Shown here piece by piece: positions 1 to 64,000 of a DNA stretch of 64,000 bases. This DNA comes from Mesotoga sp. Brook.08.105.5.1. Lineage in GTDB: Bacteria > Thermotogota > Thermotogae > Petrotogales > Kosmotogaceae. The notes under the pieces are model-generated. The model searched no databases, had not been told where the DNA came from, and worked only from the letters and a program-made list of their open reading frames with translations. The translations under genes were made by a program, and so were the position numbers. The stretch lies in assembly GCF_002752635.1 (NCBI RefSeq), contig NZ_AYTW01000027.1, positions 13,892 through 77,891 on the forward strand, given 5' to 3'. How positions within the stretch are numbered: position 1 is the first letter of the stretch; each line of letters begins with the position of its first letter.

Positions 1-328
1 CAGGGTCACGCCACCTGTATGCCGGTCACCATCTGGACAGTAAGCAGGTTTCCTCCAGACTTATCCCGGGATAGTTGGTCCTCCCGGTTTAGATGACACT
101 AAAGGTCCTTACGACACGTTCACGGTGGTTCACTTGTATTCGTCTCCTCTGGTACTCACCTGACGGGATCACTGTCCCGCCTTTTCCCGTAACGTTCACT
201 ACCATGGCTCTTTACCACAGCAGCTTACGGTGGTTTGAAGCCTCCACCTGCATGGCGGCTTCGAGGGGCCCTCCCTCATCTTCGATTAAGCATGGCTTGA
301 AGTTTCCTTCTTCGCCTTCTTGGCACAC
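1..328 (-). mobile_element. Group II intron, 5' portion (domain I), rest beyond left edge
   Basis: Read on the minus strand, a GUGUG 5' splice-site motif begins at about 328 and is followed by GCCAAGAAGGCG. Further blocks resemble domain I of bacterial ORF-containing group II introns: a GUGAACCACCGUGAACGUGU-like segment near 110-130, a UAGUGAACGUUACGG-like segment near 195-210, and UGGUGACCGGCAUACAGG near 15-35. No long reading frame explains this conservation. The maturase (LtrA-type) frame and the 3' half would lie left of base 1. The 5' exon on this strand is the intergenic DNA right of 328. Identification is by recalled pattern similarity, not by a covariance model. Confidence 0.75.
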
Positions 329-582
329 ACCAACCGCAACCAGTATTGTGGAAACAACTATGGAGATTCCACATTATAAATCTCGCAATCTTCACTATAA
401 TTTTAATGCAAATGATTGATTCTTAAGAAAATGGCATTGCTCAAACGATCAGTCTTCAAAACTCTGATCTTGAAGAATCCTTTAGCGGTCAAGAGCCCGT
501 CACTGAGTAGTGCTTTCTGGGTATCGTGAAGGCAAAAATGATAGACTTGACAAAACCAGTCGTTTCTCATACAGGAGTATTT

Positions 583-3477
583 ATGAAGAATTGGCTTATA
601 GCTGTCTCTCTTGCTTCAGTAGCAACGCTTTTCTGGGCCGTTATAGGTTTTGCGGTGACAGAAGTCAGGTATTCTGAAGTTGAAAGTCAAATTGCCAACT
701 CAGCAAGAATGATCGCGGAAAACACTGCAAAGACCACATTAATCGGCCACTTTCATCGTGATTCGTTTTATGAAGCTGTTATGCTGAATGACAACGATTT
801 CACCAATCACTACCTAATGGGGATGCTGGCCAGTAATATGCATATCAAAGGTGTTGCTGTTTTTTATAATGATGAGGTTTTTGCGTCTGCTGGTGAGAAG
901 TTTGAAATTGCCGTCACGCCTACTGTTGAAGGAGGAGACTACTCGGAGATCTTCTCAGTGGGCAACGATCTTTTTGCAATTTCTGCCTTCACCAACAACG
1001 CTGGTTCAGAGAGCTCAAAGGATGGGTATGTCATTCTGAAGCTAGATCTCGAGGGAATTCTGAGTCTGCTTACAACAGAAGGATACAGCTTGAACAGCGA
1101 GAAGGGGAGTCTGCTATTAGCAGGAGTCTCAGTTTCTCTTGAGCGCAGATGGCTACCGGCTAACTATGCCGCAATCGCTTTCGTCTTTCTTCTGACATTC
1201 GCCTTCACCGCTACTATACAGCGAATGGCTGGCAAGAAGTTTCTTTTCAGAAGGAACAGAGAAATGTCTCTGCTTCTGGAAAAGATTCCGACACTGATCT
1301 GGTGCTTCAGAGATCAGGAGACTTTCGGAATCGTCAATGAGTCGTTTGCAAAGTTTTTTGGCAGGCACCCGGAGGAAATTGATGGGAAGAATGTCTTTGA
1401 GATTCTCACGGAACATGAGGCAATAGAATGTGTTGAGAGCAACAAGGAAGTTTTCGCTCGAAAAGAGAAACTTGCTTTTGAGCAGAATTCAGAGAACTCG
1501 ATTGGAGAGCTAAGAATCCTGGAGATTACGAAGACGCCGGATATCGACGAGTTCGGAAATATTAAATCCGTGGTTTGTTCTGCAAACGATGTCACAGAGG
1601 AAAGAAAGGCTCTTAGCAAGATCAAGCTCATCCAATTTGGGCTGGATAACTCGAACGATGAGGCCTACTGGATTGCACCTGACGGCACGATACTGTATGC
1701 AAACAGCGCAGCCTGTAAGAATCTTGGATACACAAAGGATGAGATTTCCGGACTGAAGGTAAATGATCTCGATAAATCGATGGAGGCAATGGATAGAAGA
1801 GTAAGCTGGGAAAGGCTTAAGTCGAAAGGAAGGGATACATTTGAAGCCTATCATGTGAGAAAGGACGGCTCTGTCTTTCCCGTCGAGATTAACAGGAATT
1901 ATTTCAGGTACGATGAAAGCGAATACGAATTTACTTTTGCCCGAGATATATCTGAACGCATGAGAAATCTGGAGATTCTTGAGAGAGATAGGTTCAGAAT
2001 AGAACGGCTTCACGATGCAGCTCTCAATCTGGAAAGATGCGGAACCCTCCAGGATGTATATGACTCTGTGATTGAAGCAGCTAATGAGATCCTTGAATTT
2101 GATATATGCTTCATCTGTGTCAACGAAGAGGATAATCTAGTAATCAAGGCATCTTCCAACCTAAATCCGCGAGACCCAATTGTAATGCCGAAAGATGTTG
2201 GAATTGTCGGGAAGACTTTCAGAGAGAAGAAGCCTTACATAATCGATGATATCCAGGAGTTCCCCGGCACTCTCAAATCAAACGACATCTACCGTGCTGG
2301 CCTAAGCGTTCCGATTGGAGATGTTGGAGTCTTTCAGGCGATGTCCGCGAATAGGTCGAAGTTTGGCCAACAGGAGCTAAGACTGACTGAACTTCTTATG
2401 TCTCACGTCCGCGAAGCGATCGTGAGAATCGAGACCGAGAAGCGTATGAATTACATGTCTCTTCATGACGGGCTTACTGATTTGTACAACAGGTTCTATT
2501 TCGAGGAAGAACTCATCAGGTTGGAAGGATCGAGATTCTATCCTATTTCAATCGTTTCGGCCGATGTCGACGGTCTGAAGCTAATTAACGATACGATGGG
2601 CCATGCAAGAGGAGATCAGATACTTTTGGAGTTTTCGAGAATTCTGAGATCCTGTTTCAGAAAGAATGATGTTATTGCAAGGTTTGGTGGAGACGAATTT
2701 GCAGTTATTCTCATACGAACGGATGAAGCTACTACCGAGAAGATCGCGTCGAGAGTCAGGGAGATTGTCGGTAAATTCAACAGAGATCACATCGGACCTC
2801 CTCTGAGTGTTTCCATGGGAATCGCTACCAGTAAGGGACAGGAACAATCTCTTGTCGAGACTCTGAGGCATGCAGATGACCTGATGTATCGTGACAAACT
2901 TTACAGGAGCTCCAGCGTCAGAAGCCAGATGGTGAACACGCTGCTAGTTACTCTTGCCGAAAAGGATCAAATCTCTGGCGGTCATGCGAAGAGACTGCAG
3001 AGGATGTGCCTAGAACTGGGAAGAAGAGCAGGACTGAGTTCTCGGCAACTCAGCGACCTAGCGCTTTTTGCTCAGGTTCACGATCTAGGAAAGGTTGGAA
3101 TTCCAGATAGAATACTATTCAAACCAGGCCCACTAGATGATGATGAATGGAAAGTGATGAGACTTCACCCAGAAAAGGGATACAGGATCGCCGTGTCATC
3201 TCCAGACCTCTCTTCAGTCGCAGATCTAATTCTCAGGCATCATGAAAGATGGGATGGTGAGGGCTATCCTCTGGGTATCAAGGGCGATAAGATCCCCGTT
3301 GAATGCAGAATTCTTTCTATTGTAGATGCCTTTGATGCAATGACAAATGACAGACCATACAGCAAAGCCAGGAACAGGCAGGAAGCAATTGACGAAATAA
3401 AGAGATGTTCCGGTACTCAATTTGACCCCGAACTGGTGATTAAGTTTAGGGAAATGATAGAGATAGAGTCTTTCTAG
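583..3477 (+). CDS. Membrane sensor with PAS-PAS-GAF-GGDEF-HD-GYP (c-di-GMP turnover)
   Basis: This is a predicted bifunctional c-di-GMP signalling protein of 964 aa. It has two N-terminal membrane helices flanking an extracytoplasmic sensor of about 170 residues, two PAS domains (about 226-340 and 350-460), and a GAF domain (about 475-625). A GGDEF domain has an intact GGDEF at about 702, preceded five residues earlier by an RxxD inhibitory site (RKND). The C-terminal HD-GYP domain keeps HDLGK at about 833 and HHERWDGEGYP at about 886. Both synthase and hydrolase signatures are therefore intact, so either or both activities are possible. The ATG at 583 is preferred over an in-frame GTG at 526, because AGGAG sits six bases before it and it begins directly with the hydrophobic signal anchor. 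The gene converges on the ABC permease gene with a 4-base overlap. Confidence 0.9.
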   Translation: MKNWLIAVSLASVATLFWAVIGFAVTEVRYSEVESQIANSARMIAENTAKTTLIGHFHRDSFYEAVMLNDNDFTNHYLMGMLASNMHIKGVAVFYNDEVFASAGEKFEIAVTPTVEGGDYSEIFSVGNDLFAISAFTNNAGSESSKDGYVILKLDLEGILSLLTTEGYSLNSEKGSLLLAGVSVSLERRWLPANYAAIAFVFLLTFAFTATIQRMAGKKFLFRRNREMSLLLEKIPTLIWCFRDQETFGIVNESFAKFFGRHPEEIDGKNVFEILTEHEAIECVESNKEVFARKEKLAFEQNSENSIGELRILEITKTPDIDEFGNIKSVVCSANDVTEERKALSKIKLIQFGLDNSNDEAYWIAPDGTILYANSAACKNLGYTKDEISGLKVNDLDKSMEAMDRRVSWERLKSKGRDTFEAYHVRKDGSVFPVEINRNYFRYDESEYEFTFARDISERMRNLEILERDRFRIERLHDAALNLERCGTLQDVYDSVIEAANEILEFDICFICVNEEDNLVIKASSNLNPRDPIVMPKDVGIVGKTFREKKPYIIDDIQEFPGTLKSNDIYRAGLSVPIGDVGVFQAMSANRSKFGQQELRLTELLMSHVREAIVRIETEKRMNYMSLHDGLTDLYNRFYFEEELIRLEGSRFYPISIVSADVDGLKLINDTMGHARGDQILLEFSRILRSCFRKNDVIARFGGDEFAVILIRTDEATTEKIASRVREIVGKFNRDHIGPPLSVSMGIATSKGQEQSLVETLRHADDLMYRDKLYRSSSVRSQMVNTLLVTLAEKDQISGGHAKRLQRMCLELGRRAGLSSRQLSDLALFAQVHDLGKVGIPDRILFKPGPLDDDEWKVMRLHPEKGYRIAVSSPDLSSVADLILRHHERWDGEGYPLGIKGDKIPVECRILSIVDAFDAMTNDRPYSKARNRQEAIDEIKRCSGTQFDPELVIKFREMIEIESF

Positions 3478-4976
3478 ATGCTCTTGATTATTTGTGAGAT
3501 TTTTTTGTAGCTCAGAAGAGATATAAGAAGCGCTACTGCCAACGATGATAGTGATATTAGAAGGAGCCAAGCTGTGCCGGTGCCGTCAACTGCGCCTTTC
3601 AGAATCAACGTGATAGGCATTATTGCCCCAAAACTCAATCCCATGCAGATCAATTGGTTCAGAAGAACGAATTTCGTTCTCATGAATGCATTCGGATTAT
3701 CCATTTGATCGGGAGGTGACGAAAGAACACCTCTTATACCGAGCAGAGAGGATGTCACATAAAGCACAAAGACAGCCGGAACAACCATAAGATAACCGAA
3801 AGAACCTCTCTTGATCAAGATGCTTACGCCTAGAACGCCCACAAAGAGAACTGTCCCCAACAGAACAGGTAGAGTGGTTTTTATGGCTATCATCCTTCCC
3901 AGAGAAAGAGGCAATATCTTTGTAGTCTCAATAAAGGGATACTCTCTGCCCATCAAAAAGGCGGATTGTATAGTGGTGAAGATGGTACTAATAAGTACCA
4001 TAGTGAAGATCGATGTTACTACTTCTTCTGATATAAGTCCAAAAACAAGTCCAAAGACAACGGGATAGAAAAGATAGTATATTAGCTGTTCATAGCGTCT
4101 ATATATCTTTAGTTCTCTTCTGAGCAAAACCCATCCCCGCCTGTCATTGAAGGTCACGGTCTTCTGCTTGTTCTTGGAATATGATACCGGTTCGAATTTG
4201 ATAGATGAGGCAACCCTGAAAAAAACATATCCCAGCAAAGGAATTGCTGCTACTCCAACTAGGAGGTACAGAGGGCTTTCCGAAGACTTAACACTCCAGG
4301 TGAAGATATTCATAGGGTTTGAAAAAACCTCCCAAGCGCTTGCCAGCTTCTGCAGATAAAGCGGTATGTTATCCGTGCTCTGTGGAACTAACTGAACTAT
4401 TATGAAGAACATGAAAGCTGCCGCAATTTGAACGATGAACATTACTTTTCTTGCGACTGCCCTGGACATGAATTTCCCAAGAGCTACAGAAACGATGGAA
4501 GCCAGAAGTACGGTGTTTATTACCACGAGAACAAGTGAAGGGATTCCGATCCATGGATTGGGATCGATCCTGAGATGGTATGGAAGAGCGATTCCCAGAA
4601 AGACGGACAGAGTGAGCCCCTGATATAGGGTCGAGATAATAATCTGATAGACTATGATACTCACTCTCTTTACCGGAAGAACGAGAAGCATGTCTATCTC
4701 ATCGTTTCTCATGAAGAGATAAGACGATGTGGCCGAAAACGAGATTAGAAAGAACAGCCCTGAGATTGTCAGAAAGAATCCGGCCATGACCTTGCCAAGG
4801 GAGACGCCTTCAACGGCTACTCCAGAAGTCGCACCATACACGTTCCAGAGAAACATTCCGATCATGATTGTGAATACTGCAAAGACGAATAGCTGGCCCG
4901 AAAGGCCTCCTCTTGTGCCTTTCTTGCCCGGAAACATGAAGAGCTTGTACTTAAGGAACAGCTTAAGGTCGTTCAA
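3474..4976 (-). CDS. ABC-2 type transporter permease (exporter)
   Basis: A 500 aa polytopic membrane protein with roughly ten to twelve hydrophobic segments. It looks like the fused permease that partners a single nucleotide-binding protein in ABC exporters. Basic cytoplasmic segments separate the helices, and no ATPase motif is present. It starts with TTG at 4976. Its GAGGTG ribosome binding site overlaps the stop region of the ATPase gene just upstream (9-base gap), so the two are almost certainly co-translated. The substrate cannot be read from the sequence; drug, lipid or sodium export are all possible. The 3' end overlaps the convergent c-di-GMP gene by four bases. Confidence 0.8.
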   Translation of the reverse strand: MNDLKLFLKYKLFMFPGKKGTRGGLSGQLFVFAVFTIMIGMFLWNVYGATSGVAVEGVSLGKVMAGFFLTISGLFFLISFSATSSYLFMRNDEIDMLLVLPVKRVSIIVYQIIISTLYQGLTLSVFLGIALPYHLRIDPNPWIGIPSLVLVVINTVLLASIVSVALGKFMSRAVARKVMFIVQIAAAFMFFIIVQLVPQSTDNIPLYLQKLASAWEVFSNPMNIFTWSVKSSESPLYLLVGVAAIPLLGYVFFRVASSIKFEPVSYSKNKQKTVTFNDRRGWVLLRRELKIYRRYEQLIYYLFYPVVFGLVFGLISEEVVTSIFTMVLISTIFTTIQSAFLMGREYPFIETTKILPLSLGRMIAIKTTLPVLLGTVLFVGVLGVSILIKRGSFGYLMVVPAVFVLYVTSSLLGIRGVLSSPPDQMDNPNAFMRTKFVLLNQLICMGLSFGAIMPITLILKGAVDGTGTAWLLLISLSSLAVALLISLLSYKKISQIIKSI

Positions 4977-4985
4977 ATAGACACC

Positions 4986-5741
4986 TCACAATGCGCCTAC
5001 AATTTCCTGGATGTCTTCGTTCTCGCCAGTAAGCTGCAGGAAGAGGTTCTCTAGAGTCTCTTTGTTGTCGGCTCCTGCTCTCTTTCTTAGCTCATCCATC
5101 GTGCCCTCGGAAATAAGCTTCCCCTTGTTGATTATGCCTATACGGTCGCACATCTTTTCCGCTATCTCCAGCACGTGTGTGGTCATGAAAATGGTAGAGC
5201 CTTCGCCCTTATACTTCTCAAGAAGCATCTTAAGTATCTTCGCGCTTCTTGCATCGAGACCTACGGTCGGCTCATCCAAAAAGATGACTTCTGGTCTCCT
5301 CATCAGAACAGAGATAACCATTATCTTCTGTTTCATACCGTGAGACATCTCAGATATCATCTTCCCCAGATAATCTATTCCAAACGCTTCACATAGTTCG
5401 CCGACTCTCTTCTTCGCTTCTTGTCTCTTATCGGGAAAGACATCCATAATGAACTCAAGGAACTCCGCTCCTGTAAAGTAGGAATAGATTCTTGGTTCTT
5501 CAGGGACAACACCGATCTTGCTCTTTATCTGAAGCTCATTATTCGAGTAGTTCATGCCGAGGATTTTTATCTCTCCAGAAGTAGGTCTAAGCGTACCGGT
5601 AAGCATTCTAATCGTTGTTGTCTTTCCAGCTCCGTTTGGTCCCAGAAAGCCATATATCTCGCCAGAGTTCACCAGCAGATCTATCTCGTCTACTACGGGG
5701 CTCTTATCGAATGCTTTCGTAAGTTTTTTACAGTCAATCAT
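4986..5741 (-). CDS. ABC transporter ATP-binding protein
   Basis: A 251 aa nucleotide-binding subunit. Walker A is GPNGAGKTTT near residue 34. The signature motif is the variant MSHGMKQK instead of LSGGQ. Walker B is VIFLDEPTVGLD, with a switch histidine in the following TTH. The length and the C-terminal extension match NBDs of ABC-2 exporters (CcmA/NatA-like). The start ATG at 5741 follows GGAGGG with good spacing. It is the first gene of a two-gene operon with the permease, and it supplies ATP hydrolysis for that exporter. Substrate unknown. Confidence 0.93.
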   Translation of the reverse strand: MIDCKKLTKAFDKSPVVDEIDLLVNSGEIYGFLGPNGAGKTTTIRMLTGTLRPTSGEIKILGMNYSNNELQIKSKIGVVPEEPRIYSYFTGAEFLEFIMDVFPDKRQEAKKRVGELCEAFGIDYLGKMISEMSHGMKQKIMVISVLMRRPEVIFLDEPTVGLDARSAKILKMLLEKYKGEGSTIFMTTHVLEIAEKMCDRIGIINKGKLISEGTMDELRKRAGADNKETLENLFLQLTGENEDIQEIVGAL

Positions 5742-5895
5742 CTAGCATCCCTCCAGACGGTATTGCTTCAGGACGATCTTCGTGTATGACCCGAACCTAT
5801 TCTACGACAAGACCCGATACATTTCACAAAATGTCAAGAAATTCTGTTGATCTGGCAGATGATTCCTATACAGCGCAGGCAATCCTGTTGCCGGA

Positions 5896-5904
5896 TGATA
5901 TAAT
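5896..5904 (+). promoter_or_regulatory. Extended -10 promoter for the RND exporter gene
   Basis: The motif TGATATAAT, an extended -10 of the TGnTATAAT form, lies 25 bases upstream of the start at 5929. No good -35 is visible at 16-18 bases. The same motif recurs before several other genes here. Confidence 0.6.
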
Positions 5905-5928
5905 TGGCTAAGTTTATGAGGTGGGCAT

Positions 5929-8052
5929 ATGAGAAAAGCTGTCTCCTTCGCATTATTAGCTGCCGTAGTAATAATTCTATTGTCGGGAATCAACGGTCTC
6001 AGCTTCGATCCCTCGCCCGCAGCATTTCTGAGCCATGATGATCCTGAACTGGCAGCGTTCAACCGAATCGCGGAGGTTTTTGGAGACACTGGATCGATCA
6101 TGGTGATTCTTAATGCATCGGAAACTCCACTCGAGCTTCTGAAAAGAATATCAGATGAGATAAAGTCTCTTGACTGGGTCAACTCGGTGTTGTCAGCCAC
6201 TGAAGCGATGAAGCTGGGAAGGTTCAATCTTTTCACTTTGAGAATTCCAACTGAGGACTACGTGTACTTGGAAGATGGGAAATTGGTGCTGAATGAAGAT
6301 CTGCTGACAGATCCGATATACAGTAACCTGCTGATATCTTCTGACGGCAGCTATTACGGCATACTGATTACAATCGCAGACGGAAATGAGTTGAGCAGCG
6401 ACACACTTGTCCCTGAACTTCGATCGAAACTCGATTCTCTCGATGTAAAGGGCTATAGACTAATTGGAGAGAGCGTTGCCAACACAGAGACATTCAGATC
6501 AATAATCGATCTTACCTTCAAGTATCCACCTTTCATTCTACTTGCAATTCTCATGGTCTACGTAATCAAGTTCAGAAAGGTCTCGCTTGCTTTGCTTACA
6601 CTGGTTCCTCCTCTAGCCTCCGTAATGGCGATAGTTGGAGTAATGGGTATAATGAAGCTTTCGATCAACAGTTTGACCGTTATGATCCCTTCATTTATCG
6701 TCATTATTGGAAGTGCATACGGGATGCATTTCCTCTCAAGGTTTGAAGAAAACATTCATCTTAAGAATGCCGTCAGTCGGACAGTTCACGAGGAGAGAGT
6801 TCCTGTTCTTTTATCTGCTTTGACAACGATGGCAGGCTTTTCTTCATACATTCTGCTCGACTTGAAGGCCTTTCAGGAGATGGGTATATTCGTCTGTTCA
6901 GGAATCTTCCTCTCTGCGGTTTTCACAATTGTCGTGCTCCCGGGACTTGTGCCTTCAAGAGAAACTGTGAATCCGCAACGTGCATCACCTCCAAGAGACG
7001 TAAATCGTCTTGCGAAAAAGGTAGTTGTCTGGGCCGTTATAGTGGGCAGTATCGCCTCTCCTTTTCTGATCATGACAATTCCAATGACTATTGACCAGTA
7101 TAATTTCTTCAAAGAGAATTCGGAGATTAGAAGAAGCGCAAACACCATGAAAGAGGCTTTCGGTTGGCTGACAAATTATTCGCTGATGGTTACACCAAAA
7201 GAAGGGGATAGCATTGCATTAACGACAGATCATGTAGAGAGTTTGGAAGCGTTCGAAGCGGAGCTAAAGAGACTTGATGGAGTTTCGAAGGTCATGAGTC
7301 TACTCGATCTGTCAAGAGAGACGGGTGTTCCGTTGACGCTTATGGTGAGAGCACTGAACTCAAGTGATGTTTTCGGTGACTCTACAACACTTCTTGTGAG
7401 CGACAATGCTATACGATTCAATCTGTTCTCTCCGGAGAGCGACAGTCGAAGCGCCGAAAAACTGAAGTTGGCCGTCGAAGAACTAATAATGAGCTATCCG
7501 GAACTGGATGACAATTTCAGGTTCAATCTGGCTGGAACTACGCTTATATGGAAGAGCGTGAACTCCTCTGTTGTTAACAATCAGATTCAGAGCTTGATAG
7601 TATCGTTTGGGCTTATCATGCTCCTCCTATTCACGATATTCAAAAGTTTGAAGTCGACAATCATCGCCACGATACCTATTCTCCTTACAACTCTTTTCAA
7701 CTTCGCTTTTATGGCGCTTTTCAGGATCCCGTTGAGCATTTCTACAGCGCTCATTTCGGGAATGTTGATGGGACTGGTAATCGATTATTCGATTCACTTC
7801 ACTATCTGGTTCAGGAGGTTCGGCGATTCACGTAGGGCATATCAACAGACCGCAAATGCAATTCTTGCAAACGGGCTCAGTCTTGTTGCTGGCTTTTCAG
7901 TTCTTCTGCTTTCACCTCTCTTGTTGTACGTTGATGTGGCGAAGTTGATGGTTAGCGGACTTGTTGTGGGAATGGTTCTTACTCTAATACTTCTGCCAGA
8001 GATCGCATCTAGAAGTAAGAAGTTTTCTGATAGGGCAAAAGCCTCTGACTGA
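5929..8052 (+). CDS. RND superfamily (MmpL/HAE3-like) exporter
   Basis: A 707 aa membrane protein with the duplicated RND architecture. Each half has one N-terminal helix, a large extracytoplasmic loop, and a cluster of about five helices. The first cluster carries SAYGMHFLSRFEE and the second has VIDYSIHFTIWFRRF, the paired transmembrane-4-like motifs of predicted hydrophobe exporters (COG1033 type). Proton-driven export of lipids, hopanoids or other hydrophobic molecules is the usual role; the substrate here is unknown. At about 700 residues it matches the short single-protein family rather than AcrB-type pumps. The start ATG at 5929 follows GAGGTG. It appears monocistronic, with its own extended -10 promoter. 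Confidence 0.85.
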   Translation: MRKAVSFALLAAVVIILLSGINGLSFDPSPAAFLSHDDPELAAFNRIAEVFGDTGSIMVILNASETPLELLKRISDEIKSLDWVNSVLSATEAMKLGRFNLFTLRIPTEDYVYLEDGKLVLNEDLLTDPIYSNLLISSDGSYYGILITIADGNELSSDTLVPELRSKLDSLDVKGYRLIGESVANTETFRSIIDLTFKYPPFILLAILMVYVIKFRKVSLALLTLVPPLASVMAIVGVMGIMKLSINSLTVMIPSFIVIIGSAYGMHFLSRFEENIHLKNAVSRTVHEERVPVLLSALTTMAGFSSYILLDLKAFQEMGIFVCSGIFLSAVFTIVVLPGLVPSRETVNPQRASPPRDVNRLAKKVVVWAVIVGSIASPFLIMTIPMTIDQYNFFKENSEIRRSANTMKEAFGWLTNYSLMVTPKEGDSIALTTDHVESLEAFEAELKRLDGVSKVMSLLDLSRETGVPLTLMVRALNSSDVFGDSTTLLVSDNAIRFNLFSPESDSRSAEKLKLAVEELIMSYPELDDNFRFNLAGTTLIWKSVNSSVVNNQIQSLIVSFGLIMLLLFTIFKSLKSTIIATIPILLTTLFNFAFMALFRIPLSISTALISGMLMGLVIDYSIHFTIWFRRFGDSRRAYQQTANAILANGLSLVAGFSVLLLSPLLLYVDVAKLMVSGLVVGMVLTLILLPEIASRSKKFSDRAKASD

Positions 8053-8058
8053 TATAAT
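8050..8058 (+). promoter_or_regulatory. Extended -10 promoter for the 2H phosphoesterase gene
   Basis: The motif TGATATAAT overlaps the stop codon of the RND gene and lies 30 bases before the proposed start at 8088, just ahead of GGAGGTGG. No convincing -35 is visible. Confidence 0.55.
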
Positions 8059-8087
8059 TCACTTATATTCAGATTGGAGGTGGCGTT

Positions 8088-8630
8088 CTGAAAGCTCTCG
8101 TTTCTCTTCTTCCAGACGATCTGAATCGGTTTGTCAGAGAGCTGTGGGATGAATTGAAAACAGACTTCGGATTACGTTCGGTTATGCTCAATCCATTTCC
8201 ACACATTAGCTATTGCATTTTCGAAGAGACGACTGTCACTTCAGATTCCATGCTTGAAGAGATTGCGGCCGTTATGGGTGCCTTCCCGGCAAAGACAGAA
8301 TATCTTGGTATTTTCACTGGTGAGAGACCGGTTATTTTCATTGGAGTAGCTAAAAGTCCTAGTTTGGCTTCTCTTCATAAATCGCTATGTAAAGTCCTTT
8401 GTGAAGCGGTAGACAGCAAAGCAGCCGTTTACAGCGAGACTCGCTGGATTCCTCATATAACACTTGCCTATGGAGATGATATTAATCGAAGCAACATAGG
8501 TCCTGTGATGGAGAGACTTGCATTCAGGGACTTCCATCATGAGTTTGTAATTGACAATCTGGCAGTTCTTGAAGAGATTCCAGAGAAGGGAATTGTTGTC
8601 AGTAAGAGCTTCAGACTCACCTGTTCCTGA
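8088..8630 (+). CDS. 2'-5' RNA ligase / 2H phosphoesterase family protein, apparent CTG start
   Basis: The product is about 180 aa and has the two H-x-[ST] motifs that define the 2H (LigT/ThpR) superfamily: HIS near residue 43 and HIT near residue 124. In this fold both histidines sit in one active site acting on cyclic phosphodiester or 2'-5' linkages. The physiological RNA substrate is unknown. The frame is open to a CTG at 8088, placed seven bases after a perfect GGAGGTGG, giving LKALVSLLPDDL, a good family N-terminus. The first standard start in frame is a TTG at 8154, which would remove the first beta strand. I therefore annotate the CTG, either as a rare start or as a mutated ATG. Confidence 0.75.
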   Translation: MKALVSLLPDDLNRFVRELWDELKTDFGLRSVMLNPFPHISYCIFEETTVTSDSMLEEIAAVMGAFPAKTEYLGIFTGERPVIFIGVAKSPSLASLHKSLCKVLCEAVDSKAAVYSETRWIPHITLAYGDDINRSNIGPVMERLAFRDFHHEFVIDNLAVLEEIPEKGIVVSKSFRLTCS

Positions 8631-8706
8631 AGACAAGCTGGTCTATCTTTATGAATCATTTTTCGTGACTTTCAGTGTCTCAGATGGGCTCTCAAAGAGT
8701 CCAATT

Positions 8707-8715
8707 TGTTATAAT
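8707..8715 (+). promoter_or_regulatory. Extended -10 promoter for the Lon-like protease gene
   Basis: TGTTATAAT (TGn plus perfect TATAAT) lies 25 bases before the start at 8740. Transcription would begin near 8722, giving a very short leader with AAGGAGG. Confidence 0.6.
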
Positions 8716-8739
8716 CGATCAGAAGAAGGAGGTAGATGA

Positions 8740-11088
8740 ATGAAAAGAATTGGCTGGAAGGAGATAGATTTGAAAATTCCACTGCCGAAGAATGTAAAGT
8801 CAACTGAATGTTTAAGTGAACTAGAGGAGTTCATCGGACAGGAGAGAGCCATAAGAGCTTTGGAGACAGGGCTTCATATAAACGCAAAGGGATACAATGT
8901 TTTTGTTTCCGGCAGTAACAACACCGGAAGAAGGACATTTGTCAGTCGTTATCTGAAGAAGAAGGTCGAAGGAACAAAGACTCCGGGCGACTGGATATAT
9001 GTCTACAACTTTGATGAACAAAGGTCGCCAAATTCAATTCCACTTGAAGCGGGCGCTGGGAAGGTATTTCAGAAAGAGATGAACGAGTTTGTTGAGATAG
9101 CTATCAACTCGATCAGCGAGAGCTTTCAGAGTGAGGACTACCAGCAGAAGGTAACTTCGATCCAGAATGAGCAATCGGAAAAGCGTTCAAGTATGCTGAA
9201 GGAATTGTTAGAAAAGGCGAAAGAAAAGGATTTCACTGTTCAAATAAACCAGACAGGAGTTGCAACGATTCCTCTCTGGAACGGTAAACCGCTTACCCAG
9301 GAAGTGTACGAAGCCTTACCGGAGGAATACCAGAAGCAGCTTACCAAGAAAGGCGAGGAAGTCCGTGAATTAGTCAACTCGTATCTTCTTAGATTGAGCA
9401 AGATGGAAAAGGAGTATGGTGAGAAGTACAAGGAATTGAATCGAAACGTGGCTTCTTTCGCAGTTGAAGGTCACATAAAGGAGATGAAAGACAAGTTTAG
9501 CAAGAACAAAGAGGTCGTTGATTTTATAGAGAGCATGAAGGAAGACTTGCTTGACAATCTGGGAGTATTCTTCAGCCAGGAGATCGACTCCAAAGCTTTC
9601 TTCGGCAAGAGATATGCGGTCAATCTGTTTGTCGACAACTCGGGAATAGAGGGGAAACCCGTTGTGGAGGTAACAAACCCCAATTACTCCTCCCTTTTCG
9701 GAAGAATAGAGTATGTAGCAAAGATGGGAATGCTTGATACCGACCACACCATGATAAGGCCAGGCGCAATACATAACTCGAACGGCGGGTATCTTGTCCT
9801 TGATGCCAAGAGCGTACTGAGCGAACCCTACGTCTGGCAGACTCTGAAGCAGGTACTCTTTTCCGGTCTCGAAGGAATTGAGAATCTAGAACACAAGATC
9901 GGTCTCTTATCGACTGTTAGTCTGAAGCCTGAGCCAATTCCGCTGGATATAAAGATAATCATGATAGGCGAGCCGTGGATATACAGCATGTTAAGTACGC
10001 TCGATACGGATTTCAAGAAGCTCTTCAAGATTAAAGCCGAGTTTGATTGGGAAATGGCGTTGGAGAAGGACACGATTGGCAAGCTCTGTGGGCTAACCTG
10101 CAATATTGTGAGGGAGAATACTTTGAAGCCGCTTGAAAGGGACGGAATCAAAGAAGTGATAAAGAGAGCGATATTCCTTTCGGGAAGCAGGAAGAAAGTC
10201 TCGACTCAGTTTGGTACCCTTGAACAGCTCCTCCTGGAGAGCTCGGCCATGGCGGATATGAAGAAGCACGATATGATAGAGGCTGAGGATGTATCGACCG
10301 CTTGGGAAGAGATGCATACAAGGGTCTCCCTCTATCAGGACAAGATAAAGGAAATGTTCAAGAACTCGACATTGATGGTTCAGACAGATGGTGAGCTTGT
10401 TGGTGAGATAAACGGTTTGACAGTAGTCCAGACAGAGGATCTCTCTTTTGGAATACCGGTGAAAATAACTGCCAAAGCCGGTCCGGGCAACAGCGGTATA
10501 GTTGACATACAGAAAGAATCGGAACTAAGTGGAAGCATCCACAACAAAGCCAGCCTGACTATTCAGGGATACATGAGTTCGAGATATGCGCAGCAATTCC
10601 CGCTGAGTCTGAACGGTTCGATAAGTTTTGAGCAGGTCTATTCGACAGTTGAAGGGGATAGCGCTTCCGTGGCGGAGACAGTCGCTTTCCTGTCTGCAAT
10701 TGCCGATGTACCGATTAAGCAGTCAATAGCAGTTACGGGCTCGATCAATCAAAGCGGAAGAGTCCAACCCGTAGGCGGAGTTCAGTACAAGATTCAGGGC
10801 TTCTATGATCTCTGCAAGATAAAGGGGTTTACCGGTCAACAGGGAGTGGTCGTGCCTCAGGCGAACTCTGACAATGTTGTTCTCCCTGACGAAATAATTA
10901 ATGCCATTAAGGAAGGGAGATTCAACATATGGACCGTTGAGACCGTGGACGAGGCCATTGAGGTACTGACGGGCATGAAGTCGGGAAAGCTCGGGAAGAG
11001 CGGAGAGTACTCGCCTGGCAGCTTCAACCAGAGGGTAATAGAGAAGTTGATGAAGTACTATGAGATAGCTTCTCAATCGAAGAAATGA
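8740..11088 (+). CDS. Lon-family (COG1067, LonB-like) ATP-dependent protease
   Basis: A 782 aa soluble protein. The N-terminal AAA module has the P-loop GSNNTGRRT near 55-63, with arginine in place of the usual lysine, as recalled for this subfamily. A coiled-coil insert follows (about 130-280), then the AAA part containing GGYLVLDA. The C-terminal Lon protease domain has the catalytic serine in GDSAS (Ser641) and the catalytic lysine in GGVQYK (Lys684). It lacks the Lon N-domain and membrane helices, so it is likely a cytosolic Lon-related protease for damaged or regulatory proteins. The start ATG at 8740 follows AAGGAGG. It is transcribed alone from an extended -10 promoter and ends at a strong hairpin. 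Confidence 0.88.
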   Translation: MKRIGWKEIDLKIPLPKNVKSTECLSELEEFIGQERAIRALETGLHINAKGYNVFVSGSNNTGRRTFVSRYLKKKVEGTKTPGDWIYVYNFDEQRSPNSIPLEAGAGKVFQKEMNEFVEIAINSISESFQSEDYQQKVTSIQNEQSEKRSSMLKELLEKAKEKDFTVQINQTGVATIPLWNGKPLTQEVYEALPEEYQKQLTKKGEEVRELVNSYLLRLSKMEKEYGEKYKELNRNVASFAVEGHIKEMKDKFSKNKEVVDFIESMKEDLLDNLGVFFSQEIDSKAFFGKRYAVNLFVDNSGIEGKPVVEVTNPNYSSLFGRIEYVAKMGMLDTDHTMIRPGAIHNSNGGYLVLDAKSVLSEPYVWQTLKQVLFSGLEGIENLEHKIGLLSTVSLKPEPIPLDIKIIMIGEPWIYSMLSTLDTDFKKLFKIKAEFDWEMALEKDTIGKLCGLTCNIVRENTLKPLERDGIKEVIKRAIFLSGSRKKVSTQFGTLEQLLLESSAMADMKKHDMIEAEDVSTAWEEMHTRVSLYQDKIKEMFKNSTLMVQTDGELVGEINGLTVVQTEDLSFGIPVKITAKAGPGNSGIVDIQKESELSGSIHNKASLTIQGYMSSRYAQQFPLSLNGSISFEQVYSTVEGDSASVAETVAFLSAIADVPIKQSIAVTGSINQSGRVQPVGGVQYKIQGFYDLCKIKGFTGQQGVVVPQANSDNVVLPDEIINAIKEGRFNIWTVETVDEAIEVLTGMKSGKLGKSGEYSPGSFNQRVIEKLMKYYEIASQSKK

Positions 11089-11136
11089 CTAAGCAAGATA
11101 CGTAAATCAATGGTGGTTGTTCAAATGGCCAATAAG

Positions 11137-11179
11137 AAAAATGGCGACAGACATATCTGGCATGTCCATCGCCATTTTT
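11137..11179 (+). terminator. Bidirectional rho-independent terminator
   Basis: A long hairpin has outer arms AAAAATGGCGA and TCGCCATTTTT and an inner GACAT/ATGTC extension. It has U-tracts on both strands. It lies between the convergent protease and phospholipase-like genes and can serve both. Confidence 0.85.
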
Positions 11180-11197
11180 CGTAAGGCAGCTACCTGA

Positions 11198-12208
11198 TCA
11201 TGATTCGGAGTCTATTGCCGCGAATCTGTTCAGCATATAGTTTATGTATCCCTTTACATAAGAAGCAGTCTCTCTGAGAATCTCAACGGAGAGGTTGTCT
11301 AATTTCGATGTCTTGCCTGCTTCGTGAAGATCATCGAAATACTCTTTGCCTAGCCAGACTGCCTGAGGTTTCTCAAGTTCATTTCCCATAACATGTTTGA
11401 GTTCATAGTATACTGGATTGAGTTTCTCTCTGGAGTACTTCCGCAAATCTACCGCGGCCTGCTTCGGATTCTTGACGATTCTGGCAGGAACCTCTTCGAG
11501 CGCCATTAGCAGGGGCTCGTATTGTCCCCAAATCAAATAACCACCGTAGAAGTCGTATGCGAAGTGATAATTCGCAAAGATGGCGAGCCACTTGTCCATG
11601 TTGAAAGGAAGCTTCAGCAGTTCGAAAAACGGCGCGGGGAATGTATGAAAAGGCTGGCCGACATCTTCAAGATAGTGCATTGCTCTACCCATGAAGCGGT
11701 ATGCCCAATAATGGTCTCCTCTGGAATAAGCGATCTCGGCCAGATCGCTGAAGTACTGAACGACGTCAGTCACTTCTCCGACTCTAACGAAGAAGAGCAT
11801 TCTGTATTCCATGTGTCTTAATCCCTGGCTGTCTCCGAGGAGCGTCTCTATTCCCTTTAGTTCGAGCCCCTTATCCATGCCTAGATCGGGCTCGTAAGAA
11901 TAGACCGAAAGGATCTGCCACAGGGGTGCCAAATTGTCAACAGGTCTGGGGTTTGGGAAGACTGCGCTGTATAGGTCGAGATCTTCTTCCGGCAGATAGC
12001 TCTCGCCGAGATAATCGTAGAAACCCTCTATGGCCGGATTGTATTCACGAGTGTCAACATCGGCGTATGTGTACGGGGTTATCTCAACGTACTTGTCAAA
12101 AACCTCCTCATACTGGGATACAATCAAATACGTTAGAGCATCGTGCCCCGACCATGAAAATCCGAACACGGCTAATAGCAGTATTAGAATCATCATCACC
12201 TTTTTCAC
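11198..12208 (-). CDS. Secreted zinc-dependent phospholipase C / S1-P1 nuclease-like protein
   Basis: A 336 aa product with a signal peptide (hydrophobic residues 4-17). Predicted cleavage leaves a tryptophan at the mature N-terminus, with a histidine three residues later (WSGH). In zinc phospholipase C and P1 nuclease the mature N-terminal Trp binds zinc through its amino group. The motif HYLEDVGQPFH reproduces the H-x3-D-x5-H zinc spacing of that family. A downstream HFAYD supplies the H-x3-D pair. The trinuclear-zinc fold is therefore likely, with a phosphodiester (lipid or nucleic acid) substrate outside the cell. The GTG at 12208 is chosen because GGAGGTGG precedes it by four bases; a longer frame reaching 12289 has no such site. 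Confidence 0.72.
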   Translation of the reverse strand: MKKVMMILILLLAVFGFSWSGHDALTYLIVSQYEEVFDKYVEITPYTYADVDTREYNPAIEGFYDYLGESYLPEEDLDLYSAVFPNPRPVDNLAPLWQILSVYSYEPDLGMDKGLELKGIETLLGDSQGLRHMEYRMLFFVRVGEVTDVVQYFSDLAEIAYSRGDHYWAYRFMGRAMHYLEDVGQPFHTFPAPFFELLKLPFNMDKWLAIFANYHFAYDFYGGYLIWGQYEPLLMALEEVPARIVKNPKQAAVDLRKYSREKLNPVYYELKHVMGNELEKPQAVWLGKEYFDDLHEAGKTSKLDNLSVEILRETASYVKGYINYMLNRFAAIDSES

Positions 12209-12336
12209 GTAACCACCTCCAATTCTTATAATAACAGATTCAAACTGCATTATTGTCTTCTTGATACCGATTAGCTTCGTGATAGGCAAGCTTTCTGATA
12301 GTATTGTCTAAGAAAAGCAGTTTAGGGAGGTGCAAT

Positions 12337-13566
12337 ATGGCCGACGCTTCTAGAGGAGTTTCAAGAGGCTCATTAGACGTGCGGATTCTTCAAGATATTG
12401 AATTTGATTTCCAGCTCTACAGGTCTCTTGGTGCAGTATCGTACGAAGGAGGCACCGTAGGAGAGATTCTTTCGCTTGTACCGCATATAGATTGTGAAGA
12501 CCCATCAACTTGGGTGAAGTCATTCAAGGACCTGGCAACAAGGTTGAAGAACCACGCTCTGAAGGTTTTGCAGAAGGGCAATAGCGAGACTGCTAGACAG
12601 GAGTTTCTGAGAGCAGCAAGTTACTTCAGAGCAGCAGAGTACTTCGGAGATCCTCGAGACTCTAAGACAAGGTACATCGGTATGGAAAGCAGAGATTGCT
12701 TTGTATATGCTTTCAGAACCACTGATATTCAGTTCGAAGCTGAGAGAATACCCTACGGTGAGGATTTCATTCCGGCGTACTGGATTGCTCCAACGACCGG
12801 CGGCACGAAGAAGACGATAATTATGATGAGTGGTTTTGACGGGACATCGGAAGAGATGTATTTCCAGGCAGGCTCGGCCGCTTTGCAGAGGGGTTACGCG
12901 GTTGTTCTCTTCGATGGCCCCGGTCAGGTAGGAATGAGAAGGTTTTCGCCCGAGACTCCGTTGCGTCCTGACTACGAAGTTCCGATTTCCAAAGTTGTCG
13001 ACTATGCTTTGTCGAAGGAGGATGTCGATCCATCAAGACTCGCGCTGTATGGCATTAGTCTCGGAGGTTATTTCTCACTTAGGGCCGCTGCTCACGATTC
13101 CAGAATAAAAGCCCTGATTTCCAATTCACCTGTTACCGATATCTACAAGTACCTATCTGCATTTGCCGGAGAAGCTATCAATTCTCCTGAAGATATTACA
13201 CTGGAAACGGTCGACCTTGTGCCCTCGGAGTATTTGTCTAAGGCTCAAAAGCTCCAGCTCGTCAACATAATGCTCAGGTTCGGCGAGGTCTCCATGTCCA
13301 AGGCTTTCAAAAGAATGAGGGATTTCGTTGTAGGCAACGCTATAAAGAGTATTCAGGTTCCATTCCTTGCCATGGTGGGAGAGGGAGAAGGAGAAGAGGC
13401 GCTCATCCAGGCAAGGGAAGCCTCAGATAACGTTTCGGGAAAGTCAACAATGAGAATATTCAAGAAGCAGGAAGGCGCAGATTCCCATTGTCAAGTTACT
13501 AATCTTCCTTTGTCCAATTCAGTGCTTCTTGATTGGCTGGACGATGTTTTTGGAGCAACGACATGA
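12337..13566 (+). CDS. Alpha/beta hydrolase (FrsA / pseudooxynicotine-hydrolase-like)
   Basis: A 409 aa cytosolic hydrolase. An N-terminal helical cap of about 140 residues precedes an alpha/beta core with SGFDGT, FDGPGQVG (oxyanion region) and the nucleophile elbow GISLGG (serine in the middle). A candidate catalytic histidine lies in ADSHCQ near the C-terminus. The arrangement matches the family of esterases and C-C hydrolases related to 2,6-dihydropseudooxynicotine hydrolase, rather than short lipases. Substrate unknown. The ATG at 12337 follows GGGAGGTG with four-base spacing. The stop overlaps the start of the aspartate racemase gene (ATGA), so the pair is translationally coupled and may act on the same amino-acid derivative. 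Confidence 0.8.
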   Translation: MADASRGVSRGSLDVRILQDIEFDFQLYRSLGAVSYEGGTVGEILSLVPHIDCEDPSTWVKSFKDLATRLKNHALKVLQKGNSETARQEFLRAASYFRAAEYFGDPRDSKTRYIGMESRDCFVYAFRTTDIQFEAERIPYGEDFIPAYWIAPTTGGTKKTIIMMSGFDGTSEEMYFQAGSAALQRGYAVVLFDGPGQVGMRRFSPETPLRPDYEVPISKVVDYALSKEDVDPSRLALYGISLGGYFSLRAAAHDSRIKALISNSPVTDIYKYLSAFAGEAINSPEDITLETVDLVPSEYLSKAQKLQLVNIMLRFGEVSMSKAFKRMRDFVVGNAIKSIQVPFLAMVGEGEGEEALIQAREASDNVSGKSTMRIFKKQEGADSHCQVTNLPLSNSVLLDWLDDVFGATT

Positions 13567-14252
13567 AGCGTATTGGCCTTTTGGGTGGGATGAGCTGGGA
13601 ATCATCACTGGAGTACTACAGATTGCTAAATGAAATGGTCAAGAACAGGCTTGGGGGATTGCATTCCGCAGAATGCACCTTGGCTTCAGTTGATTTCGGC
13701 CCCGTTTCGGAGATGCTAAAGAGTAATGACTGGAAGGGTATAGAGAGGGTCTTGACTGCCGCAGCCATTGATCTGAAGAGAGCGGGTGCAGACTTTCTTA
13801 TCATATGTACCAACACAATGCATCTTTTGGCCAGAGAAATCGAAGGAGCATCAGGGCTTGAAGTCCTAGAAATCGGTAAGGCAGTCGGAGAGGAGATCGA
13901 GAGAAGGGGACTTGAAACCGTTGGACTCCTCGGCACAAGATTCACTATGGAGAGGGCTTACTACAAGGATACTTTGGCGGGATTTGGCATAAATGTTATC
14001 GTTCCTTCAGCTGAAGAAATGGTAGTAGTAGATATGATTATCTTCGAGGAGCTCTGCAAAGGAATCTTCAGGGAGGAATCAAAGTCAGTCTATAAGGCAG
14101 TGATTAAGGGTCTTCAGTTCAATGGAGCCGAGGGAGTTATCCTTGGTTGCACTGAGATACCTCTGCTGATCAAAGAATCAGACGCTGACATTGCCGTTTT
14201 CGATACTACGGCCATTCACGCCCGGGCGGCCGTCGATCATGCTCTTGCGTGA
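13563..14252 (+). CDS. Aspartate/glutamate racemase family protein
   Basis: A 229 aa cofactor-independent racemase. Both catalytic cysteines are present in their usual contexts: CTNTMH near residue 81 and GCTEIP near residue 196. The N-terminal GLLGGMSWESS is typical of the YgeA/RacX-type aspartate racemases. It interconverts L- and D-aspartate or a broader amino-acid range; D-amino acids would feed the cell wall or be recycled. The start ATG overlaps the hydrolase stop by four bases (ATGA), indicating coupled translation. Substrate specificity cannot be told from the sequence. Confidence 0.88.
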   Translation: MKRIGLLGGMSWESSLEYYRLLNEMVKNRLGGLHSAECTLASVDFGPVSEMLKSNDWKGIERVLTAAAIDLKRAGADFLIICTNTMHLLAREIEGASGLEVLEIGKAVGEEIERRGLETVGLLGTRFTMERAYYKDTLAGFGINVIVPSAEEMVVVDMIIFEELCKGIFREESKSVYKAVIKGLQFNGAEGVILGCTEIPLLIKESDADIAVFDTTAIHARAAVDHALA

Positions 14253-14498
14253 TTCGGAATCAAGAATACTGAATAGTCCACAGTTCTCTAGAGAATGCAT
14301 GACGCATGAGATTGACTCACAAGACAAAAGCGTTTTGCTTCTGAATCGGTAAGTTCGACCGGATCCGAGATTCCAAATCACTCTTGTGTGAATCTCGACA
14401 GGGAAGGCTATTTTCTCAGGTAGATACTGCTATTCACATGATTAGCAGCTATTTCAAATTACTAGTGATCGTTCACTTCGCGGAAGGAGGATCTAAGT

Positions 14499-16046
14499 AT
14501 GAAAAGACTCTTGTTAGTGCTTCTATCAGTACTGCTGTTATCGGTAGTCTCTTTTTCTAGCGTTTACAATAGTGCGTCCAACGGTGACCTGCAAGGGGTA
14601 AAGGAAGCTGTCAACAGCGGTGGTAATATTAACGAGCGTGGCTATGCAAACAAAACACCCTTGATGGTCGCAGCGGATTACGGCCACTCGGAAATAGCAA
14701 CCTACCTTATTGAATCTGGGGCAGACATTTCAACTGTTGACGACAATGGCTATACAGCTCTTCATTACGCTGCGAGAAAGGGTCTCCTCGATGTCGTGAA
14801 GATGCTCCTTGAAAGAGGGGCGGACATAAACGCTCATCCGGCCAGTTCGATGTTTTATGAAGGCTATACACCTTTGATCCTTGCCTGTGACAACTCCAAG
14901 AACGATGCTACTCTGGAAGTCGTTAAGTATCTTGTGGAGAAGGGAGCCGATCTGGAGAGAGTTGAATATGCTTTCCGCTCACCTTTGATTGCTGCGATAT
15001 TTTCGAAGGGGACAAATACCGTAGTCTTCCTGCTTGAAAACGGAGCCGATCCAAATCGACCGGCCAAGGACGGAAGAACTCCTCTCTATCTAGCTATATC
15101 GGAAGGCCTCCCAATTGAGGGCATAGAAGCGCTTCTAGAACATGGGGCAGATGTGTCTATCGGCAATGAATACTATACGCCGCTTCAACTGGCCGTATCG
15201 AAGTCCAATAATGATATTTCGAAAATGCTGATCGAATTTGGCGCCGACTATTCTGGAGTAGATGATTCAGGTAATACCCTACTTCATCGCGCTGCAGGTA
15301 AGGGATCTACCAAGAACATCGAGATGTTTGTTGAGCTTGGAATCGAAGTTGATTCAAGGAACTATGAAGGGAAAACTCCTCTGCATATCGCTTCAGAGAA
15401 CGAGTCCTTGAGAAATGTCAAGCTCCTTATTTCGCTTGGAGCCGACGTCCTGGCAAGAGATAACAATAATCACCTGCCCCTACACTTGCATCTCGCTGTC
15501 TACCAAGAAGACAAAGAAACTATTGAGAGCTTGCTTTCTGCGGGTGTCAGTATCAATAACAATGAAGTAGAAAGCGGTATCTCACCGCTTCATATCGCAG
15601 CCGCTTATGGAAAGCTAGATATTGTCAAGTACCTCTTAGAAAGAGGCGCGGATGTTTCGATCGAGACAGATGAGGGAATCCTTCCAATTCATTCCGCTGT
15701 CGGCCGCAGGGGAAAGACGGAAGTCGTCGATTACTTGCTCGAAAGCGGAGCTGACATTGAGGCCGAAGATAACGAAGGCAGAACGCCTATCTTCTATGCT
15801 GTTAAAGACTACAACATGGAAGCGATTTCTTACCTCGGTGAGAGAGGAGCGAATGTCAATCATCAGGATCACAGCGGGAAAACGCCCTCACACTACGCTG
15901 TCGAGGACAAATGGGACGCGATCGAAATGCTTACGATCCTGAGCGGATTCGGTTTGGTGCCGGATACAAAGGACAACGCAGGAATGACTCCGGAGGATTA
16001 TGCTGCATCAGAAGAGATAGTTGGATTCTTGAAAACGCTTTATTGA
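14499..16046 (+). CDS. Secreted ankyrin-repeat protein
   Basis: A 515 aa product with an N-terminal signal peptide (KRLLLVLLSVLLLSVVSFSS). Most of the remainder is about a dozen ankyrin repeats with the TPLHIA / LLxxGAD pattern. Nothing catalytic is visible, so it is presumably a periplasmic or surface protein-binding scaffold. AAGGAGG lies eight bases before the ATG. It stands alone between an intergenic gap and a terminator hairpin. Bacterial ankyrin proteins with signal peptides often act in the envelope, sometimes beside catalases; a catalase does occur in this window but 40 kb away. Confidence 0.85.
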   Translation: MKRLLLVLLSVLLLSVVSFSSVYNSASNGDLQGVKEAVNSGGNINERGYANKTPLMVAADYGHSEIATYLIESGADISTVDDNGYTALHYAARKGLLDVVKMLLERGADINAHPASSMFYEGYTPLILACDNSKNDATLEVVKYLVEKGADLERVEYAFRSPLIAAIFSKGTNTVVFLLENGADPNRPAKDGRTPLYLAISEGLPIEGIEALLEHGADVSIGNEYYTPLQLAVSKSNNDISKMLIEFGADYSGVDDSGNTLLHRAAGKGSTKNIEMFVELGIEVDSRNYEGKTPLHIASENESLRNVKLLISLGADVLARDNNNHLPLHLHLAVYQEDKETIESLLSAGVSINNNEVESGISPLHIAAAYGKLDIVKYLLERGADVSIETDEGILPIHSAVGRRGKTEVVDYLLESGADIEAEDNEGRTPIFYAVKDYNMEAISYLGERGANVNHQDHSGKTPSHYAVEDKWDAIEMLTILSGFGLVPDTKDNAGMTPEDYAASEEIVGFLKTLY

Positions 16047-16078
16047 AGTCTCGGATAAGTCCGCGATCCAAACTACTA

Positions 16079-16112
16079 AACCGGTGTCTGCCTTGCGCAG
16101 GGACCGGTTGTT
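16079..16112 (+). terminator. Probable terminator after the ankyrin gene
   Basis: The hairpin has outer arms AACCGGT/ACCGGTT and an inner CTGC/GCAG, followed by GTTTG. The U-tract is short, so confidence is moderate. Confidence 0.55.
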
Positions 16113-16151
16113 TGTAATGGGCCATAAGATGTTAACCAAGAAACGTCATTG

Positions 16152-16593
16152 TCAATCATTGACTCTTCTGGCATTTTGAGCGGCTTTCTGAAGAAGAGAA
16201 AACAGGCAATCTCTTTCGCCGTTGGAGAAACCTTCTGTTAGCATTGTTTCATGATCTCTTCCAAGCCTTCCTAGCTCTTGACCAATTCTTATGCCGCTTT
16301 CTGTGAGAAACAGCCTGTAACTCCGGCTGTCTGATGGGTCGGTTTTCCTCTTTATATAGCCTGCTTCGGTAAGTTTCTTCATGGCTACAGGAGTAATTCC
16401 CTTATCGACACCGAGGATTTCGCTGAGCTCATTCTGGCTTATTCCGTCCTGGACATCAGCACTCTCACAAAGAAGAAATGACCATTTCCCAGTCAAAATT
16501 TCTGCATTTCCCTGCTGAAATAGACATTTGCACTGCGCGAAATGCGATATATCCAGCGGCCAATGTACTCTTCTCTATCGAAGGCTGGATCAC
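16152..16593 (-). pseudogene. MarR-family regulator, frameshifted near its start
   Basis: The intact C-terminal 114 codons (from 16496) encode a winged helix with the MarR signature region LSEILGVDKG and KLTEAGYIKRKTDPSDSR. The family is usually 140-150 aa. Upstream, a GTG at 16593 overlaps the stop of the MATE gene (GTGA) and opens a second frame reading AAGYIAFRAVQMSIS, a plausible MarR helix 1. The two frames meet near AATTTTGACTGG (about 16495-16505). The total span of 442 bases is one base more than a whole number of codons and would give about 146 aa. This fits a single-base indel in an otherwise normal gene. A shorter functional protein starting at TTG 16496 is the alternative but lacks the dimerisation helix. 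It would have regulated the co-transcribed pump. Confidence 0.6.
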
Positions 16594-17969
16594 GCGACGT
16601 CCGTTGTGCCTGCCTCAGCACTGAGCTCACTTGAACGGAATATCTTCAGTTCTCTAAGGTAGAAAACCAGCGATATTGCGAAAGCGATCAAATCGGCAAG
16701 TGGAAAGGATATCCAGATGCCATTAATCCCTAGAAAGCGCGGAATCACTAGAATCAGTGGTATCAGAATTATTATCTGTCTAAGGAGGGATAAGAAAAGT
16801 GCGGGTATGGCCTTGCCAAGAGCCTGGAACATTCCAGAAGCAATAACCTGGATGCCAATGGTCGGGATGGCAAGGATAACAATCCTGAGAGCAGAAATTG
16901 TGGGTTCAATAAGCTCGATTTCATCAGTGAAAATCGATATGAGTTGTCTTGCAAAGAAGAACATTATGATTGCCGAGAAAAGGGCGATCAACGTGGTAAC
17001 TGCGGAGGCCAGTTTGACAGACTCTCTTGCTCGCCTCATTTTTTTGGCGCCGTAGTTGTATCCGACAATTGGAAGAAATCCCTGATTGACGCCGAACATA
17101 GGCATTATGAAAACCATTAGAAGTCTGTTGATTACTCCATACACCGCAACGGCAATATCCCCGCCGTAAAATACAAGCGAATTGTTGAGAACCACAGCGA
17201 GAAGGCTGCCTGCCACCTGTCTTGAAAATGCAGAAAGACCCACGGAGACGGTTCCCTTCAGGATTGTCCACTCTGGAAGCAAAGAAGCCAGAGAGATTCT
17301 CAGCAGACTCTTTCCGCTAATGAAGTAAAAGAGAATATAGATCGAGGTAATCGCCTGAGACAAAACGGTTGCCAGCGCCGCGCCTCTTATGCCCATGTTG
17401 AGAGTGAAAATGAAAATGGGATCAAGAATTATGTTAAGAACAGCAGAGATCAACATTGCAGCCATTGCTATCTTTGGTTTTCCTTCTGCCCTAATAACAT
17501 GGCTCATAGCCATTCCAAAAGAAAAGAAAGCGCTTCCGAGAAGTATTATGCTCAGGTATTCTCTCGCATACGGAATGATGGCTTCACTCGCTCCGAGCAG
17601 TATGAGCAACTGATCTATAAAAAAGTATCCCAGCAGGGTCATCGCCAATCCGAAGGCGATCGAGAAAGCCATTACGTTTCCAGCGGCGCGTCTTGCCTTT
17701 TCGTGATTCTTTTCACCCAGCGCCCTCGATATAACTGAAGCGCCGCCGATTCCGAACAACTGAGCAAATGCCATAACGAATATTTGAACGGGGAAAGAAA
17801 TAGATATGCCCGCGATGCCCATCGACCCGACGCCTCTTCCGACGTAAATTGTATCAACGAAGTTGTACATTGCCTGAACAAGCATGCCGATAGTTGCAGG
17901 TAAAGAAAGACTGAGAAGAAGCTTTCCAATCCTCTCCTCCCCAAGCATCTTATGTATGTCTTTTGCCAT
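16590..17969 (-). CDS. MATE family efflux transporter
   Basis: A 459 aa protein with twelve hydrophobic segments in two six-helix halves, characteristic of MATE (MOP superfamily) multidrug/toxin exporters of the DinF/NorM type. Signature stretches include LSLPATIGMLVQAMYNFVDT near the N-terminus and the repeated PMFGVNQGFLPIVGYNYGA. It exports organic cations or drugs using Na+ or H+ gradients. The ATG at 17969 follows GAGGTG. It is the first gene of an operon with the broken MarR gene, whose start overlaps this stop codon. With the regulator disrupted, expression may be altered. Confidence 0.93.
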   Translation of the reverse strand: MAKDIHKMLGEERIGKLLLSLSLPATIGMLVQAMYNFVDTIYVGRGVGSMGIAGISISFPVQIFVMAFAQLFGIGGASVISRALGEKNHEKARRAAGNVMAFSIAFGLAMTLLGYFFIDQLLILLGASEAIIPYAREYLSIILLGSAFFSFGMAMSHVIRAEGKPKIAMAAMLISAVLNIILDPIFIFTLNMGIRGAALATVLSQAITSIYILFYFISGKSLLRISLASLLPEWTILKGTVSVGLSAFSRQVAGSLLAVVLNNSLVFYGGDIAVAVYGVINRLLMVFIMPMFGVNQGFLPIVGYNYGAKKMRRARESVKLASAVTTLIALFSAIIMFFFARQLISIFTDEIELIEPTISALRIVILAIPTIGIQVIASGMFQALGKAIPALFLSLLRQIIILIPLILVIPRFLGINGIWISFPLADLIAFAISLVFYLRELKIFRSSELSAEAGTTDVA

Positions 17970-18364
17970 AACTCACCTCTAAGACAGTTGCATATTCAAC
18001 TATTATAATTCATAGTAGTACCGAATGCTTTCTCTCTCGCTTTCGTGCCGGTAGTTCTGATTCGATTAGAAGCGAGTTGGCAATCGTTGTCCGTAAGCGG
18101 TCCACCGTTCTCCGGAGCCGCCGTTGTATGCTTAAAGGCGGAGAACCCGCTGAACGCTGATGAAAAACCACGTTGACCGTCATCGCTTCTCCGTTCTCCG
18201 TAAAAGCCACGAAGAAGATTGAAAACAAGATTCAGGATCCGAGTCTGAAATGATTGCCTTATGTTATTCAAAAGACACCACATCGCGTCATGCTGAACTT
18301 GTTTCAAAATACTGCTCTCAAGGTTTTTCGAACCTGCACACTGCAACCTCGGTACTTCAAGACC

Positions 18365-18395
18365 AGATCCCGTACAGAAGCATCACGAGATGACA
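18365..18395 (+). repeat. Palindromic dispersed repeat, copy 1
   Basis: AGATCCCGTACAGAAGCATC plus ACGAGATGACA. It is the same unit as 18738-18768 and 31965-31995, slightly decayed in one arm. Confidence 0.7.
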
Positions 18396-18737
18396 TGACG
18401 TGGAAGCATTTCAGAGCGAAACGAGTTTTAATGCTTCTTTTCTTGTTTGCTCTTACCAACAACCAATAACGAACAATTTATTATCGCTCTTTCTTGTAGC
18501 ACTGCGGAATGACAGTCTTTTCTTACTTCAGGTCATCCTGGCACGCTTCTGGCAAGGATCTCGATCTTTGAAACAGTTGCCAGTGACAAGTTGCGAGTTG
18601 TAAGAGCAAAAGCTAATAAACTCTCTAAGTATCTTGAAACGCTCTTCTCGGTGGACGGCGGACCGTTGACGGACAACGTTGTCTCCGTCAGTGACCAGCG
18701 GGTCCTTGTTCTTAAGCGAATAGCGGCTCTCAGGACG

Positions 18738-18768
18738 AGATCCCGTGCAGACCCATCACGGGATGACA
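18738..18768 (+). repeat. Palindromic dispersed repeat, copy 2
   Basis: Best-preserved copy: arms ATCCCGTG and CACGGGAT enclose CAGACCCAT, so the unit can form an 8-bp stem. Confidence 0.75.
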
Positions 18769-19011
18769 AAGAAAGGGATTGATACTAGAGTAATTCGGGA
18801 TGCCGGCCTTAGGTTATTCGAAAAGCATCGTATCGCGTCATTCTGACACGCTTCTTGTCAGAATCTCGATGAATAGCGCGGAGATCCCGATCAGTTACCC
18901 TGAACAGGATCCCCAAACAGGAGCATTTTGGGGCAGGCTTCTCAGGGCAGGCTCTACGGGATGACAGCCGTTTTTTATGTGATTCTGACATGATACCAGC
19001 CTGGATCTCGG

Positions 19012-19077
19012 TTCTCTCGTGAGCGAAGCGACCGTCTCTACCAGCTTTTTCTCGATTGCTCTTCTTGGTGGACGGGT
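19012..19077 (+). repeat. Dispersed block with GTGAGCGAAGCGA core, copy 1
   Basis: It matches 32269-32334 over about 66 bases with scattered differences. Both share TCTCGTGAGCGAAGCGA, TTTCTCGATT and a final ACGGG. A short inverted fragment of the same core occurs near 31843-31867. Confidence 0.7.
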
Positions 19078-19128
19078 CTTTGCTCTTGGACGGTCAACGG
19101 AGAACGGATCTTCATAGCGTTTCTTAGC

Positions 19129-19230
19129 CCGCGAAGCGGAACTGGCCTCGCCGAAGGCGAGACTGGCCAGGCAAAGCCTGACTGGCCACCGAAGGTGACT
19201 GGCTTTCAGATCGCTTCCTGCCGAAGGCAG
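19129..19230 (+). repeat. Row of five mini-hairpins with constant GAA/AAA loops
   Basis: Successive stems are CCGC-GAA-GCGG, CTCGCC-GAA-GGCGAG, AGGC-AAA-GCCT, CACC-GAA-GGTG and CTGCC-GAA-GGCAG. The first four are separated by a constant ACTGGC linker. Stem sequences differ while complementarity is kept in each, suggesting selection for or generation of structure rather than simple tandem duplication. Confidence 0.8.
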
Positions 19231-19272
19231 CCCTGCGTCCGCCGATGTTCTTTCGGCGCCTTGCGTCTTATT
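19217..19272 (+). repeat. Dispersed repeat arm, inverted copy at 31896-31951
   Basis: The reverse complement of this 56-base block, from CCTGCCGAAGGCAG to GCGTCTTATT, recurs almost unchanged at 31896-31951. Only a few positions near the GGACGCA core differ. Confidence 0.85.
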
Positions 19273-19478
19273 CCGCTCTTTCCCATTCTCTTTTCGGAGA
19301 ACCATTCAACGGCCAAGTGATCTCGCTTGGCACACCTCAACCTGCAATCCCCGACCCCGGTCACGTCGACGACGGCATCGGTAGGGTCGAAGTCTCAATG
19401 ATTGGCAGCTTGTCAACCAAGAGTGTCTGTTGTATTCTTCTTCCATGGGACTTTACGCTCAATATTTGAGGTGAATTT

Positions 19479-20266
19479 ATGATCCGGGGCAACAAGAAGT
19501 CTATTAAGGCCAAGTCGGCATTCTTCCTAGTTATTACGGGTCTTCTTTGGAGTACGGGAGGTCTGTTGATCAAAAATGTAGACTCAAATCCACTTGCGAT
19601 TTCCGGAATGAGAAGTATTATTGCCTCTTTAGTAATACTTGTAGCTCTCGGAAAACCAAAGTTCACCTGGTCTTTTTCGCAGATAGCCTCGGCTCTAGCC
19701 TACACAATCACAGTGATCCTGTTCGTTTCAGCGAATAAAATGACTACAGCTGCAAACGCGATTTTGCTGCAGTCGACTGCTCCCATATATGTTGCGCTTT
19801 TAAGCGCCTGGATTTTGAAGGAAGCGGAGTTACTTTCGCTCTGTTCAATGTATTTATGAGACTCCAAAAGGATGGGTCTCCGATGGAGTCTGTGCTGCTA
19901 GGAAATATTCTTACTGCCGTTGTTGGAATTCCCTTTCTTATCGGTTCTCTTCCGAGTCTTTCCGGCTGGGTAAACCTTATTATACTGGGTGTTGCACAGC
20001 TTGGTTTGTCATATGTTTTCTATTCAGAAGCGATTAAGCATTCTACTGCACTGGAAGCAGTCCTGATACTCATGATAGAACCGATTCTCAGCCCAGTATG
20101 GGTCTTTCTCTTCATTGGAGAGGTCCCGGGAAAACTGCCAATGATCGGAGGAGCCATAGTAATTGGAGCGATAACTATCAGATTCATTGCGAGGGGGCTT
20201 TCCGGAAAGCCGATAGCGCTGAAATATGCTGCCGCCAGAAGCCTTTTCAAGCGTAATAGACTATAG
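19479..20266 (+). pseudogene. EamA/DMT family transporter with internal deletion and frameshift
   Basis: The first frame (from ATG 19479) encodes EamA helices 1-4 and stops at 19859. The second half continues in another frame through the final helices to 20266. At the junction the first frame reads AWILKE, while the other frame reads GSGVTFALFNVFMRLQKDG, directly continuing the second EamA repeat. Compared with the usual length of about 300 aa, some 35-40 residues between WILKE and GSGVT are missing and the frame has changed. This points to a deletion of about 100 or more bases, not a single miscall. Ten-helix DMT proteins move small metabolites, but this copy cannot make one. Confidence 0.8.
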
Positions 20267-20354
20267 ATTCTTAATCGAGTTTCTAATTACACGTACCTCA
20301 CAACTCATAATGTTGTAAAATAGTAAGAATACCTAACAAGAATGGAGGTGCATC

Positions 20355-21740
20355 ATGTATTCAGATGAAGCATACTCCGCGGTTATCACTAAGATATTGT
20401 CTGGCGGAGCGGATTTTGCAGAAATCTTCCTGGAAGATAGATACACTGGAAGTATAAGCATGGTTCAAGGTGAGGTGGAAGGAAGCGTTTCGGGGAAATT
20501 GTTTGGAGCAGGATTGAGAGCCTTTAAGGGGACAAGAAGTATCTATGCTTACACAAACGACCTTTCACTTGATGGTCTTATGAAAGTTGCGGATAGGCTT
20601 AAGGCGGTCATTGATCAAGAAAGAGATGTGGATACCGTAATTGATTTCAGAGAGAGAGAGTACGTTGATCTTTGTCCGGTTCTTCATGCACCCGAAAGCA
20701 TTCCGAAAAAGGAAAAAGTCGGTGTTATGAAGCTTGCTCATGAAGGAGCTTCGACTTTCTCAAGCACAATATCTCAAGTTGTCGTGAATTACATCGAGTA
20801 TGATCAAAATGTCTGGATCTATAACTCCGAAGGAGTTAAAGCGCAGGATCATCGTTCAAGGACAAGATTGACGATATCCGCTGTTGCTACCAAAAACGGC
20901 AATATGGAGACGGGTTTCTATGGTCCGGGAGGTGCAATGGGGTTTGAGTTCTTCAATATCAAGGACCCAAGGGCCGCTGGTGAAAGAGCTGCTCGAATCG
21001 CCGACAGGATGGTTAAGGCTGAGTATGCGCCTGCGGGAAAGATGCCTGTCATAATCTCCAATGAATTTGGCGGGGTTATCTTCCATGAGGCATGTGGTCA
21101 TGCCCTGGAAGCAACCGGAGTAGCAAAAGGGGCGTCGGTCTTTGCAGGGAAACTGGGACAGAAGATAGCAAATGAATGTGTCTCTGCCGTAGACGACCCG
21201 ACGATACCTAATGCTTGGGGATCGGCAAATGTAGATGACGAAGGGACTCCGACAAGAAGAAATCTTCTAATAGACAAGGGAATCCTCAAAAACTACATGA
21301 TTGACCGCCTCGGAGCGATAAAGATGAGAATGGAGGTCACTGGAAGCGCCAGGAGGCAGGATTACACATACGCTCCGACATCTCGAATGAGCAACACCTT
21401 CCTCCTTCCGGGAGAGTACTATCCGGAGGAAATAATCGCAGCAACAGACTACGGTTTGTACGCAAAATCCCTTGGAGGCGGTTCCGTGATGCCATCCACG
21501 GGTGAATTCAACTTTGCAGTAATGGAAGGTTACATGATAGAGAACGGCAGGATAACCAGGCCGGTACGCGGTGCGACTCTAATTGGGAAGGGCGATGAGG
21601 TTCTCACGAAGATAGACATGGTCGGTAATGATCTGGCGAGAGGTCAGGGAATGTGCGGATCTATCTCTGGCTCGATTCCCGCCGATGTAGGTCAGCCCAC
21701 TGTGAAAGTGTCTGAACTGATAGTTGGGGGGCGAAACTGA
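20355..21740 (+). CDS. tldD: TldD family metallopeptidase
   Basis: A 461 aa protein. The TldD-type metal site HEACGH (HExxxH) lies at about residue 244, followed by the conserved region with VDDEGTPTRR and the C-terminal GSISGSIPADVGQP. TldD with its partner TldE (PmbA) forms a heterodimeric zinc protease that cleaves unfolded or modified peptides. In E. coli it processes microcin B17 and degrades the antitoxin CcdA. GGAGG precedes the ATG. The tldE gene follows with a one-base overlap (TGATG), so equimolar coupled synthesis is expected. The native substrate here is unknown; no peptide-toxin gene is seen next to it. Confidence 0.93.
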   Translation: MYSDEAYSAVITKILSGGADFAEIFLEDRYTGSISMVQGEVEGSVSGKLFGAGLRAFKGTRSIYAYTNDLSLDGLMKVADRLKAVIDQERDVDTVIDFREREYVDLCPVLHAPESIPKKEKVGVMKLAHEGASTFSSTISQVVVNYIEYDQNVWIYNSEGVKAQDHRSRTRLTISAVATKNGNMETGFYGPGGAMGFEFFNIKDPRAAGERAARIADRMVKAEYAPAGKMPVIISNEFGGVIFHEACGHALEATGVAKGASVFAGKLGQKIANECVSAVDDPTIPNAWGSANVDDEGTPTRRNLLIDKGILKNYMIDRLGAIKMRMEVTGSARRQDYTYAPTSRMSNTFLLPGEYYPEEIIAATDYGLYAKSLGGGSVMPSTGEFNFAVMEGYMIENGRITRPVRGATLIGKGDEVLTKIDMVGNDLARGQGMCGSISGSIPADVGQPTVKVSELIVGGRN

Positions 21741-23083
21741 TGGATATCAAGACTTTCGCTGACAAAGCCTTCGAAATCTCCAGAAAGATAGGGTTCGAGG
21801 AATCCGAAATATATTACTCAAGCGGTGGAGAATTCCAGCTGAGCTCTCTGAACGGCGAAATAGATTCGTATAAGGATGCCAGTTCGACAGAAGTGTACTT
21901 CAGAGGACTTAAGAGCGGAAAGATCGGAGCTGCTTTTTCCGAGGTTCTTAGCGAAGAAGCTGCAGAACTGCTGGTCGATGAGGCTTTTCAGAACTATTCT
22001 GTAGCAAGTGGAGAAGATGTATATGTGTTTCACGATGGATCAGGCGATTATGCGCAGTTCGATGGTTATTCAGGAGACTTTCAGAAGAAATCAGTCAAGG
22101 AAAAGATCGATACGGTGATCGCGTTGGAGAAATCGGCGCTGGACTACGACAAGAGAATCGTTATGATTCCGACTTGCATAAATGCAGACAGCTGGTCGGA
22201 ACTTGTTATCGTAAACACCCTAGGTCTTAACAAAACGTATAAGAGCGATTACGGATTTGCTGTCGTTGTGAGCCTTGCGGGAGATGAGAAATCGAAGAAG
22301 ACGGGCTTTTCCTTTTCACTTGTTAGAAGACCTGAGGAGCTTGATGTCGAGAGAATCGGTCATGAGGCCTCCAGGAGAGCGGTGGAACAGCTGGGTGCTG
22401 GAAAAGTCAAGAGCGGAAGGTACAGAGTAATCTTCAGGAACGACGTATTTGGACAGTTATTTGGGACCTTCATGTCAATGTATTCAGCAGATAATGTTCA
22501 GAGAGGACTTTCGATTTTGAAGGGAAAAGAGGGAACAGCAATTGGATCAAGCAGGCTGACTGTCTATGACGATCCTTTACTGCCCGAAAGTCCCTATAGC
22601 AAGCCTTTTGATGACGAAGGCTTTCCGACTTCCAAGAAAGCGATCGTGGAGAATGGAAAACTTATGACCTTCTTATATGATCTGAGAACTGCGAAAAAGG
22701 ATGGGAAGAAGTCAACAGGCAATTCAGTGAGAGGAACTCACAGAGCAAAGCCTTCCATTGCTCCCGTCAATACTGTCATTGAGAGAGGAGAGAAGAGTTT
22801 TGACGAACTTCTCGAGACTATGGGAGAAGGGATATTTGTGACCGACTTAACGGGTCTGCATTCAGGAACAAATCAGGTCTCAGGGGAGTTTTCTCTTGGC
22901 GCCAGCGGGTTCTATGTCAGAAACGGTAAGATCAGTAATCCAATTGAGCAGTTCACAATATCCTCAAACATATTGAAGGTCTATAATGGAATTGCTGAAG
23001 TTGGGTGCGATCCAATCTCCTCAATTTATCGTGTTACTTCTCCTTCAGTGCTGGTGGACGAAATCGATGTTGCATCTGAGTGA
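21740..23083 (+). CDS. TldE/PmbA family protein, TldD partner
   Basis: A 447 aa paralogue of TldD without the HExxxH site, as usual for the inactive partner subunit. Conserved stretches include GRYRVIFRNDVFGQLF in the middle and the C-terminal GLHSGTNQVSGEFSLGASG. It forms the substrate-guiding half of the TldD/TldE heterodimer. Its ATG overlaps the last base of the tldD stop. A zinc-ribbon gene follows 17 bases downstream, and the operon ends in a strong terminator. Confidence 0.92.
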   Translation: MDIKTFADKAFEISRKIGFEESEIYYSSGGEFQLSSLNGEIDSYKDASSTEVYFRGLKSGKIGAAFSEVLSEEAAELLVDEAFQNYSVASGEDVYVFHDGSGDYAQFDGYSGDFQKKSVKEKIDTVIALEKSALDYDKRIVMIPTCINADSWSELVIVNTLGLNKTYKSDYGFAVVVSLAGDEKSKKTGFSFSLVRRPEELDVERIGHEASRRAVEQLGAGKVKSGRYRVIFRNDVFGQLFGTFMSMYSADNVQRGLSILKGKEGTAIGSSRLTVYDDPLLPESPYSKPFDDEGFPTSKKAIVENGKLMTFLYDLRTAKKDGKKSTGNSVRGTHRAKPSIAPVNTVIERGEKSFDELLETMGEGIFVTDLTGLHSGTNQVSGEFSLGASGFYVRNGKISNPIEQFTISSNILKVYNGIAEVGCDPISSIYRVTSPSVLVDEIDVASE

Positions 23084-23100
23084 TAAGGGAGGTGCGTTAT

Positions 23101-23304
23101 TTGCCATTATACAGGTTTGTCTGTGAAGATTGCGGTAATGAAGAGAGCCTTCTTCTGAAGATTGACTCTCAGGTGCCCCCTTGCGAGAAATGTGGTGGCA
23201 GCCTCTCCAAGCAGATAACCAACATCTCAAGCTTTGGCTGTTCTTCAGGTTCCGAAAGCTGCGGATCCTGCTCTGGTGGAAGCTGCTCTACTTGTGGCAA
23301 TTGA
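23101..23304 (+). CDS. FmdB-type zinc-ribbon protein
   Basis: A 67 aa product. The N-terminus PLYRFVCEDCG...CEKCGG is the FmdB/CxxC putative regulatory zinc ribbon with two CxxC knuckles. A glycine/serine/cysteine tail follows with six more cysteines (CGSCSGGSCSTCG). The TTG at 23101 is the start: GGGAGGTG stands eight bases upstream and the resulting MPLYRF matches the family exactly. A GTG/ATG further upstream lies inside tldE. Small zinc ribbons of this type have no settled function. It is the third gene of the tldD-tldE operon and is followed immediately by a terminator. Confidence 0.85.
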   Translation: MPLYRFVCEDCGNEESLLLKIDSQVPPCEKCGGSLSKQITNISSFGCSSGSESCGSCSGGSCSTCGN

Positions 23305-23320
23305 ACTCTTTATGAACACA

Positions 23321-23346
23321 AGCCCGGGGATCCCCGGGCTTTTTTG
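23321..23346 (+). terminator. Rho-independent terminator after tldD operon
   Basis: A perfect 10-bp palindromic stem AGCCCGGGGA/TCCCCGGGCT is followed by TTTTTTG. Confidence 0.93.
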
Positions 23347-23625
23347 TTATCCGGTTTCCAGTTTTGTTTACCTTTAAAGCTCTTTTCAGTTATTCGTTTT
23401 TGTAGCTTCCGTTCTGCATTCAAAATCTCTGGCCGATCGCTTTGATTCATATATATTTCGGTTCATTCTGACCCGGAAAGACAACCGAAGAAATTGTCTA
23501 GCCTTTGGCCTGCAAGCAGTGTGACCAAGCGTTTACGAGACACCCAGGCATTCTAGGCATCTTCTCACCGATTCAGCTGTCGAGTTCCTTCTTAGATATC
23601 GACAATGTTCGAGGCTAGACTTCAC

Positions 23626-24949
23626 CTAGTAGAGCTCAAGATACTTGCTAGTTTCCCAGTCTGTTACCGAAGCACAAAACTCGCTCCATTCGCTTTCTTT
23701 AGATCTCATGAAAGTATGAAAGACATGCTTGCCTAGAGTGTCTCTAACAAATTCGCTGTTTTTTGTGAACTCAAGAAATTGCCAGAGAGTGCCCGGAAGG
23801 CTTTCTATCATAAGCTCCTTCCTTCTTGATCCCTTCATGTTGAAGATGTTTTCATCTATTGGGACTGGTGGTTCAATACCTTTTTCAATCCCGTCCAGCC
23901 CGGCTGCGAGTGTAAGAGCAAGTGCAAGATAGTGATTACATGTGGGATCAAGGCTCCTGAATTCCAGCCTGGTACCTTCTTTTCTAGTCTTGGGAATTCT
24001 GATCATCGCACTTCTGTTGCACAGAGCCCAGGAAATGTTTACAGGAGCTTCGTAACTAGGCACCAACCTCTTATAACTGTTAATTGTGGGGTTCGTTATT
24101 GAGGTGATTTCTCTTGCATGAAAGATAAGACCTCCAACAAAGTTCAGTGCAAAGGTACTCAGACCGTGTGGACTGCTTGGACTGAAGAAGGCATTCTTGC
24201 CTTCAGAAAGGAGTCTCATATGAATGTGCATTCCAGATTCGTTCACTCCTGAAAAGGGTTTGGGCATTAATGTGTCATGAAATCCGTCGGCTATTGCTAT
24301 TGTCTTTAGCACCCATTTGAAAGTCTGGATATTATCTGCGGTCTTCAATACGTCCGTGTATCTGAAGTCAATCTCGTGTTGTGAAGGAGCAACCTCATGA
24401 TGTGCAGCCTCAACTTCAAACTCCATTTCTTGTAGCGACATTACAATCTGTTTTCGAACTTCTTCGCCTCCATCGACGGGAAGTAAGTCGAAATAACTCC
24501 CTATATCAAGCATTTTGCCAACGGGTTTTCCACAAAAACTATCCCTTCTAACAATGAAAAACTCCGGTTCTGGCCCTGCGAAAGCTTCGAATCCCATCTT
24601 TCTCGCTCTTTCGATGACCTTTTCAGTATATACCTTGGATCTCCATCAAATGGAACTTCATCTGGTTTGTACACGTCGCAGATCAGCCTTATCGTATTAG
24701 AGTTGCCGTTGTCCCATGGAAGTAAAGCGAAAGTCGATAGATCAGGCCTTAGATACATGTCGGACTCTTCGATTCTCACGAACCCGTCAATTGAAGAACC
24801 ATCAAACATAGCGCCTTTCTCAAGAATAGTTGGCAGCATCCTTGCGGGCACTTCTACATTCTTCAGCATCCCGTATTGTTTGTTATCTGAAGCCTTGCGA
24901 AACCAATTTCCCCAGATCCACTCTTCTGAACCTGCTCTTTTTCGGTCAC
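23626..24949 (-). pseudogene. glnA: Type I glutamine synthetase with two single-base frameshifts
   Basis: Three frames join into one glutamine synthetase. A GTG at 24949 (after GGGGGT) starts VTEKEQ, ending ARLQITNNTG. The next frame continues LKNVEVPARML, then MFDGSSIDGF, through GDPRYILK. The third frame carries the ATP and glutamate sites (GPEPEFFIV, the HEVAPSQHE region, ITNPTINSYKRL, RIPKTR). The breaks fall at a GGG run (complement of 24870-24872) and an AAAA run (complement of 24620-24623). One extra base at each would restore a continuous 441 aa enzyme, the family length. If real, the gene is dead and another glnA must exist; if artefact, this is normal GlnA making glutamine from glutamate and ammonia. 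Confidence 0.85.
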
Positions 24950-25084
24950 GTTACCCCCGCGATCCTTGCACGACCCAAGGGCATGTGATACTAAAGTATA
25001 TGCCTTGTTCAATAAGATTCTTCGAACCAATCGAAAAGTTTTGGAGTACAAATTGATGATAAACTAATCATAGGGAGGTGCCTG

Positions 25085-26509
25085 ATGAATATTAAGCGTG
25101 CCTTTATAAGTGTTCACAACAAGTCGGGAGTGGAGAAGATCGCGGGCTATCTTGCCTCTAATGGGGTGGAGATAGTTGCTACAGATCACACCGCGGAATA
25201 TCTTATAGATCATGGAATCAATGCAATAAAGGTTGCAGACTACACAGGGTTTCCATCAATACTTGACGGAAGGCTTAAGGCGATTCATCCGAGGATAATC
25301 GGAGGAATACTTGCGATCCAGGATCTTCCCTCACACATGACGGAGATGAAGGAACATTCGATTCTTCCCTTTGACATAATAATCCTGAACCTCAAGCCCT
25401 TTGAGTCTGCAGTGAAGAAATCACCCGATGAGTTGAACCTTTCTAAGGAGATCGATGTGAGTGGACCTGCACTTCTTATGGCAGGTGCCAAGAATCACAG
25501 GGATATAGTCGTCATTTCCGATCCGACAGACTATGATGAAGTGATAGAGAGTCTGGAAGAATGTGGCGATGTTCTTCTTCTGAAGAGGAGAAGGTATGCT
25601 CTGAAAGCGATCTATGCGGCGATGCTTTATAATTCGTCTATTCATAAGGCGCTCTCTCAGATTTTCGCTTCTGAAAAATATGATTACACAGTCATGGAGC
25701 ACGTTATGCAGCTTCTCTACGGGGACAATCCCTCTCAGAAGGCATACCTCCTGAAGCTCTCAAAAGAACCCGGCCTGTTGGACGAGGTTCAGATCGGTAA
25801 TCCTGCTGTGGGGCTGAAGAAGTCTCAGTTGAGGAACATGAATGTATTCATGGAGCTCTATTACTACAGTGATAATATCTCTGTCTTTCTAGACAAGGGA
25901 AAGATAACGAAGGTCTTTGCCGGCAAGCTACGTGACGGTTATTCGGAAGGTGGCCCAGACACGATGTTTGCATCTACTTTTGCTATTGATGGAGATACCA
26001 TCAAGAAGCTTCACGAGGGCGGGGTTGAAGCTTTTGGCGGAGTTTTCGACCGTGATGCAATTCTTGCTGCACGCGAAAGAGATATTATGATACTCACTGC
26101 TCCTGCGCACGAAGCGGTGTCTCTCTCAGAAGAGACTTACTCAGGCTTCGGAAATTACTTCGTGAGAGAACTATCATATAAAATGAAGGACTACGATCTT
26201 GAGAATGACGATAAGCTTGCTCTTTTCTGTTCTAGAGTGAATAGAGCGAACAACTTATCCATCTTCAGAGAGGGTGAGAGCGCCCTTCTGAAGAGTGGAT
26301 TGAGCTACACAGAGCTCATGAATTATGACTTTGAGGATCACGACCTTCAGGATTCGGTGATGGCATCAGATAATGATCTTACCGATGAAGTGCTCGCAAG
26401 ACTCAAGGCCGCCGGAGTTAGAAGAATGATTTTGCCAGGCACAAGAAGAACCTATTCTCATAAGAGTGTACTCGTTCTGGGAATCGACTTTACTAGACTA
26501 AACAACTAA
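25085..26509 (+). CDS. PurH-like protein lacking the AICAR transformylase active-site motif
   Basis: A 474 aa protein with the PurH domain order. The N-terminal MGS-like IMP cyclohydrolase domain contains TGFPSILDGRLKAIHPRI, close to the family LDGRVKTLHP block. A transformylase-like domain opens with LLYGDNPSQKA. However, the catalytic KHxxPCG of AICAR transformylase is absent: the aligned stretch reads VFAGKLRDGYSEGG. The C-terminal RHFRH-type ending is also missing. The protein may be a lone IMP cyclohydrolase, or a paralogue with another role. GGGAGGTG precedes the ATG. No other purine gene is adjacent. Confidence 0.75.
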   Translation: MNIKRAFISVHNKSGVEKIAGYLASNGVEIVATDHTAEYLIDHGINAIKVADYTGFPSILDGRLKAIHPRIIGGILAIQDLPSHMTEMKEHSILPFDIIILNLKPFESAVKKSPDELNLSKEIDVSGPALLMAGAKNHRDIVVISDPTDYDEVIESLEECGDVLLLKRRRYALKAIYAAMLYNSSIHKALSQIFASEKYDYTVMEHVMQLLYGDNPSQKAYLLKLSKEPGLLDEVQIGNPAVGLKKSQLRNMNVFMELYYYSDNISVFLDKGKITKVFAGKLRDGYSEGGPDTMFASTFAIDGDTIKKLHEGGVEAFGGVFDRDAILAARERDIMILTAPAHEAVSLSEETYSGFGNYFVRELSYKMKDYDLENDDKLALFCSRVNRANNLSIFREGESALLKSGLSYTELMNYDFEDHDLQDSVMASDNDLTDEVLARLKAAGVRRMILPGTRRTYSHKSVLVLGIDFTRLNN

Positions 26510-26516
26510 GGAGCAC

Positions 26517-26545
26517 TTGAAAGCTGTAGAGTCAGAATATATAAT
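26517..26545 (+). promoter_or_regulatory. SRP RNA promoter
   Basis: TTGAAA and TATAAT are separated by exactly 17 bases, placing transcription start near 26552, the predicted 5' end of the SRP RNA. This is the only near-consensus -35/-10 pair found in the window. Confidence 0.85.
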
Positions 26546-26552
26546 GTAGTTA

Positions 26553-26818
26553 CACCATGCTAGGCGGGGAGCTGGCGGTTCCCTGTACCCGAAATCCGCC
26601 ATACGCGGGGCCGAATGCCTTCCGAGGCTTTGCCGGTTTGGTGTCGGTTTGTTTGAAGGTGTTGAGGATTGAGTCCTGCGCAATGGGAACTTGCGAACCT
26701 GGTCAGGTCCGGGAGGAAGCAGCCATAAGCAAGCACTCCCGTGTGCCGCGGGGCCGCTCAGTCTGAGCCGGATGGCAAATACGGCCAGGTTGTCAATGTC
26801 GACGGAGGATGCATGGTG
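26553..26818 (+). ncRNA. ffs: Signal recognition particle RNA, large (Alu-containing) form
   Basis: This is the 4.5S/scRNA homologue that assembles with Ffh to target membrane proteins. The SRP54-binding domain is plain: GGTCAGGTCCGGGAGGAAGC followed by AGCC, with the flanking TCCTGCGCAATGGGAAC. The 5' part GCTAGGCGGGGAG...CCCTGTACCCG...GGGCCGAAT is the Alu domain of long Bacillus/Thermotoga-type SRP RNAs. The two ends pair (CACCATGC at 26553 with GCATGGTG at 26811). The length of 266 bases fits the large form. No protein is encoded; the frames crossing it are incidental. It lies in tandem between a PurH-like gene and a peroxiredoxin gene. Confidence 0.96.
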
Positions 26819-26894
26819 TTTCTTCTATGTATCATGCTTATCATCTGCTAGAATTAATATGACAATTATAGACGGTTATTAGGAGGTATATAGA

Positions 26895-27362
26895 ATGTTG
26901 CTTAAGGGAGAAAAGGCAGAAGACTTCTCGCTTTTCGGTTCGGATCTTAAGGAGTATAAACTCAATGAATATCTAGGCAAGAAAGTAGTTCTTGTTTTCT
27001 ATCCGGGAGCATTTACAAGTGTATGTCAGAAAGAGCTTTGCACATTCAGAGACTCGCTGGCCAACTTCGAGAGTATGAATGCTGTGATTCTTGGAATAAG
27101 TATGGATAGTCCCTTTGCCAACAAAGCCTTTAAGGAGCAGAATTCCCTTTCCTTCCAACTTCTGTCTGACGTCGCAGGGGAGGTATCTAGGAAATACGGA
27201 GGAGTACACCAGGACTTTTCGGGCGTGAAGGGACTAGTTGTCTCTAAGAGAGCTGTATTCATTGTGAACAGAGATGGCAAGATCGCTTACACGTGGGTCT
27301 CAGATGATCCTAGAGTTGAGCCTGACTACACAGAGATCGCGAATCAACTGAAGAGGATTTAA
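26895..27362 (+). CDS. Peroxiredoxin (AhpC/TSA family)
   Basis: A 155 aa thiol peroxidase reducing H2O2 and organic peroxides. The thioredoxin fold carries the peroxidatic cysteine in FYPGAFTSVCQKELC, with a second cysteine five residues later that could act as resolving residue (PrxQ-like or Prx5-like spacing). The conserved arginine occurs later in the fold. AGGAGG precedes the ATG by nine bases. It is followed by a terminator and a flavin reductase gene, and no dedicated thioredoxin reductase is adjacent. In an anaerobe it would serve oxygen-stress defence together with the catalase at 56 kb. Confidence 0.92.
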   Translation: MLLKGEKAEDFSLFGSDLKEYKLNEYLGKKVVLVFYPGAFTSVCQKELCTFRDSLANFESMNAVILGISMDSPFANKAFKEQNSLSFQLLSDVAGEVSRKYGGVHQDFSGVKGLVVSKRAVFIVNRDGKIAYTWVSDDPRVEPDYTEIANQLKRI

Positions 27363-27390
27363 CGACAGGGGGATCCCCACGTCGTTTTTG
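27361..27390 (+). terminator. Terminator after peroxiredoxin gene
   Basis: AACGAC/GTCGTT outer and GGGG/CCCC inner pairing is followed by a T-run. The hairpin lies directly after the stop codon. Confidence 0.8.
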
Positions 27391-27405
27391 TAATAGGAGG
27401 TCAGC

Positions 27406-27909
27406 ATGACTGAATTCAGTTTTCCGGAATACTCGACCGAGCTACTGGAGTATCTTAAATCAGGAAGGGTGCTAATAGGTGTGACAGACGGAGTAGAAAC
27501 TAACTTGATGACAGTTGCCTGGGGCTTCTTGGGATACACGTGGAATCGTCCTGTATTTATTACCATGATCAGGCCAAGCAGATTCACTCATAATTTCTTC
27601 AGGAGCAGTGACGGCTTTTCGGTTAACTTCATGTCGGCGAAGTGGCAAGAGGCACTTAATTTCTGCGGAACAAGAAGTGGAAAATACTTCGACAAATTCA
27701 AAGAGACAGGCTTAACCCCTCAAGAGGGAATTTCACCATCGATTGTAGTGGTAGGTGAGGCAGACAAGGTGCTGGAATGTCGTGTCATATCGAAAGAAGC
27801 ACTAACACCGCTAGCCCTTAATGGAAGTATTGCCAGTACTTTCTATGGTGATAACTCATACCATTCACTCATATTTGGAGAGATTACCGACTCATACACT
27901 CTTCCTTGA
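27406..27909 (+). CDS. Flavin reductase-like (FMN-binding) protein
   Basis: A 167 aa protein of the flavin reductase/FMN-binding split-barrel family. Landmarks are the N-terminal TVAWGFLGYTWNRPVFITMIRPSR-like region (interrupted here to stay short: TVAWGF, then FITMIRPSRFTH) and VNFMSAKWQEALNFCGTRSGK. Such proteins bind FMN and move electrons from NAD(P)H or another donor to flavin or an unknown acceptor. AGGAGG precedes the ATG by seven bases. The gene converges with a minus-strand membrane-protein gene, overlapping by 18 bases at the 3' ends. Confidence 0.87.
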   Translation: MTEFSFPEYSTELLEYLKSGRVLIGVTDGVETNLMTVAWGFLGYTWNRPVFITMIRPSRFTHNFFRSSDGFSVNFMSAKWQEALNFCGTRSGKYFDKFKETGLTPQEGISPSIVVVGEADKVLECRVISKEALTPLALNGSIASTFYGDNSYHSLIFGEITDSYTLP

Positions 27910-28365
27910 GTAAATGCCGAGAGTCAAAGTTAGCAGAAGAGACGCTATAAGAATAGACCACAGTACATACGACGACCAATTAGGCGTCTGATGGCTTAGT
28001 CTTGAGGAAGAGTCAATGAGAAGAATGTCTCTGGCAAAGATAAGAGAGATAATGGTTTGGAGTGAAGAAAGAAACCCAACGACGAAATTCCATCCCCTTC
28101 TTTGGGCAACTATTGCAGCGATATGAGCAAAGATGTAAATTACGAATGAAACTGGAGCCAATGCAACTCCCATGACGAAGACTAGTCTTACGGACTCAGG
28201 GTTCTGAAGAACATTATCCGACATTTGATTTGCTATAATAATAAGACTGACCGAAAGCAAACCGACTACCGTAGCTATTGAAGTCAAATGCATGTAGGCC
28301 TTTTCTCTTCTTCTGGCCTGCACAACGCTTATCGCTCCATGTTCTCTCTTCTTCAAATCATTCAC
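27892..28365 (-). CDS. Small membrane protein of unknown function
   Basis: A 157 aa protein with four predicted membrane helices (about residues 27-46, 63-85, 95-112 and 135-152) and a charged cytoplasmic N-terminus (NDLKKREHG...RRREK). I do not recognise a family. The start at 28365 has only a weak purine-rich upstream stretch. It is monocistronic and overlaps the convergent flavin reductase gene by 18 bases at its 3' end. Confidence 0.65.
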   Translation of the reverse strand: MNDLKKREHGAISVVQARRREKAYMHLTSIATVVGLLSVSLIIIANQMSDNVLQNPESVRLVFVMGVALAPVSFVIYIFAHIAAIVAQRRGWNFVVGFLSSLQTIISLIFARDILLIDSSSRLSHQTPNWSSYVLWSILIASLLLTLTLGIYSRKSV

Positions 28366-28622
28366 CCAGACAACAATATTCCAAACTTACGGTCTCTTAC
28401 AATAAGTTGGCAAAGCTTCCAAAGTAGTACGTATATTGAATCATTTGCGTGCGCATTATTATTATTATACTGCAAGTAATACTAATTATCGAAAGCTAAC
28501 TAGATCTTTCACTGGAGCCGTCTATCTTAGGTCATTTGAATGGAGCAAATCGATGAATAAGCGACAAATAACATTTTGTCTGCCGGACCGCTCTCTCGAA
28601 AAGTCTGTCATTCTACATATGA

Positions 28623-29609
28623 CTAGGTTTGATTGTTTCTTGCAAACGGGACAGATATTAGCAGCGCTAACAATAGTATCAAGTTCGGAATGATCATTTT
28701 GATAAAGGACTTGATTGTGACACTTGCAGGATATGTGATTGAATCAAAGTCATACTTGATTTCAGTGTATCTATAATTAAGACCTCGAACAATGCATATG
28801 GGCGAACACTCATCAAAGCCACCCATAGCTGTACCTGCAAAAGCAGCAATGGAGTCGACAACAATGTCCATACCACCGGACTTTGGCTTCCCGAACAGAT
28901 CAGTTCTTGCATGTTCTCTAGATAAAGGATCAATTCCAGAGAAACCAATAGAGACATCAAGTGAACCGGTCTTCCCAACCGATGCTATGGTGTCCGTAAT
29001 GATTACTGCTGCTTTCTTACCTGTAAGCAGTTCGATTTCTTGACGGATCTTCTCTGCACTCTCACACGGATCTTTTGGGAGGAGAGATACCCATCCTTTC
29101 GGAAGATTGGACGCATCTATTCCGGCTTCATCAAGATAGACACCATATTTCCTTATCATGAACACGTTTCTAAAGCTGTCAATAACCTTCTCACTCTTGC
29201 TTTGATCAACTGATACCTCCTGCATTCTCTTTCTGATTACCTTGTTCTTTAACACAGACTTGTAAGGGAACACAGCTGATATTCTCCCTTCTCTGAGAAT
29301 CAATTCTACTTTCGAGGATTGCTTTCCAAAGAGCTTCCCAAGCAGTCTCGCACGTAGCGAGGGCCTTATTTGACTTAGCTCATAACATCTTCCTTCCAGA
29401 ATTGAAACGATCTTTGAAGTGATGACTATTACATCCCCACTTTCAATTACCTCCCCGGCACTCTCTACTGATCGAAGAATAAAAGATCCAGGTGAAGGAT
29501 ACTCCTTACCGGGCTCGAGTCTTGAAATAAGTCTCACTGGAGTAACGGTTATTGCTGACATGCCGTCTTTCACTTTTGTTACAACGGTTTTGAGAACAGT
29601 GCTATCCAC
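28623..29609 (-). CDS. CofE-like (F420-0:glutamate ligase family) protein with C-terminal anchor
   Basis: A 328 aa protein related to the CofE/FbiB N-terminal ligase family. It has GDVIVITSKIVS-EGR near residues 57-73, then GIDASNLPKGWVSLLPKDP, the metal-binding-like ITDTIASVGKTGSLDVSIGFSGIDPL, and AGTAMGG near 270. In methanogens and actinobacteria this fold adds gamma-linked glutamates to coenzyme F420. Thermotogota are not known to make F420, so the acceptor may be another cofactor. A hydrophobic C-terminal helix (about 303-322) would tether it to the membrane, which is not typical of CofE. The start GTG at 29609 has a weak GAGTGGTG upstream. Confidence 0.75.
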   Translation of the reverse strand: MDSTVLKTVVTKVKDGMSAITVTPVRLISRLEPGKEYPSPGSFILRSVESAGEVIESGDVIVITSKIVSILEGRCYELSQIRPSLRARLLGKLFGKQSSKVELILREGRISAVFPYKSVLKNKVIRKRMQEVSVDQSKSEKVIDSFRNVFMIRKYGVYLDEAGIDASNLPKGWVSLLPKDPCESAEKIRQEIELLTGKKAAVIITDTIASVGKTGSLDVSIGFSGIDPLSREHARTDLFGKPKSGGMDIVVDSIAAFAGTAMGGFDECSPICIVRGLNYRYTEIKYDFDSITYPASVTIKSFIKMIIPNLILLLALLISVPFARNNQT

Positions 29610-29904
29610 TTCAGCATCACCACTCTTTAATAAGGCATGACTTCCCCATCAAGAATCAATTAAGAACAGTTATTCAATCTATCGTACTGAAAAACCCCTA
29701 TTCGAATCAATAGCCAAACTGACTTGAAATTATCGTAATCGACATCAATGACATTGTACTCTTATTTTAGCTGTCATCCAAAGCAAACATTTGAAGGATT
29801 ATACATTGAACTTCTTCATAGTTACGCATATCAAAATACAACGTTTGGCAAATTGGTCGGTCCTGACAGTCCTGACGTTTGGTGATTTTGATATTATAAG
29901 AGAG

Positions 29905-31741
29905 ATGCGTTTGTGGGAGGTTGTTCTCATTGCGAAGATAGGGGCAAAGATGATGTATCATGTTTTTCTGAAAATGCCTTCGAAGTCTGTGACTTTCATG
30001 GTTCTTATGAAGGTTGCCTTCTCTTCATTGACAGTACCTCTAATTGCCCTTTTGCTTGGCTCTCTGTTCTCTTTCACCGGCGGAAAATGGTTTTTGACTG
30101 GAGTTTTTTGAGTCTTGCAGAGAGTTTTCCTGGAATAGTCATCGTCTTAACGGTGGCTTTCTTCTGGCTGCTTGGTTTTTCATTTGAACAGAGCGGATTA
30201 GTGAAGTTTTCGGCTGCCACACTCAAAGAACGAGAGGATAGAGTAAGATCTGTGCTTGCGAGGATTCTAAGGATTCTTCCCAGACTTCTTGGATTAGCTT
30301 CATTTAAAGCGGGGATCTTCCTGTTGTGCATTTTGCCTGCATTGAGGATTCTTCCCGTATTGCAGAGAGCGTTTTCGAGAGAGCTCCCTGTCGAATGTAC
30401 CCATCTGTAGTTACTAGACCGTTTGGTTGGATTGCAGCGATAATATCACTGATGATAATGATCAGACTTTTTGTCTCCTGGATTTTCGCGATTCACTACG
30501 CCGCTCTGGATCGAAAGACATTTGCCGGTGCTCTCAGGGCAAGCACAAGTCTGGTAAACGGCAACAGAAAGAAGGTGTTGCTAAGCACGTTGGCATTCTG
30601 GACTCCCTCTCTGCTGCTGATAATCGGTAATTCCTTCGTCTTTAGGATCACGAGAGATTTCGTTATCCGATCGAGCTATGATCCCACATCGATGAATATC
30701 CTGAAGCTTTCCATTTTCGCTTCAGCTGAGACAATGACTACTATGGCTGTCTCTATAGGGATATCTATCTTTTATTCTATTTTGACAACCAGGCTCTTCT
30801 ATGCGATAAAAGAAGGAGAAGCCCTTGATTCTCAAACATTGCTAGGAAAGGATGCTGTTACTGATAGACCTGTTGTGACTCGAAGGCCCTGGCTACTCCC
30901 TCTACTAATCATTCTAGTCATTCAGGGAGTCTTCTTCGGATACTTGGGTCGTTTTCTAGTTGTTTCCGAGATTGAACTGCCTTTGGTCACCGCTCACAGA
31001 GGAAGTTCATTCAAAGCGCCTGAGAATTCGCTTAGCGCGGTTAGAATCGCAATTGAGGATGGTGCAGACACAATCGAAATCGATGTACAGATGACACGTG
31101 ACGGAGTGCTTGTTCTAAATCATGATAGGTCGCTATCAAAGGTGGCAAGTGTCGGAGAACGATTCCATAACCTTACCTACGCTGAGATAGCCGAATTTGA
31201 CATAGGCAGTCGCTTTTCAATCGAGTTTGCCGGAGAGAGAATTCCAACACTGGCAGAAGTTATTCAATGCATGACCGGGATTCCTCCAAGTGTGAAATTG
31301 AACATTGAACTTATGGATTATGGTTACTCTCCAGAGATCTCCAGAGCAGCGATAGAGTTAGTCAAGGAGATGGGCTTTGAGAGCAGGGTGGTGATCACGT
31401 AAACAAGTAATGAAAGATTGACCGCTGTCAGAGAGCTTGCTCCAGAGATACCTATTGGACTTGTTGTAGGGTATCTGACCAGCCTCGTTTGGTCGGTAGA
31501 TGTGGACTTCTACAGTGTGTCCACTACAATCTTGAATGATAGATTCATACAGAGAGCAAGATCAATGGGGAGAGATGTCCATGTTTGGACAGTGAACAAC
31601 ACGGATGCAATGAGTCGATACTCATCAATGGGAGTTGCTTCGATAATAACCGACAGACCGGATGCCCTATCTCAACTTCTTCTCAGGAAGGCCGAGATGT
31701 CTATCTTCCAGCTTAGAGTTCTCAGTATTTTGATGACTTAA
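29905..31741 (+). pseudogene. Membrane-anchored glycerophosphodiester phosphodiesterase, multiply broken
   Basis: Pieces in three frames assemble into one protein. It has an N-terminal multi-helix membrane domain (GDPD membrane-domain type) and a C-terminal GDPD domain with VTAHRGSSFKAPENS, ADTIEIDVQMTRDGVLVLNHD and the later VHVWTVNN...ITDRPD. The lesions are a frameshift at a T6 run near 30104-30110 (one more T joins TGVF to LSLAES), a second frameshift near 30380-30420, and an in-frame TAA at 31400-31402 between RVVIT and TSNERL. A further frameshift near the start is possible: a TTG after GGGAGG would read LRR then a stop. The intact enzyme would hydrolyse glycerophosphodiesters to glycerol-3-phosphate at the membrane. 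Confidence 0.85.
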
Positions 31742-31895
31742 CAGGAAACTCCTGACAATACCATAGGTTACAGAGCTCAAAGAAAATGAAATGCTTCTCC
31801 AGGGTATCTTTTGTTTATTTTATCTGACGAGAAAGAGCATTTTCGAGAGTTCGTTGCGCTCACGAGAGGACGTGAGAAGAGCCGGTCCCTGTTGA

Positions 31896-31951
31896 AATAA
31901 GACGCAAGGCGCCGAAAGAACATCGGCGGACGCATTGCTGCCTTCGGCAGG
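31896..31951 (-). repeat. Inverted copy of 19217-19272
   Basis: AATAAGACGCAAGGCGCCGA and the following bases to CTGCCTTCGGCAGG are the near-exact reverse complement of the 19.2 kb block. Confidence 0.85.
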
Positions 31952-31964
31952 AGGGTAAAAAACC

Positions 31965-31995
31965 AGATCTCGTGCAGGCACATCATGGGATAACA
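31965..31995 (+). repeat. Palindromic dispersed repeat, copy 3
   Basis: AGATCTCGTGCAGGCACATC plus ATGGGATAACA corresponds to 18738-18768 with a few substitutions. Confidence 0.65.
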
Positions 31996-32268
31996 AAGTG
32001 AGAGGATTTATGGGCAGGCTCTACGAGATGGCAATGTCAAACGATTAGACAATTCTTTTGTAGGGGCAAACGGCTGTTCGCCCTCCTAATGAACTGATAT
32101 TTTAGGTAAAAAGCTTTTCAAATTCATTAAGGTATTCGGTGAAGATATCGACCAATCTAGATGGTTGTGCGGCAGCATGTTCTTTCAACAAATAATTCAT
32201 CAATCTGTCTCGGCCTTTTTCCGGTCGGAGAACGGCGTACATTCAACGGTTGACGTGTCAATTGGAGT

Positions 32269-32334
32269 CTTCTCGTGAGCGAAGCGAGCATCTCAACAAT
32301 GCCCTTTCTCGATTCATCTTCTCGGGAAACGGGC
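32269..32334 (+). repeat. Dispersed block with GTGAGCGAAGCGA core, copy 2
   Basis: It aligns with 19012-19077, sharing the TCTCGTGAGCGAAGCGA head and TTTCTCGATT middle. Confidence 0.7.
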
Positions 32335-32513
32335 CTTCGTTCTTAAGCGTGAAGCCGCACAGAATATCCCCCATTATCAAGCTTACAAGTAGGTGGGGCC
32401 CCCTTCGACCACAAAAAAAGAACAAGTTTGCTTGTCTATGCGCTCCGGTAAAAGTAAAATGCCGTCAAATGGAAAGAACTACTTGTCTGCCGGTTTTAGT
32501 GTAGACTTATTTC

Positions 32514-33455
32514 ATGGATATTTTGAAGAAGAAATGGATCGCGGCTTTGGTCGCGGTATTTTGTTCGGTTCTCTGGGGAAGCGCTTTTCCCGTTCTTAAA
32601 CTCGGTTACGAGGAGATGGCAATTTCCCCGGATGATGTTTCAGCTAAGCTTGTCTTTGCCGGAATCAGGTTTTTGGGAGCCGGTATTATGGTGCTTCTAC
32701 TTTCGATACCTTTGGGTAGAAAGGGAAGAGTGAAGTTCGTTAAGAAGGACTACATGCATTTGTTTGCACTTGGAGTATTGCAGACTTTTCTTCTGTACTT
32801 CTTCTTCTATAATGGGCTCAGTCATACAACGGGAATGAAGTCTTCGATAATAATGGCGGGGGAGAACTTCCTCGTGATCCTTCTTGCTCACTACATATAC
32901 AAGAATGACCGCCTTAGCTGGAGAAAGACACTGGGCATGTTTTTGGGTTTTGCCGGGGTCTTTCTCGCGAATTTCGAGGCGGGATTCACTCTGAGCTTCG
33001 TTTTCAAAGGCGATGGATTTATGTTGATTGCCGCAACCATCGGCGCTCTTGGCACTATGTACGCCAAATGGATGTCGGCGAATCGCTCTCCCTTTCTGGT
33101 ATCTGGATGGCAGCTTTCGATAGGCGGCTTTCTTCTTCTGGTCGCTGGCCTTCCTGGGTTAAGAGGGGATTCACTCCGTTTTACTTTCAAAGGAAATCTT
33201 CTGCTCCTTTACTCGATGCTTCTTTCAGCAGTGGCTTTTTCCTTGTGGTACGCGGTTCTCAGCCTCCATAAAGCCGGCGAGATAACTATGTTCCGATTTG
33301 TGATTCCGGTTGCCGGAGTATTTTTATCCGCAGCCTTCATTCCGGGAGAGGCCCTCAATTCGTACATGGCGTTTGCCCTCATATTGGTTTCGGCCGGTAT
33401 TGTTGTTGTCAACTGGAAGAACAGGGTAGTTTCAGAAGATAGTTCCGCTCGGTAA
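32514..33455 (+). CDS. EamA/DMT family transporter
   Basis: A 313 aa intact ten-helix drug/metabolite transporter with two EamA repeats. The first opens with VFCSVLWGSAFPVLKLGYE. The second spans about 165-300 and contains AATIGALGTMYAKWMS and the typical terminal helix before a basic tail. The substrate is not predictable. No good Shine-Dalgarno is visible before the ATG at 32514 (the preceding bases are GACTTATTTC), unlike most genes here, so the start or expression is less certain. It sits directly after a repeat block. The intact copy contrasts with the deleted EamA gene at 19.5 kb; the two are not close duplicates at the protein level. Confidence 0.88.
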   Translation: MDILKKKWIAALVAVFCSVLWGSAFPVLKLGYEEMAISPDDVSAKLVFAGIRFLGAGIMVLLLSIPLGRKGRVKFVKKDYMHLFALGVLQTFLLYFFFYNGLSHTTGMKSSIIMAGENFLVILLAHYIYKNDRLSWRKTLGMFLGFAGVFLANFEAGFTLSFVFKGDGFMLIAATIGALGTMYAKWMSANRSPFLVSGWQLSIGGFLLLVAGLPGLRGDSLRFTFKGNLLLLYSMLLSAVAFSLWYAVLSLHKAGEITMFRFVIPVAGVFLSAAFIPGEALNSYMAFALILVSAGIVVVNWKNRVVSEDSSAR

Positions 33456-33745
33456 ATCTGAATATACCTTTGGAAATTCACATAGGGAAACTTAAGGCCC
33501 ACTGTGAGCTTTGAGCACTCCCTATTACCGAAAAGAATTGCGGGTAAATCTTTTCTTCAATCAAGAATCACTCCGGCAGAAAGACGCGGCACAAAAAAAG
33601 AAAACTGGAGTACCCCGCTTCAATTTGCTTTTTGGTTTGAAATGAAACGGGGTTAAAAGTAATCGACGATTTCTCCGGATCGAAAACAGACTTCACATTT
33701 TCATAACTTGATGAAGAGACTCGAAGAAAGACGTAGTCGACTCTC

Positions 33746-34999
33746 TCAGGTGTTCTTCGAGAATCTTCTTGCAGCGAGTCTTATGCCAATGGCGCCAAGA
33801 GGGGCCGTTGTAAGGATTGATAGAAACGAAACCGAGAGTATCACATCTCCGTAAGCAACCCCCATTGCCAGGGATATTGCCCCTACTGCTGCCTGAACAG
33901 TTGTTTTGGGTAAATATGAAATCATACAGAATAGTCTTTCACGTAGATCTAGTCTTGACCGATGGTTGCCGCCAAGACACCTGCTCTTCTAAATGTGTGC
34001 TCCAAGACTATTATAGCAAGTTCATTAACCACGAGTCCCTTACCGCGTTTATGTTCACACTGGCACCCACAAGCACGAAGAGGAAGAGCTCGGCGACCAC
34101 CCATATTCTCTCCATCTTTCCAGATATTCGATCGGCGGCGTCTGGGAGCTTCTCTCGGAGGATAAAGCCGATTGCCATCACTTCCAGCAAAGTCGCCACC
34201 GGCAAGAAGTTTTCCACTTTGTGGAAAATGAATGCAACCGAAAGCATCAGAAGAACCTTCATTGTATCTCTAGTGTGGAACTTCCTGAAAAGGAGGCTGA
34301 AAAGAAACCCGATTAACGCTCCCAGAAAGATACCGAGAATGATCTCCACCGGTACCATAAGCAGGGACCATCCTGTACTGATGTCCTGACCGCTCTCGAC
34401 CCCCAGAAAGACTTAAAGAGAGTGATGGCCACAACATCGTCTATAGAAGCGGCGGCAAGAATTGTCGAAGGTATCTCGTTTCTCTTTCCGAAGTTCTTCT
34501 CCTTAAGTTTGAACATCTCAGGAACAACTACCGCAGGTGAAACCGCTGCTATTATGAATCTAAGCATCCCGCCCTGAAGTAGACTCAAATTCAGCAGAAA
34601 GTGAGACAAGATCATTATTGAAAAGCTCTCAAAAAGACCCGGAATGAAACTCAGGCTTCTACTATGTCAACAGATATAAGAGAGACAGACTGAAAGGATC
34701 AAGACGAAGAACACAGGGCAGGTCTTCTTAATGACTCTTCGATTCAATCCAAGTCCGGCTCGCATGAGAATAACTATCAGTGCCAGAAGTCTGACCTCTG
34801 CCGAGATAGACAGAAGAGTCGAATCGATAGTATTGAGAAGGCTAAGACCAAGAATCACTCCAAGCATAACAAGGCCGATCAAACCGGGTAGATTGATTCT
34901 GTCGAATAGTGACAGGATAACGATAGAGAGGATGATAATCGCAGAAACTATCAGCCAAAAAAGCGGTTCTGGAAGACTGTTCTCCAAGGCAAGCTTCAT
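33746..34999 (-). pseudogene. Cation:proton antiporter (CPA/NhaP-like), multiply broken
   Basis: Minus-strand pieces assemble into a roughly 415-codon antiporter. The N-terminal helices (INLPGLIGLVMLGVILGLSL) run to RAGLGLNRRVIKKT. An in-frame TGA near 34667 sits inside about 20 unexpected residues. Then follow LSFIPGLFESF, AAVSPAVVVPEM (the conserved core helix) and ASIDDVVAITLFK. A one-base loss in a T run near 34413 shifts the frame to GVESGQDISTGWSLLMVPVE. Further shifts near 34029 and near 33950 lead to MISYLPKTTVQAAVGAISL and the end at 33746. The intact protein would exchange Na+ or K+ for H+. With at least four lesions it is clearly non-functional unless the assembly is poor. Confidence 0.85.
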
Positions 35000-35062
35000 T
35001 GCCTAGAGAATTATATAGTCCATGCGTTATACTGTCAATGACCAGTGAACGGAGGTGATCTA

Positions 35063-35263
35063 TTGAGCACTTTTCTAGCCATTGTCGGTGCATTGTTCCT
35101 GCTATATCTTGCAATTAGGTTCTTCCCTGCGTTGATTATTGTAGTAGCCGGCGTAGGAGTGATAATGATAGTGATATTTGCCATAGCAGGTCTTTTTGTT
35201 GTCTTCCTGCCGATCTTATTGGTTGTCGGTCTAATATTGATTATTGTTAAGCTTGCGTCATGA
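35063..35263 (+). CDS. Small two-helix membrane protein
   Basis: A 66 aa, almost entirely hydrophobic protein with two or three helices and FFPALIIVVAGVGV in the middle. No family is recognised. The TTG at 35063 is favoured over an ATG at 35045. An unusually perfect anti-Shine-Dalgarno match, GGAGGTGATC, lies four to twelve bases before the TTG and inside the longer frame. The stop overlaps the nitrilase start (ATGA), so the two are translationally coupled. It could anchor or assist the downstream enzyme. Confidence 0.75.
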   Translation: MSTFLAIVGALFLLYLAIRFFPALIIVVAGVGVIMIVIFAIAGLFVVFLPILLVVGLILIIVKLAS

Positions 35264-36159
35264 AAGACACCGATCTTACTGCAATACAGGTCTGGTTCGA
35301 TCAGGAGTCTTATGGCGAAGAGACATTTCGCAGAAAGATGAGAGACTATGCGAGTGAGACTTCACTTCTGTGGAAGGGGAGTAACCATATCATTGCCTTC
35401 CCGGAGTTTTTTGCAACATTTCTATACCCTTCCTTCAGGAAACTCAGCTTCGAGGAGACGACAACAAAGACTCTTGCAAAGTATGCAATTAAGAATATGG
35501 GGTTCTCTCTTAATCCTTTGAAGAAGGCTTTTCTAAGAGATGCCCTTGGGATAGAAGCCTACTATCACGGAGTTTTCAGTACCATTGCCAGGGAGTTCGA
35601 AACTTATCTTCTTGCCCCGTCGATATTGCTTCCCATAATCGATGAAGAATCTGAGAGAGGGAGATTCATTAGGGATGGAAGGCTCTATAACATGGCCTAC
35701 TTATTCAATCCTGAGGGAAAGTTGTTGACAAGAGCCTTGAAGCACAATCTTACCAAAGCCGAGAGCTCCGTGTTGTTTTCCAGAGGAGAGCCGGTCGATA
35801 ATGTGGTTCATACGAAGATTGGCATAATAGGTATAGCGATTTGTTACGATATGTTCTTTCAAAGCGAAATCGAGAGACTGGATGCAGCCGGTTGCGAATT
35901 GATACTGGTTCCCTCCTGCAATTTTGCTGAGTGGAAAGGATCGATGCGCGGTTCGACGCAGGAGAGGGTCTGGTTTCGCGATGGACCGATCAGGGCATCA
36001 TCGTGTAGAGAGAAGATTCGCTATCTCGTAAATCCGATGGCGACTGGGATTGTTGGCAGAGACAAAGCGCAGGGAAGATCTTCCATCTGGTCCAGAGGAA
36101 GAGCGCTTGCCGTTGCCAGAAAATTCGATGGGGAAGAGATTCTCAACGTCACGACATAA
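35260..36159 (+). CDS. Carbon-nitrogen hydrolase (nitrilase superfamily)
   Basis: A 299 aa enzyme with the nitrilase-superfamily Glu-Lys-Cys triad in order: glutamate in IAFPEFFA (about residue 48), lysine in RALKHNL (about 162), and nucleophilic cysteine in GIAICYDMFF (about 194). It hydrolyses a C-N bond of an amide, nitrile or carbamoyl substrate. An insertion after the first strand and the motif FFATFLYPSF resemble the branch of uncharacterised bacterial amidohydrolases near aliphatic amidases. The exact substrate is unknown. It is coupled by ATGA overlap to the small membrane protein upstream; an ATP-grasp ligase gene follows 150 bases later. Confidence 0.87.
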   Translation: MKDTDLTAIQVWFDQESYGEETFRRKMRDYASETSLLWKGSNHIIAFPEFFATFLYPSFRKLSFEETTTKTLAKYAIKNMGFSLNPLKKAFLRDALGIEAYYHGVFSTIAREFETYLLAPSILLPIIDEESERGRFIRDGRLYNMAYLFNPEGKLLTRALKHNLTKAESSVLFSRGEPVDNVVHTKIGIIGIAICYDMFFQSEIERLDAAGCELILVPSCNFAEWKGSMRGSTQERVWFRDGPIRASSCREKIRYLVNPMATGIVGRDKAQGRSSIWSRGRALAVARKFDGEEILNVTT

Positions 36160-36264
36160 AGCGGTGAGCTTCATCAGCAGCACTAGTCGAAGTCCACTCT
36201 ATCTTTTGAGACCGGGGTTCTCCTTCATTGATACTAAATCGGAAAATCGAAAACGAGGAATATG

Positions 36265-36270
36265 TATAAT
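36265..36270 (+). promoter_or_regulatory. Possible -10 box for the ATP-grasp gene
   Basis: A perfect TATAAT lies 44 bases upstream of 36314, preceded by TATG. No matching -35 is seen. Confidence 0.4.
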
Positions 36271-36313
36271 TTCTTTGTAGTGATACTTTGAAGATGCCCA
36301 AGGGAGGAATGTT

Positions 36314-37246
36314 ATGAGAATCACTGTCGTTCACGACACGACAATCGATTTTCATCATGAAGAGATGGTCAGGAGTGTTGTTAGTTCACTCGAGAATAGT
36401 TTTGAAGTCGATTCCAGACCATTCGAGATCGATGCTGTTAGCGGACTTAGAGGCACTGATCTCGTGTTCAATCTCACTACCGGCAGGGGCAGTGCAGAGA
36501 GGCAGGTCCATCTTCCGGCCGTGCTGGATCTTCTGGGAGTACCCTTTACCGGCTCCGGTGCTACGGCGAACGCTCTCTGTATAAACAAGGCGCTCACAAA
36601 GTTGATCATGAAAGCCTATGGAATATCCACTCCCGAATTCTTTTCGGTACGTCCCGGAGATACCGCCGACAACCTGCCGTTCAGTCCGGCAATCGTCAAA
36701 CCCGTTAAGGAAGGCGGAGCAAAGGGTATCTGGGAGGACTCGGTCGTAGAGAGAGTTGATGACATGCAGAAAGCTGTTTCACGTATTCACGAGAGATTTG
36801 AACAGCCCGCTCTGGTTGAGAGGTTCATTGAAGGAAGGGAGTTCACCGTTGGGATTGTTGGAAGTGAAGTACTCCCGATCATGGAAATAGATTTCTCGTC
36901 GCTGCCAGATCACCTTGAAACTTTCTATTCCTACAGGGTGAAACAGTTCCACGGTGACGAGACGAATTACATTTGTCCTGCGAAGATCTCACAGAGAGAG
37001 GAAACAGCTATAAGCGAGCTTTCGATGAGAGTCGTCCAGGTGCTCGACTTGAAGGACTATTGCCGTATCGATTTGAAGATTGACGACGAAGGAAAGATCT
37101 ACTTCCTAGAGGTCAATTCCCTTCCTCTTCTCGTACCTGATTACTCAGATATCGTCAAAATGGCCGAGGCGAGAGGGTGGAGCTACGGTGATCTCATTAA
37201 CAGGATTGTCGCTTCAGCAATAAGTAGATATGGAATCGGAGAATAA
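36314..37246 (+). CDS. D-alanine--D-alanine ligase-like ATP-grasp protein
   Basis: A 310 aa ATP-grasp ligase. The N-terminal domain has VFNLTTGRGSAERQVHLPAV and the Ddl-like FTGSGATANALCINKALTK. The ATP-grasp core has the lysine in PAIVKPVKEGGAKGI, then ALVERFIEGREFTVGIVG, and the metal-ligand region YCRIDLKIDDEGKIYFLEVN. It joins a carboxylate to an amine through an acyl phosphate. It is shorter and more divergent than true Ddl (about 330-360 aa), so it may make another dipeptide or amide. GGGAGG precedes the ATG. The next gene starts 17 bases inside its 3' end, so they are likely co-expressed. Confidence 0.85.
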   Translation: MRITVVHDTTIDFHHEEMVRSVVSSLENSFEVDSRPFEIDAVSGLRGTDLVFNLTTGRGSAERQVHLPAVLDLLGVPFTGSGATANALCINKALTKLIMKAYGISTPEFFSVRPGDTADNLPFSPAIVKPVKEGGAKGIWEDSVVERVDDMQKAVSRIHERFEQPALVERFIEGREFTVGIVGSEVLPIMEIDFSSLPDHLETFYSYRVKQFHGDETNYICPAKISQREETAISELSMRVVQVLDLKDYCRIDLKIDDEGKIYFLEVNSLPLLVPDYSDIVKMAEARGWSYGDLINRIVASAISRYGIGE

Positions 37247-38519
37247 GGAAGTCTATGAAGAGATACTTGATTACATAAGACAGATCCCTGTGATCGACAC
37301 ACATGAACACCTGGTCCACTCTGAAGATTTGCTCCTGGGGAGAGACGACGTTCTTCAGGAGTTCCTTCTTCACTTTATGAGCTCTGATATGATTTCTACT
37401 GGACTTAAAGCCGAGACTCTAGGAACTGCCAGAGATAAGAAGAGAGATATACTTGGACGCTGGGAACTGATAGAACCACACTGGGAGTTTTGCCGACATA
37501 CCGGTTACGGCAGGGTTCTCGATGATTCGGTTAGAGAGATATACGGGATCGACGGAATAAAAGGTTCGACCATAGAGGAGCTCGGAGAGAAGTTCAGGGA
37601 GGCAAACAGACCGGGACACTTGAAAGAAATCCTGAAGGATCTCTGTAACATAGAACTTGCGATAATAGATCCCTGGACCAGCCGATTCGAATGAGACAGG
37701 AGCCATTTCAGGAGGGTCTGGCAGCCACAAAACTACATAATGCCAATGCCACCTGAATTCGATATAGTAGGATGGCTGGAGGAGACCTACGCCGTAGAAA
37801 TAAGATCGCTCAGCGACTGGCTAGAGGTTTTCGAAAGGGAGCTGGATGAGAATCTGGCAAATGGCATCATTGGTCTGAAGAGTGTTATTGCTTATCAGAG
37901 GCCGATTAGATTTGAAGAAGTGAGTTTTAAAGACGCTGCAATCGTGTTTCAAAAGGCTCTGAAAGAGAGAACCGAGAAGTGTGTGTATGGAGACAAGAGT
38001 CTAGTTCTACCCAAAGTAGTGCAGGATTATGTGATGCATCTTATAATGTCTGCAGCGAATGAACGTGGAGTTTTCGTTCAGTTTCACACCGGTTTGCTGG
38101 AAGGAAATCGTGGAATGTTAAGCAACTTGAACCCCGAGCTTCTCGAGAACCTGTTTCTCAAGTATCCGGGAGTGAAATTCGATCTCTTTCACATTGGATA
38201 TCCTTACTGGGGAGTGACTGCGGCCCTTGCCAGGACCTATCCAAACGTCTTCATCGACATGTGCTGGTCTCACATCATCTCGCCAATTTCTTCGCGGAAC
38301 GCCTTGAGCGAATTCCTGGATGCAGTGCCGTTCAACAAGATATCCGGCTTTGGCGGGGACTATGCAATCGTCGAAGCGATCTACGGGCACCTTAAGATGG
38401 CAAGAGAAAATATCGCGAGAGTTCTGGAGGAGAAGATTAGTGAGAAGACTGTAAAGCTCTTACAGGCGATGATGATTGCCGAACGAATTCTCCATAACAA
38501 TCCGAAAAAATCCTCCTGA
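37230..38519 (+). pseudogene. Amidohydrolase-family gene interrupted by an in-frame UGA
   Basis: One continuous reading frame of 430 codons is interrupted only by TGA at 37692-37694. Before it, residues include VIDTHEHLVH, the H-x-H metal motif of the amidohydrolase superfamily. After it come QFHTGLLEGN, the FHIGYPYWG region and GFGGDYAIVE, giving later metal ligands and catalytic Asp. No frameshift occurs across the stop: SRFE-(UGA)-DRSHFRR. A nonsense mutation is the simplest reading (from CGA, TGC, TGT or TGG); recoding as Cys/Sec is the less likely alternative. The usual family length of about 400 aa matches the whole span. It overlaps the ATP-grasp gene by 17 bases. Confidence 0.8.
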
Positions 38520-38585
38520 ACAATCTATGATCTGCAAAGCAATCTCAGCAAAGGCGGTTTTGGAAAACGAGAAGGTGGAGATCAA

Positions 38586-39299
38586 TTGACACATGAGGAG
38601 AGGTACAACTTGGCTCTGGAGATTTCTCGAAAGGTTTCGAGAGAGGTGAAGGACAATCTGATTTGCTTCTGCCTGTATGGTTCTACATCGAGAGGGACCG
38701 ATACTCACTGGTCCGATCTAGAAATGCTTATGATAACCAGAGAAGAGGTTCCCAAGAAAGCCTTTCTCGATGGCTTAGTCCCGGTCACTATAAATTCGAT
38801 AACCGAAAACAGACTCTGCAGATTACTCGAGGAACCGGGAGTTGAATGGCCATTTTACGCTGGATTGGTGAAAAACCTTGTCGTACTGGAAGGCGATGCG
38901 TCGAAGCCGGGGCAGTATTACGCTCTCGCTTGCCGTGTTCCTGAAGAGAAGTTCAGGAGGGCTTTGAAGGACAATCTTTCGGAGCTCGTATTCGAGTCTT
39001 GCGGGAGAATCTTCTCCTGCATTGCAAGGAAGAGATACGAGGACATCTACTGCGCCTCAATAGAGACCCTGCTAGAAATGAGAACCGCTCTCTGTCTTCT
39101 GAACTGTACGCACGTGAATTATGACTACTTCGACGGCATTCAAGAGAGTTTCAAGTTCAAGAAGCTGCCAGAACGGTACCCCGTTCTGGCAACGAGATTG
39201 TGGAAGGGCAGAAGTCCGTTCAGCATTGCAAATGACTCCAGAGATCTCTTCAAGAACTATCTCTCTCTTTTGAGAGAAGAGCAAATTCTTCAAACATGA
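38586..39299 (+). CDS. Kanamycin-nucleotidyltransferase-like (ANT(4')-type) protein
   Basis: A 237 aa member of the polymerase-beta nucleotidyltransferase superfamily. The N-terminal motif LYGSTSRGTDTHWSDLEM gives G-S-x(n)-D-x-E, closely following the GS...SDIEM arrangement I recall from kanamycin nucleotidyltransferase. The following EWPF and the C-terminal helical domain (SELVFESCGRIF...LCLLN) have the same order. In that enzyme AMP is moved to an aminoglycoside hydroxyl; here the acceptor is unknown and may be a metabolite. The TTG at 38586 follows AGGTGGAG at suitable distance. It is downstream of the amidohydrolase gene, 66 bases apart. Confidence 0.8.
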   Translation: MTHEERYNLALEISRKVSREVKDNLICFCLYGSTSRGTDTHWSDLEMLMITREEVPKKAFLDGLVPVTINSITENRLCRLLEEPGVEWPFYAGLVKNLVVLEGDASKPGQYYALACRVPEEKFRRALKDNLSELVFESCGRIFSCIARKRYEDIYCASIETLLEMRTALCLLNCTHVNYDYFDGIQESFKFKKLPERYPVLATRLWKGRSPFSIANDSRDLFKNYLSLLREEQILQT

Positions 39300-39348
39300 C
39301 GGAGTCTATCTACGAACTTGACGCTAGATTCTCTGACCCCCCCACTTT

Positions 39349-41166
39349 TTATGGCACGTAATTGACATCCGTGGCCCACAAGCTTATGTTGTCGAACATG
39401 ACGTAAGACAAAACGCCATTGCTCGTAGTCATCCTAACTCCATTTGTGCCCGCTGACACAGGACTATAGGTAAAACTCTTCTTGAATAAATCGTTTACGT
39501 ATACTGCCGCGTTTCCCGTTGTGTGATTAAAGATCACCTTCACTTTGTACCAGACTCCAGGTGAGATATCCATCACTTTCTCGGAATGGTAGGAACCACC
39601 GGAATTTGTCCAGCAGATTATCGCCTGACTTCCTCCTAGGTATCCTATTCCTGTGTATGCATTAGTGTTGTTCGGCCCAATCCAGCCCCATTTGTTTGTT
39701 GTGGAGGAGCTCAGCCTAACGTCGTACTCTAGATAGCCAAGCTTTATAGGTTTCACCGATGAAGTGTAGACCGTGGAGTAACCTCCAGTTCCACCGTAGA
39801 AGGCGATGACTTTACCGTGACCGGTGATCGTTGTAATGACTGGATTAGGCACACTGCCAGACTCAGTGTAGTACCACTTCCCGAATGAACCTGTGATGGT
39901 GCCTGTAGAATATGTCTCAAAATTCTCTCCAAAGGCTTTTGTTGGCGCAGTGCGGAAACTCCAGATGGGGCCGGTCTTAGTGGCTCCTTTACTGTCTATC
40001 GCGACAATCCGCCAGTAGTAATTAGTCGAACTACTCAAAGTGCCGGTAGGGTAAGTAGTCGTACTCCTGTTTGTTTTGAACACAAGAGCCGTTGGAGAGG
40101 TACCTAAATACACATCATATGTAACTACATCGCCGTCTGGATCTCCCCCGATCCAAGAGAGTGTAAGATTGGCTGGCTGTGTAAGTGCCCCACTGACAGG
40201 AGTAGGATTCGAAGGGGTATTCGGTGGGTTGTTTATTCCACTTGGATTGATTGTTATATCGAATGTCTGGTCGGTTTGGCCTCCATTTCCATCGTTTGCT
40301 CTGATCGTTGCGTTTCTTGTTCCTGAGTCACTCAATAACGGAGAATAAGTGAAGGTGCTACCTGCGACTGCTCCAACCCCGGCTACTCTTGAGAATGTAA
40401 GAGAATCCCCATCGGGATCATTCGCGAATGTGGCGATGTCCAGTGTTAATGTCGTTCCGGCTGTAACATATTGCGGGGAAGGTATCGACAATTCGGGAAC
40501 TCTGTTCTTATTAGTAACGGTCACTGAGAAACTTGTCGTCGCCTCGGCCCCTTTTGTGTCAATAGCTCTCAAAACAACACTGTAGACTGCCGATTCTTCA
40601 AAGTAAATTGCTGCATCCTCATAGGAGGGAGAGTACTCATAGTTGTTTCCGTCAATCTCACCGGGACCTTCAAGAATATCGAATGTAAGAGCATCTCCAT
40701 CCGGGTCGCTAGCGTAGGTTGTAAGAAGAACTGTAAGAGTGGAACCCTCCAGAACAGTTTTATTTGGAATCGTTATCCAGACTGGAGGCCTGTTCGTGGG
40801 CATAACCGTGACGTTGAAACTTTCGCTTGCCGTTCCGCCCTTTCCGTCGTCTGCGGTTATCGTAACTGCATATACCGCTTCTTCCTCGAATTCAATTGCA
40901 GATTCACCGATGCCCGGAGTGTAGGAATATAGACCGCTAACTACGCTTCCCTTTCCTGTTACCGAGAAGCTCAAGGCATCGCCGTCTTCATCTGAGACGT
41001 GATCGCTCAGAAGGATTTCTAGGGTTTTGGTTTCTTCCACAGTCTGATCTCCTATTGGAAGAAACCAGACCGGAATCTTGTTTGGCGGGTTGAATGGACA
41101 TGCAGACAGCAAAAGGATAAGGAAAACTACAGGTAGCAAGACAAGACGGTTCTTTTTCAGAAGCAT
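39349..41166 (-). CDS. Surface lipoprotein with tandem cadherin/Ig-like, FN3 and C-terminal lectin-like domains
   Basis: A 605 aa lipoprotein. The signal peptide ends in the lipobox LLLSAC (Cys about residue 23). Three similar domains of about 95 residues follow, each with a DPDGDALTF-type calcium-binding-like turn (DEDGDALSF, DPDGDALTF, DPDGDSLTF). Next comes a fibronectin type III domain (PSNPTPVSGA...DPDGDVVTYDVYLG...WSFRTAP). Last is a beta-rich domain with features of LamG/concanavalin-like folds (FETYSTGTITGSFGKWYY, VMFDNISLW). It probably binds carbohydrate or another cell. The ATG at 41166 is chosen because GGGGGGTG lies eight bases upstream. The domain repeats differ by many residues, so they are old duplications. 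Confidence 0.85.
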   Translation of the reverse strand: MLLKKNRLVLLPVVFLILLLSACPFNPPNKIPVWFLPIGDQTVEETKTLEILLSDHVSDEDGDALSFSVTGKGSVVSGLYSYTPGIGESAIEFEEEAVYAVTITADDGKGGTASESFNVTVMPTNRPPVWITIPNKTVLEGSTLTVLLTTYASDPDGDALTFDILEGPGEIDGNNYEYSPSYEDAAIYFEESAVYSVVLRAIDTKGAEATTSFSVTVTNKNRVPELSIPSPQYVTAGTTLTLDIATFANDPDGDSLTFSRVAGVGAVAGSTFTYSPLLSDSGTRNATIRANDGNGGQTDQTFDITINPSGINNPPNTPSNPTPVSGALTQPANLTLSWIGGDPDGDVVTYDVYLGTSPTALVFKTNRSTTTYPTGTLSSSTNYYWRIVAIDSKGATKTGPIWSFRTAPTKAFGENFETYSTGTITGSFGKWYYTESGSVPNPVITTITGHGKVIAFYGGTGGYSTVYTSSVKPIKLGYLEYDVRLSSSTTNKWGWIGPNNTNAYTGIGYLGGSQAIICWTNSGGSYHSEKVMDISPGVWYKVKVIFNHTTGNAAVYVNDLFKKSFTYSPVSAGTNGVRMTTSNGVLSYVMFDNISLWATDVNYVP

Positions 41167-41778
41167 TCTAAACACCCCCCATACTTAACAATTTCAGCGG
41201 TTTTTGAAGTCAACTGTTCCTGTAGTTTCAGTATATTTCACGGCTGCTCGACATTATCTTTCGATACGAAGATTCCAAATAATAAGAATGCCAATCGGAT
41301 TTGTTTCGAAAAGAGCATGTAAGTTTCCTTAATTACGCCAATATGGTTAACTTGCTAAGTGCGAAACTAAAGACTAATCATAAAGACATCATCTAAGGGA
41401 GACTAAGATTCGACAGATACAGACTCATCTGGCTTAACGGTTCAAGCGGTTACCTGAAGCCCTTACCAGGAATGATAAATAAGTCTAGACAAATCACTCA
41501 GAATTATGATATTGCGTTTTGATTTTGGTTTGAAGAGAAAGTGTAAATCTGCAATAATTGAAAAGTTGCTAAACACTTTCAGAAGATAGTTTTGAAAGTT
41601 ACAGCGGTCATTCCTTCAAAGAACTTGGGGCACGCGTACGTTTCACTTTATTGCTGTCCTTAAAGAGCTCATCATTACCCACATGATGTTCTCTGGAACC
41701 CATCTCATCATCTCGTGGTTTTTAACTAAGACCGACCCCGGACGCGGAGTGTCAACGATGAACCGCTCTTCTGCTCTT
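41167..41778. other. AT-rich gene-free stretch
   Basis: I see no gene, RNA or obvious terminator in these roughly 600 bases. Reading frames are short and broken. It separates the lipoprotein gene (leftward) from the fold-back repeat. Confidence 0.6.
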
Positions 41779-42051
41779 GATCTTAAATCCCCGCTCGAGC
41801 GGGGGGACCGCTTGCGGTGGGGTGTGTGCACGTCTTTGAAGCGCGTCCCGCATCGATCAGCCTGGCCGAGCTTTATTGGATGTATTCGCTCTTCACGTCT
41901 TTAGTAGGTCTGTGCAATATGTTCTTACCAGGAACCAACATCCGCTCTCTTGGGATTATTTCAAGGCAGCGGCCTTTGCAGTTCTCAAAGACGAGCGTGC
42001 ACACCCTCCGCCAATTCGTGGTCCTCCTCCCTCAAGGGAGGACTTAAGATC
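41779..42051. repeat. Inverted repeat pair enclosing about 145 bases (fold-back element)
   Basis: The left arm 41779-41840 begins GATCTTAAATCCCCGCTCGA and ends near TGCACGTCTTTGA. The right arm 41984-42051 is its imperfect reverse complement, starting TCAAAGACGAGCGTGCAC and ending ACTTAAGATC. The arms share the GATCTTAA ends, a CCC-CTCGAG/CTTGAG-GGG inner palindrome and GGGTGTGTGCACG-like blocks. The loop (41841-41983) encodes nothing recognisable. The shape resembles a MITE or fold-back element. Confidence 0.7.
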
Positions 42052-42264
42052 AGGATCATCAGGAGCCAAATACAGCATATACTGTCAAGGGAGAAGAAGC
42101 ACAATATGATTTCTATTTAGCTCCGTAACTTATGGGTAATTAAGAGCTTAAAGAGAGGTTGATCCTATTTCTAAATCTTACAGTAGCGAAGCAATAGAAT
42201 CTGTCTCAGGCATAATTGTTTCGTAGAATCTCAGGAGAGAAGGATCTGAAAGGAGAGAAACTGC

Positions 42265-43476
42265 ATGACTTCGCGAGATAGAGTGTTGAAAACGTTGAAA
42301 CACCGCGAACCTGACCGTATTCCTATCGATCTGGGAGGAATGAGGTCGACCGGCATTCATGCTAAAGCTTACAAGAAGCTTGTAGATTATCTCGGTTATT
42401 GTGATCTTTCAGTAAGGGTTTTCGATATTCATCAGATGCTTGCCTTTATCGATGAGGAGATCAGGAGAGAAGTACATTCCGATGTGATCGAACTCAAGAG
42501 ACTGAACGGAGGCTTTGAAACTAGAATCGATTCCTGGATAAGGAGAGACATCTTTGGAGATGGGTCGAGATACCTCTTTCCAGATGGTTTCGACTTCAAA
42601 GTGAAAGAGGACGGTTCGCTAGCAGTCGAGAGGAACGGTGTCGAAGTCGCGAGAATGCCCCGAGGCGGCCATTACTTCGACAGGAGTTACTTTCCCCTTG
42701 CCCAGGCCGAGAGCAAAGAGGAGATCTCGGCTCTTGTTCTGCCAAAACTGACTGACGAGGAAATAGAGTTCCTGAAAGGACAGCTCTCGGGAATACGTGA
42801 GTCAACAGACTGCGCCGTAATCGGGGCTTTCGGGGGAAACTTCCTCGAGGCGGGCCATTCAATGTTCGGGTACCAGGAGTTCATGGAGAGGCTGATTACC
42901 GACCGGTCTCTTATGGAGTTCTTTCTCGACCGGCTCCTCGAAACCTATATTGTAGATCTGGAAAAGTATCTCTCTAACGTGGGAGACGATATAGATATTA
43001 TTCAGATTGGCGACGATTACGGCACCCAGGAAAATACGGCGATATCGCCCCGGATTTTCAGATCTGTCTTCAAACCCAGACTGAAAAACCTGTGCGACTT
43101 CATTCACATTAAGAAACCCGATCTGTTCATCTTTCTTCACTCCTGCGGGTCCGTCTATCCCTTCATACCAGATTTCATAGAAGCCGGGGTTCAGATCCTG
43201 AACCCGGTTCAGACTAACGCGAAGAATATGGAGCCGGAAAGGCTGAAGAAGGAATTTGGAAGAGATATCGTCTTCTGGGGAGGAGGATGTGACACACAGC
43301 ACGTCCTGCCTTTCGGAACGCTCAAGGAATTGGAGGACGATATTCGCTGGCGCATCGACATTTTCTCTCCGGGCGGAGGCTTTGTCTTTGCTCCTATCCA
43401 CAACATTCAGGCCGAAGTATCACCCGAGAAGATCTTCAGACTTTTTGAATGCGCTTACGAATATGGTTCTCGATAA
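42265..43476 (+). CDS. URO-D family methyltransferase-like protein
   Basis: A 403 aa protein with the uroporphyrinogen-decarboxylase barrel as used by corrinoid methyltransferases. The opening TSRDRVLKTLKHREPDRIPIDLGG is characteristic of the MtaA/CmuA-like group. It has a zinc-type HxC in FLHSCGS and a third ligand cysteine in WGGGCDTQ, the usual H-x-C...C set. These features favour methyl transfer over heme synthesis; true HemE lacks these Cys. It may demethylate a substrate to a corrinoid protein. It converges on the minus-strand methyltransferase operon; the corrinoid protein is 8 kb away at 51.3 kb. Upstream AGGAGAGA is a moderate ribosome binding site. Confidence 0.82.
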   Translation: MTSRDRVLKTLKHREPDRIPIDLGGMRSTGIHAKAYKKLVDYLGYCDLSVRVFDIHQMLAFIDEEIRREVHSDVIELKRLNGGFETRIDSWIRRDIFGDGSRYLFPDGFDFKVKEDGSLAVERNGVEVARMPRGGHYFDRSYFPLAQAESKEEISALVLPKLTDEEIEFLKGQLSGIRESTDCAVIGAFGGNFLEAGHSMFGYQEFMERLITDRSLMEFFLDRLLETYIVDLEKYLSNVGDDIDIIQIGDDYGTQENTAISPRIFRSVFKPRLKNLCDFIHIKKPDLFIFLHSCGSVYPFIPDFIEAGVQILNPVQTNAKNMEPERLKKEFGRDIVFWGGGCDTQHVLPFGTLKELEDDIRWRIDIFSPGGGFVFAPIHNIQAEVSPEKIFRLFECAYEYGSR

Positions 43477-43521
43477 TACTCGCTGAAGAAGCTGCTCTTC
43501 TTCTGAACCTGATGTATTGTA

Positions 43522-44478
43522 TTATGACCGAAAATTCCTGCCGGCCCTGAAGAAGGCGGCGATGTTCTCATGAGGAGTCTCCAGTGGAATATCACAGCCG
43601 GAACTCAAAATGAAGTTGGGAACGTCCTTCATTTTCTCGAGAAGTTCTGTAGTTTCTCTCTCGACCTCCTCTCCGTTTGACTGAAGGAAGACCTTAACCG
43701 GATCTATGTTGCCTATAAGAAAAACATCTTCGGGAATTCTCTCCGCCGTATCCTTCAGGTCCACCATGCTGTCAAGGCTCAGTCCGTAGGCGCCGCTTGC
43801 ACCCATAGGTTCTACTATGTGTTCCGTGTCTCCGCAGATGTGATAAATTAAAGGTTTTGAAAGTTCCGATCTGAGCTTTTCAAAATATGGAAGCGCGAAA
43901 CGTTTGAACTGTCTCTTGGATAAGAGCACCGCAGTCGGTTCAAGCACGGCTATCGTGTCCGTACCGTGGTCGATTAGCGCTCTGGAGTATTCACCTACAA
44001 CCCTTGCGCAAAAGTCTACTACGCTCTCTGCAAAATCCGGCTCTTCTATCAGCTTCATACAGAGATCTGTAACCCCAACCAGTTCTCCTGCAAGGCTAAG
44101 TGGACCGATAACGTAGCTGCCCTTCATTCCCGGCAGTTCTCTCGCCATCTTATCTGCAACTTCTGTGAAGATCCTCATTCTGCCGGATACTCCGCTCCAG
44201 GAGTTTTCGACAGAGGCCAGCTCGTCGCGTCCCTTTATTGGATGTTCCTTAACGAAGGGATTGTCATCCTCAGGGAAACCGATCTCCATTCCCAACGCCT
44301 CGGCTTCGACTGTCAGGTCCATCATGAAGAAGATCCCGTCGGGCTGAAACTCTTCCATAAGCTTCGACAAAGACTTGAACTGGATTTCCACGTTTGTGAG
44401 ATTCTCTTTAAGCTTTGTTCCCGTCAGTCTTGCTCCCGGCGCGCCGAGCAAAGGTATGATTGATCTAGTGAAAGCCAT
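43522..44478 (-). CDS. MtaA/MtbA-like corrinoid methyltransferase (URO-D family)
   Basis: A 318 aa URO-D barrel of the MtaA/MtbA kind. The zinc site is HICGDT with the late cysteine in SSGCDIP, and GNIDPVK lies between, as in methylcobamide:CoM methyltransferases. The N-terminus FTRSIIPLLGAPGARLTG also fits. In methanogens these move methyl groups from a corrinoid protein to coenzyme M. In a bacterium without CoM the acceptor could be tetrahydrofolate. GGGAGGGA precedes the ATG. The gene is last of a four-gene minus-strand operon and starts three bases after the reactivase stop. Confidence 0.85.
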   Translation of the reverse strand: MAFTRSIIPLLGAPGARLTGTKLKENLTNVEIQFKSLSKLMEEFQPDGIFFMMDLTVEAEALGMEIGFPEDDNPFVKEHPIKGRDELASVENSWSGVSGRMRIFTEVADKMARELPGMKGSYVIGPLSLAGELVGVTDLCMKLIEEPDFAESVVDFCARVVGEYSRALIDHGTDTIAVLEPTAVLLSKRQFKRFALPYFEKLRSELSKPLIYHICGDTEHIVEPMGASGAYGLSLDSMVDLKDTAERIPEDVFLIGNIDPVKVFLQSNGEEVERETTELLEKMKDVPNFILSSGCDIPLETPHENIAAFFRAGRNFRS

Positions 44479-44481
44479 TCT

Positions 44482-46260
44482 TTATCCCTCCCTCAAGGCA
44501 AGATTCTCAACGAAGATCTCGTTGAAATCCTTTCTCCCAGATAGTTCTACATAATGTACCTCACTGCTGAGACTTTCCGCTCTCTCTCGAATCCCGCTAT
44601 CGAGAACTGCCAGAACTGCACCCAGACCGGCCGCATTGCCGACTGGTGAAACTCTTTCGACCGGTACTTTGGGAAGCATGCCTATTCGCAGGGCATTTTC
44701 GGGATCGATGTAGTTTCCGAAGGCTCCGGCAAGCAGAATCCGGTCTATATCTCGCGTATCGATGCCGGCCCGGTCCATCAAAACGGATACTCCTGCTCGA
44801 ATGGCAGCTTTTGCAAGCTGCACTTCACGAATGTCTCTCTTGTTTATCCGCACTTTTCCCGACCGGCCATCAAGTTCGAAGTGTTCTCCCTTGATTCTTC
44901 CCGATTCGTTGACTACTCCTGCATCTATCATTACGGCAATCGCGTCTATCAATCCCGAACCACATATTCCAGAAACATCAGAACCATCCACTGTACTGAA
45001 TCCGATACCTTCTCCATTGAACCACACATGATCGACCGCTCCCGGTCTGGCAATAGTTCCCTGGCTTATGTTGCCTCCTTCGAATGCCGGACCTGCCGCG
45101 GTGGAGCAAGTGAAGATTCTGCCGCCGCTCTTGAGGGCCATCTCCCCGTTGGTTCCGATATCCACAAGGAGAACGTTGCCGGAATCTTCGACAAATCCAG
45201 ACGAGAGAATACCGGCCGTGATATCCGAGCCTACATAAGCTGAGATTCCGGGCATTATGTAGATTTTCGAATTTGGAATGGACCCTTCTAAATCCAGTTC
45301 CCGCGACTCGAAGACCTTTCCTCCAGTGAATGCCGGTATGAAAGGTGAGGAGGCGATTCTCTCCGGGCTTATTCCGAGAAGGATGTGGATCATCGTCGTG
45401 TTTCCCACTATCGAAGTATCGTAGATCCTTTCCTTCGATACTGCTCCTCCTTTGCAAAGATCGTCAATCAGCCTATTCAGTGTTGTCAAAACTGCAGTTC
45501 TCAGCTCATCGATTCCTTCGTCTCTCTTGATTGCGTAGTCAATCCTGGAAATGACATCCTGGCCATATGCAGACTGGGGATTGGAAGCAGATCGAACCGC
45601 AACGATCTCTCCCGACTTAAGATCTGCCAGGTAAACTGCGAGGGTTGTCGTGCCTATATCGATTGCGACGCCGAAGATACCGCTTTCGTCCGAGAAAGGT
45701 AGTATGTCGATTACTTCGCTTCCGTACAAGACGGCCCTGCCTCTGTAATCCAGCTCCCTTATGACATGGGGAAGCCTTCTCAGAAGACTAAGTCTGTCAA
45801 TCCCCGGTCTTTCGGTAACGAGAGCACTCATCAGTCTTGAATAGTCTGAAGTCTGGTCATCAATATCCGGCCTACAAAGAGAAAACTCTTCGACTCTAAC
45901 CTGTGGAGATATCTCTCTTATCGAGGCCTTCGGAAGAGGCGGTTTGGAAACTGCGGAATTCAGAGCCGGGTCCTCTGTTTTGACTCTGACATCGGTCATG
46001 ACTTTGTACTGGCAGCTCAGCCTGTATCCGGCCGCAATTTCGTCTCGTGTCAGGAGTCTTGACTCGGTAAGGGTGAGCGGGAAGGCCTTGCTTCCTTCAG
46101 CCACGAGCGCTTTGCACTTTCCACAGTTTCCCCTCCCTCCGCATACGGCATTCACCTGCTGCGATTCCCTTCTTAAAACATCGAGCAGCAAATCGCCTCT
46201 CTTTGCCGTTACTGTTCTTTGCGAAGGCAGGAATGTGACCTTATACACAGCTTCTTTCAT
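44482..46260 (-). CDS. RACo-type corrinoid reductive activator (2Fe-2S + ASKHA, DUF4445)
   Basis: A 592 aa protein. The N-terminal plant-type ferredoxin domain has CGGRGNCGKC (Cx5Cx2C) near residue 40 and the fourth cysteine in RLSCQ near 79. After a linker, the ASKHA-fold ATPase region contains DIGTTTLAVYLADLKSG, VGNTTMIHILLGI, LLVDIGTNGEMAL and the DUF4445 end GAFGNYIDPENAL. Such proteins reduce inactive Co(II) corrinoid proteins to Co(I) at the cost of ATP. It is placed between a MetH-activation-like gene and an MtaA-like gene in one operon. GAGAGAGG precedes the ATG. Confidence 0.92.
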   Translation of the reverse strand: MKEAVYKVTFLPSQRTVTAKRGDLLLDVLRRESQQVNAVCGGRGNCGKCKALVAEGSKAFPLTLTESRLLTRDEIAAGYRLSCQYKVMTDVRVKTEDPALNSAVSKPPLPKASIREISPQVRVEEFSLCRPDIDDQTSDYSRLMSALVTERPGIDRLSLLRRLPHVIRELDYRGRAVLYGSEVIDILPFSDESGIFGVAIDIGTTTLAVYLADLKSGEIVAVRSASNPQSAYGQDVISRIDYAIKRDEGIDELRTAVLTTLNRLIDDLCKGGAVSKERIYDTSIVGNTTMIHILLGISPERIASSPFIPAFTGGKVFESRELDLEGSIPNSKIYIMPGISAYVGSDITAGILSSGFVEDSGNVLLVDIGTNGEMALKSGGRIFTCSTAAGPAFEGGNISQGTIARPGAVDHVWFNGEGIGFSTVDGSDVSGICGSGLIDAIAVMIDAGVVNESGRIKGEHFELDGRSGKVRINKRDIREVQLAKAAIRAGVSVLMDRAGIDTRDIDRILLAGAFGNYIDPENALRIGMLPKVPVERVSPVGNAAGLGAVLAVLDSGIRERAESLSSEVHYVELSGRKDFNEIFVENLALREG

Positions 46261-46461
46261 TACTTAACCTCTCTCCTCATCGGTATCCCCGATCTCATTT
46301 AACCTATGCATTCACTCGAGAGCGACACCGCAGCGGCTCCTTTTGGGCAACGGTCTTTCCGAATGGACAATGGCAAACTAAGAACTAATTTTTTCTGCTC
46401 CAACCTCTTGCCAGCAACTCCTAACCTCGCCAACCAGACTGATTTTGAAGACTGAGCCACT

Positions 46462-47160
46462 CTATTCAAGGGAGTTCCTCAGCTTCCGATCATACGGTGC
46501 GCTTCTGTAATGACAGTTAACCCTTCTGCAAACCATGCAGCTCCTGTAATCCTTCTCGGACTGAAATGCAATTCCCGAAATTGACTTCGTCGGAATCATG
46601 AGTAGAGATTCATTCAGTTCGACCCCAATCTCTTCCTTCACATTTCCAATCAAGGAAAACAATTCCTTCTGCTGCTGCAGAGCCCAGATCTCCGCATCTC
46701 CCGAGCCTGGAGACATCCATACGAGGTTTTCGATCAGGTTATTCCTGGAAATCTCGCTTCTTAGGAACCCGGCTGCCTCATGTAGTATGTGCTCCAGCAC
46801 ACTATCCCAGAGAAAGATCTTGAGAAAGTCTGTACGATCGAGCGGGAACTCGTAAAGTTCTCGTCCGGAAGTTATGACGAACGGGAAGACTCTGCCGACC
46901 GAATGGAGTTTTTTCGACAGGAGACGGCTCTCGAAGCGAACACCTTCTATTGTAACTTCGTCGTTGTTAACGCAGTCGACAAAGCAGGTCCTGTAGATCG
47001 CTTTTGGGTTTGCAGTCTCACGGGCATTCTCTACGAGCTCTCTGAAAGTCGTCTCTTCCTCAGAACCGGCTCTGATCCGCAGGCTTTCTACAAGCGAAGC
47101 CGCCTCTATCTTGAAAGGTATGCCTTTCAGGACTGAGATGTTTTTCTCGCGCTCTACCAT
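46462..47160 (-). CDS. MetH activation-domain-like protein
   Basis: A 232 aa protein resembling the stand-alone relatives of the cobalamin-dependent methionine synthase activation domain. It has an SPGSGDAEIWALQQQ block like the SAM/B12-pocket SPGYG, the PTKSISGI motif near 195, and a C-terminal four-cysteine tail, SCMVCRRVNCHYRSAPYD. In MetH this domain binds SAM and reactivates oxidised B12. Solo versions next to URO-D methyltransferases are presumed to service a corrinoid protein. It lies 33 bases downstream of a URO-D gene and 200 bases upstream of the RACo gene, all on the same strand. Confidence 0.82.
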   Translation of the reverse strand: MVEREKNISVLKGIPFKIEAASLVESLRIRAGSEEETTFRELVENARETANPKAIYRTCFVDCVNNDEVTIEGVRFESRLLSKKLHSVGRVFPFVITSGRELYEFPLDRTDFLKIFLWDSVLEHILHEAAGFLRSEISRNNLIENLVWMSPGSGDAEIWALQQQKELFSLIGNVKEEIGVELNESLLMIPTKSISGIAFQSEKDYRSCMVCRRVNCHYRSAPYDRKLRNSLE

Positions 47161-47193
47161 GAACCGACCGAATCGAAAGCCGATTCGACGTAT

Positions 47194-48252
47194 CTAGCGA
47201 GAGTTGAATTCATTTCCAGCCTCCAGCATTGCAAGGTAGTTTCTCACCGGGATGTAGTTGGCGACGGTGTTGCCCGTGCCTAAAGCATACCCGCCTCCCG
47301 GAGCGCATTGTTCGAGAGTCTCGAGTGTTCGATTCCTAACTTGCTCGACGGAGGCGTGACATAGAAAATCAACATCTATTCCTCCGAGGATCGAGATTCT
47401 CTTGCCCCATCTTCTTTTCACTTCTGGAACAGGCATTATCTGGTCTTCAAAGGAGTGTTTTGCATCGACTCCGGCTTCTATTATATCGTCCATTACAGTG
47501 GTTAAGTTGCCGCAACTGTGAAGGACAAAGGGTTTACCGTTTGCATGTACCACGCTGGCTATCTCTTTGTACCACGGGAAGACCAGTCTTCTGAGATGTC
47601 TCGGAGAGAAGATGGTCGATGTCTTGTATCCGAGATCGTCTCCAAAGCAGTAGGCGCCTACGCAATCCATTGAAGAGATGATCTTTGCGGCTCCAACGAG
47701 AACATGGCCGATCTTTTCGTTAAGAGTGTTGACCAGCTCGGGATCCTCGTAAACGGCCATGGAGAGATTCTCAACACCCATCAGGAAGCTGGAGTGCTCA
47801 AATGGCCCGCCGGAAGCCCCTCCAACTACTTTCATTCCTTCGGGAAGGTGCTCACCCAGCTTACGGAAAAGGTCGAAATCGACAGCTTCATCTGCCTTCG
47901 GCCAGTCCGCTTCCTGGATGTCTTTTAGGGTCTTAATGGGGCCGCCCTTTTCATTCATCCACTTCCTGCTTTCTCTGCGGTATGTTGCCGTGTCTTCACC
48001 ATGAATGTAATCGGGAGTGGGAAAGCGGGGAGCCTGATAGAAGGGAACGTAGTCATATCCCAGTTCCTCATAAAAACCGACCAGCTGGTCGAAGTACCTG
48101 TCGGGATCTTCTTCTAATACGGCAAGTTTGTAGCCCATCACTTCTTCCATTATTTTATCGTCCGCAAAGAGCTCAAAGAACGGAACTCTGCAAGGTTCTT
48201 CATTGCGCCTGAAGACGTCCAGAATCACTGAGAAATCGGGTGCCGGTTTCAA
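47194..48252 (-). CDS. URO-D family methyltransferase-like protein (variant metal site)
   Basis: A 352 aa URO-D barrel protein, first gene of the minus-strand corrinoid operon. It keeps HxC in VLHSCGN, but the position of the third zinc ligand, GGGCD in its neighbour, reads LGGIDVDFLC, so the cysteine is displaced by a few residues. The FGGxxGPFEHSSFLMG-like loop (GGASGGPFEHS) lies mid-barrel. It probably binds a methylated substrate or acts with the corrinoid protein. The TTG at 48252 is selected because GGGGGGA stands five bases upstream; the longer frame to 48276 lacks a ribosome site. Confidence 0.8.
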   Translation of the reverse strand: MKPAPDFSVILDVFRRNEEPCRVPFFELFADDKIMEEVMGYKLAVLEEDPDRYFDQLVGFYEELGYDYVPFYQAPRFPTPDYIHGEDTATYRRESRKWMNEKGGPIKTLKDIQEADWPKADEAVDFDLFRKLGEHLPEGMKVVGGASGGPFEHSSFLMGVENLSMAVYEDPELVNTLNEKIGHVLVGAAKIISSMDCVGAYCFGDDLGYKTSTIFSPRHLRRLVFPWYKEIASVVHANGKPFVLHSCGNLTTVMDDIIEAGVDAKHSFEDQIMPVPEVKRRWGKRISILGGIDVDFLCHASVEQVRNRTLETLEQCAPGGGYALGTGNTVANYIPVRNYLAMLEAGNEFNSR

Positions 48253-48442
48253 CTGAATCCCCCCCATTTTTTCCAAAGAGTCAAGTCTCCGGAGACTCCG
48301 ATCGTGTTTAAGTATATCGGGTACTCATCAAAAGCATTCTAGCATCAATCCATATCTCAAATAAAGCTCGACGAATGCGTACCTGCAGTTGCGGAAGAAA
48401 TAAAGGCTCGAAACAAGGCCTGAAAATCGGACCTGTCGGTAC

Positions 48443-48451
48443 TGTTATAAT
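48443..48451 (+). promoter_or_regulatory. Extended -10 promoter for the DUF2779 nuclease gene
   Basis: TGTTATAAT lies 63 bases before the TTG at 48514. It is the same extended -10 motif as seen at 5896, 8050, 8707, 52045 and 54847. Confidence 0.5.
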
Positions 48452-48513
48452 CATCATGAGACGTTATCTGAGTTCAGGCATTCAACACTCTTCAAGACTC
48501 GAGGTGAAGCTAG

Positions 48514-49995
48514 TTGAGACTTATTACTAATAAGATGTTTCTCGAGTACGATTACTGCCCTGTCAGGGGATGGATCGAGAGGAATGAACCTCGGGATTTC
48601 ACGCCGACAATCGCAGAAGATTTCAGGATGAAAGAGGGTCTAGATGTCGGCAGAAGGGCGAGGAGTCTCTTTCCTGAAGGTATTCTGATAGAGGAACTGG
48701 ATCCCTTTGAGGCCTCCTTCGTAACCGAGCGGATTATCGGAGACAGGCAGTCCGTAACACTGTTTGAACCCGCTTTCATTAGCGGCGATTTCGTCTCAAG
48801 GGCGGACGTTTTGAGAAAAGGGGCAGATGGACTGGATGTCTTCGAGGTCAAAGCGAGCCTAGCAGGTTCATCGAACACAAAGGACTACATAAGAGATCTC
48901 TCTTACACAATCTCAGTTATAGAAAGCTCGGGTTACAGAGTCAAGAAAGCATGTTTAATTATGGTCTCAAGAATGTATCGCAAGGGTGACGATGACCGGA
49001 AGCTCTTTGAGATCATAGACGTAACGGACGAGGTTTCGAAGCAGAAAACAGAGATAACGGCCAAACTCGAACTTGCATCAGTTATCTTGACTTCAACATT
49101 GATTCCTTCCGGCTCATTGGGGTACAAATGCAGAGACTGCGAGCATCTTCGAAGATGCTTCGGTCTGGACAGGAGACTCAGTATCTTTGAGCTTCCCAGA
49201 TTGGGTGCCGATAAGACAGATGCTTTGATCGAAAAGGGATACTTCTATCTGGAAGAGCTTCCGCGAGAGATACTTGGTGACAAACCTCTTCTGCAAAGAG
49301 TCTTTCGTGGAGCAAAAACAGGAGGGATAGTGATTGACAAGCCCGAAGAACTTCGAGAAAAGCTGAATAGTATGGAGTATCCGATAGGTTATCTCGATTT
49401 CGAGACTGCAGCTTCAGTTATTCCCCTGTATGATGGTCTGGCTCCCTACGAGGGGATCCCGTATCAGTATTCACTGCACATTCGAAGAAAAGACCCGGAA
49501 GTCCTTGAACACAGGGAGTTTCTCTTCGGCAATCCTTCGAGAGATGAAAGCCTCCTGCTCGCCGAAAGGCTGGTTGAGGACCTCAAGGACTGCAGAACAC
49601 TTATGGCGCACCATGCTTCCGTTGAGAGGAATATTCTGAGATGGCTGTCTAACAGATACAAAGACTATCCAGAACTTTCAGAACAGCTCATATCCTTCTC
49701 GGAGATATTTGTAGATTCGGAACTGCTTGTGAAAGACCACATATATCATCCCGACTTCGGGGGAAGCTTCTCAATCAAAAGGCTTCTTCCTGCACTTGTA
49801 GAAGGGGTTGGTTATGAGGGACTGTTCATCCATAACGGTGACGATGCCAGGTATGTTTTCGTGAATATGGCTCTGGGAAATTACAGAGAGCCCGAGGTAG
49901 AGAGAATAAGAAGAGATATGCTGGAGTACTGCAAGATGGATACACTGGCGATGGTAGAGATTCACAAATTTCTCTGCGATCTATTATCGGAATGA
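48514..49995 (+). CDS. DUF2779 / RecB-like nuclease fused to DnaQ-like exonuclease domain
   Basis: A 493 aa protein. The N-terminal half has a PD-(D/E)xK nuclease core: SRADVL (Asp) and DVFEVKAS (Glu-x-Lys). A lone N-terminal cysteine (YDYCPVRGW) and a later CRDCEHLRRC give the four-cysteine Fe-S arrangement of Cas4/AddB-type nucleases. The C-terminal half has YLDFETAASVIP, like the DxE of DEDD exonucleases, then LMAHHASVERNIL and a late EYCKMDTLAMV aspartate. The family (TM0106/DUF2779) is of unknown function; DNA processing is likely. No cas genes or CRISPR are in the window. The TTG at 48514 follows GAGGTGA. Confidence 0.82.
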   Translation: MRLITNKMFLEYDYCPVRGWIERNEPRDFTPTIAEDFRMKEGLDVGRRARSLFPEGILIEELDPFEASFVTERIIGDRQSVTLFEPAFISGDFVSRADVLRKGADGLDVFEVKASLAGSSNTKDYIRDLSYTISVIESSGYRVKKACLIMVSRMYRKGDDDRKLFEIIDVTDEVSKQKTEITAKLELASVILTSTLIPSGSLGYKCRDCEHLRRCFGLDRRLSIFELPRLGADKTDALIEKGYFYLEELPREILGDKPLLQRVFRGAKTGGIVIDKPEELREKLNSMEYPIGYLDFETAASVIPLYDGLAPYEGIPYQYSLHIRRKDPEVLEHREFLFGNPSRDESLLLAERLVEDLKDCRTLMAHHASVERNILRWLSNRYKDYPELSEQLISFSEIFVDSELLVKDHIYHPDFGGSFSIKRLLPALVEGVGYEGLFIHNGDDARYVFVNMALGNYREPEVERIRRDMLEYCKMDTLAMVEIHKFLCDLLSE

Positions 49996-50127
49996 GGATA
50001 CTGTTGATACAAATGTGAATCGTCAGCATACGACTTAATCGAATTATTTTCGAAGTAGAATAATCTGGTCATCAAATTAGGTTATTATGAATCATGCATA
50101 CTTTAGGCATCGAGAGGATGTGACGAC

Positions 50128-51189
50128 ATAGAAATCTTCAAGATAAAGAATCATGAGACATCGCTTCCCCTTATTCAAGGAGGAATGGCCGTAGGGATTT
50201 CTCTGGACAATCTGGCCGCTACCGTCGCTTCTGAAGGTGGAATAGGGGTTATTGGAACGGCAGGTATTGGTATGACGGTTGACGGTTACAGAAAGAACTT
50301 CAGGCAGGCAAGCATAGATGGCCTCAAGAATACCATAAGAAGGGCAAGGGAGAAGACAAAAGGGGTTTTGGGAGTAAACATTATGGTAGCCCTCACAAAC
50401 TACGCAGAGATGGTGGAAACGGCCGTGAAGGAGAAGATAGACGTGATCATCTCCGGCGCGGGACTGCCTCTTGATCTCCCCTCTTATCTCGATGATGGAT
50501 CGGAAACGGCTATAATTCCAGTGGTCTCATCTCTGAAGTCTGCGACCGTAATATTCAAGAGATGGTTTCGCAGGTACAGCTACGTCCCCGACGGCTTCGT
50601 TGTGGAGGGACCTAAGGCGGGCGGCCACCTCGGATACAGAGTCGAGGAGATCTTTTCTGAAGAGAGTTCTCTCGAAAAGACCGTACCTGAGATCAGAAGG
50701 TTTGTAGATCAGGTGAAACGTGATACTGGAAAAAATATTCCGTTGATAGCGGCCGGAGGGATATTCGATAGAGATGATGTCGAAAAAGCCTTCAAGCTCG
50801 GGGCCTCAGCAGTTCAAGTAGGGACGGCCTTTGTGGCCACGGAAGAATGCGATGCAGACTACAGGTTCAAGCAGGCATTCGTGAATGCTTGTCGGGAGGA
50901 TATAACCATTATCAAGAGTCCTGTGGGAATGCCGGGCAGAGCAATAAAAAACAAGTTTCTGGACGATGTTGAGCAGGGAAAGAAAAAGCCGTTTAAATGC
51001 TCATTTCAGTGCATAAAGACATGCAATTACAGAGAGGCGCCATACTGCATTGCAGAGGCGCTCATGAATGCCTGCAAGGGAGATCTGGAAAATGGCTTTG
51101 CCTTTACGGGAAGCGAAGGATACAGGATAGAAGGCATTACAACAGTGAAGAAGGTTATAGATAGACTATTCGGTGAAAACAGGCGCTAG
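50128..51189 (+). CDS. Nitronate monooxygenase-like FMN protein, apparent ATA start
   Basis: A 353 aa TIM-barrel flavoprotein of the nitronate monooxygenase/FabK-like family. The catalytic histidine lies in GPKAGGHLGY, with FMN-phosphate loops AAGGIFDRDD and GASAVQVGTAF. The C-terminal tail has cysteines in CSFQCIKTCNYREAPYC. The frame encodes IEIFKIKNHETSLPLIQGGM, the expected N-terminus with its FMN loop. However, the codon at 50128, nine bases after GAGAGGA, is ATA. The first standard start in frame is ATG 50185, which would discard that loop. I annotate the upstream codon as a rare AUA start or a mutated ATG. It lies 68 bases ahead of the corrinoid-protein gene and may be co-transcribed. 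Confidence 0.75.
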   Translation: MEIFKIKNHETSLPLIQGGMAVGISLDNLAATVASEGGIGVIGTAGIGMTVDGYRKNFRQASIDGLKNTIRRAREKTKGVLGVNIMVALTNYAEMVETAVKEKIDVIISGAGLPLDLPSYLDDGSETAIIPVVSSLKSATVIFKRWFRRYSYVPDGFVVEGPKAGGHLGYRVEEIFSEESSLEKTVPEIRRFVDQVKRDTGKNIPLIAAGGIFDRDDVEKAFKLGASAVQVGTAFVATEECDADYRFKQAFVNACREDITIIKSPVGMPGRAIKNKFLDDVEQGKKKPFKCSFQCIKTCNYREAPYCIAEALMNACKGDLENGFAFTGSEGYRIEGITTVKKVIDRLFGENRR

Positions 51190-51257
51190 CTCTCTTGATG
51201 TATCTTAAGAAGTCAGTGGTCTGTCTGCACCGCAAATAAATGTGGGGGAGGTTGAAG

Positions 51258-51893
51258 ATGGGAACCCTGGAGAAGATAACGAACGCGATCATCGAAACAA
51301 TGCCTGCTCAGGCAAAAGCTGCCACTGAAGAGGCTCTAGCGGAAGGCCTCAGCGCAAAGGAAATTCTGGATAGCGCACTTATCCCGGGGATGGATGAAGT
51401 TGGCAGGTTATTCAGAGAGGGCGAGTATTTCGTTCCCGAAGTTCTTGTTGCTGCAAAGGCGATGAACCAATGTATGGACCTTATTGAACCTCTTCTTGTC
51501 AGCGGAGGGGTCAAGAAGATCGGCAAAGTGATTGCCGGGACTATCGAGGGTGACCTCCATGACATTGGAAAAAACCTGGTGTGTATGATGCTTAAGGGAG
51601 CGGGCTTCGAAATAATCGACCTTGGCGTCGATGTGAAGCCCGAAGAGTTCGTTGAGGCAGCCGAAGGTGCGAAGCCGGATATTCTTGTTATTTCCGCCCT
51701 GTTAACGACCACAATGCTTAATATGCCCAGAGTGATAGAAGAACTGAAAAAGGCCGGCATTCGAGAAGAAGTAAAGGTGCTCATAGGTGGGGCGCCCGTG
51801 AGTCAAACTTATGCTGAGGAAATTGGAGCGGACGGTTATTCTCCCGACAGTGCCGGAGCCGTCGAACTGGCAAGGATGTTCGTATCTGGGTAA
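51258..51893 (+). CDS. Corrinoid protein (methyltransferase cognate, B12-binding)
   Basis: A 211 aa protein of the MtbC/MttC/MtvC type. The N-terminal helical cap spans about 1-85. The cobalamin domain has the lower-ligand motif EGDLHDIGKNLV (DxHxxG), followed by ISALLTTTM (SxL) and IGGAPVS (GG). It carries a methyl group on Co(III) between a substrate-specific methyltransferase and the acceptor enzyme. GGGGGAGG before the ATG at 51258 decides the start over an upstream ATG at 51240. It is the only corrinoid carrier seen in the window and so the likely partner of the three URO-D proteins and the RACo at 42-48 kb. Confidence 0.93.
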   Translation: MGTLEKITNAIIETMPAQAKAATEEALAEGLSAKEILDSALIPGMDEVGRLFREGEYFVPEVLVAAKAMNQCMDLIEPLLVSGGVKKIGKVIAGTIEGDLHDIGKNLVCMMLKGAGFEIIDLGVDVKPEEFVEAAEGAKPDILVISALLTTTMLNMPRVIEELKKAGIREEVKVLIGGAPVSQTYAEEIGADGYSPDSAGAVELARMFVSG

Positions 51894-52044
51894 GCTCATT
51901 GATTTTTGAAGAGTGTCCGGTGGCGATCCGGAATCGTCGAGAAGACCGTTTGCTCAACGCGAAAATCAAAGAATAGAATAGGTACTCAATACACGACTAA
52001 ATGTGCTCAGGGAACCTTTACAAAGTGCAATTTCAAAGACAAGT

Positions 52045-52053
52045 TGATATAAT
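52045..52053 (+). promoter_or_regulatory. Extended -10 promoter for rmuC
   Basis: TGATATAAT lies 77 bases upstream of the ATG at 52130. No clear -35 is present. Confidence 0.5.
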
Positions 52054-52129
52054 ACCGATGGTATTCATTTATTCCGGTTTTTCATTTTGACGGCTGTAAA
52101 GCTGTCTATTTACGGATGGAGGGTTCAAG

Positions 52130-53374
52130 ATGTTGACAGCGTTAATAATAATGTCGGTCGTCACTCTGATTTCCTTTCTCTTCGCAATTGCATCTGTCAG
52201 AAGACTTTCTCAGAGTATCAGGAGGAATCAGGAACTCCAGCTCAAAGAAAAGGACCTGGAGAGAGATGTCGCAGAGAGGGATGAAAAACTGGACTGGCTA
52301 ACTTCTGCCAAAGAGGAGCTTGAAGAGACCTTCAAAGCGATATCTTCTGATGTTCTCAATTCCAGTACCGAAAACTTCATTCGACAGGCAAATGACAAGT
52401 TCTCGGGATTGCTCAAGCTGCAGAAAGAAGATTGGGGCAGTCAGAAAAGGGATTTCGAGAGTCTCGTGAGTCCGGTGAAAGACAACCTGGAAAAGCTGGA
52501 AAGAAATGTGAGGGAATTGGAATCTAAGAGAGAAGGAGCATACAAAGCTCTTGAAGAACAACTGAGGACTCTTGCGACAGCAAACACCGATCTTAGGCAG
52601 GGCGTTACGGATTTGAAGGGCGCCTTGAGAAATAGATCAACTCGTGGAAGATGGGGTGAGATTGAGCTTCGTAGAATAGTTGAGCTCAGCGGCATGACCG
52701 AACATGTTGATTTTGTGGAACAGGAATCGATTGACAGTGGCAGGCCAGATCTTATTGTAAAACTACCTAATGAAGCTTACATACCGGTAGATGCCAAAGT
52801 TCCGCTCGACAGTTATCTGGCCGCATTGGAAGAAGATGACGAGTCGTCGAGAAGCCAGTTCATGAACGTCTACGCAAGGAATGTTCGAGAGACAGTGAAT
52901 AGACTCGCCAGCAAGAACTACTCTGAATCGTTCAGCAGAAATGCCGATTTTGTGGTAATGTTTGTCCCGGTGGAGTCTGCAATAAATGCGGCTTTTCTAA
53001 CAGACCCGGACCTCTTTGAATATGCTATTGCGAAGAAGGTCCTTATTGCTTCTCCGGTGAATCTCGTTGCGCTGTTGAAGTCTGTAGCCTATGGGTGGCA
53101 GCAGTACAGCCTTACCGAAAACGCTGAGAGGCTTGTTCAAGCCTCGAAAGAACTCTATAATAGATTCGGTGTTTTCTTCGCTCATTACAACAGACTGCAG
53201 GGCCACCTAAAGAACGCCGTCAGTGCCTACAATGATGGAGTGGGTTCCTTTGAAAGCAGGCTGCTTCCGAAAGTCAGGGAGATCGAAACTCTTACCGAGA
53301 CACGCGAAAGGCTTCCCGAAATTGAAGGGATTGCCGAGGAACCGAGATCTTCGGAAAATATGAACTATGATTGA
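52130..53374 (+). CDS. rmuC: RmuC family DNA recombination protein
   Basis: A 414 aa protein. An N-terminal membrane helix (residues 2-22) precedes a long coiled coil (about 25-170). The RmuC nuclease-like core follows, with NRSTRGRWGEIELRRIVELSGM, DLIVKLPNEAYIPVDAKVPLD (the D...DAK of the PD-(D/E)xK fold) and FVPVESAINAA. RmuC limits inversions at short inverted repeats in E. coli and is thought to act on recombination intermediates at the membrane. AGGG lies ahead of the ATG. It is monocistronic with its own extended -10. Confidence 0.92.
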   Translation: MLTALIIMSVVTLISFLFAIASVRRLSQSIRRNQELQLKEKDLERDVAERDEKLDWLTSAKEELEETFKAISSDVLNSSTENFIRQANDKFSGLLKLQKEDWGSQKRDFESLVSPVKDNLEKLERNVRELESKREGAYKALEEQLRTLATANTDLRQGVTDLKGALRNRSTRGRWGEIELRRIVELSGMTEHVDFVEQESIDSGRPDLIVKLPNEAYIPVDAKVPLDSYLAALEEDDESSRSQFMNVYARNVRETVNRLASKNYSESFSRNADFVVMFVPVESAINAAFLTDPDLFEYAIAKKVLIASPVNLVALLKSVAYGWQQYSLTENAERLVQASKELYNRFGVFFAHYNRLQGHLKNAVSAYNDGVGSFESRLLPKVREIETLTETRERLPEIEGIAEEPRSSENMNYD

Positions 53375-53458
53375 TCTCCTGCGCCAAAATACAGAGACTG
53401 GACTTGGGAAAGATCGCTTCAGAGGCGGTTGAGAACTTTTTTCGCCGCGATGTGGTCA

Positions 53459-53878
53459 TCAAAGATCAGTCTTTTTGCTTCGGAGCAGAGCTTCTGCCAG
53501 CTTCTTTCGGTCTTTCCCGAAATCCATCCGCCAGCCTAATCGAAAGTAGCTGACATATGCTAGACGGAATAAAGAGGGCAGACCAACAATATGGGCACTC
53601 GCATCGGCACTTGCAACTCAATCCGCTTCGACTGCACCGTGTATATGCTGGTCCCTGTAAAGGTTGCTGTCTTTGATACTTGCGTAGTCGTGAAGTAACG
53701 CTGTAATTTCTACTACAGAGCGATCTGCATTAAGTTTTTCGGCAAGGATAAGCGAGTTGAGTTAGACCACCGTCAGTATTTGATGTGCCCGGATGTCGTA
53801 ACCGAAGATATTTTCGTCGTTCTTGCAGTTTTTTCGACTATCTCACCGCTTTATAGAAAATAACAATCTCTTCTTCCC
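53459..53878 (-). pseudogene. Remnant of HD-domain phosphohydrolase
   Basis: On the minus strand a reading frame with stops still shows an HD phosphohydrolase. Before the HD it reads LILAEKLNADRSVV, then EITALLHDYASIKD (the HD pair) and QHIHGAVEAD. In-frame stops interrupt it: a TAA after LTVV, and a TGA after EAD. Further downstream the frame LAEALLRSKKTD ends at 53459. No start or ribosome site is preserved. The intact gene would have been a small (about 150-190 aa) HD hydrolase of unknown nucleotide substrate. This lies in the 700-base space between rmuC and the YhhQ gene. Confidence 0.65.
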
Positions 53879-54072
53879 TTTAAGGTAAAATCCATGTGAT
53901 TTCGCTCCCGGCTGCCTGTTCCATCAGTAAGACAATATTATGATACGCGAGAGTGGTTCTGAAAGTCTTTATGCGATAAAATGCGAGAGGGGATGCAATG
54001 TCCGGTCTTCCGATGACAGAAATTTGCCGGTCTCTTGATGCTGATTGTGAAGGATTCGGAATGGAGGTATAG

Positions 54073-54768
54073 ATGAACGAACTATTATGGTTTTTGATGC
54101 TTGTAGTGAACTTCAGTTTGATCATAGTTGCTTACAGGTTGTGGGGAAAGACAGGATTGTACGTCTGGGTAGCCATAGCTACGATAATTGCCAATGTTCA
54201 GGTAATAAAGACGGTTTCACTTTTCTGGATGGCCGCGACTTTGGGAAATATCGTTTATGCGACGTCGTTCTTGGCTACGGATATTCTTTCTGAGAATCAT
54301 GGAAAGAAGGAGGCCAAGAGAGCAGTCTACATCGGCTTTTTCTCTCTGATATCGACTACCGTGATAATGCAAATCGCTCTTGCCTTCGAGCCTCATCACT
54401 CTGATTTCTCTCAGGAGCATCTCTCAGCAATATTCGGCCTTCTCCCCAGAATTGCTCTGGCTAGTCTGGCAGCCTACTGGTGTTCTCAGTTACATGACGT
54501 CTGGGCATATGATTTCTGGAAGAAGAGGTTTCCTGACAGGAAGCACATCTGGCTCAGAAATAACGCAAGCACGATGGTATCGCAGCTGATCGATACGGCG
54601 GTTTTTACTTCGTTAGCCTTTCTAGGAGTTTTTTCGACCGATGTGTGGTGGCAGATATTCTGGTCCACTTACATTCTAAAGTGGGTCGTTGCAGTTCTAG
54701 ACACTCCATTCATCTATCTAGCCCGAAAACTGAAAGACGAGGGTAAAATCAAGGATCTTGTTCCCTGA
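54073..54768 (+). CDS. YhhQ-type queuosine precursor transporter
   Basis: A 231 aa protein with six to seven helices and the DUF165/VUT signature: VSLFWMAATLGNIVYATSFLATDILSE (broken here as GNIVYATSF and LATDILSENHGKKEA), with RNNASTMVSQLIDTAVF near 165. The family takes up queuine or preQ0/preQ1 for tRNA modification. GGAGG precedes the ATG by seven bases. I looked for a preQ1 riboswitch in the leader and saw none. No queuosine biosynthesis genes are adjacent. Confidence 0.88.
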   Translation: MNELLWFLMLVVNFSLIIVAYRLWGKTGLYVWVAIATIIANVQVIKTVSLFWMAATLGNIVYATSFLATDILSENHGKKEAKRAVYIGFFSLISTTVIMQIALAFEPHHSDFSQEHLSAIFGLLPRIALASLAAYWCSQLHDVWAYDFWKKRFPDRKHIWLRNNASTMVSQLIDTAVFTSLAFLGVFSTDVWWQIFWSTYILKWVVAVLDTPFIYLARKLKDEGKIKDLVP

Positions 54769-54846
54769 GATTCTTTATGAGAAATCCTCCTCGAGATAGC
54801 TTCATGCTGTGTTCTCTTGTGCTTCCGAAAGCTCTCGGCCGTCGGT

Positions 54847-54855
54847 TGATATAAT
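54847..54855 (+). promoter_or_regulatory. Extended -10 promoter for the 3'-phosphoesterase gene
   Basis: TGATATAAT lies 77 bases upstream of the GTG at 54932. Confidence 0.5.
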
Positions 54856-54931
54856 TCATATGAAAGAGAAATATTTATGAAGGAATGGATTGTTCAACTC
54901 CCCGGCTGACAAACAGATCAGGAGGTAAACT

Positions 54932-55534
54932 GTGGACGAGAGTGAAAGGAAACTGAATAAGTACGAAATGAAGAGAGACTTCAACAAAACGCCGGAGCCC
55001 GACGGTAAAGAGGCCTCTCTTGAATGGGCAAAAGATAGACCGGTGTTTGTTGTTCAGAAACACGCCGCATCGACTCTTCATTATGACTTTCGAATCGAAG
55101 TAGACGGAGTTCTGAAGTCGTGGGCCGTTCCCAAAGGTCCGTCAACCGACCCCTCTGAAAAAAGGCTGGCCGTTCCCACGGAAGACCATCCCCTCGAGTA
55201 TGGCGATTTCGAGGGAAATATCCCCGAAGGAGAGTACGGCAGAGGCACGGTTCTTCTTTGGGACCGGGGAAGCTACAGAAATCTGAAGGAAGACCCTGAA
55301 TCGAACCCACTCACAAAACAAATCGAAGATGGTCATATCACAATTTGGCTCGAAGGAGAGAAGCTTAAGGGTGGCTACGCGCTCGTCCGAACGGGAAAAG
55401 CGGAGAATGCGCGGTGGCTTCTGATCAAGATGAACGATAAAGAAGCCGATGCAAGAAGAAACCCAACGTCGACCGAGCCCAATTCAGTCAAGACAGGAAG
55501 AAGCCTTGAAGAAATTCGCGACTCCAGAGATTAG
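54932..55534 (+). CDS. Stand-alone LigD-type DNA 3'-phosphoesterase
   Basis: A 200 aa protein matching the phosphoesterase (PE) domain of bacterial NHEJ ligase LigD. It has FVVQKHAASTLHYDFRIE, then LKSWAVPKGPS, HPLEYGDFEGNIPEGEYG and the later ENARWLLIKMNDKEADA. These hold the histidine/arginine set that binds Mn2+ and trims 3'-phosphate and 3'-ribonucleotide ends. No polymerase or ligase domain follows, and no Ku gene is adjacent. AGGAGG with a GTG start at 54932 is a good initiation context. It may repair ends or process RNA-primed 3' termini on its own. Confidence 0.9.
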   Translation: MDESERKLNKYEMKRDFNKTPEPDGKEASLEWAKDRPVFVVQKHAASTLHYDFRIEVDGVLKSWAVPKGPSTDPSEKRLAVPTEDHPLEYGDFEGNIPEGEYGRGTVLLWDRGSYRNLKEDPESNPLTKQIEDGHITIWLEGEKLKGGYALVRTGKAENARWLLIKMNDKEADARRNPTSTEPNSVKTGRSLEEIRDSRD

Positions 55535-55654
55535 ACAACTTATACAGCGAGCCTTCAAGATCAGGAGATGAGTAAGCCGGATATTATCTTTTCGCTTTTT
55601 GGAGCTGCGAGAGTTCATCTTGATGGCGAGAGATCGGGACTATTGTGATCGTGA

Positions 55655-56104
55655 TTAAGTATTGCCGCTATTCGAGGTAGTGTCTTTATTGATCCTATCA
55701 GGATTCTTCAGACCCTTCCTGACTTCTTCAAGCATTTCACTTGTCAATGTTTTCAACTTCAATAGATGAATAGAAACGGCAGTGCCAACTCCGACAAGAA
55801 TTGCCGTGACAACAGCATTCGATATCAGTATCATTGTCAAGGTAAGAGTGGACCACAGCAAAGCAAGTGCAAGATTTCTTGCTCTCCTCCTTACTGCTCG
55901 GAAATGTAGATAACTGTAGATATACGCACCGAATAGCTTATGGCCGATCAACCATCGGCACAGCTTCTCTGAGCTTCTTAGGTATCAAAATGCCGCCAAC
56001 AACAGAAAAGGAGTTGTTGGCAGCAATGGAAGAACTATTCCGGTTACGCCAAGAAAAAGGGAACCCGATCCTGCGATTACCAGCAAAACTTGTTTAAGCC
56101 TCAC
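55655..56104 (-). pseudogene. YbaN family (DUF454) membrane protein with in-frame UGA
   Basis: A GTG at 56104, after GAAAGGTAAC, opens a frame that reads LGVTGIVLPLLPTTPFLLLAAF, then TGA (near 55985), and continues without a frame change as YLRSSEKLCRWLIGHKLFGAYI to 55655. The combined 149-codon span matches YbaN (DUF454), including the PLLPTTPFLLLAA hallmark and the RSSxxLxRWL turn. At the TGA position relatives usually have cysteine, one base from TGA. Either a nonsense mutation or UGA decoded as Cys/Sec explains this. Function of YbaN is unknown; it has three helices. Confidence 0.75.
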
Positions 56105-56134
56105 AAGTTACCTTTCTTATCGCTCAATATTTGG

Positions 56135-57604
56135 CTACTTCCAAACTTCGTCCAGCGAAATCCCCAGAGCCTTCGCAACCCCCGCTCCATAAGCGGGATC
56201 GGCTTTCAGGCAGTTTCCAATATGTCTGATCTTGATTTCCTTTGTCGAGTCTCCCATGTTCCTTGCTGTGTTCTCAAATAGAACTTGCTGCTGCTCTGGA
56301 GTCATAAGATTGAAAAGCTTTCCAGGCTGGGTGTAGTAATCATCGTCATCTTCTCTGAAGTTCCAGTTATCGGCGGCACCCTTTAGCTCTAGAGGGGGTT
56401 CTTTGAATTCAGGTTGTTCAGCCCATGCTCCATAACTATTGGGTTCATAGCCTATCGTGCTTCCTGCATTATCATCTACTCTCATCTGTCCGTCACGATG
56501 ATAACTATTGAATGGGAACCGTGGTCTGTTAACTGGAATCTGATGATGGTTAACCCCGAGCCTGTAACGCTGGGCGTCACCGTAGGAGAAGAGCCTTCCC
56601 TGAAGCATCTTGTCTGGAGAGAAACCTATTCCGGGAACAATACTTGCCGGATTAAAGGCAGCCTGTTCAACATCAAGATAGTAGTTTTCAGGGTTCTTGT
56701 TCAGCTCGAAGTACCCAACCTCGGTGAGCGGGAACTCTCCTTTGTACCAGACCTTTGTCAAGTCGAAGGGATTGTAGGGCATTTTATCGGCCTGTTCCAG
56801 CGTCATAACCTGAATATACATGGTCCATCTTGGAAAGTCGCCTCTCTCTATGCTCTCGAAGAGATCGCGCTGGTGGCTCTCCCGATCTTTTGCGACTATG
56901 ACTTCAGCTTCGGCATCGGTGAGATTCTTTATTCCTTGTTGCGTCTTTAAGTGGAACTTCACCCATATCCTTTCATTGTTGGCGTTTATCATGCTGTAAG
57001 TATGGCTTCCGTAACCGTTCATGTGTCTATACGAAAAGGGAATCCCGCGATCGCTCATTGTTATTGTTACCTGATGAAGAGCCTCGGGAAGTGAAGACCA
57101 GAAATCCCAGTTATTCTTCGCGCTCCTCATGTTGGTCTTCGGATCACGTTTAATAGCATGATTCAGATCGGGGAACTTGAGAGGGTCCCTCAAGAAGAAG
57201 ACTGGCGTGTTATTGCCGACTAAATCCCAGTTGCCTTCCTCTGTATAAAACTTCATTGCGAAACCTCTTATATCCCTTTCGGCATCGGCAGCGCCTCTCT
57301 CTCCGGCTACCGTGGAGAACCTGACAAACATATCAGTCTTCTTGCCCATCTCTGAGAAGAGCTTGGCTTTGGTATACTTTGTAATGTCGTGGGTCACGGT
57401 AAACGTTCCAAAGCCTCCAGAGCCTTTCGCATGCATTCTTCTTTCCGGAATAACCTCTCTGTCGAAATGGGCCAACTTCTCAAGATACCAGACATCTTGC
57501 AGCAACATCGGGCCTCTCGGACCGGCAGTCATTGAGTTCTGATTGTCGACTACGGGCGCTCCAGCTGCCGTGGTCATTTTCTCTTTTTTTGGATCTTTTT
57601 CCAT
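56135..57604 (-). CDS. katA: Catalase (small-subunit, clade 3 type)
   Basis: A 489 aa monofunctional heme catalase breaking H2O2 to water and oxygen. The distal histidine lies in [15 protein letters not shown] and the distal asparagine in [11 protein letters not shown]. The proximal heme tyrosine is in [16 protein letters not shown]. The NADPH-binding-like stretch FDLTKVW is present. The ATG at 57604 is preferred to a TTG/ATG farther out at 57721, because GGAGGAG lies just before it and the family N-terminus begins near this point. The length suits clade 3 catalases. Its presence in an anaerobe suggests gain for oxygen tolerance. Confidence 0.94.
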
Positions 57605-57960
57605 ATTCTCCTCCAATCTTATCGTCCGGCAAAAGCGGACATCGTAGGGTTTATTTAAGGGGTTGGGGTTCTCAAAAGATCTATAATAAGCCGAGTACAC
57701 ACACATGCATTCATGGCTCACGATTTCATAGAAGCAAACTCTAACTAGAGCAAGTCGGGCTCAGTAGACAAGACTGTCTTGGAATCTTTACTAGCTTAAA
57801 TTATTCTAACATTAGATACCGCGGAAACTCGTATTTGCAGCACTCTTAAGCGCAACGCCAGTTCTTAATCACATTGTTTCTCTGCCTTGGATATGCGGCC
57901 AGCTTCAAGGCTTTCGGCAATGTAGTTTGTATTCTGATATTATTCTATTGAGGTGATTGA

Positions 57961-58794
57961 ATGTTCACAGTACTCTCAAAAGAGCGAATTTCGCCGGATA
58001 CCTTTGATATCTGGCTTTCTCATCCCGAGATCTATAAATACGCGAAGCCCGGCCAGTTCCTGATAGTAAGGATAGACAAATACGGTGAGAGAATTCCTCT
58101 CACAATTGCGTCAACCGATAAAGGAAGGGTAAGAGTTATTGTGAAGGCCGTGGGCAAGAGTACCTACAAGCTATGCTCTTTGAGCGAGGGCGAATCAGTT
58201 GCGGATATCGTAGGCCCGCTAGGAAATCCCAGCGAGATAGAAAAGATTGGAACGGTCTGTGTAGTGGGCGGTGGTGTTGGCATTGCACCGTTGTTTCCTA
58301 TTACCAGGGCACTGAAAGAGGCAGGAAATGAGGTTATAGGAATACTGGGCGCTGCAAAGAAGGAGCAGCTTATAATGCTGAATGAATTCAGACCATTTCT
58401 TGACAGGCTGTACATCACGACCGACGACGGTTCCCTTGGTTCAAAAGGAACGGTAACAAATCCTCTTAAGGAAGTTATCAAGGATCACCCACCAGCTTCA
58501 ATCTGGGCAATAGGGCCCATGGTAATGATGAAGTTTGTCTCGCTTCTAGCCTCCCAGAATGACATACGATGCTGGGTCTCACTTAATCCGATCATGGTAG
58601 ATGGGACGGGAATGTGCGGAGCCTGCAGAGCAGAAGTAGGGGGCGAGATGAAGTTTGCCTGTGTTCACGGACCGGAATTTGACGGCAGGTCGGTCAACTG
58701 GGACGAGCTCATCAAGAGGCAGTATCAGTACCGAGAAGAGGAGCAGATTGCTCTTGAGGAGTACATACGTGAATCGGGTGAGATTAATGCCTGA
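57961..58794 (+). CDS. nfnA: NfnA: NADH-dependent ferredoxin:NADP+ oxidoreductase small subunit
   Basis: A 277 aa PyrK-like flavoprotein. The ferredoxin-reductase fold binds FAD and NAD(H): RIPLTIAST near residue 42 and CVVGGGVGIAPLFPI near 102. A C-terminal [2Fe-2S] site is MVDGTGMCGACRAEV...FACVHGPEFDG. With NfnB it forms the electron-bifurcating enzyme that couples NADH plus reduced ferredoxin to two NADPH. GAGGTGATTG just ahead of the ATG is a strong ribosome site. The stop overlaps the nfnB start by eight bases. Confidence 0.92.
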   Translation: MFTVLSKERISPDTFDIWLSHPEIYKYAKPGQFLIVRIDKYGERIPLTIASTDKGRVRVIVKAVGKSTYKLCSLSEGESVADIVGPLGNPSEIEKIGTVCVVGGGVGIAPLFPITRALKEAGNEVIGILGAAKKEQLIMLNEFRPFLDRLYITTDDGSLGSKGTVTNPLKEVIKDHPPASIWAIGPMVMMKFVSLLASQNDIRCWVSLNPIMVDGTGMCGACRAEVGGEMKFACVHGPEFDGRSVNWDELIKRQYQYREEEQIALEEYIRESGEINA

Positions 58795-60163
58795 GAAATT
58801 CAAAGTTAAGATGAGAGAGTTAGATCCTTTAGAGAGAGTCAACAACTTCGAGGAGGTTGCCCTTGGCTACACCAAGGAAGAGGCAATTGCAGAGGCAAAC
58901 AGATGTCTCCAGTGCAAGCACAAACCCTGTGTGAGCGGCTGTCCGGTGGGAATAGATATCCCCGGTTTCATCAAAGCACTGAGAGAGGGTGACATCGAGA
59001 AGAGCACAAAGATTTTGAAAGATGCCAACAACCTCCCAGCAATCTGCGGAAGAGTCTGCCCTCAGGAAAAGCAGTGTGAGCTTGCCTGCGTAGTGGGCAG
59101 GATCCCGGGCAGTGAACCTGTCGCAATCGGGAGACTGGAGAGATTCGTCGCCGACCAGAATATATCTCTCGAAACTGCCGTAAAACCGTCCGTAAACAAA
59201 AGAGTTGCCGTCATCGGTGCAGGTCCGGCCGGTCTAACGGTCGCAGCCGATCTCGCGAAAGAGGGTTTTTCGGTTACGGTCTTCGAAGCCTTCCATACTG
59301 CGGGAGGTGTGCTTGTTTATGGTATTCCCGAGTTCAGGCTTCCCAAAGAGATCGTTGCAAAGGAAGTTGAATTTGTGAAGGGCCTGGGAGTTGAATTCCG
59401 TTTCAATCAGATTGTAGGCCGAACGATTCCATTCGAAGAGATAAAAAACGAATTTGATGCAGTTTTCATTGGTATCGGGGCGGGCGCTCCTAGATTCATG
59501 GGAATACCGGGATCGAATCACAACAACATATTCTCCTCTTCCGAATACCTCACGAGGACCAACCTTATGAAAGCCTATCTCTTTCCAAGGTACGACACGC
59601 CTGTCAAGATAAAGGACAGGGTAGCCGTGATAGGGGCAGGAAATGTCACAATGGATGCGGCAAGGACGGCCAAAAGACTTGGAGCCAAAGAGGTTCATGT
59701 GGTCTACAGGAGAAGCGAAGAAGAAATGCCTGCAAGAATAGAGGAGTACCACCATGCCGTTGAAGAGGGGATAGTGTTTCACTGGCTGACCCTTCCCGTT
59801 GAGTACGAAGGGGACATAAACAACAACGTCACTGGAATGAAGTGCGTTAAGATGACTTTGGGTGAACCGGATGATTCGGGGAGAAGAAGGCCGATACAAA
59901 TTGAGGGATCGGAATTCATCATGGAAGTGGATATGGTCATCGAAGCGATCGGGCAGACTCCAAACGCCATTCTGAAAGCCGGTTTTCCAGAGGTGAGACT
60001 GAATAGATGGGGCAGTATCGATGCCGATGAAGCCAGCGGCAAAGTCGATGAAGGCATCTACGCCGGCGGAGACATCGTGACCGGTTCCGCTACCGTTATA
60101 GAAGCCATGGGAGCAGGAAAGCGTTCTGCGAGAGCAATTAAGGCGTACTTGTTGCGCAAGTGA
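58787..60163 (+). CDS. nfnB: NfnB: NADPH-forming bifurcating subunit (GltD-like)
   Basis: A 458 aa flavoprotein resembling the glutamate synthase small subunit. The N-terminal [4Fe-4S] pair is CLQCKHKPCVSGC and CGRVCPQEKQCELAC. FAD binding is in VAVIGAGPAGLTVA, and NADPH binding is at VAVIGAGNVTMDAART. A C-terminal second FAD part (EAMGAGKRSARAI) ends the chain. The ATG at 58787 overlaps the nfnA stop and yields the expected start PEKFKVKMRELDPLERVNNF; a frame open to 58655 is coding for nfnA on the other frame. No glutamate synthase large subunit is present, supporting Nfn over GltD. Confidence 0.94.
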   Translation: MPEKFKVKMRELDPLERVNNFEEVALGYTKEEAIAEANRCLQCKHKPCVSGCPVGIDIPGFIKALREGDIEKSTKILKDANNLPAICGRVCPQEKQCELACVVGRIPGSEPVAIGRLERFVADQNISLETAVKPSVNKRVAVIGAGPAGLTVAADLAKEGFSVTVFEAFHTAGGVLVYGIPEFRLPKEIVAKEVEFVKGLGVEFRFNQIVGRTIPFEEIKNEFDAVFIGIGAGAPRFMGIPGSNHNNIFSSSEYLTRTNLMKAYLFPRYDTPVKIKDRVAVIGAGNVTMDAARTAKRLGAKEVHVVYRRSEEEMPARIEEYHHAVEEGIVFHWLTLPVEYEGDINNNVTGMKCVKMTLGEPDDSGRRRPIQIEGSEFIMEVDMVIEAIGQTPNAILKAGFPEVRLNRWGSIDADEASGKVDEGIYAGGDIVTGSATVIEAMGAGKRSARAIKAYLLRK

Positions 60164-60634
60164 TGTGCTTCATGATACCTGCGCCAGATCTTGAATGTAA
60201 ATAATCACGGAAGACTATAGAGCAAAAAAACGCGAGAAGCCCGTCAATGGTTTTCTGCACCGAGACTCTACATTTCGGAGACAATTGCCGGCTCCTTTCA
60301 ATAGAGTTTTTTTGTTCAAAGAATAGATCAACTCTCAAAACCAATCTGATAATCTGAGAATCATGGAATTCTGATATTTCTCTCGATAAAGGAGACTTCT
60401 CTTCGCAATGAAAAAAATGACGAAAAACAGCTTTCGGTGATACAGAGCTTTCATTCTTCTCCCTTTTTGGCGCGTCATATTCTCAAAATTCCTCGTGAGA
60501 TACGATCATACCCGATCAACCTCTTTTATTCCCAGATGTTTAATCCGTTCTACCTAAAAGAGTGTTTTCAAATAGACTGTTGAGTTTGCTGGAATAATTT
60601 AGGTTCAGAAACTAACTAATTAGGAGGACTGAAT
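60164..60634. other. Gene-free spacer after nfnAB
   Basis: About 470 bases are AT-rich with several A- and T-runs. Beyond the GGAGG of the following gene (near 60622), I see no gene, RNA or confident hairpin. Confidence 0.5.
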
Positions 60635-61709
60635 TTGCCAATCTCTGAGAGAAGATCAGCTGGAGTACTCTCTGAACTTAGGGAAAGAAATCTTAAGACA
60701 GTAATGGACGTTGTATCAAGATACCAGCCCATATCAAGAACAAAGATTTCCAATTTGACAGGGATATCTTGTAAGCGCTGGCAAGACTTCTTCTGGTCTG
60801 GGAAAAAGGCAAGAACTTCTTTCCTTCAATCCCGGGAAAGCCTTCGTTATTTCGGTTGATGTCGGACTCGCAACAACTATAGTCGCCAGAGTCGATCTTT
60901 CAATGAATGTCACAGACAAGTGCGAAATCGGAACATCCGAGAGCCCGGAGAAATTCGCTTGCGAATTAGTGGACTGCATTTCAGATCTTTGCGACAAAGA
61001 AAACGAGCTTCCTTCGTATTTGGTGATCTCTGTACCGGGTCTTGTTCGCGGTGATTTGAGAACTGCAATTAATGTTCCCTTGCTCCATTGGACCGACCTC
61101 GTACTTGCAGAACTCGTTGAGAGCCGACTTAAGCTGAAAGGGCTAGATTCTCCGGTAATGAGCAACAACGATGCAAAACTGAGAGTTCTCGCTGAGGTAG
61201 CTCTTAAAAGGGACATTCCTGATGATTTTGCGAACATAGTTTACGCTCTTGTTAAGGAAGGAGTCGGAATTGGACTGTTCATCAACGGCAGTATATATGT
61301 TGGAAGTAATCATATTGCTGGCGAATTTGGGTACATGTCTATCGATCGAAACGGACCGGAATGTTCATGTGGAAGAAAGGGCTGTTGGCTTACTATGGTT
61401 GGCTCGAGAGAACTTGATGATCTCGTTATAAGTGAAAGACTTGATGATTACATCGAATCCTTCTCGATCGGTCTCATGAATATCGTAAACGGTCTTTATC
61501 CAGATCTGGTTGTAATTAGCGGTGCCCTTGAAGAATACCGGGACAGCGTTTTGCCTGCCCTGAAAACAAAACTGAAGAACAGCGCGCTCTTCGAACTGTC
61601 CTCGATGGAGATCGTTAAATCTGCTTTTGATGACAGAGAGGGCCCCATTTTTGGAGGGGCGTTGATGGGTTTGAGGAAGTATCTAAACATAGAAACGGGC
61701 GTTTTATAG
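60635..61709 (+). pseudogene. ROK-family regulator/kinase with deleted winged helix
   Basis: The start (TTG 60635, after GGAGG) codes for the first helices of a MarR-type DNA-binding domain, ISRTKISNLTGIS. It then runs out of frame and stops at 60859. The correct continuation GKTSSGLGKRQELLSFNPGK lies in another frame, with VISVDVGLATTIVARVDLS and later the ROK core: GVGIGLFING, HIAGEFGYMSID and the zinc motif CSCGRKGCW, ending at 61709. About 20 residues of the recognition helix and wing are missing at the join (about 60770-60785). The sugar-binding half is intact from 60903 and might still be translated. The substrate sugar is unknown. Confidence 0.78.
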
Positions 61710-61948
61710 CCCGAATTTGAAGAGAGATGATGACAGTTGAAACGTGGAGTAGTGCTCTTGATAGCATTGTGATTTTTACTTACTGGAGCTACAACACTAA
61801 GCGGCTCTCCGATCAGCTGGCTCAGCAAGGAGTAAGCGGAGCGGGGAAGAAATCCCTTGGTTGATGAGAGATAATAGGAATAGCTTGATTTCAGGTACTT
61901 GACAGGTCGAATCAACTGCCGTAAGAATTGAAAGATCTTCTGAATGAG

Positions 61949-61980
61949 ACAGGAGGATGCAACGATTATCCTCCTGTTTT
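61949..61980 (+). terminator. Rho-independent terminator
   Basis: Stem ACAGGAGGAT/ATCCTCCTGT with a 9-base loop and TTTT. It sits between the convergent ROK remnant and the histidine kinase gene and has its U-tract on the plus strand. Confidence 0.85.
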
Positions 61981-62023
61981 CAATCAATCTCGCGATGAAA
62001 TTATTCATTAACCTTTTCAAAGG

Positions 62024-63466
62024 TTAGATGCTCTTAATAGGCAATTCAACGATTGTTGCCACTGCCGATTCTTCGTTCTTCACGAAGATCGTTCCTCCAT
62101 GCAACTCGAGTATCCTTCTCGTTATGCTCAGCCCAAGTCCATTTTCGCCGCCGACTCCTTTGATGAATGGTTTGAAAAGCGTGGCCAGTCTTTCTTCTTC
62201 GATTCTTTCACCATCGTTTGCGAAGCGGATAACCACGTTCTCTTCTTTTTCATTGACTTCCATTGTGACCTCTATCGTATTTCTTGCATAGCGGATCTGA
62301 TTGGAAAGAATGTTCTCTATCGCTATTGCCATTTGCTCTTCGTTTATTTGCTCAGTGATATTTCTCAGGTTCAGGTTCCAGTCTATGTCGTCTCTCTGGA
62401 AAGAAAAGCGCCCGACGGTATCTTCAATCAGTTCCGAAAGATTGACCTCTTCCGTCTCCAGGTTGTGACGCGACAGATACTCCAGTCTGGTGATAAACAG
62501 TAGATCCTTCACTCTCAGATCCATTCTCTGAATCTCTCTGTCAATAACATCTATCGCGCTATTTAGATCCCCACCAGGATAGATACCGTCTTTTATTGCC
62601 TGCGCGTAACTCCTGATAACCATTACAGGTGTTTTCAGCTCGTGCGAGATAAACTGGAGCATAGACTGCTGCTCTTTGTCCTGCTCGCTAAGACTCCTTC
62701 TCATGTTTTCAATTGAATCGGCAAGCTCTCCGATTTCGTCGCTTCTGTTCAAAGCAATCGGCTTATCCCAGTTTCTCTTGGATATCATTCTTACGTCTTC
62801 GGAGAGTCTCTTAAGAGGTTTAGTCATATATCTTGAGAAAACGATGATGACTATCAGACTTACCACGGTCATTATTGCCATCACCAGCAATAGTCTTGAG
62901 AGCAACGTCGATGAAAGAGTGTTCTTGTAGGTATCCCACATATAGGAAATCATTGTGACATCTCTTCCCGAAAGTTGACCGGACCGAACGACGTAGAAGA
63001 GACTCCTGTTGTTCAACCTGGCTTCATACCTCTCTGACGATGTGTTTTGAACCTCCGCATTAGCTCTTATAGAATCAATCACAGGCAGAATCTCAGGCAC
63101 TATCGTTCCGCTGATTACAATTCCCTTCGAAGTTGTAGTCGGCGAAGAGACTTTCTCAGTATCTTCCTGTGTCCTGAATCTATGCAGATAATTGTCTATG
63201 AGGTCAAACTCTCTGTCGAAAACGACTATATGTCCAACGTCTCTAGCATTTTTAAAGCTGTTCGTGTCAATGTCTTCAAAAGGAATGAATCCTCCCTGTA
63301 ACTCTATCAGCTTGACTTCCTGGGCGTACTCAATGGTCCTGTACGCCTCGGTGGTGAAGAAGTCTCTTATCGACCATCTAAAGACGATTCCCAAGAGGAG
63401 AAACAAAATCGCGAGAACGGTGGCAAACAGTAGCCAAAGCTTGTCAGATAAGCTCCAGGCCCTCAT
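62024..63466 (-). CDS. Two-component sensor histidine kinase
   Basis: A 480 aa membrane kinase. The first helix is at about 10-30, then an extracytoplasmic sensor of about 150 residues, and a second helix near 190-210. HAMP follows (RYMTKPLKRLSEDVRMISK), then HisKA with the phospho-accepting histidine in FISHELKTPVMVIRSYAQ. The HATPase domain has the N-box IENILSNQIRY and G-boxes RFANDGERI and GGENGLGLSITRR. The ATG overlaps the stop of the response regulator gene (ATGA) upstream, so the pair is coupled. The stimulus is unknown. Confidence 0.94.
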   Translation of the reverse strand: MRAWSLSDKLWLLFATVLAILFLLLGIVFRWSIRDFFTTEAYRTIEYAQEVKLIELQGGFIPFEDIDTNSFKNARDVGHIVVFDREFDLIDNYLHRFRTQEDTEKVSSPTTTSKGIVISGTIVPEILPVIDSIRANAEVQNTSSERYEARLNNRSLFYVVRSGQLSGRDVTMISYMWDTYKNTLSSTLLSRLLLVMAIMTVVSLIVIIVFSRYMTKPLKRLSEDVRMISKRNWDKPIALNRSDEIGELADSIENMRRSLSEQDKEQQSMLQFISHELKTPVMVIRSYAQAIKDGIYPGGDLNSAIDVIDREIQRMDLRVKDLLFITRLEYLSRHNLETEEVNLSELIEDTVGRFSFQRDDIDWNLNLRNITEQINEEQMAIAIENILSNQIRYARNTIEVTMEVNEKEENVVIRFANDGERIEEERLATLFKPFIKGVGGENGLGLSITRRILELHGGTIFVKNEESAVATIVELPIKSI

Positions 63467-64000
63467 ATGTTCACGCTCTTATATCCGAATCCATACACGG
63501 TTTCAATCTTGAACTCAGGCATCTTCTTCCTCAGTCTTCTAACCAAATCATCGACCGCTCTATCGCTTCCGTAATGGTCGTAACCCCAGACTTTGTCCAG
63601 GATCTGGTCTCTCGAAAAGGGCTTGCCTCTGCCGTTAACGAAAAGAAGAAGCAGGTCAAACTCCATTGAAGTGAGTTCGATGGCTCTAGATTCGTCATTT
63701 GTCTCTTCAATAACTGTTCTTCTCGCTTCATCGATTTTGTAGGGAGGAATAGTGATTACCCCTTCGGAATGACGGACCCTGTCGAGGATCTTCTTCACCC
63801 TTATAACTAGCTCTCTCGGAAGAAAGGGCTTGGGCATATAGTCGTCGCTTCCCATCTCAAGTCCTACAACTCTATCTATGTCTTTGTCTCTTGCGGAGAT
63901 AAAGATTACCGGTATCACTGAATCTCTCTTTCTGATTTCTCTGAGGAGCTCGAATCCGTCAATTCCGGGAAGCATAATGTCAAGAATCCATATGTCTGGG
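63463..64000 (-). CDS. OmpR-family response regulator (5' end beyond window)
   Basis: The window holds the last 178 or so codons; the start lies past base 64000. The receiver part includes the phosphoacceptor in WILDIMLPGIDGF, the Thr/Ser-equivalent in VIFISARD, and the lysine in MPKPFLPRELVI. The C-terminal OmpR-type winged helix has LTSMEFDLLLLFVNG and VWGYDHYGSDRAVDDLVRRLRKK, ending in VYGFGYK. It should receive phosphate from the adjoining kinase, whose ATG overlaps this stop codon by four bases. Confidence 0.94.
   Translation of the reverse strand, partial: PDIWILDIMLPGIDGFELLREIRKRDSVIPVIFISARDKDIDRVVGLEMGSDDYMPKPFLPRELVIRVKKILDRVRHSEGVITIPPYKIDEARRTVIEETNDESRAIELTSMEFDLLLLFVNGRGKPFSRDQILDKVWGYDHYGSDRAVDDLVRRLRKKMPEFKIETVYGFGYKSVNI

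Follow-up and report, generated by a model that had tools for sequence, protein, structure and literature searches.

Described Corrinoid Systems and the Mesotoga Locus

Of the corrinoid systems described to date, the type 1 mlp clusters of Kountz and Balskus (PMC10418091) come closest to the locus considered here, as they bring several URO-D proteins together with a corrinoid protein (CP) and a RACo/RACE activator and have no folate methyltransferase nearby. Two or more MtaA-like Mlp proteins bearing a His-Cys-Cys site are required of such a cluster, whose genes all point the same way, uninterrupted by a divergent one; Thermotogota go unmentioned in that paper. The same work gives the His-Cys-Cys site as the mark of S/Se methyltransferases, with one or both Cys replaced in O-methyltransferases. 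A second group consists of MtvB, OdmB, VdmB, MtoB and CdmB, which are substrate methyltransferases of the URO-D superfamily that act with a reductive activator as well as a small CP (PMC13222342), the MtvB/OdmB/CdmB-type systems also having an MtgA/MtvA/MtrH-type folate or pterin acceptor enzyme. Tetrahydrofolate is the usual end acceptor of bacterial corrinoid systems (PMC8630106). A third group, MtaA and MtbA, are soluble coenzyme M methyltransferases with an HxC...C site. Closer to home, Thermotoga has a split methionine synthase, in which MetH is accompanied by a stand-alone reactivation protein, TM0269.

In the window, by which is meant the whole 64,000-nucleotide stretch of Mesotoga sp. 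DNA that was analysed, 9.6 kb hold three URO-D proteins (URODA, URODB and URODC), a CP, a RACo and a MetH-activation-like protein (Table 1). An earlier note on this DNA had described such parts within 10 kb, including the DxHxxG motif of the CP, and had taken them for a corrinoid methyl-transfer set; every part was recovered in place, and domain matches and recurring operons support that reading. The explanation preferred here, on which we judge the balance to be even, is that of a modular corrinoid O-demethylation system, probably acting on O-methylated sugars and with a thiol as the methyl sink. URODC and/or URODA would bind the O-methylated substrate and pass its methyl group to Co(I) of the CP, URODB would then unload CH3-Co(III)-CP, the methyl going to a thiol such as homocysteine or sulfide, and the RACo, with ATP and its [2Fe-2S] domain, would together with the MetH-activation-like protein restore CP that had been oxidised to Co(II).

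Table 1. Genes of the proposed methyl-transfer set and the neighbouring flavoprotein gene, with positions in the window.
Feature	Positions	Strand	Matches and sites
URODA, URO-D fold, proposed substrate:corrinoid methyltransferase (MTI)	42265-43476	+	PF01208 69 bits; site His292-Cys294-His379
URODB, MtaA/Mlp-like, proposed methyl-corrinoid:thiol methyltransferase (MTII)	43522-44478	-	PF01208 200 bits; site His213-Cys215-Cys295
RACo-type ATP-dependent corrinoid reductive activator, [2Fe-2S] domain	44482-46260	-	RACo_C_ter 247, Raco_middle 189, Fer2 38 bits; RACo_linker
MetH-activation-domain-like, stand-alone, proposed second CP reactivation factor	46462-47160	-	PF02965 26.8 bits (cut-off 25)
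URODC, URO-D fold, proposed substrate:corrinoid methyltransferase (MTI)	47194-48276	-	PF01208 87 bits; site His253-Cys255-Asn336
NMO/FabK-type flavoprotein	50185-51189	+	PF03060 183 bits
CP, methyl-carrier corrinoid protein, MtgC/MtbC-like	51240-51893	+	B12-binding_2 (PF02607) + B12-binding (PF02310); DLHDIG cobalt-ligand motif

The resemblance to type 1 mlp clusters raises the question of whether the locus is a relative of these, with URO-D proteins that demethylate methyl-sulfur or methyl-selenium compounds in selenium or methionine salvage. Its list of parts is the same, a CP and a RACo alongside several MtaA-like proteins and no folate methylase (PMC10418091), and URODB, the nearest of the three to MtaA, has the His-Cys-Cys site. 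However, that site is found in only one of the three URO-D proteins, URODA and URODC score far under the SCMT cut-offs and group outside the MtaA-like branch, apart from URODB, and both strands are used (CP and URODA on plus, the others on minus) with DUF2779 and NMO genes in between, an arrangement that the published definition excludes. In addition, the set includes a MetH-activation-like protein, its relatives occur in sugar operons, and there is no match to selD in the organism's own genome. A type 1 relative is unlikely.

Like the MtvB, OdmB, VdmB, MtoB and CdmB systems, the locus would pair a URO-D-fold substrate methyltransferase with a small CP and a RACo-type activator, but it lacks the MtgA/MtvA/MtrH-type acceptor enzyme. 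URODB can be aligned to MtaA (4ay7) and has the HxC...C site; unlike MtaA and MtbA, it falls under the family cut-offs, and the thiol that accepts its methyl could be one other than coenzyme M. As in Thermotoga, a stand-alone MetH-activation-like protein lies beside a corrinoid system, whereas the present family is without MetH and the partner would be the small CP. The earlier note knew of no described pathway of such composition in Thermotogota, and none was found.

Layout of the Locus

The four minus-strand genes are collinear in the order URODC, MetH-activation-like, RACo and URODB, separated by about 33, 201 and 3 bases, and this close spacing suggests one putative operon with URODC as its first gene. 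URODA is convergent to the operon at its end. About 3 kb away, the CP gene follows the NMO gene at a distance of 50 bases, both being on the strand opposite to the operon, just as had been noticed earlier. The description of the set as scattered holds for the window's genus only, as UBA9910, a different genus of the Kosmotogaceae (genome G032, locus L037), has URODC, CP, RACo and URODB in a single operon. There are four URO-D genes in the 3.0-Mb genome, the fourth being on contig C21, and because three of the four sit here the neighbourhood does not look like chance. A search for a cobalamin riboswitch in the window gave none at the gathering threshold.

The Three URO-D Proteins

HemE was considered as an identity for these proteins and rejected. 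The TIGR01464 model gave 86/303 bits with URODB and no match with URODA or URODC, the RQAGR motif is absent from all URODA, URODB and URODC homologues, and HemE forms a separate clade (100/100), so that the phylogeny which the earlier note had proposed as a check places none of the three among HemE. URODA and URODC form one group (92/94), with URODC itself at 100/100, apart from URODB, MtaA, CmuA and HemE, in a tree that contains long branches (CmuA and others), leaves the exact position of MtaA unsettled and was built without MtvB, OdmB, VdmB and MtoB sequences. The two also match each other in profile-profile comparison (E 8e-38).

The motif IYHICGD...GCD, a His-x-Cys...Cys zinc site, is found in all URODB orthologues. 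The best NCBIfam matches of URODB are PRK06252/MtaA/MtbA at 127-170 bits, below the cut-offs of 244-600, and its family profile matches MtaA 4ay7 with 135 bits in an alignment that spans most of the length. Going by these residues, the URODB site is of the type seen in thiol methyltransferases (MtaA/Mlp).

In URODA and URODC, which share the URO-D fold, another residue stands in place of the second Cys ligand. The His-Cys-His residues of URODA are invariant in 14 close homologues and read His-Asp-Glu in four distant ones; for the His-Cys-Asn site of URODC, His and Asn are kept in all 70 homologues and Cys in 69 of them. Against SCMT models the two proteins score 37-70 bits (cut-offs 235-600). 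Their AlphaFold models are of high confidence (pLDDT 94 for URODA and 95 for URODC), with Foldseek leading from URODA to HemE/MtaA folds and the nearest solved fold to URODC being MtaA (4ay8/4ay7); the models are without metal, and the metal sites rest on alignment. Since the second Cys is missing, an O-methyl substrate is expected under the rule of PMC10418091, and the sites of URODA and URODC appear to fit such substrates, while N- or S-methyl substrates could also be used.

URODA and/or URODC are thus the likely substrate methyltransferases. The earlier proposal that one URO-D protein takes the methyl from the substrate stood as regards the kind of protein, although the number may be one or two. 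Its observation that no MTTB-type or MtgB enzyme is present was borne out, PF06253 being absent from the organism's own genome and from all 17 family genomes, and for that reason methylamines and glycine betaine, which it had suggested as substrates, are poor candidates. Its argument from the lack of an MtvB-like enzyme was invalid, as MtvB, OdmB, VdmB, MtoB and CdmB themselves belong to the URO-D superfamily (PMC13222342).

The Corrinoid Protein and Its Activators

The CP has B12-binding_2 and B12-binding domains with DxHxxG, and its closest solved structure is 1y80, a corrinoid protein. It is the only match in the genome at E<=1e-20; methyl-transfer CPs were found at one per genome, the one in the window being the sole one found in its own genome. 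The RACo has the complete domain set (2Fe-2S N-terminal, RACo middle and C-terminal domains) and gives 445/800 bits with the AcsV model. The MetH-activation-like protein is a weak member of PF02965, and its alignment shows SPG and SxSG motifs and a tail with the invariant pattern C-x2-C-x4-C; relatives of it adjoin CP/URODB at two other loci (L182 and L203), and it may act in the reduction or reactivation of the CP. The activators differ by locus, with RACo and no MetH-activation-like protein in the G032 operon, the reverse in the stretch seen of L182, and both in the window. The adjacency of the NMO and CP genes is kept in three congeners (L032, L033 and L035), and in genome G023 a GNAT gene precedes the CP instead; as the pairing is kept in congeners and not elsewhere, it is doubtful that the NMO belongs to the system.

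The Methyl Acceptor

Neither MTHFR, the MetE C-terminal domain, PF02574 (S-methyl_trans) nor MetH was found in the 17 genomes of the Kosmotogaceae family, and the positive control, the T. maritima genome, was matched by each of the four Pfam families searched. Most other Thermotogota carry a MetH of about 780 residues. A corrinoid:folate methyltransferase was likewise not found in the family, only Pterin_bind of the FolP type, the sole such protein being of FolP size with a full-length single-domain match of 277 bits. With no folate acceptor route found, folate is an unlikely sink and a thiol a likely one, which agrees with the His-Cys-Cys site of URODB; it is thus probably a thiol, and not folate, that receives the methyl group through URODB, although this enzyme could use folate in a manner not yet described. 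With Cys/Met PLP enzymes present, the handling of homocysteine or methanethiol is possible. No description was found in the literature searched of O-demethylation combined with a sulfur instead of a folate acceptor.

The same absences from the family would suit a folate-independent methionine synthase, in which CP, URODB and the MetH-activation-like protein methylate homocysteine and URODA/URODC supply the methyl from an O-methyl donor. The Cys/Met PLP enzymes, the position of the MetH-activation-like gene inside the operon, the thiol site of URODB and the stand-alone MetH partner TM0269 of Thermotoga all go along with this idea. Counting against it are two complete relatives (G019 and G021) that are without any URO-D protein and also without the methionine synthases, so that methionine supply need not depend on URO-D proteins; in these two, the trait is no requirement for methionine. 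As an explanation of its own we hold this improbable; it mostly specifies the acceptor of the O-demethylation system preferred here.

The Substrate

Many natural sugars are protected from breakdown by methyl ethers. The fourth URO-D gene, URODA2, lies on contig C21 in the order GH38-LacI-GH38-URODA2-GH38, which is also seen in G023 and G028 and partly in G026. As the CP in the window is the sole one found, URODA2 must use it if it is a corrinoid enzyme. In G006/G007 the order is TrmB-URODx-sugar ABC-alpha-amylase-URODC-CP-URODBtrx-RACo, in an Anaerolineaceae locus (L189) LacI-SBP-ABC-URODC-URODx-amylase-esterase-CP-URODB, and in a Peptoclostridium operon sugar ABC-GH123-CP-URODB relative-MetH-activation-like (the last remote). 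The Peptoclostridium operon is also close to the selenium genes selD/yedE. Neither the sugar-operon context of the relatives nor the missing folate/methionine-synthase acceptor route had figured in the earlier note.

It is because URODA2 sits amid GH38 genes and relatives occur in sugar operons that the substrate is read as an O-methylated sugar, a reading given a chance of about one in three. It is held to this level because the excess of glycosidases is modest (74 near neighbours of URODC homologues compared with 74 control genes; 80 loci, among the top 25 families listed) and because several URODC-CP pairs, in Neomarinimicrobiota, Calditrichota and Bacteroidota, are without sugar context. 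Being only modest, the enrichment around URODC homologues was not taken as proof. Beside the cluster in the window itself there is no glycosidase or sugar transporter, and corrinoid O-demethylation of sugars was not found in a literature search that fell short of most subscription journals. Tentatively, then, one may picture a dedicated anaerobic, B12-dependent removal of sugar methyl ethers, with interchangeable URO-D enzymes in different glycan operons, one shared CP and a folate-free thiol sink.

That the system is an MtvB/OdmB-type O-demethylase of methoxyaromatics, only with a thiol as acceptor, is distinctly unlikely. MtvB, OdmB, VdmB, MtoB and CdmB are indeed URO-D MTIs that have a CP and an activator as partners (PMC13222342), and the URODA and URODC sites suit an O-substrate, but the likeness to CdmB, the only such enzyme solved, is weak (18 bits over about 110 residues for the URODC profile and no match for URODA), the genome is without a folate-type MTII, and several relatives are located in sugar operons.

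Conservation in the Genus and in Other Lineages

Three congeners cover the full stretch (L032, L033 and L035) and two others have it on partial contigs (L034 and L036); the gene order is kept in all five, and in alignments URODB and URODC are about 87-95% identical to their same-genus relatives. Such conservation inside a genus is weak evidence of function, and separate operons elsewhere are the better guide. Besides the G032 operon, genome G020 has GH38-URODC-URODA-GH38-CP-URODB2 as a single run, and the Neomarinimicrobiota contig L182 has an operon of URODC, CP, MetH-activation-like protein (confirmed by PF02965) and URODB, the last 47% identical over 315 residues. Operons that join URODC, CP and URODB-type genes thus occur independently in three Thermotogota genera, in Neomarinimicrobiota and in Anaerolineaceae, and from their recurrence in separate lineages it follows that the families belong together. 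The co-occurrence in related genomes that the earlier note had proposed to look for is therefore clear, both in the genus and in the operons of other lineages. A chance neighbourhood of unrelated URO-D proteins with a common fold but no joint function, to which the use of both strands, the separate orientation of URODA and the detached NMO-CP pair might point, is very unlikely in the face of these independent operons.

Among the viral contigs searched there was no URODB relative, and a plasmid search for relatives of URODA and URODC gave few and distant matches. One Chloroflexota plasmid has a URODA-like gene among sugar-isomerase and ROK genes.

Implications

The set implies a folate-free corrinoid methyl transfer in a family whose genomes yielded no known methionine synthase. 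The group of URO-D proteins to which URODA and URODC belong is large and mostly unassigned, and if the reading as O-demethylation of sugars is true, many genes of uncultured anaerobes that are annotated as "uroporphyrinogen decarboxylase family" would gain a testable function.

URO-D proteins and corrinoid clusters elsewhere

A separate type of corrinoid cluster is present in other Thermotogota, at loci L103, L104 and L105 (genomes G101, G102 and G100), where consecutive genes encode a URO-D protein, a corrinoid protein, MtaB (PF12176 match, 582 bits) and the reductive activator RACo, with a DHDPS-family gene upstream of the run. At three further loci, proteins resembling URODB, the MtaA/Mlp-like member of the window's set and a proposed thiol methyltransferase, carry a fused C-terminal thioredoxin-like domain, and the His of the zinc site is replaced by Phe in these fusions (see table). 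A very divergent URO-D protein, URODx, belongs to a sugar operon under the regulator TrmB that recurs at L106, L107, L037 and L114, and it adjoins a fused binding-protein/permease gene, an alpha-amylase and, in every case, a hypothetical protein of 378-381 aa.

Other features of the window

The split amidohydrolase-type gene is matched in position by one 467-aa frame in both L032 and L035, congeners of the window organism. The lipoprotein-like protein has repeated Ig/cadherin-like stretches and adjoins URODA, another of the three URO-D-fold proteins, an arrangement kept in two congeners.

Features of the window and of related loci
Feature	Location	Strand	Remarks
Group II intron part	158-277	-	
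Large SRP RNA	26555-26816	+	
Fluoride riboswitch	34935-35012	-	38.6 bits
Amidohydrolase-type gene	37230-38519		split in two frames (154 + 259 aa)
Lipoprotein-like protein	39349-41175	-	608 aa
URODB-like/thioredoxin-like fusion	L040 7359-8732		
URODB-like/thioredoxin-like fusion	L043 11835-13223		
URODB-like/thioredoxin-like fusion	L106 7112-8506		
URODx sugar operon	L106 4516-18260		

Methionine synthases in Kosmotogaceae

Across the 17 Kosmotogaceae genomes, neither the known methionine synthases (MetH, MetE, PF02574) nor MTHFR was found; in the remaining phylum, by contrast, MetH is common.
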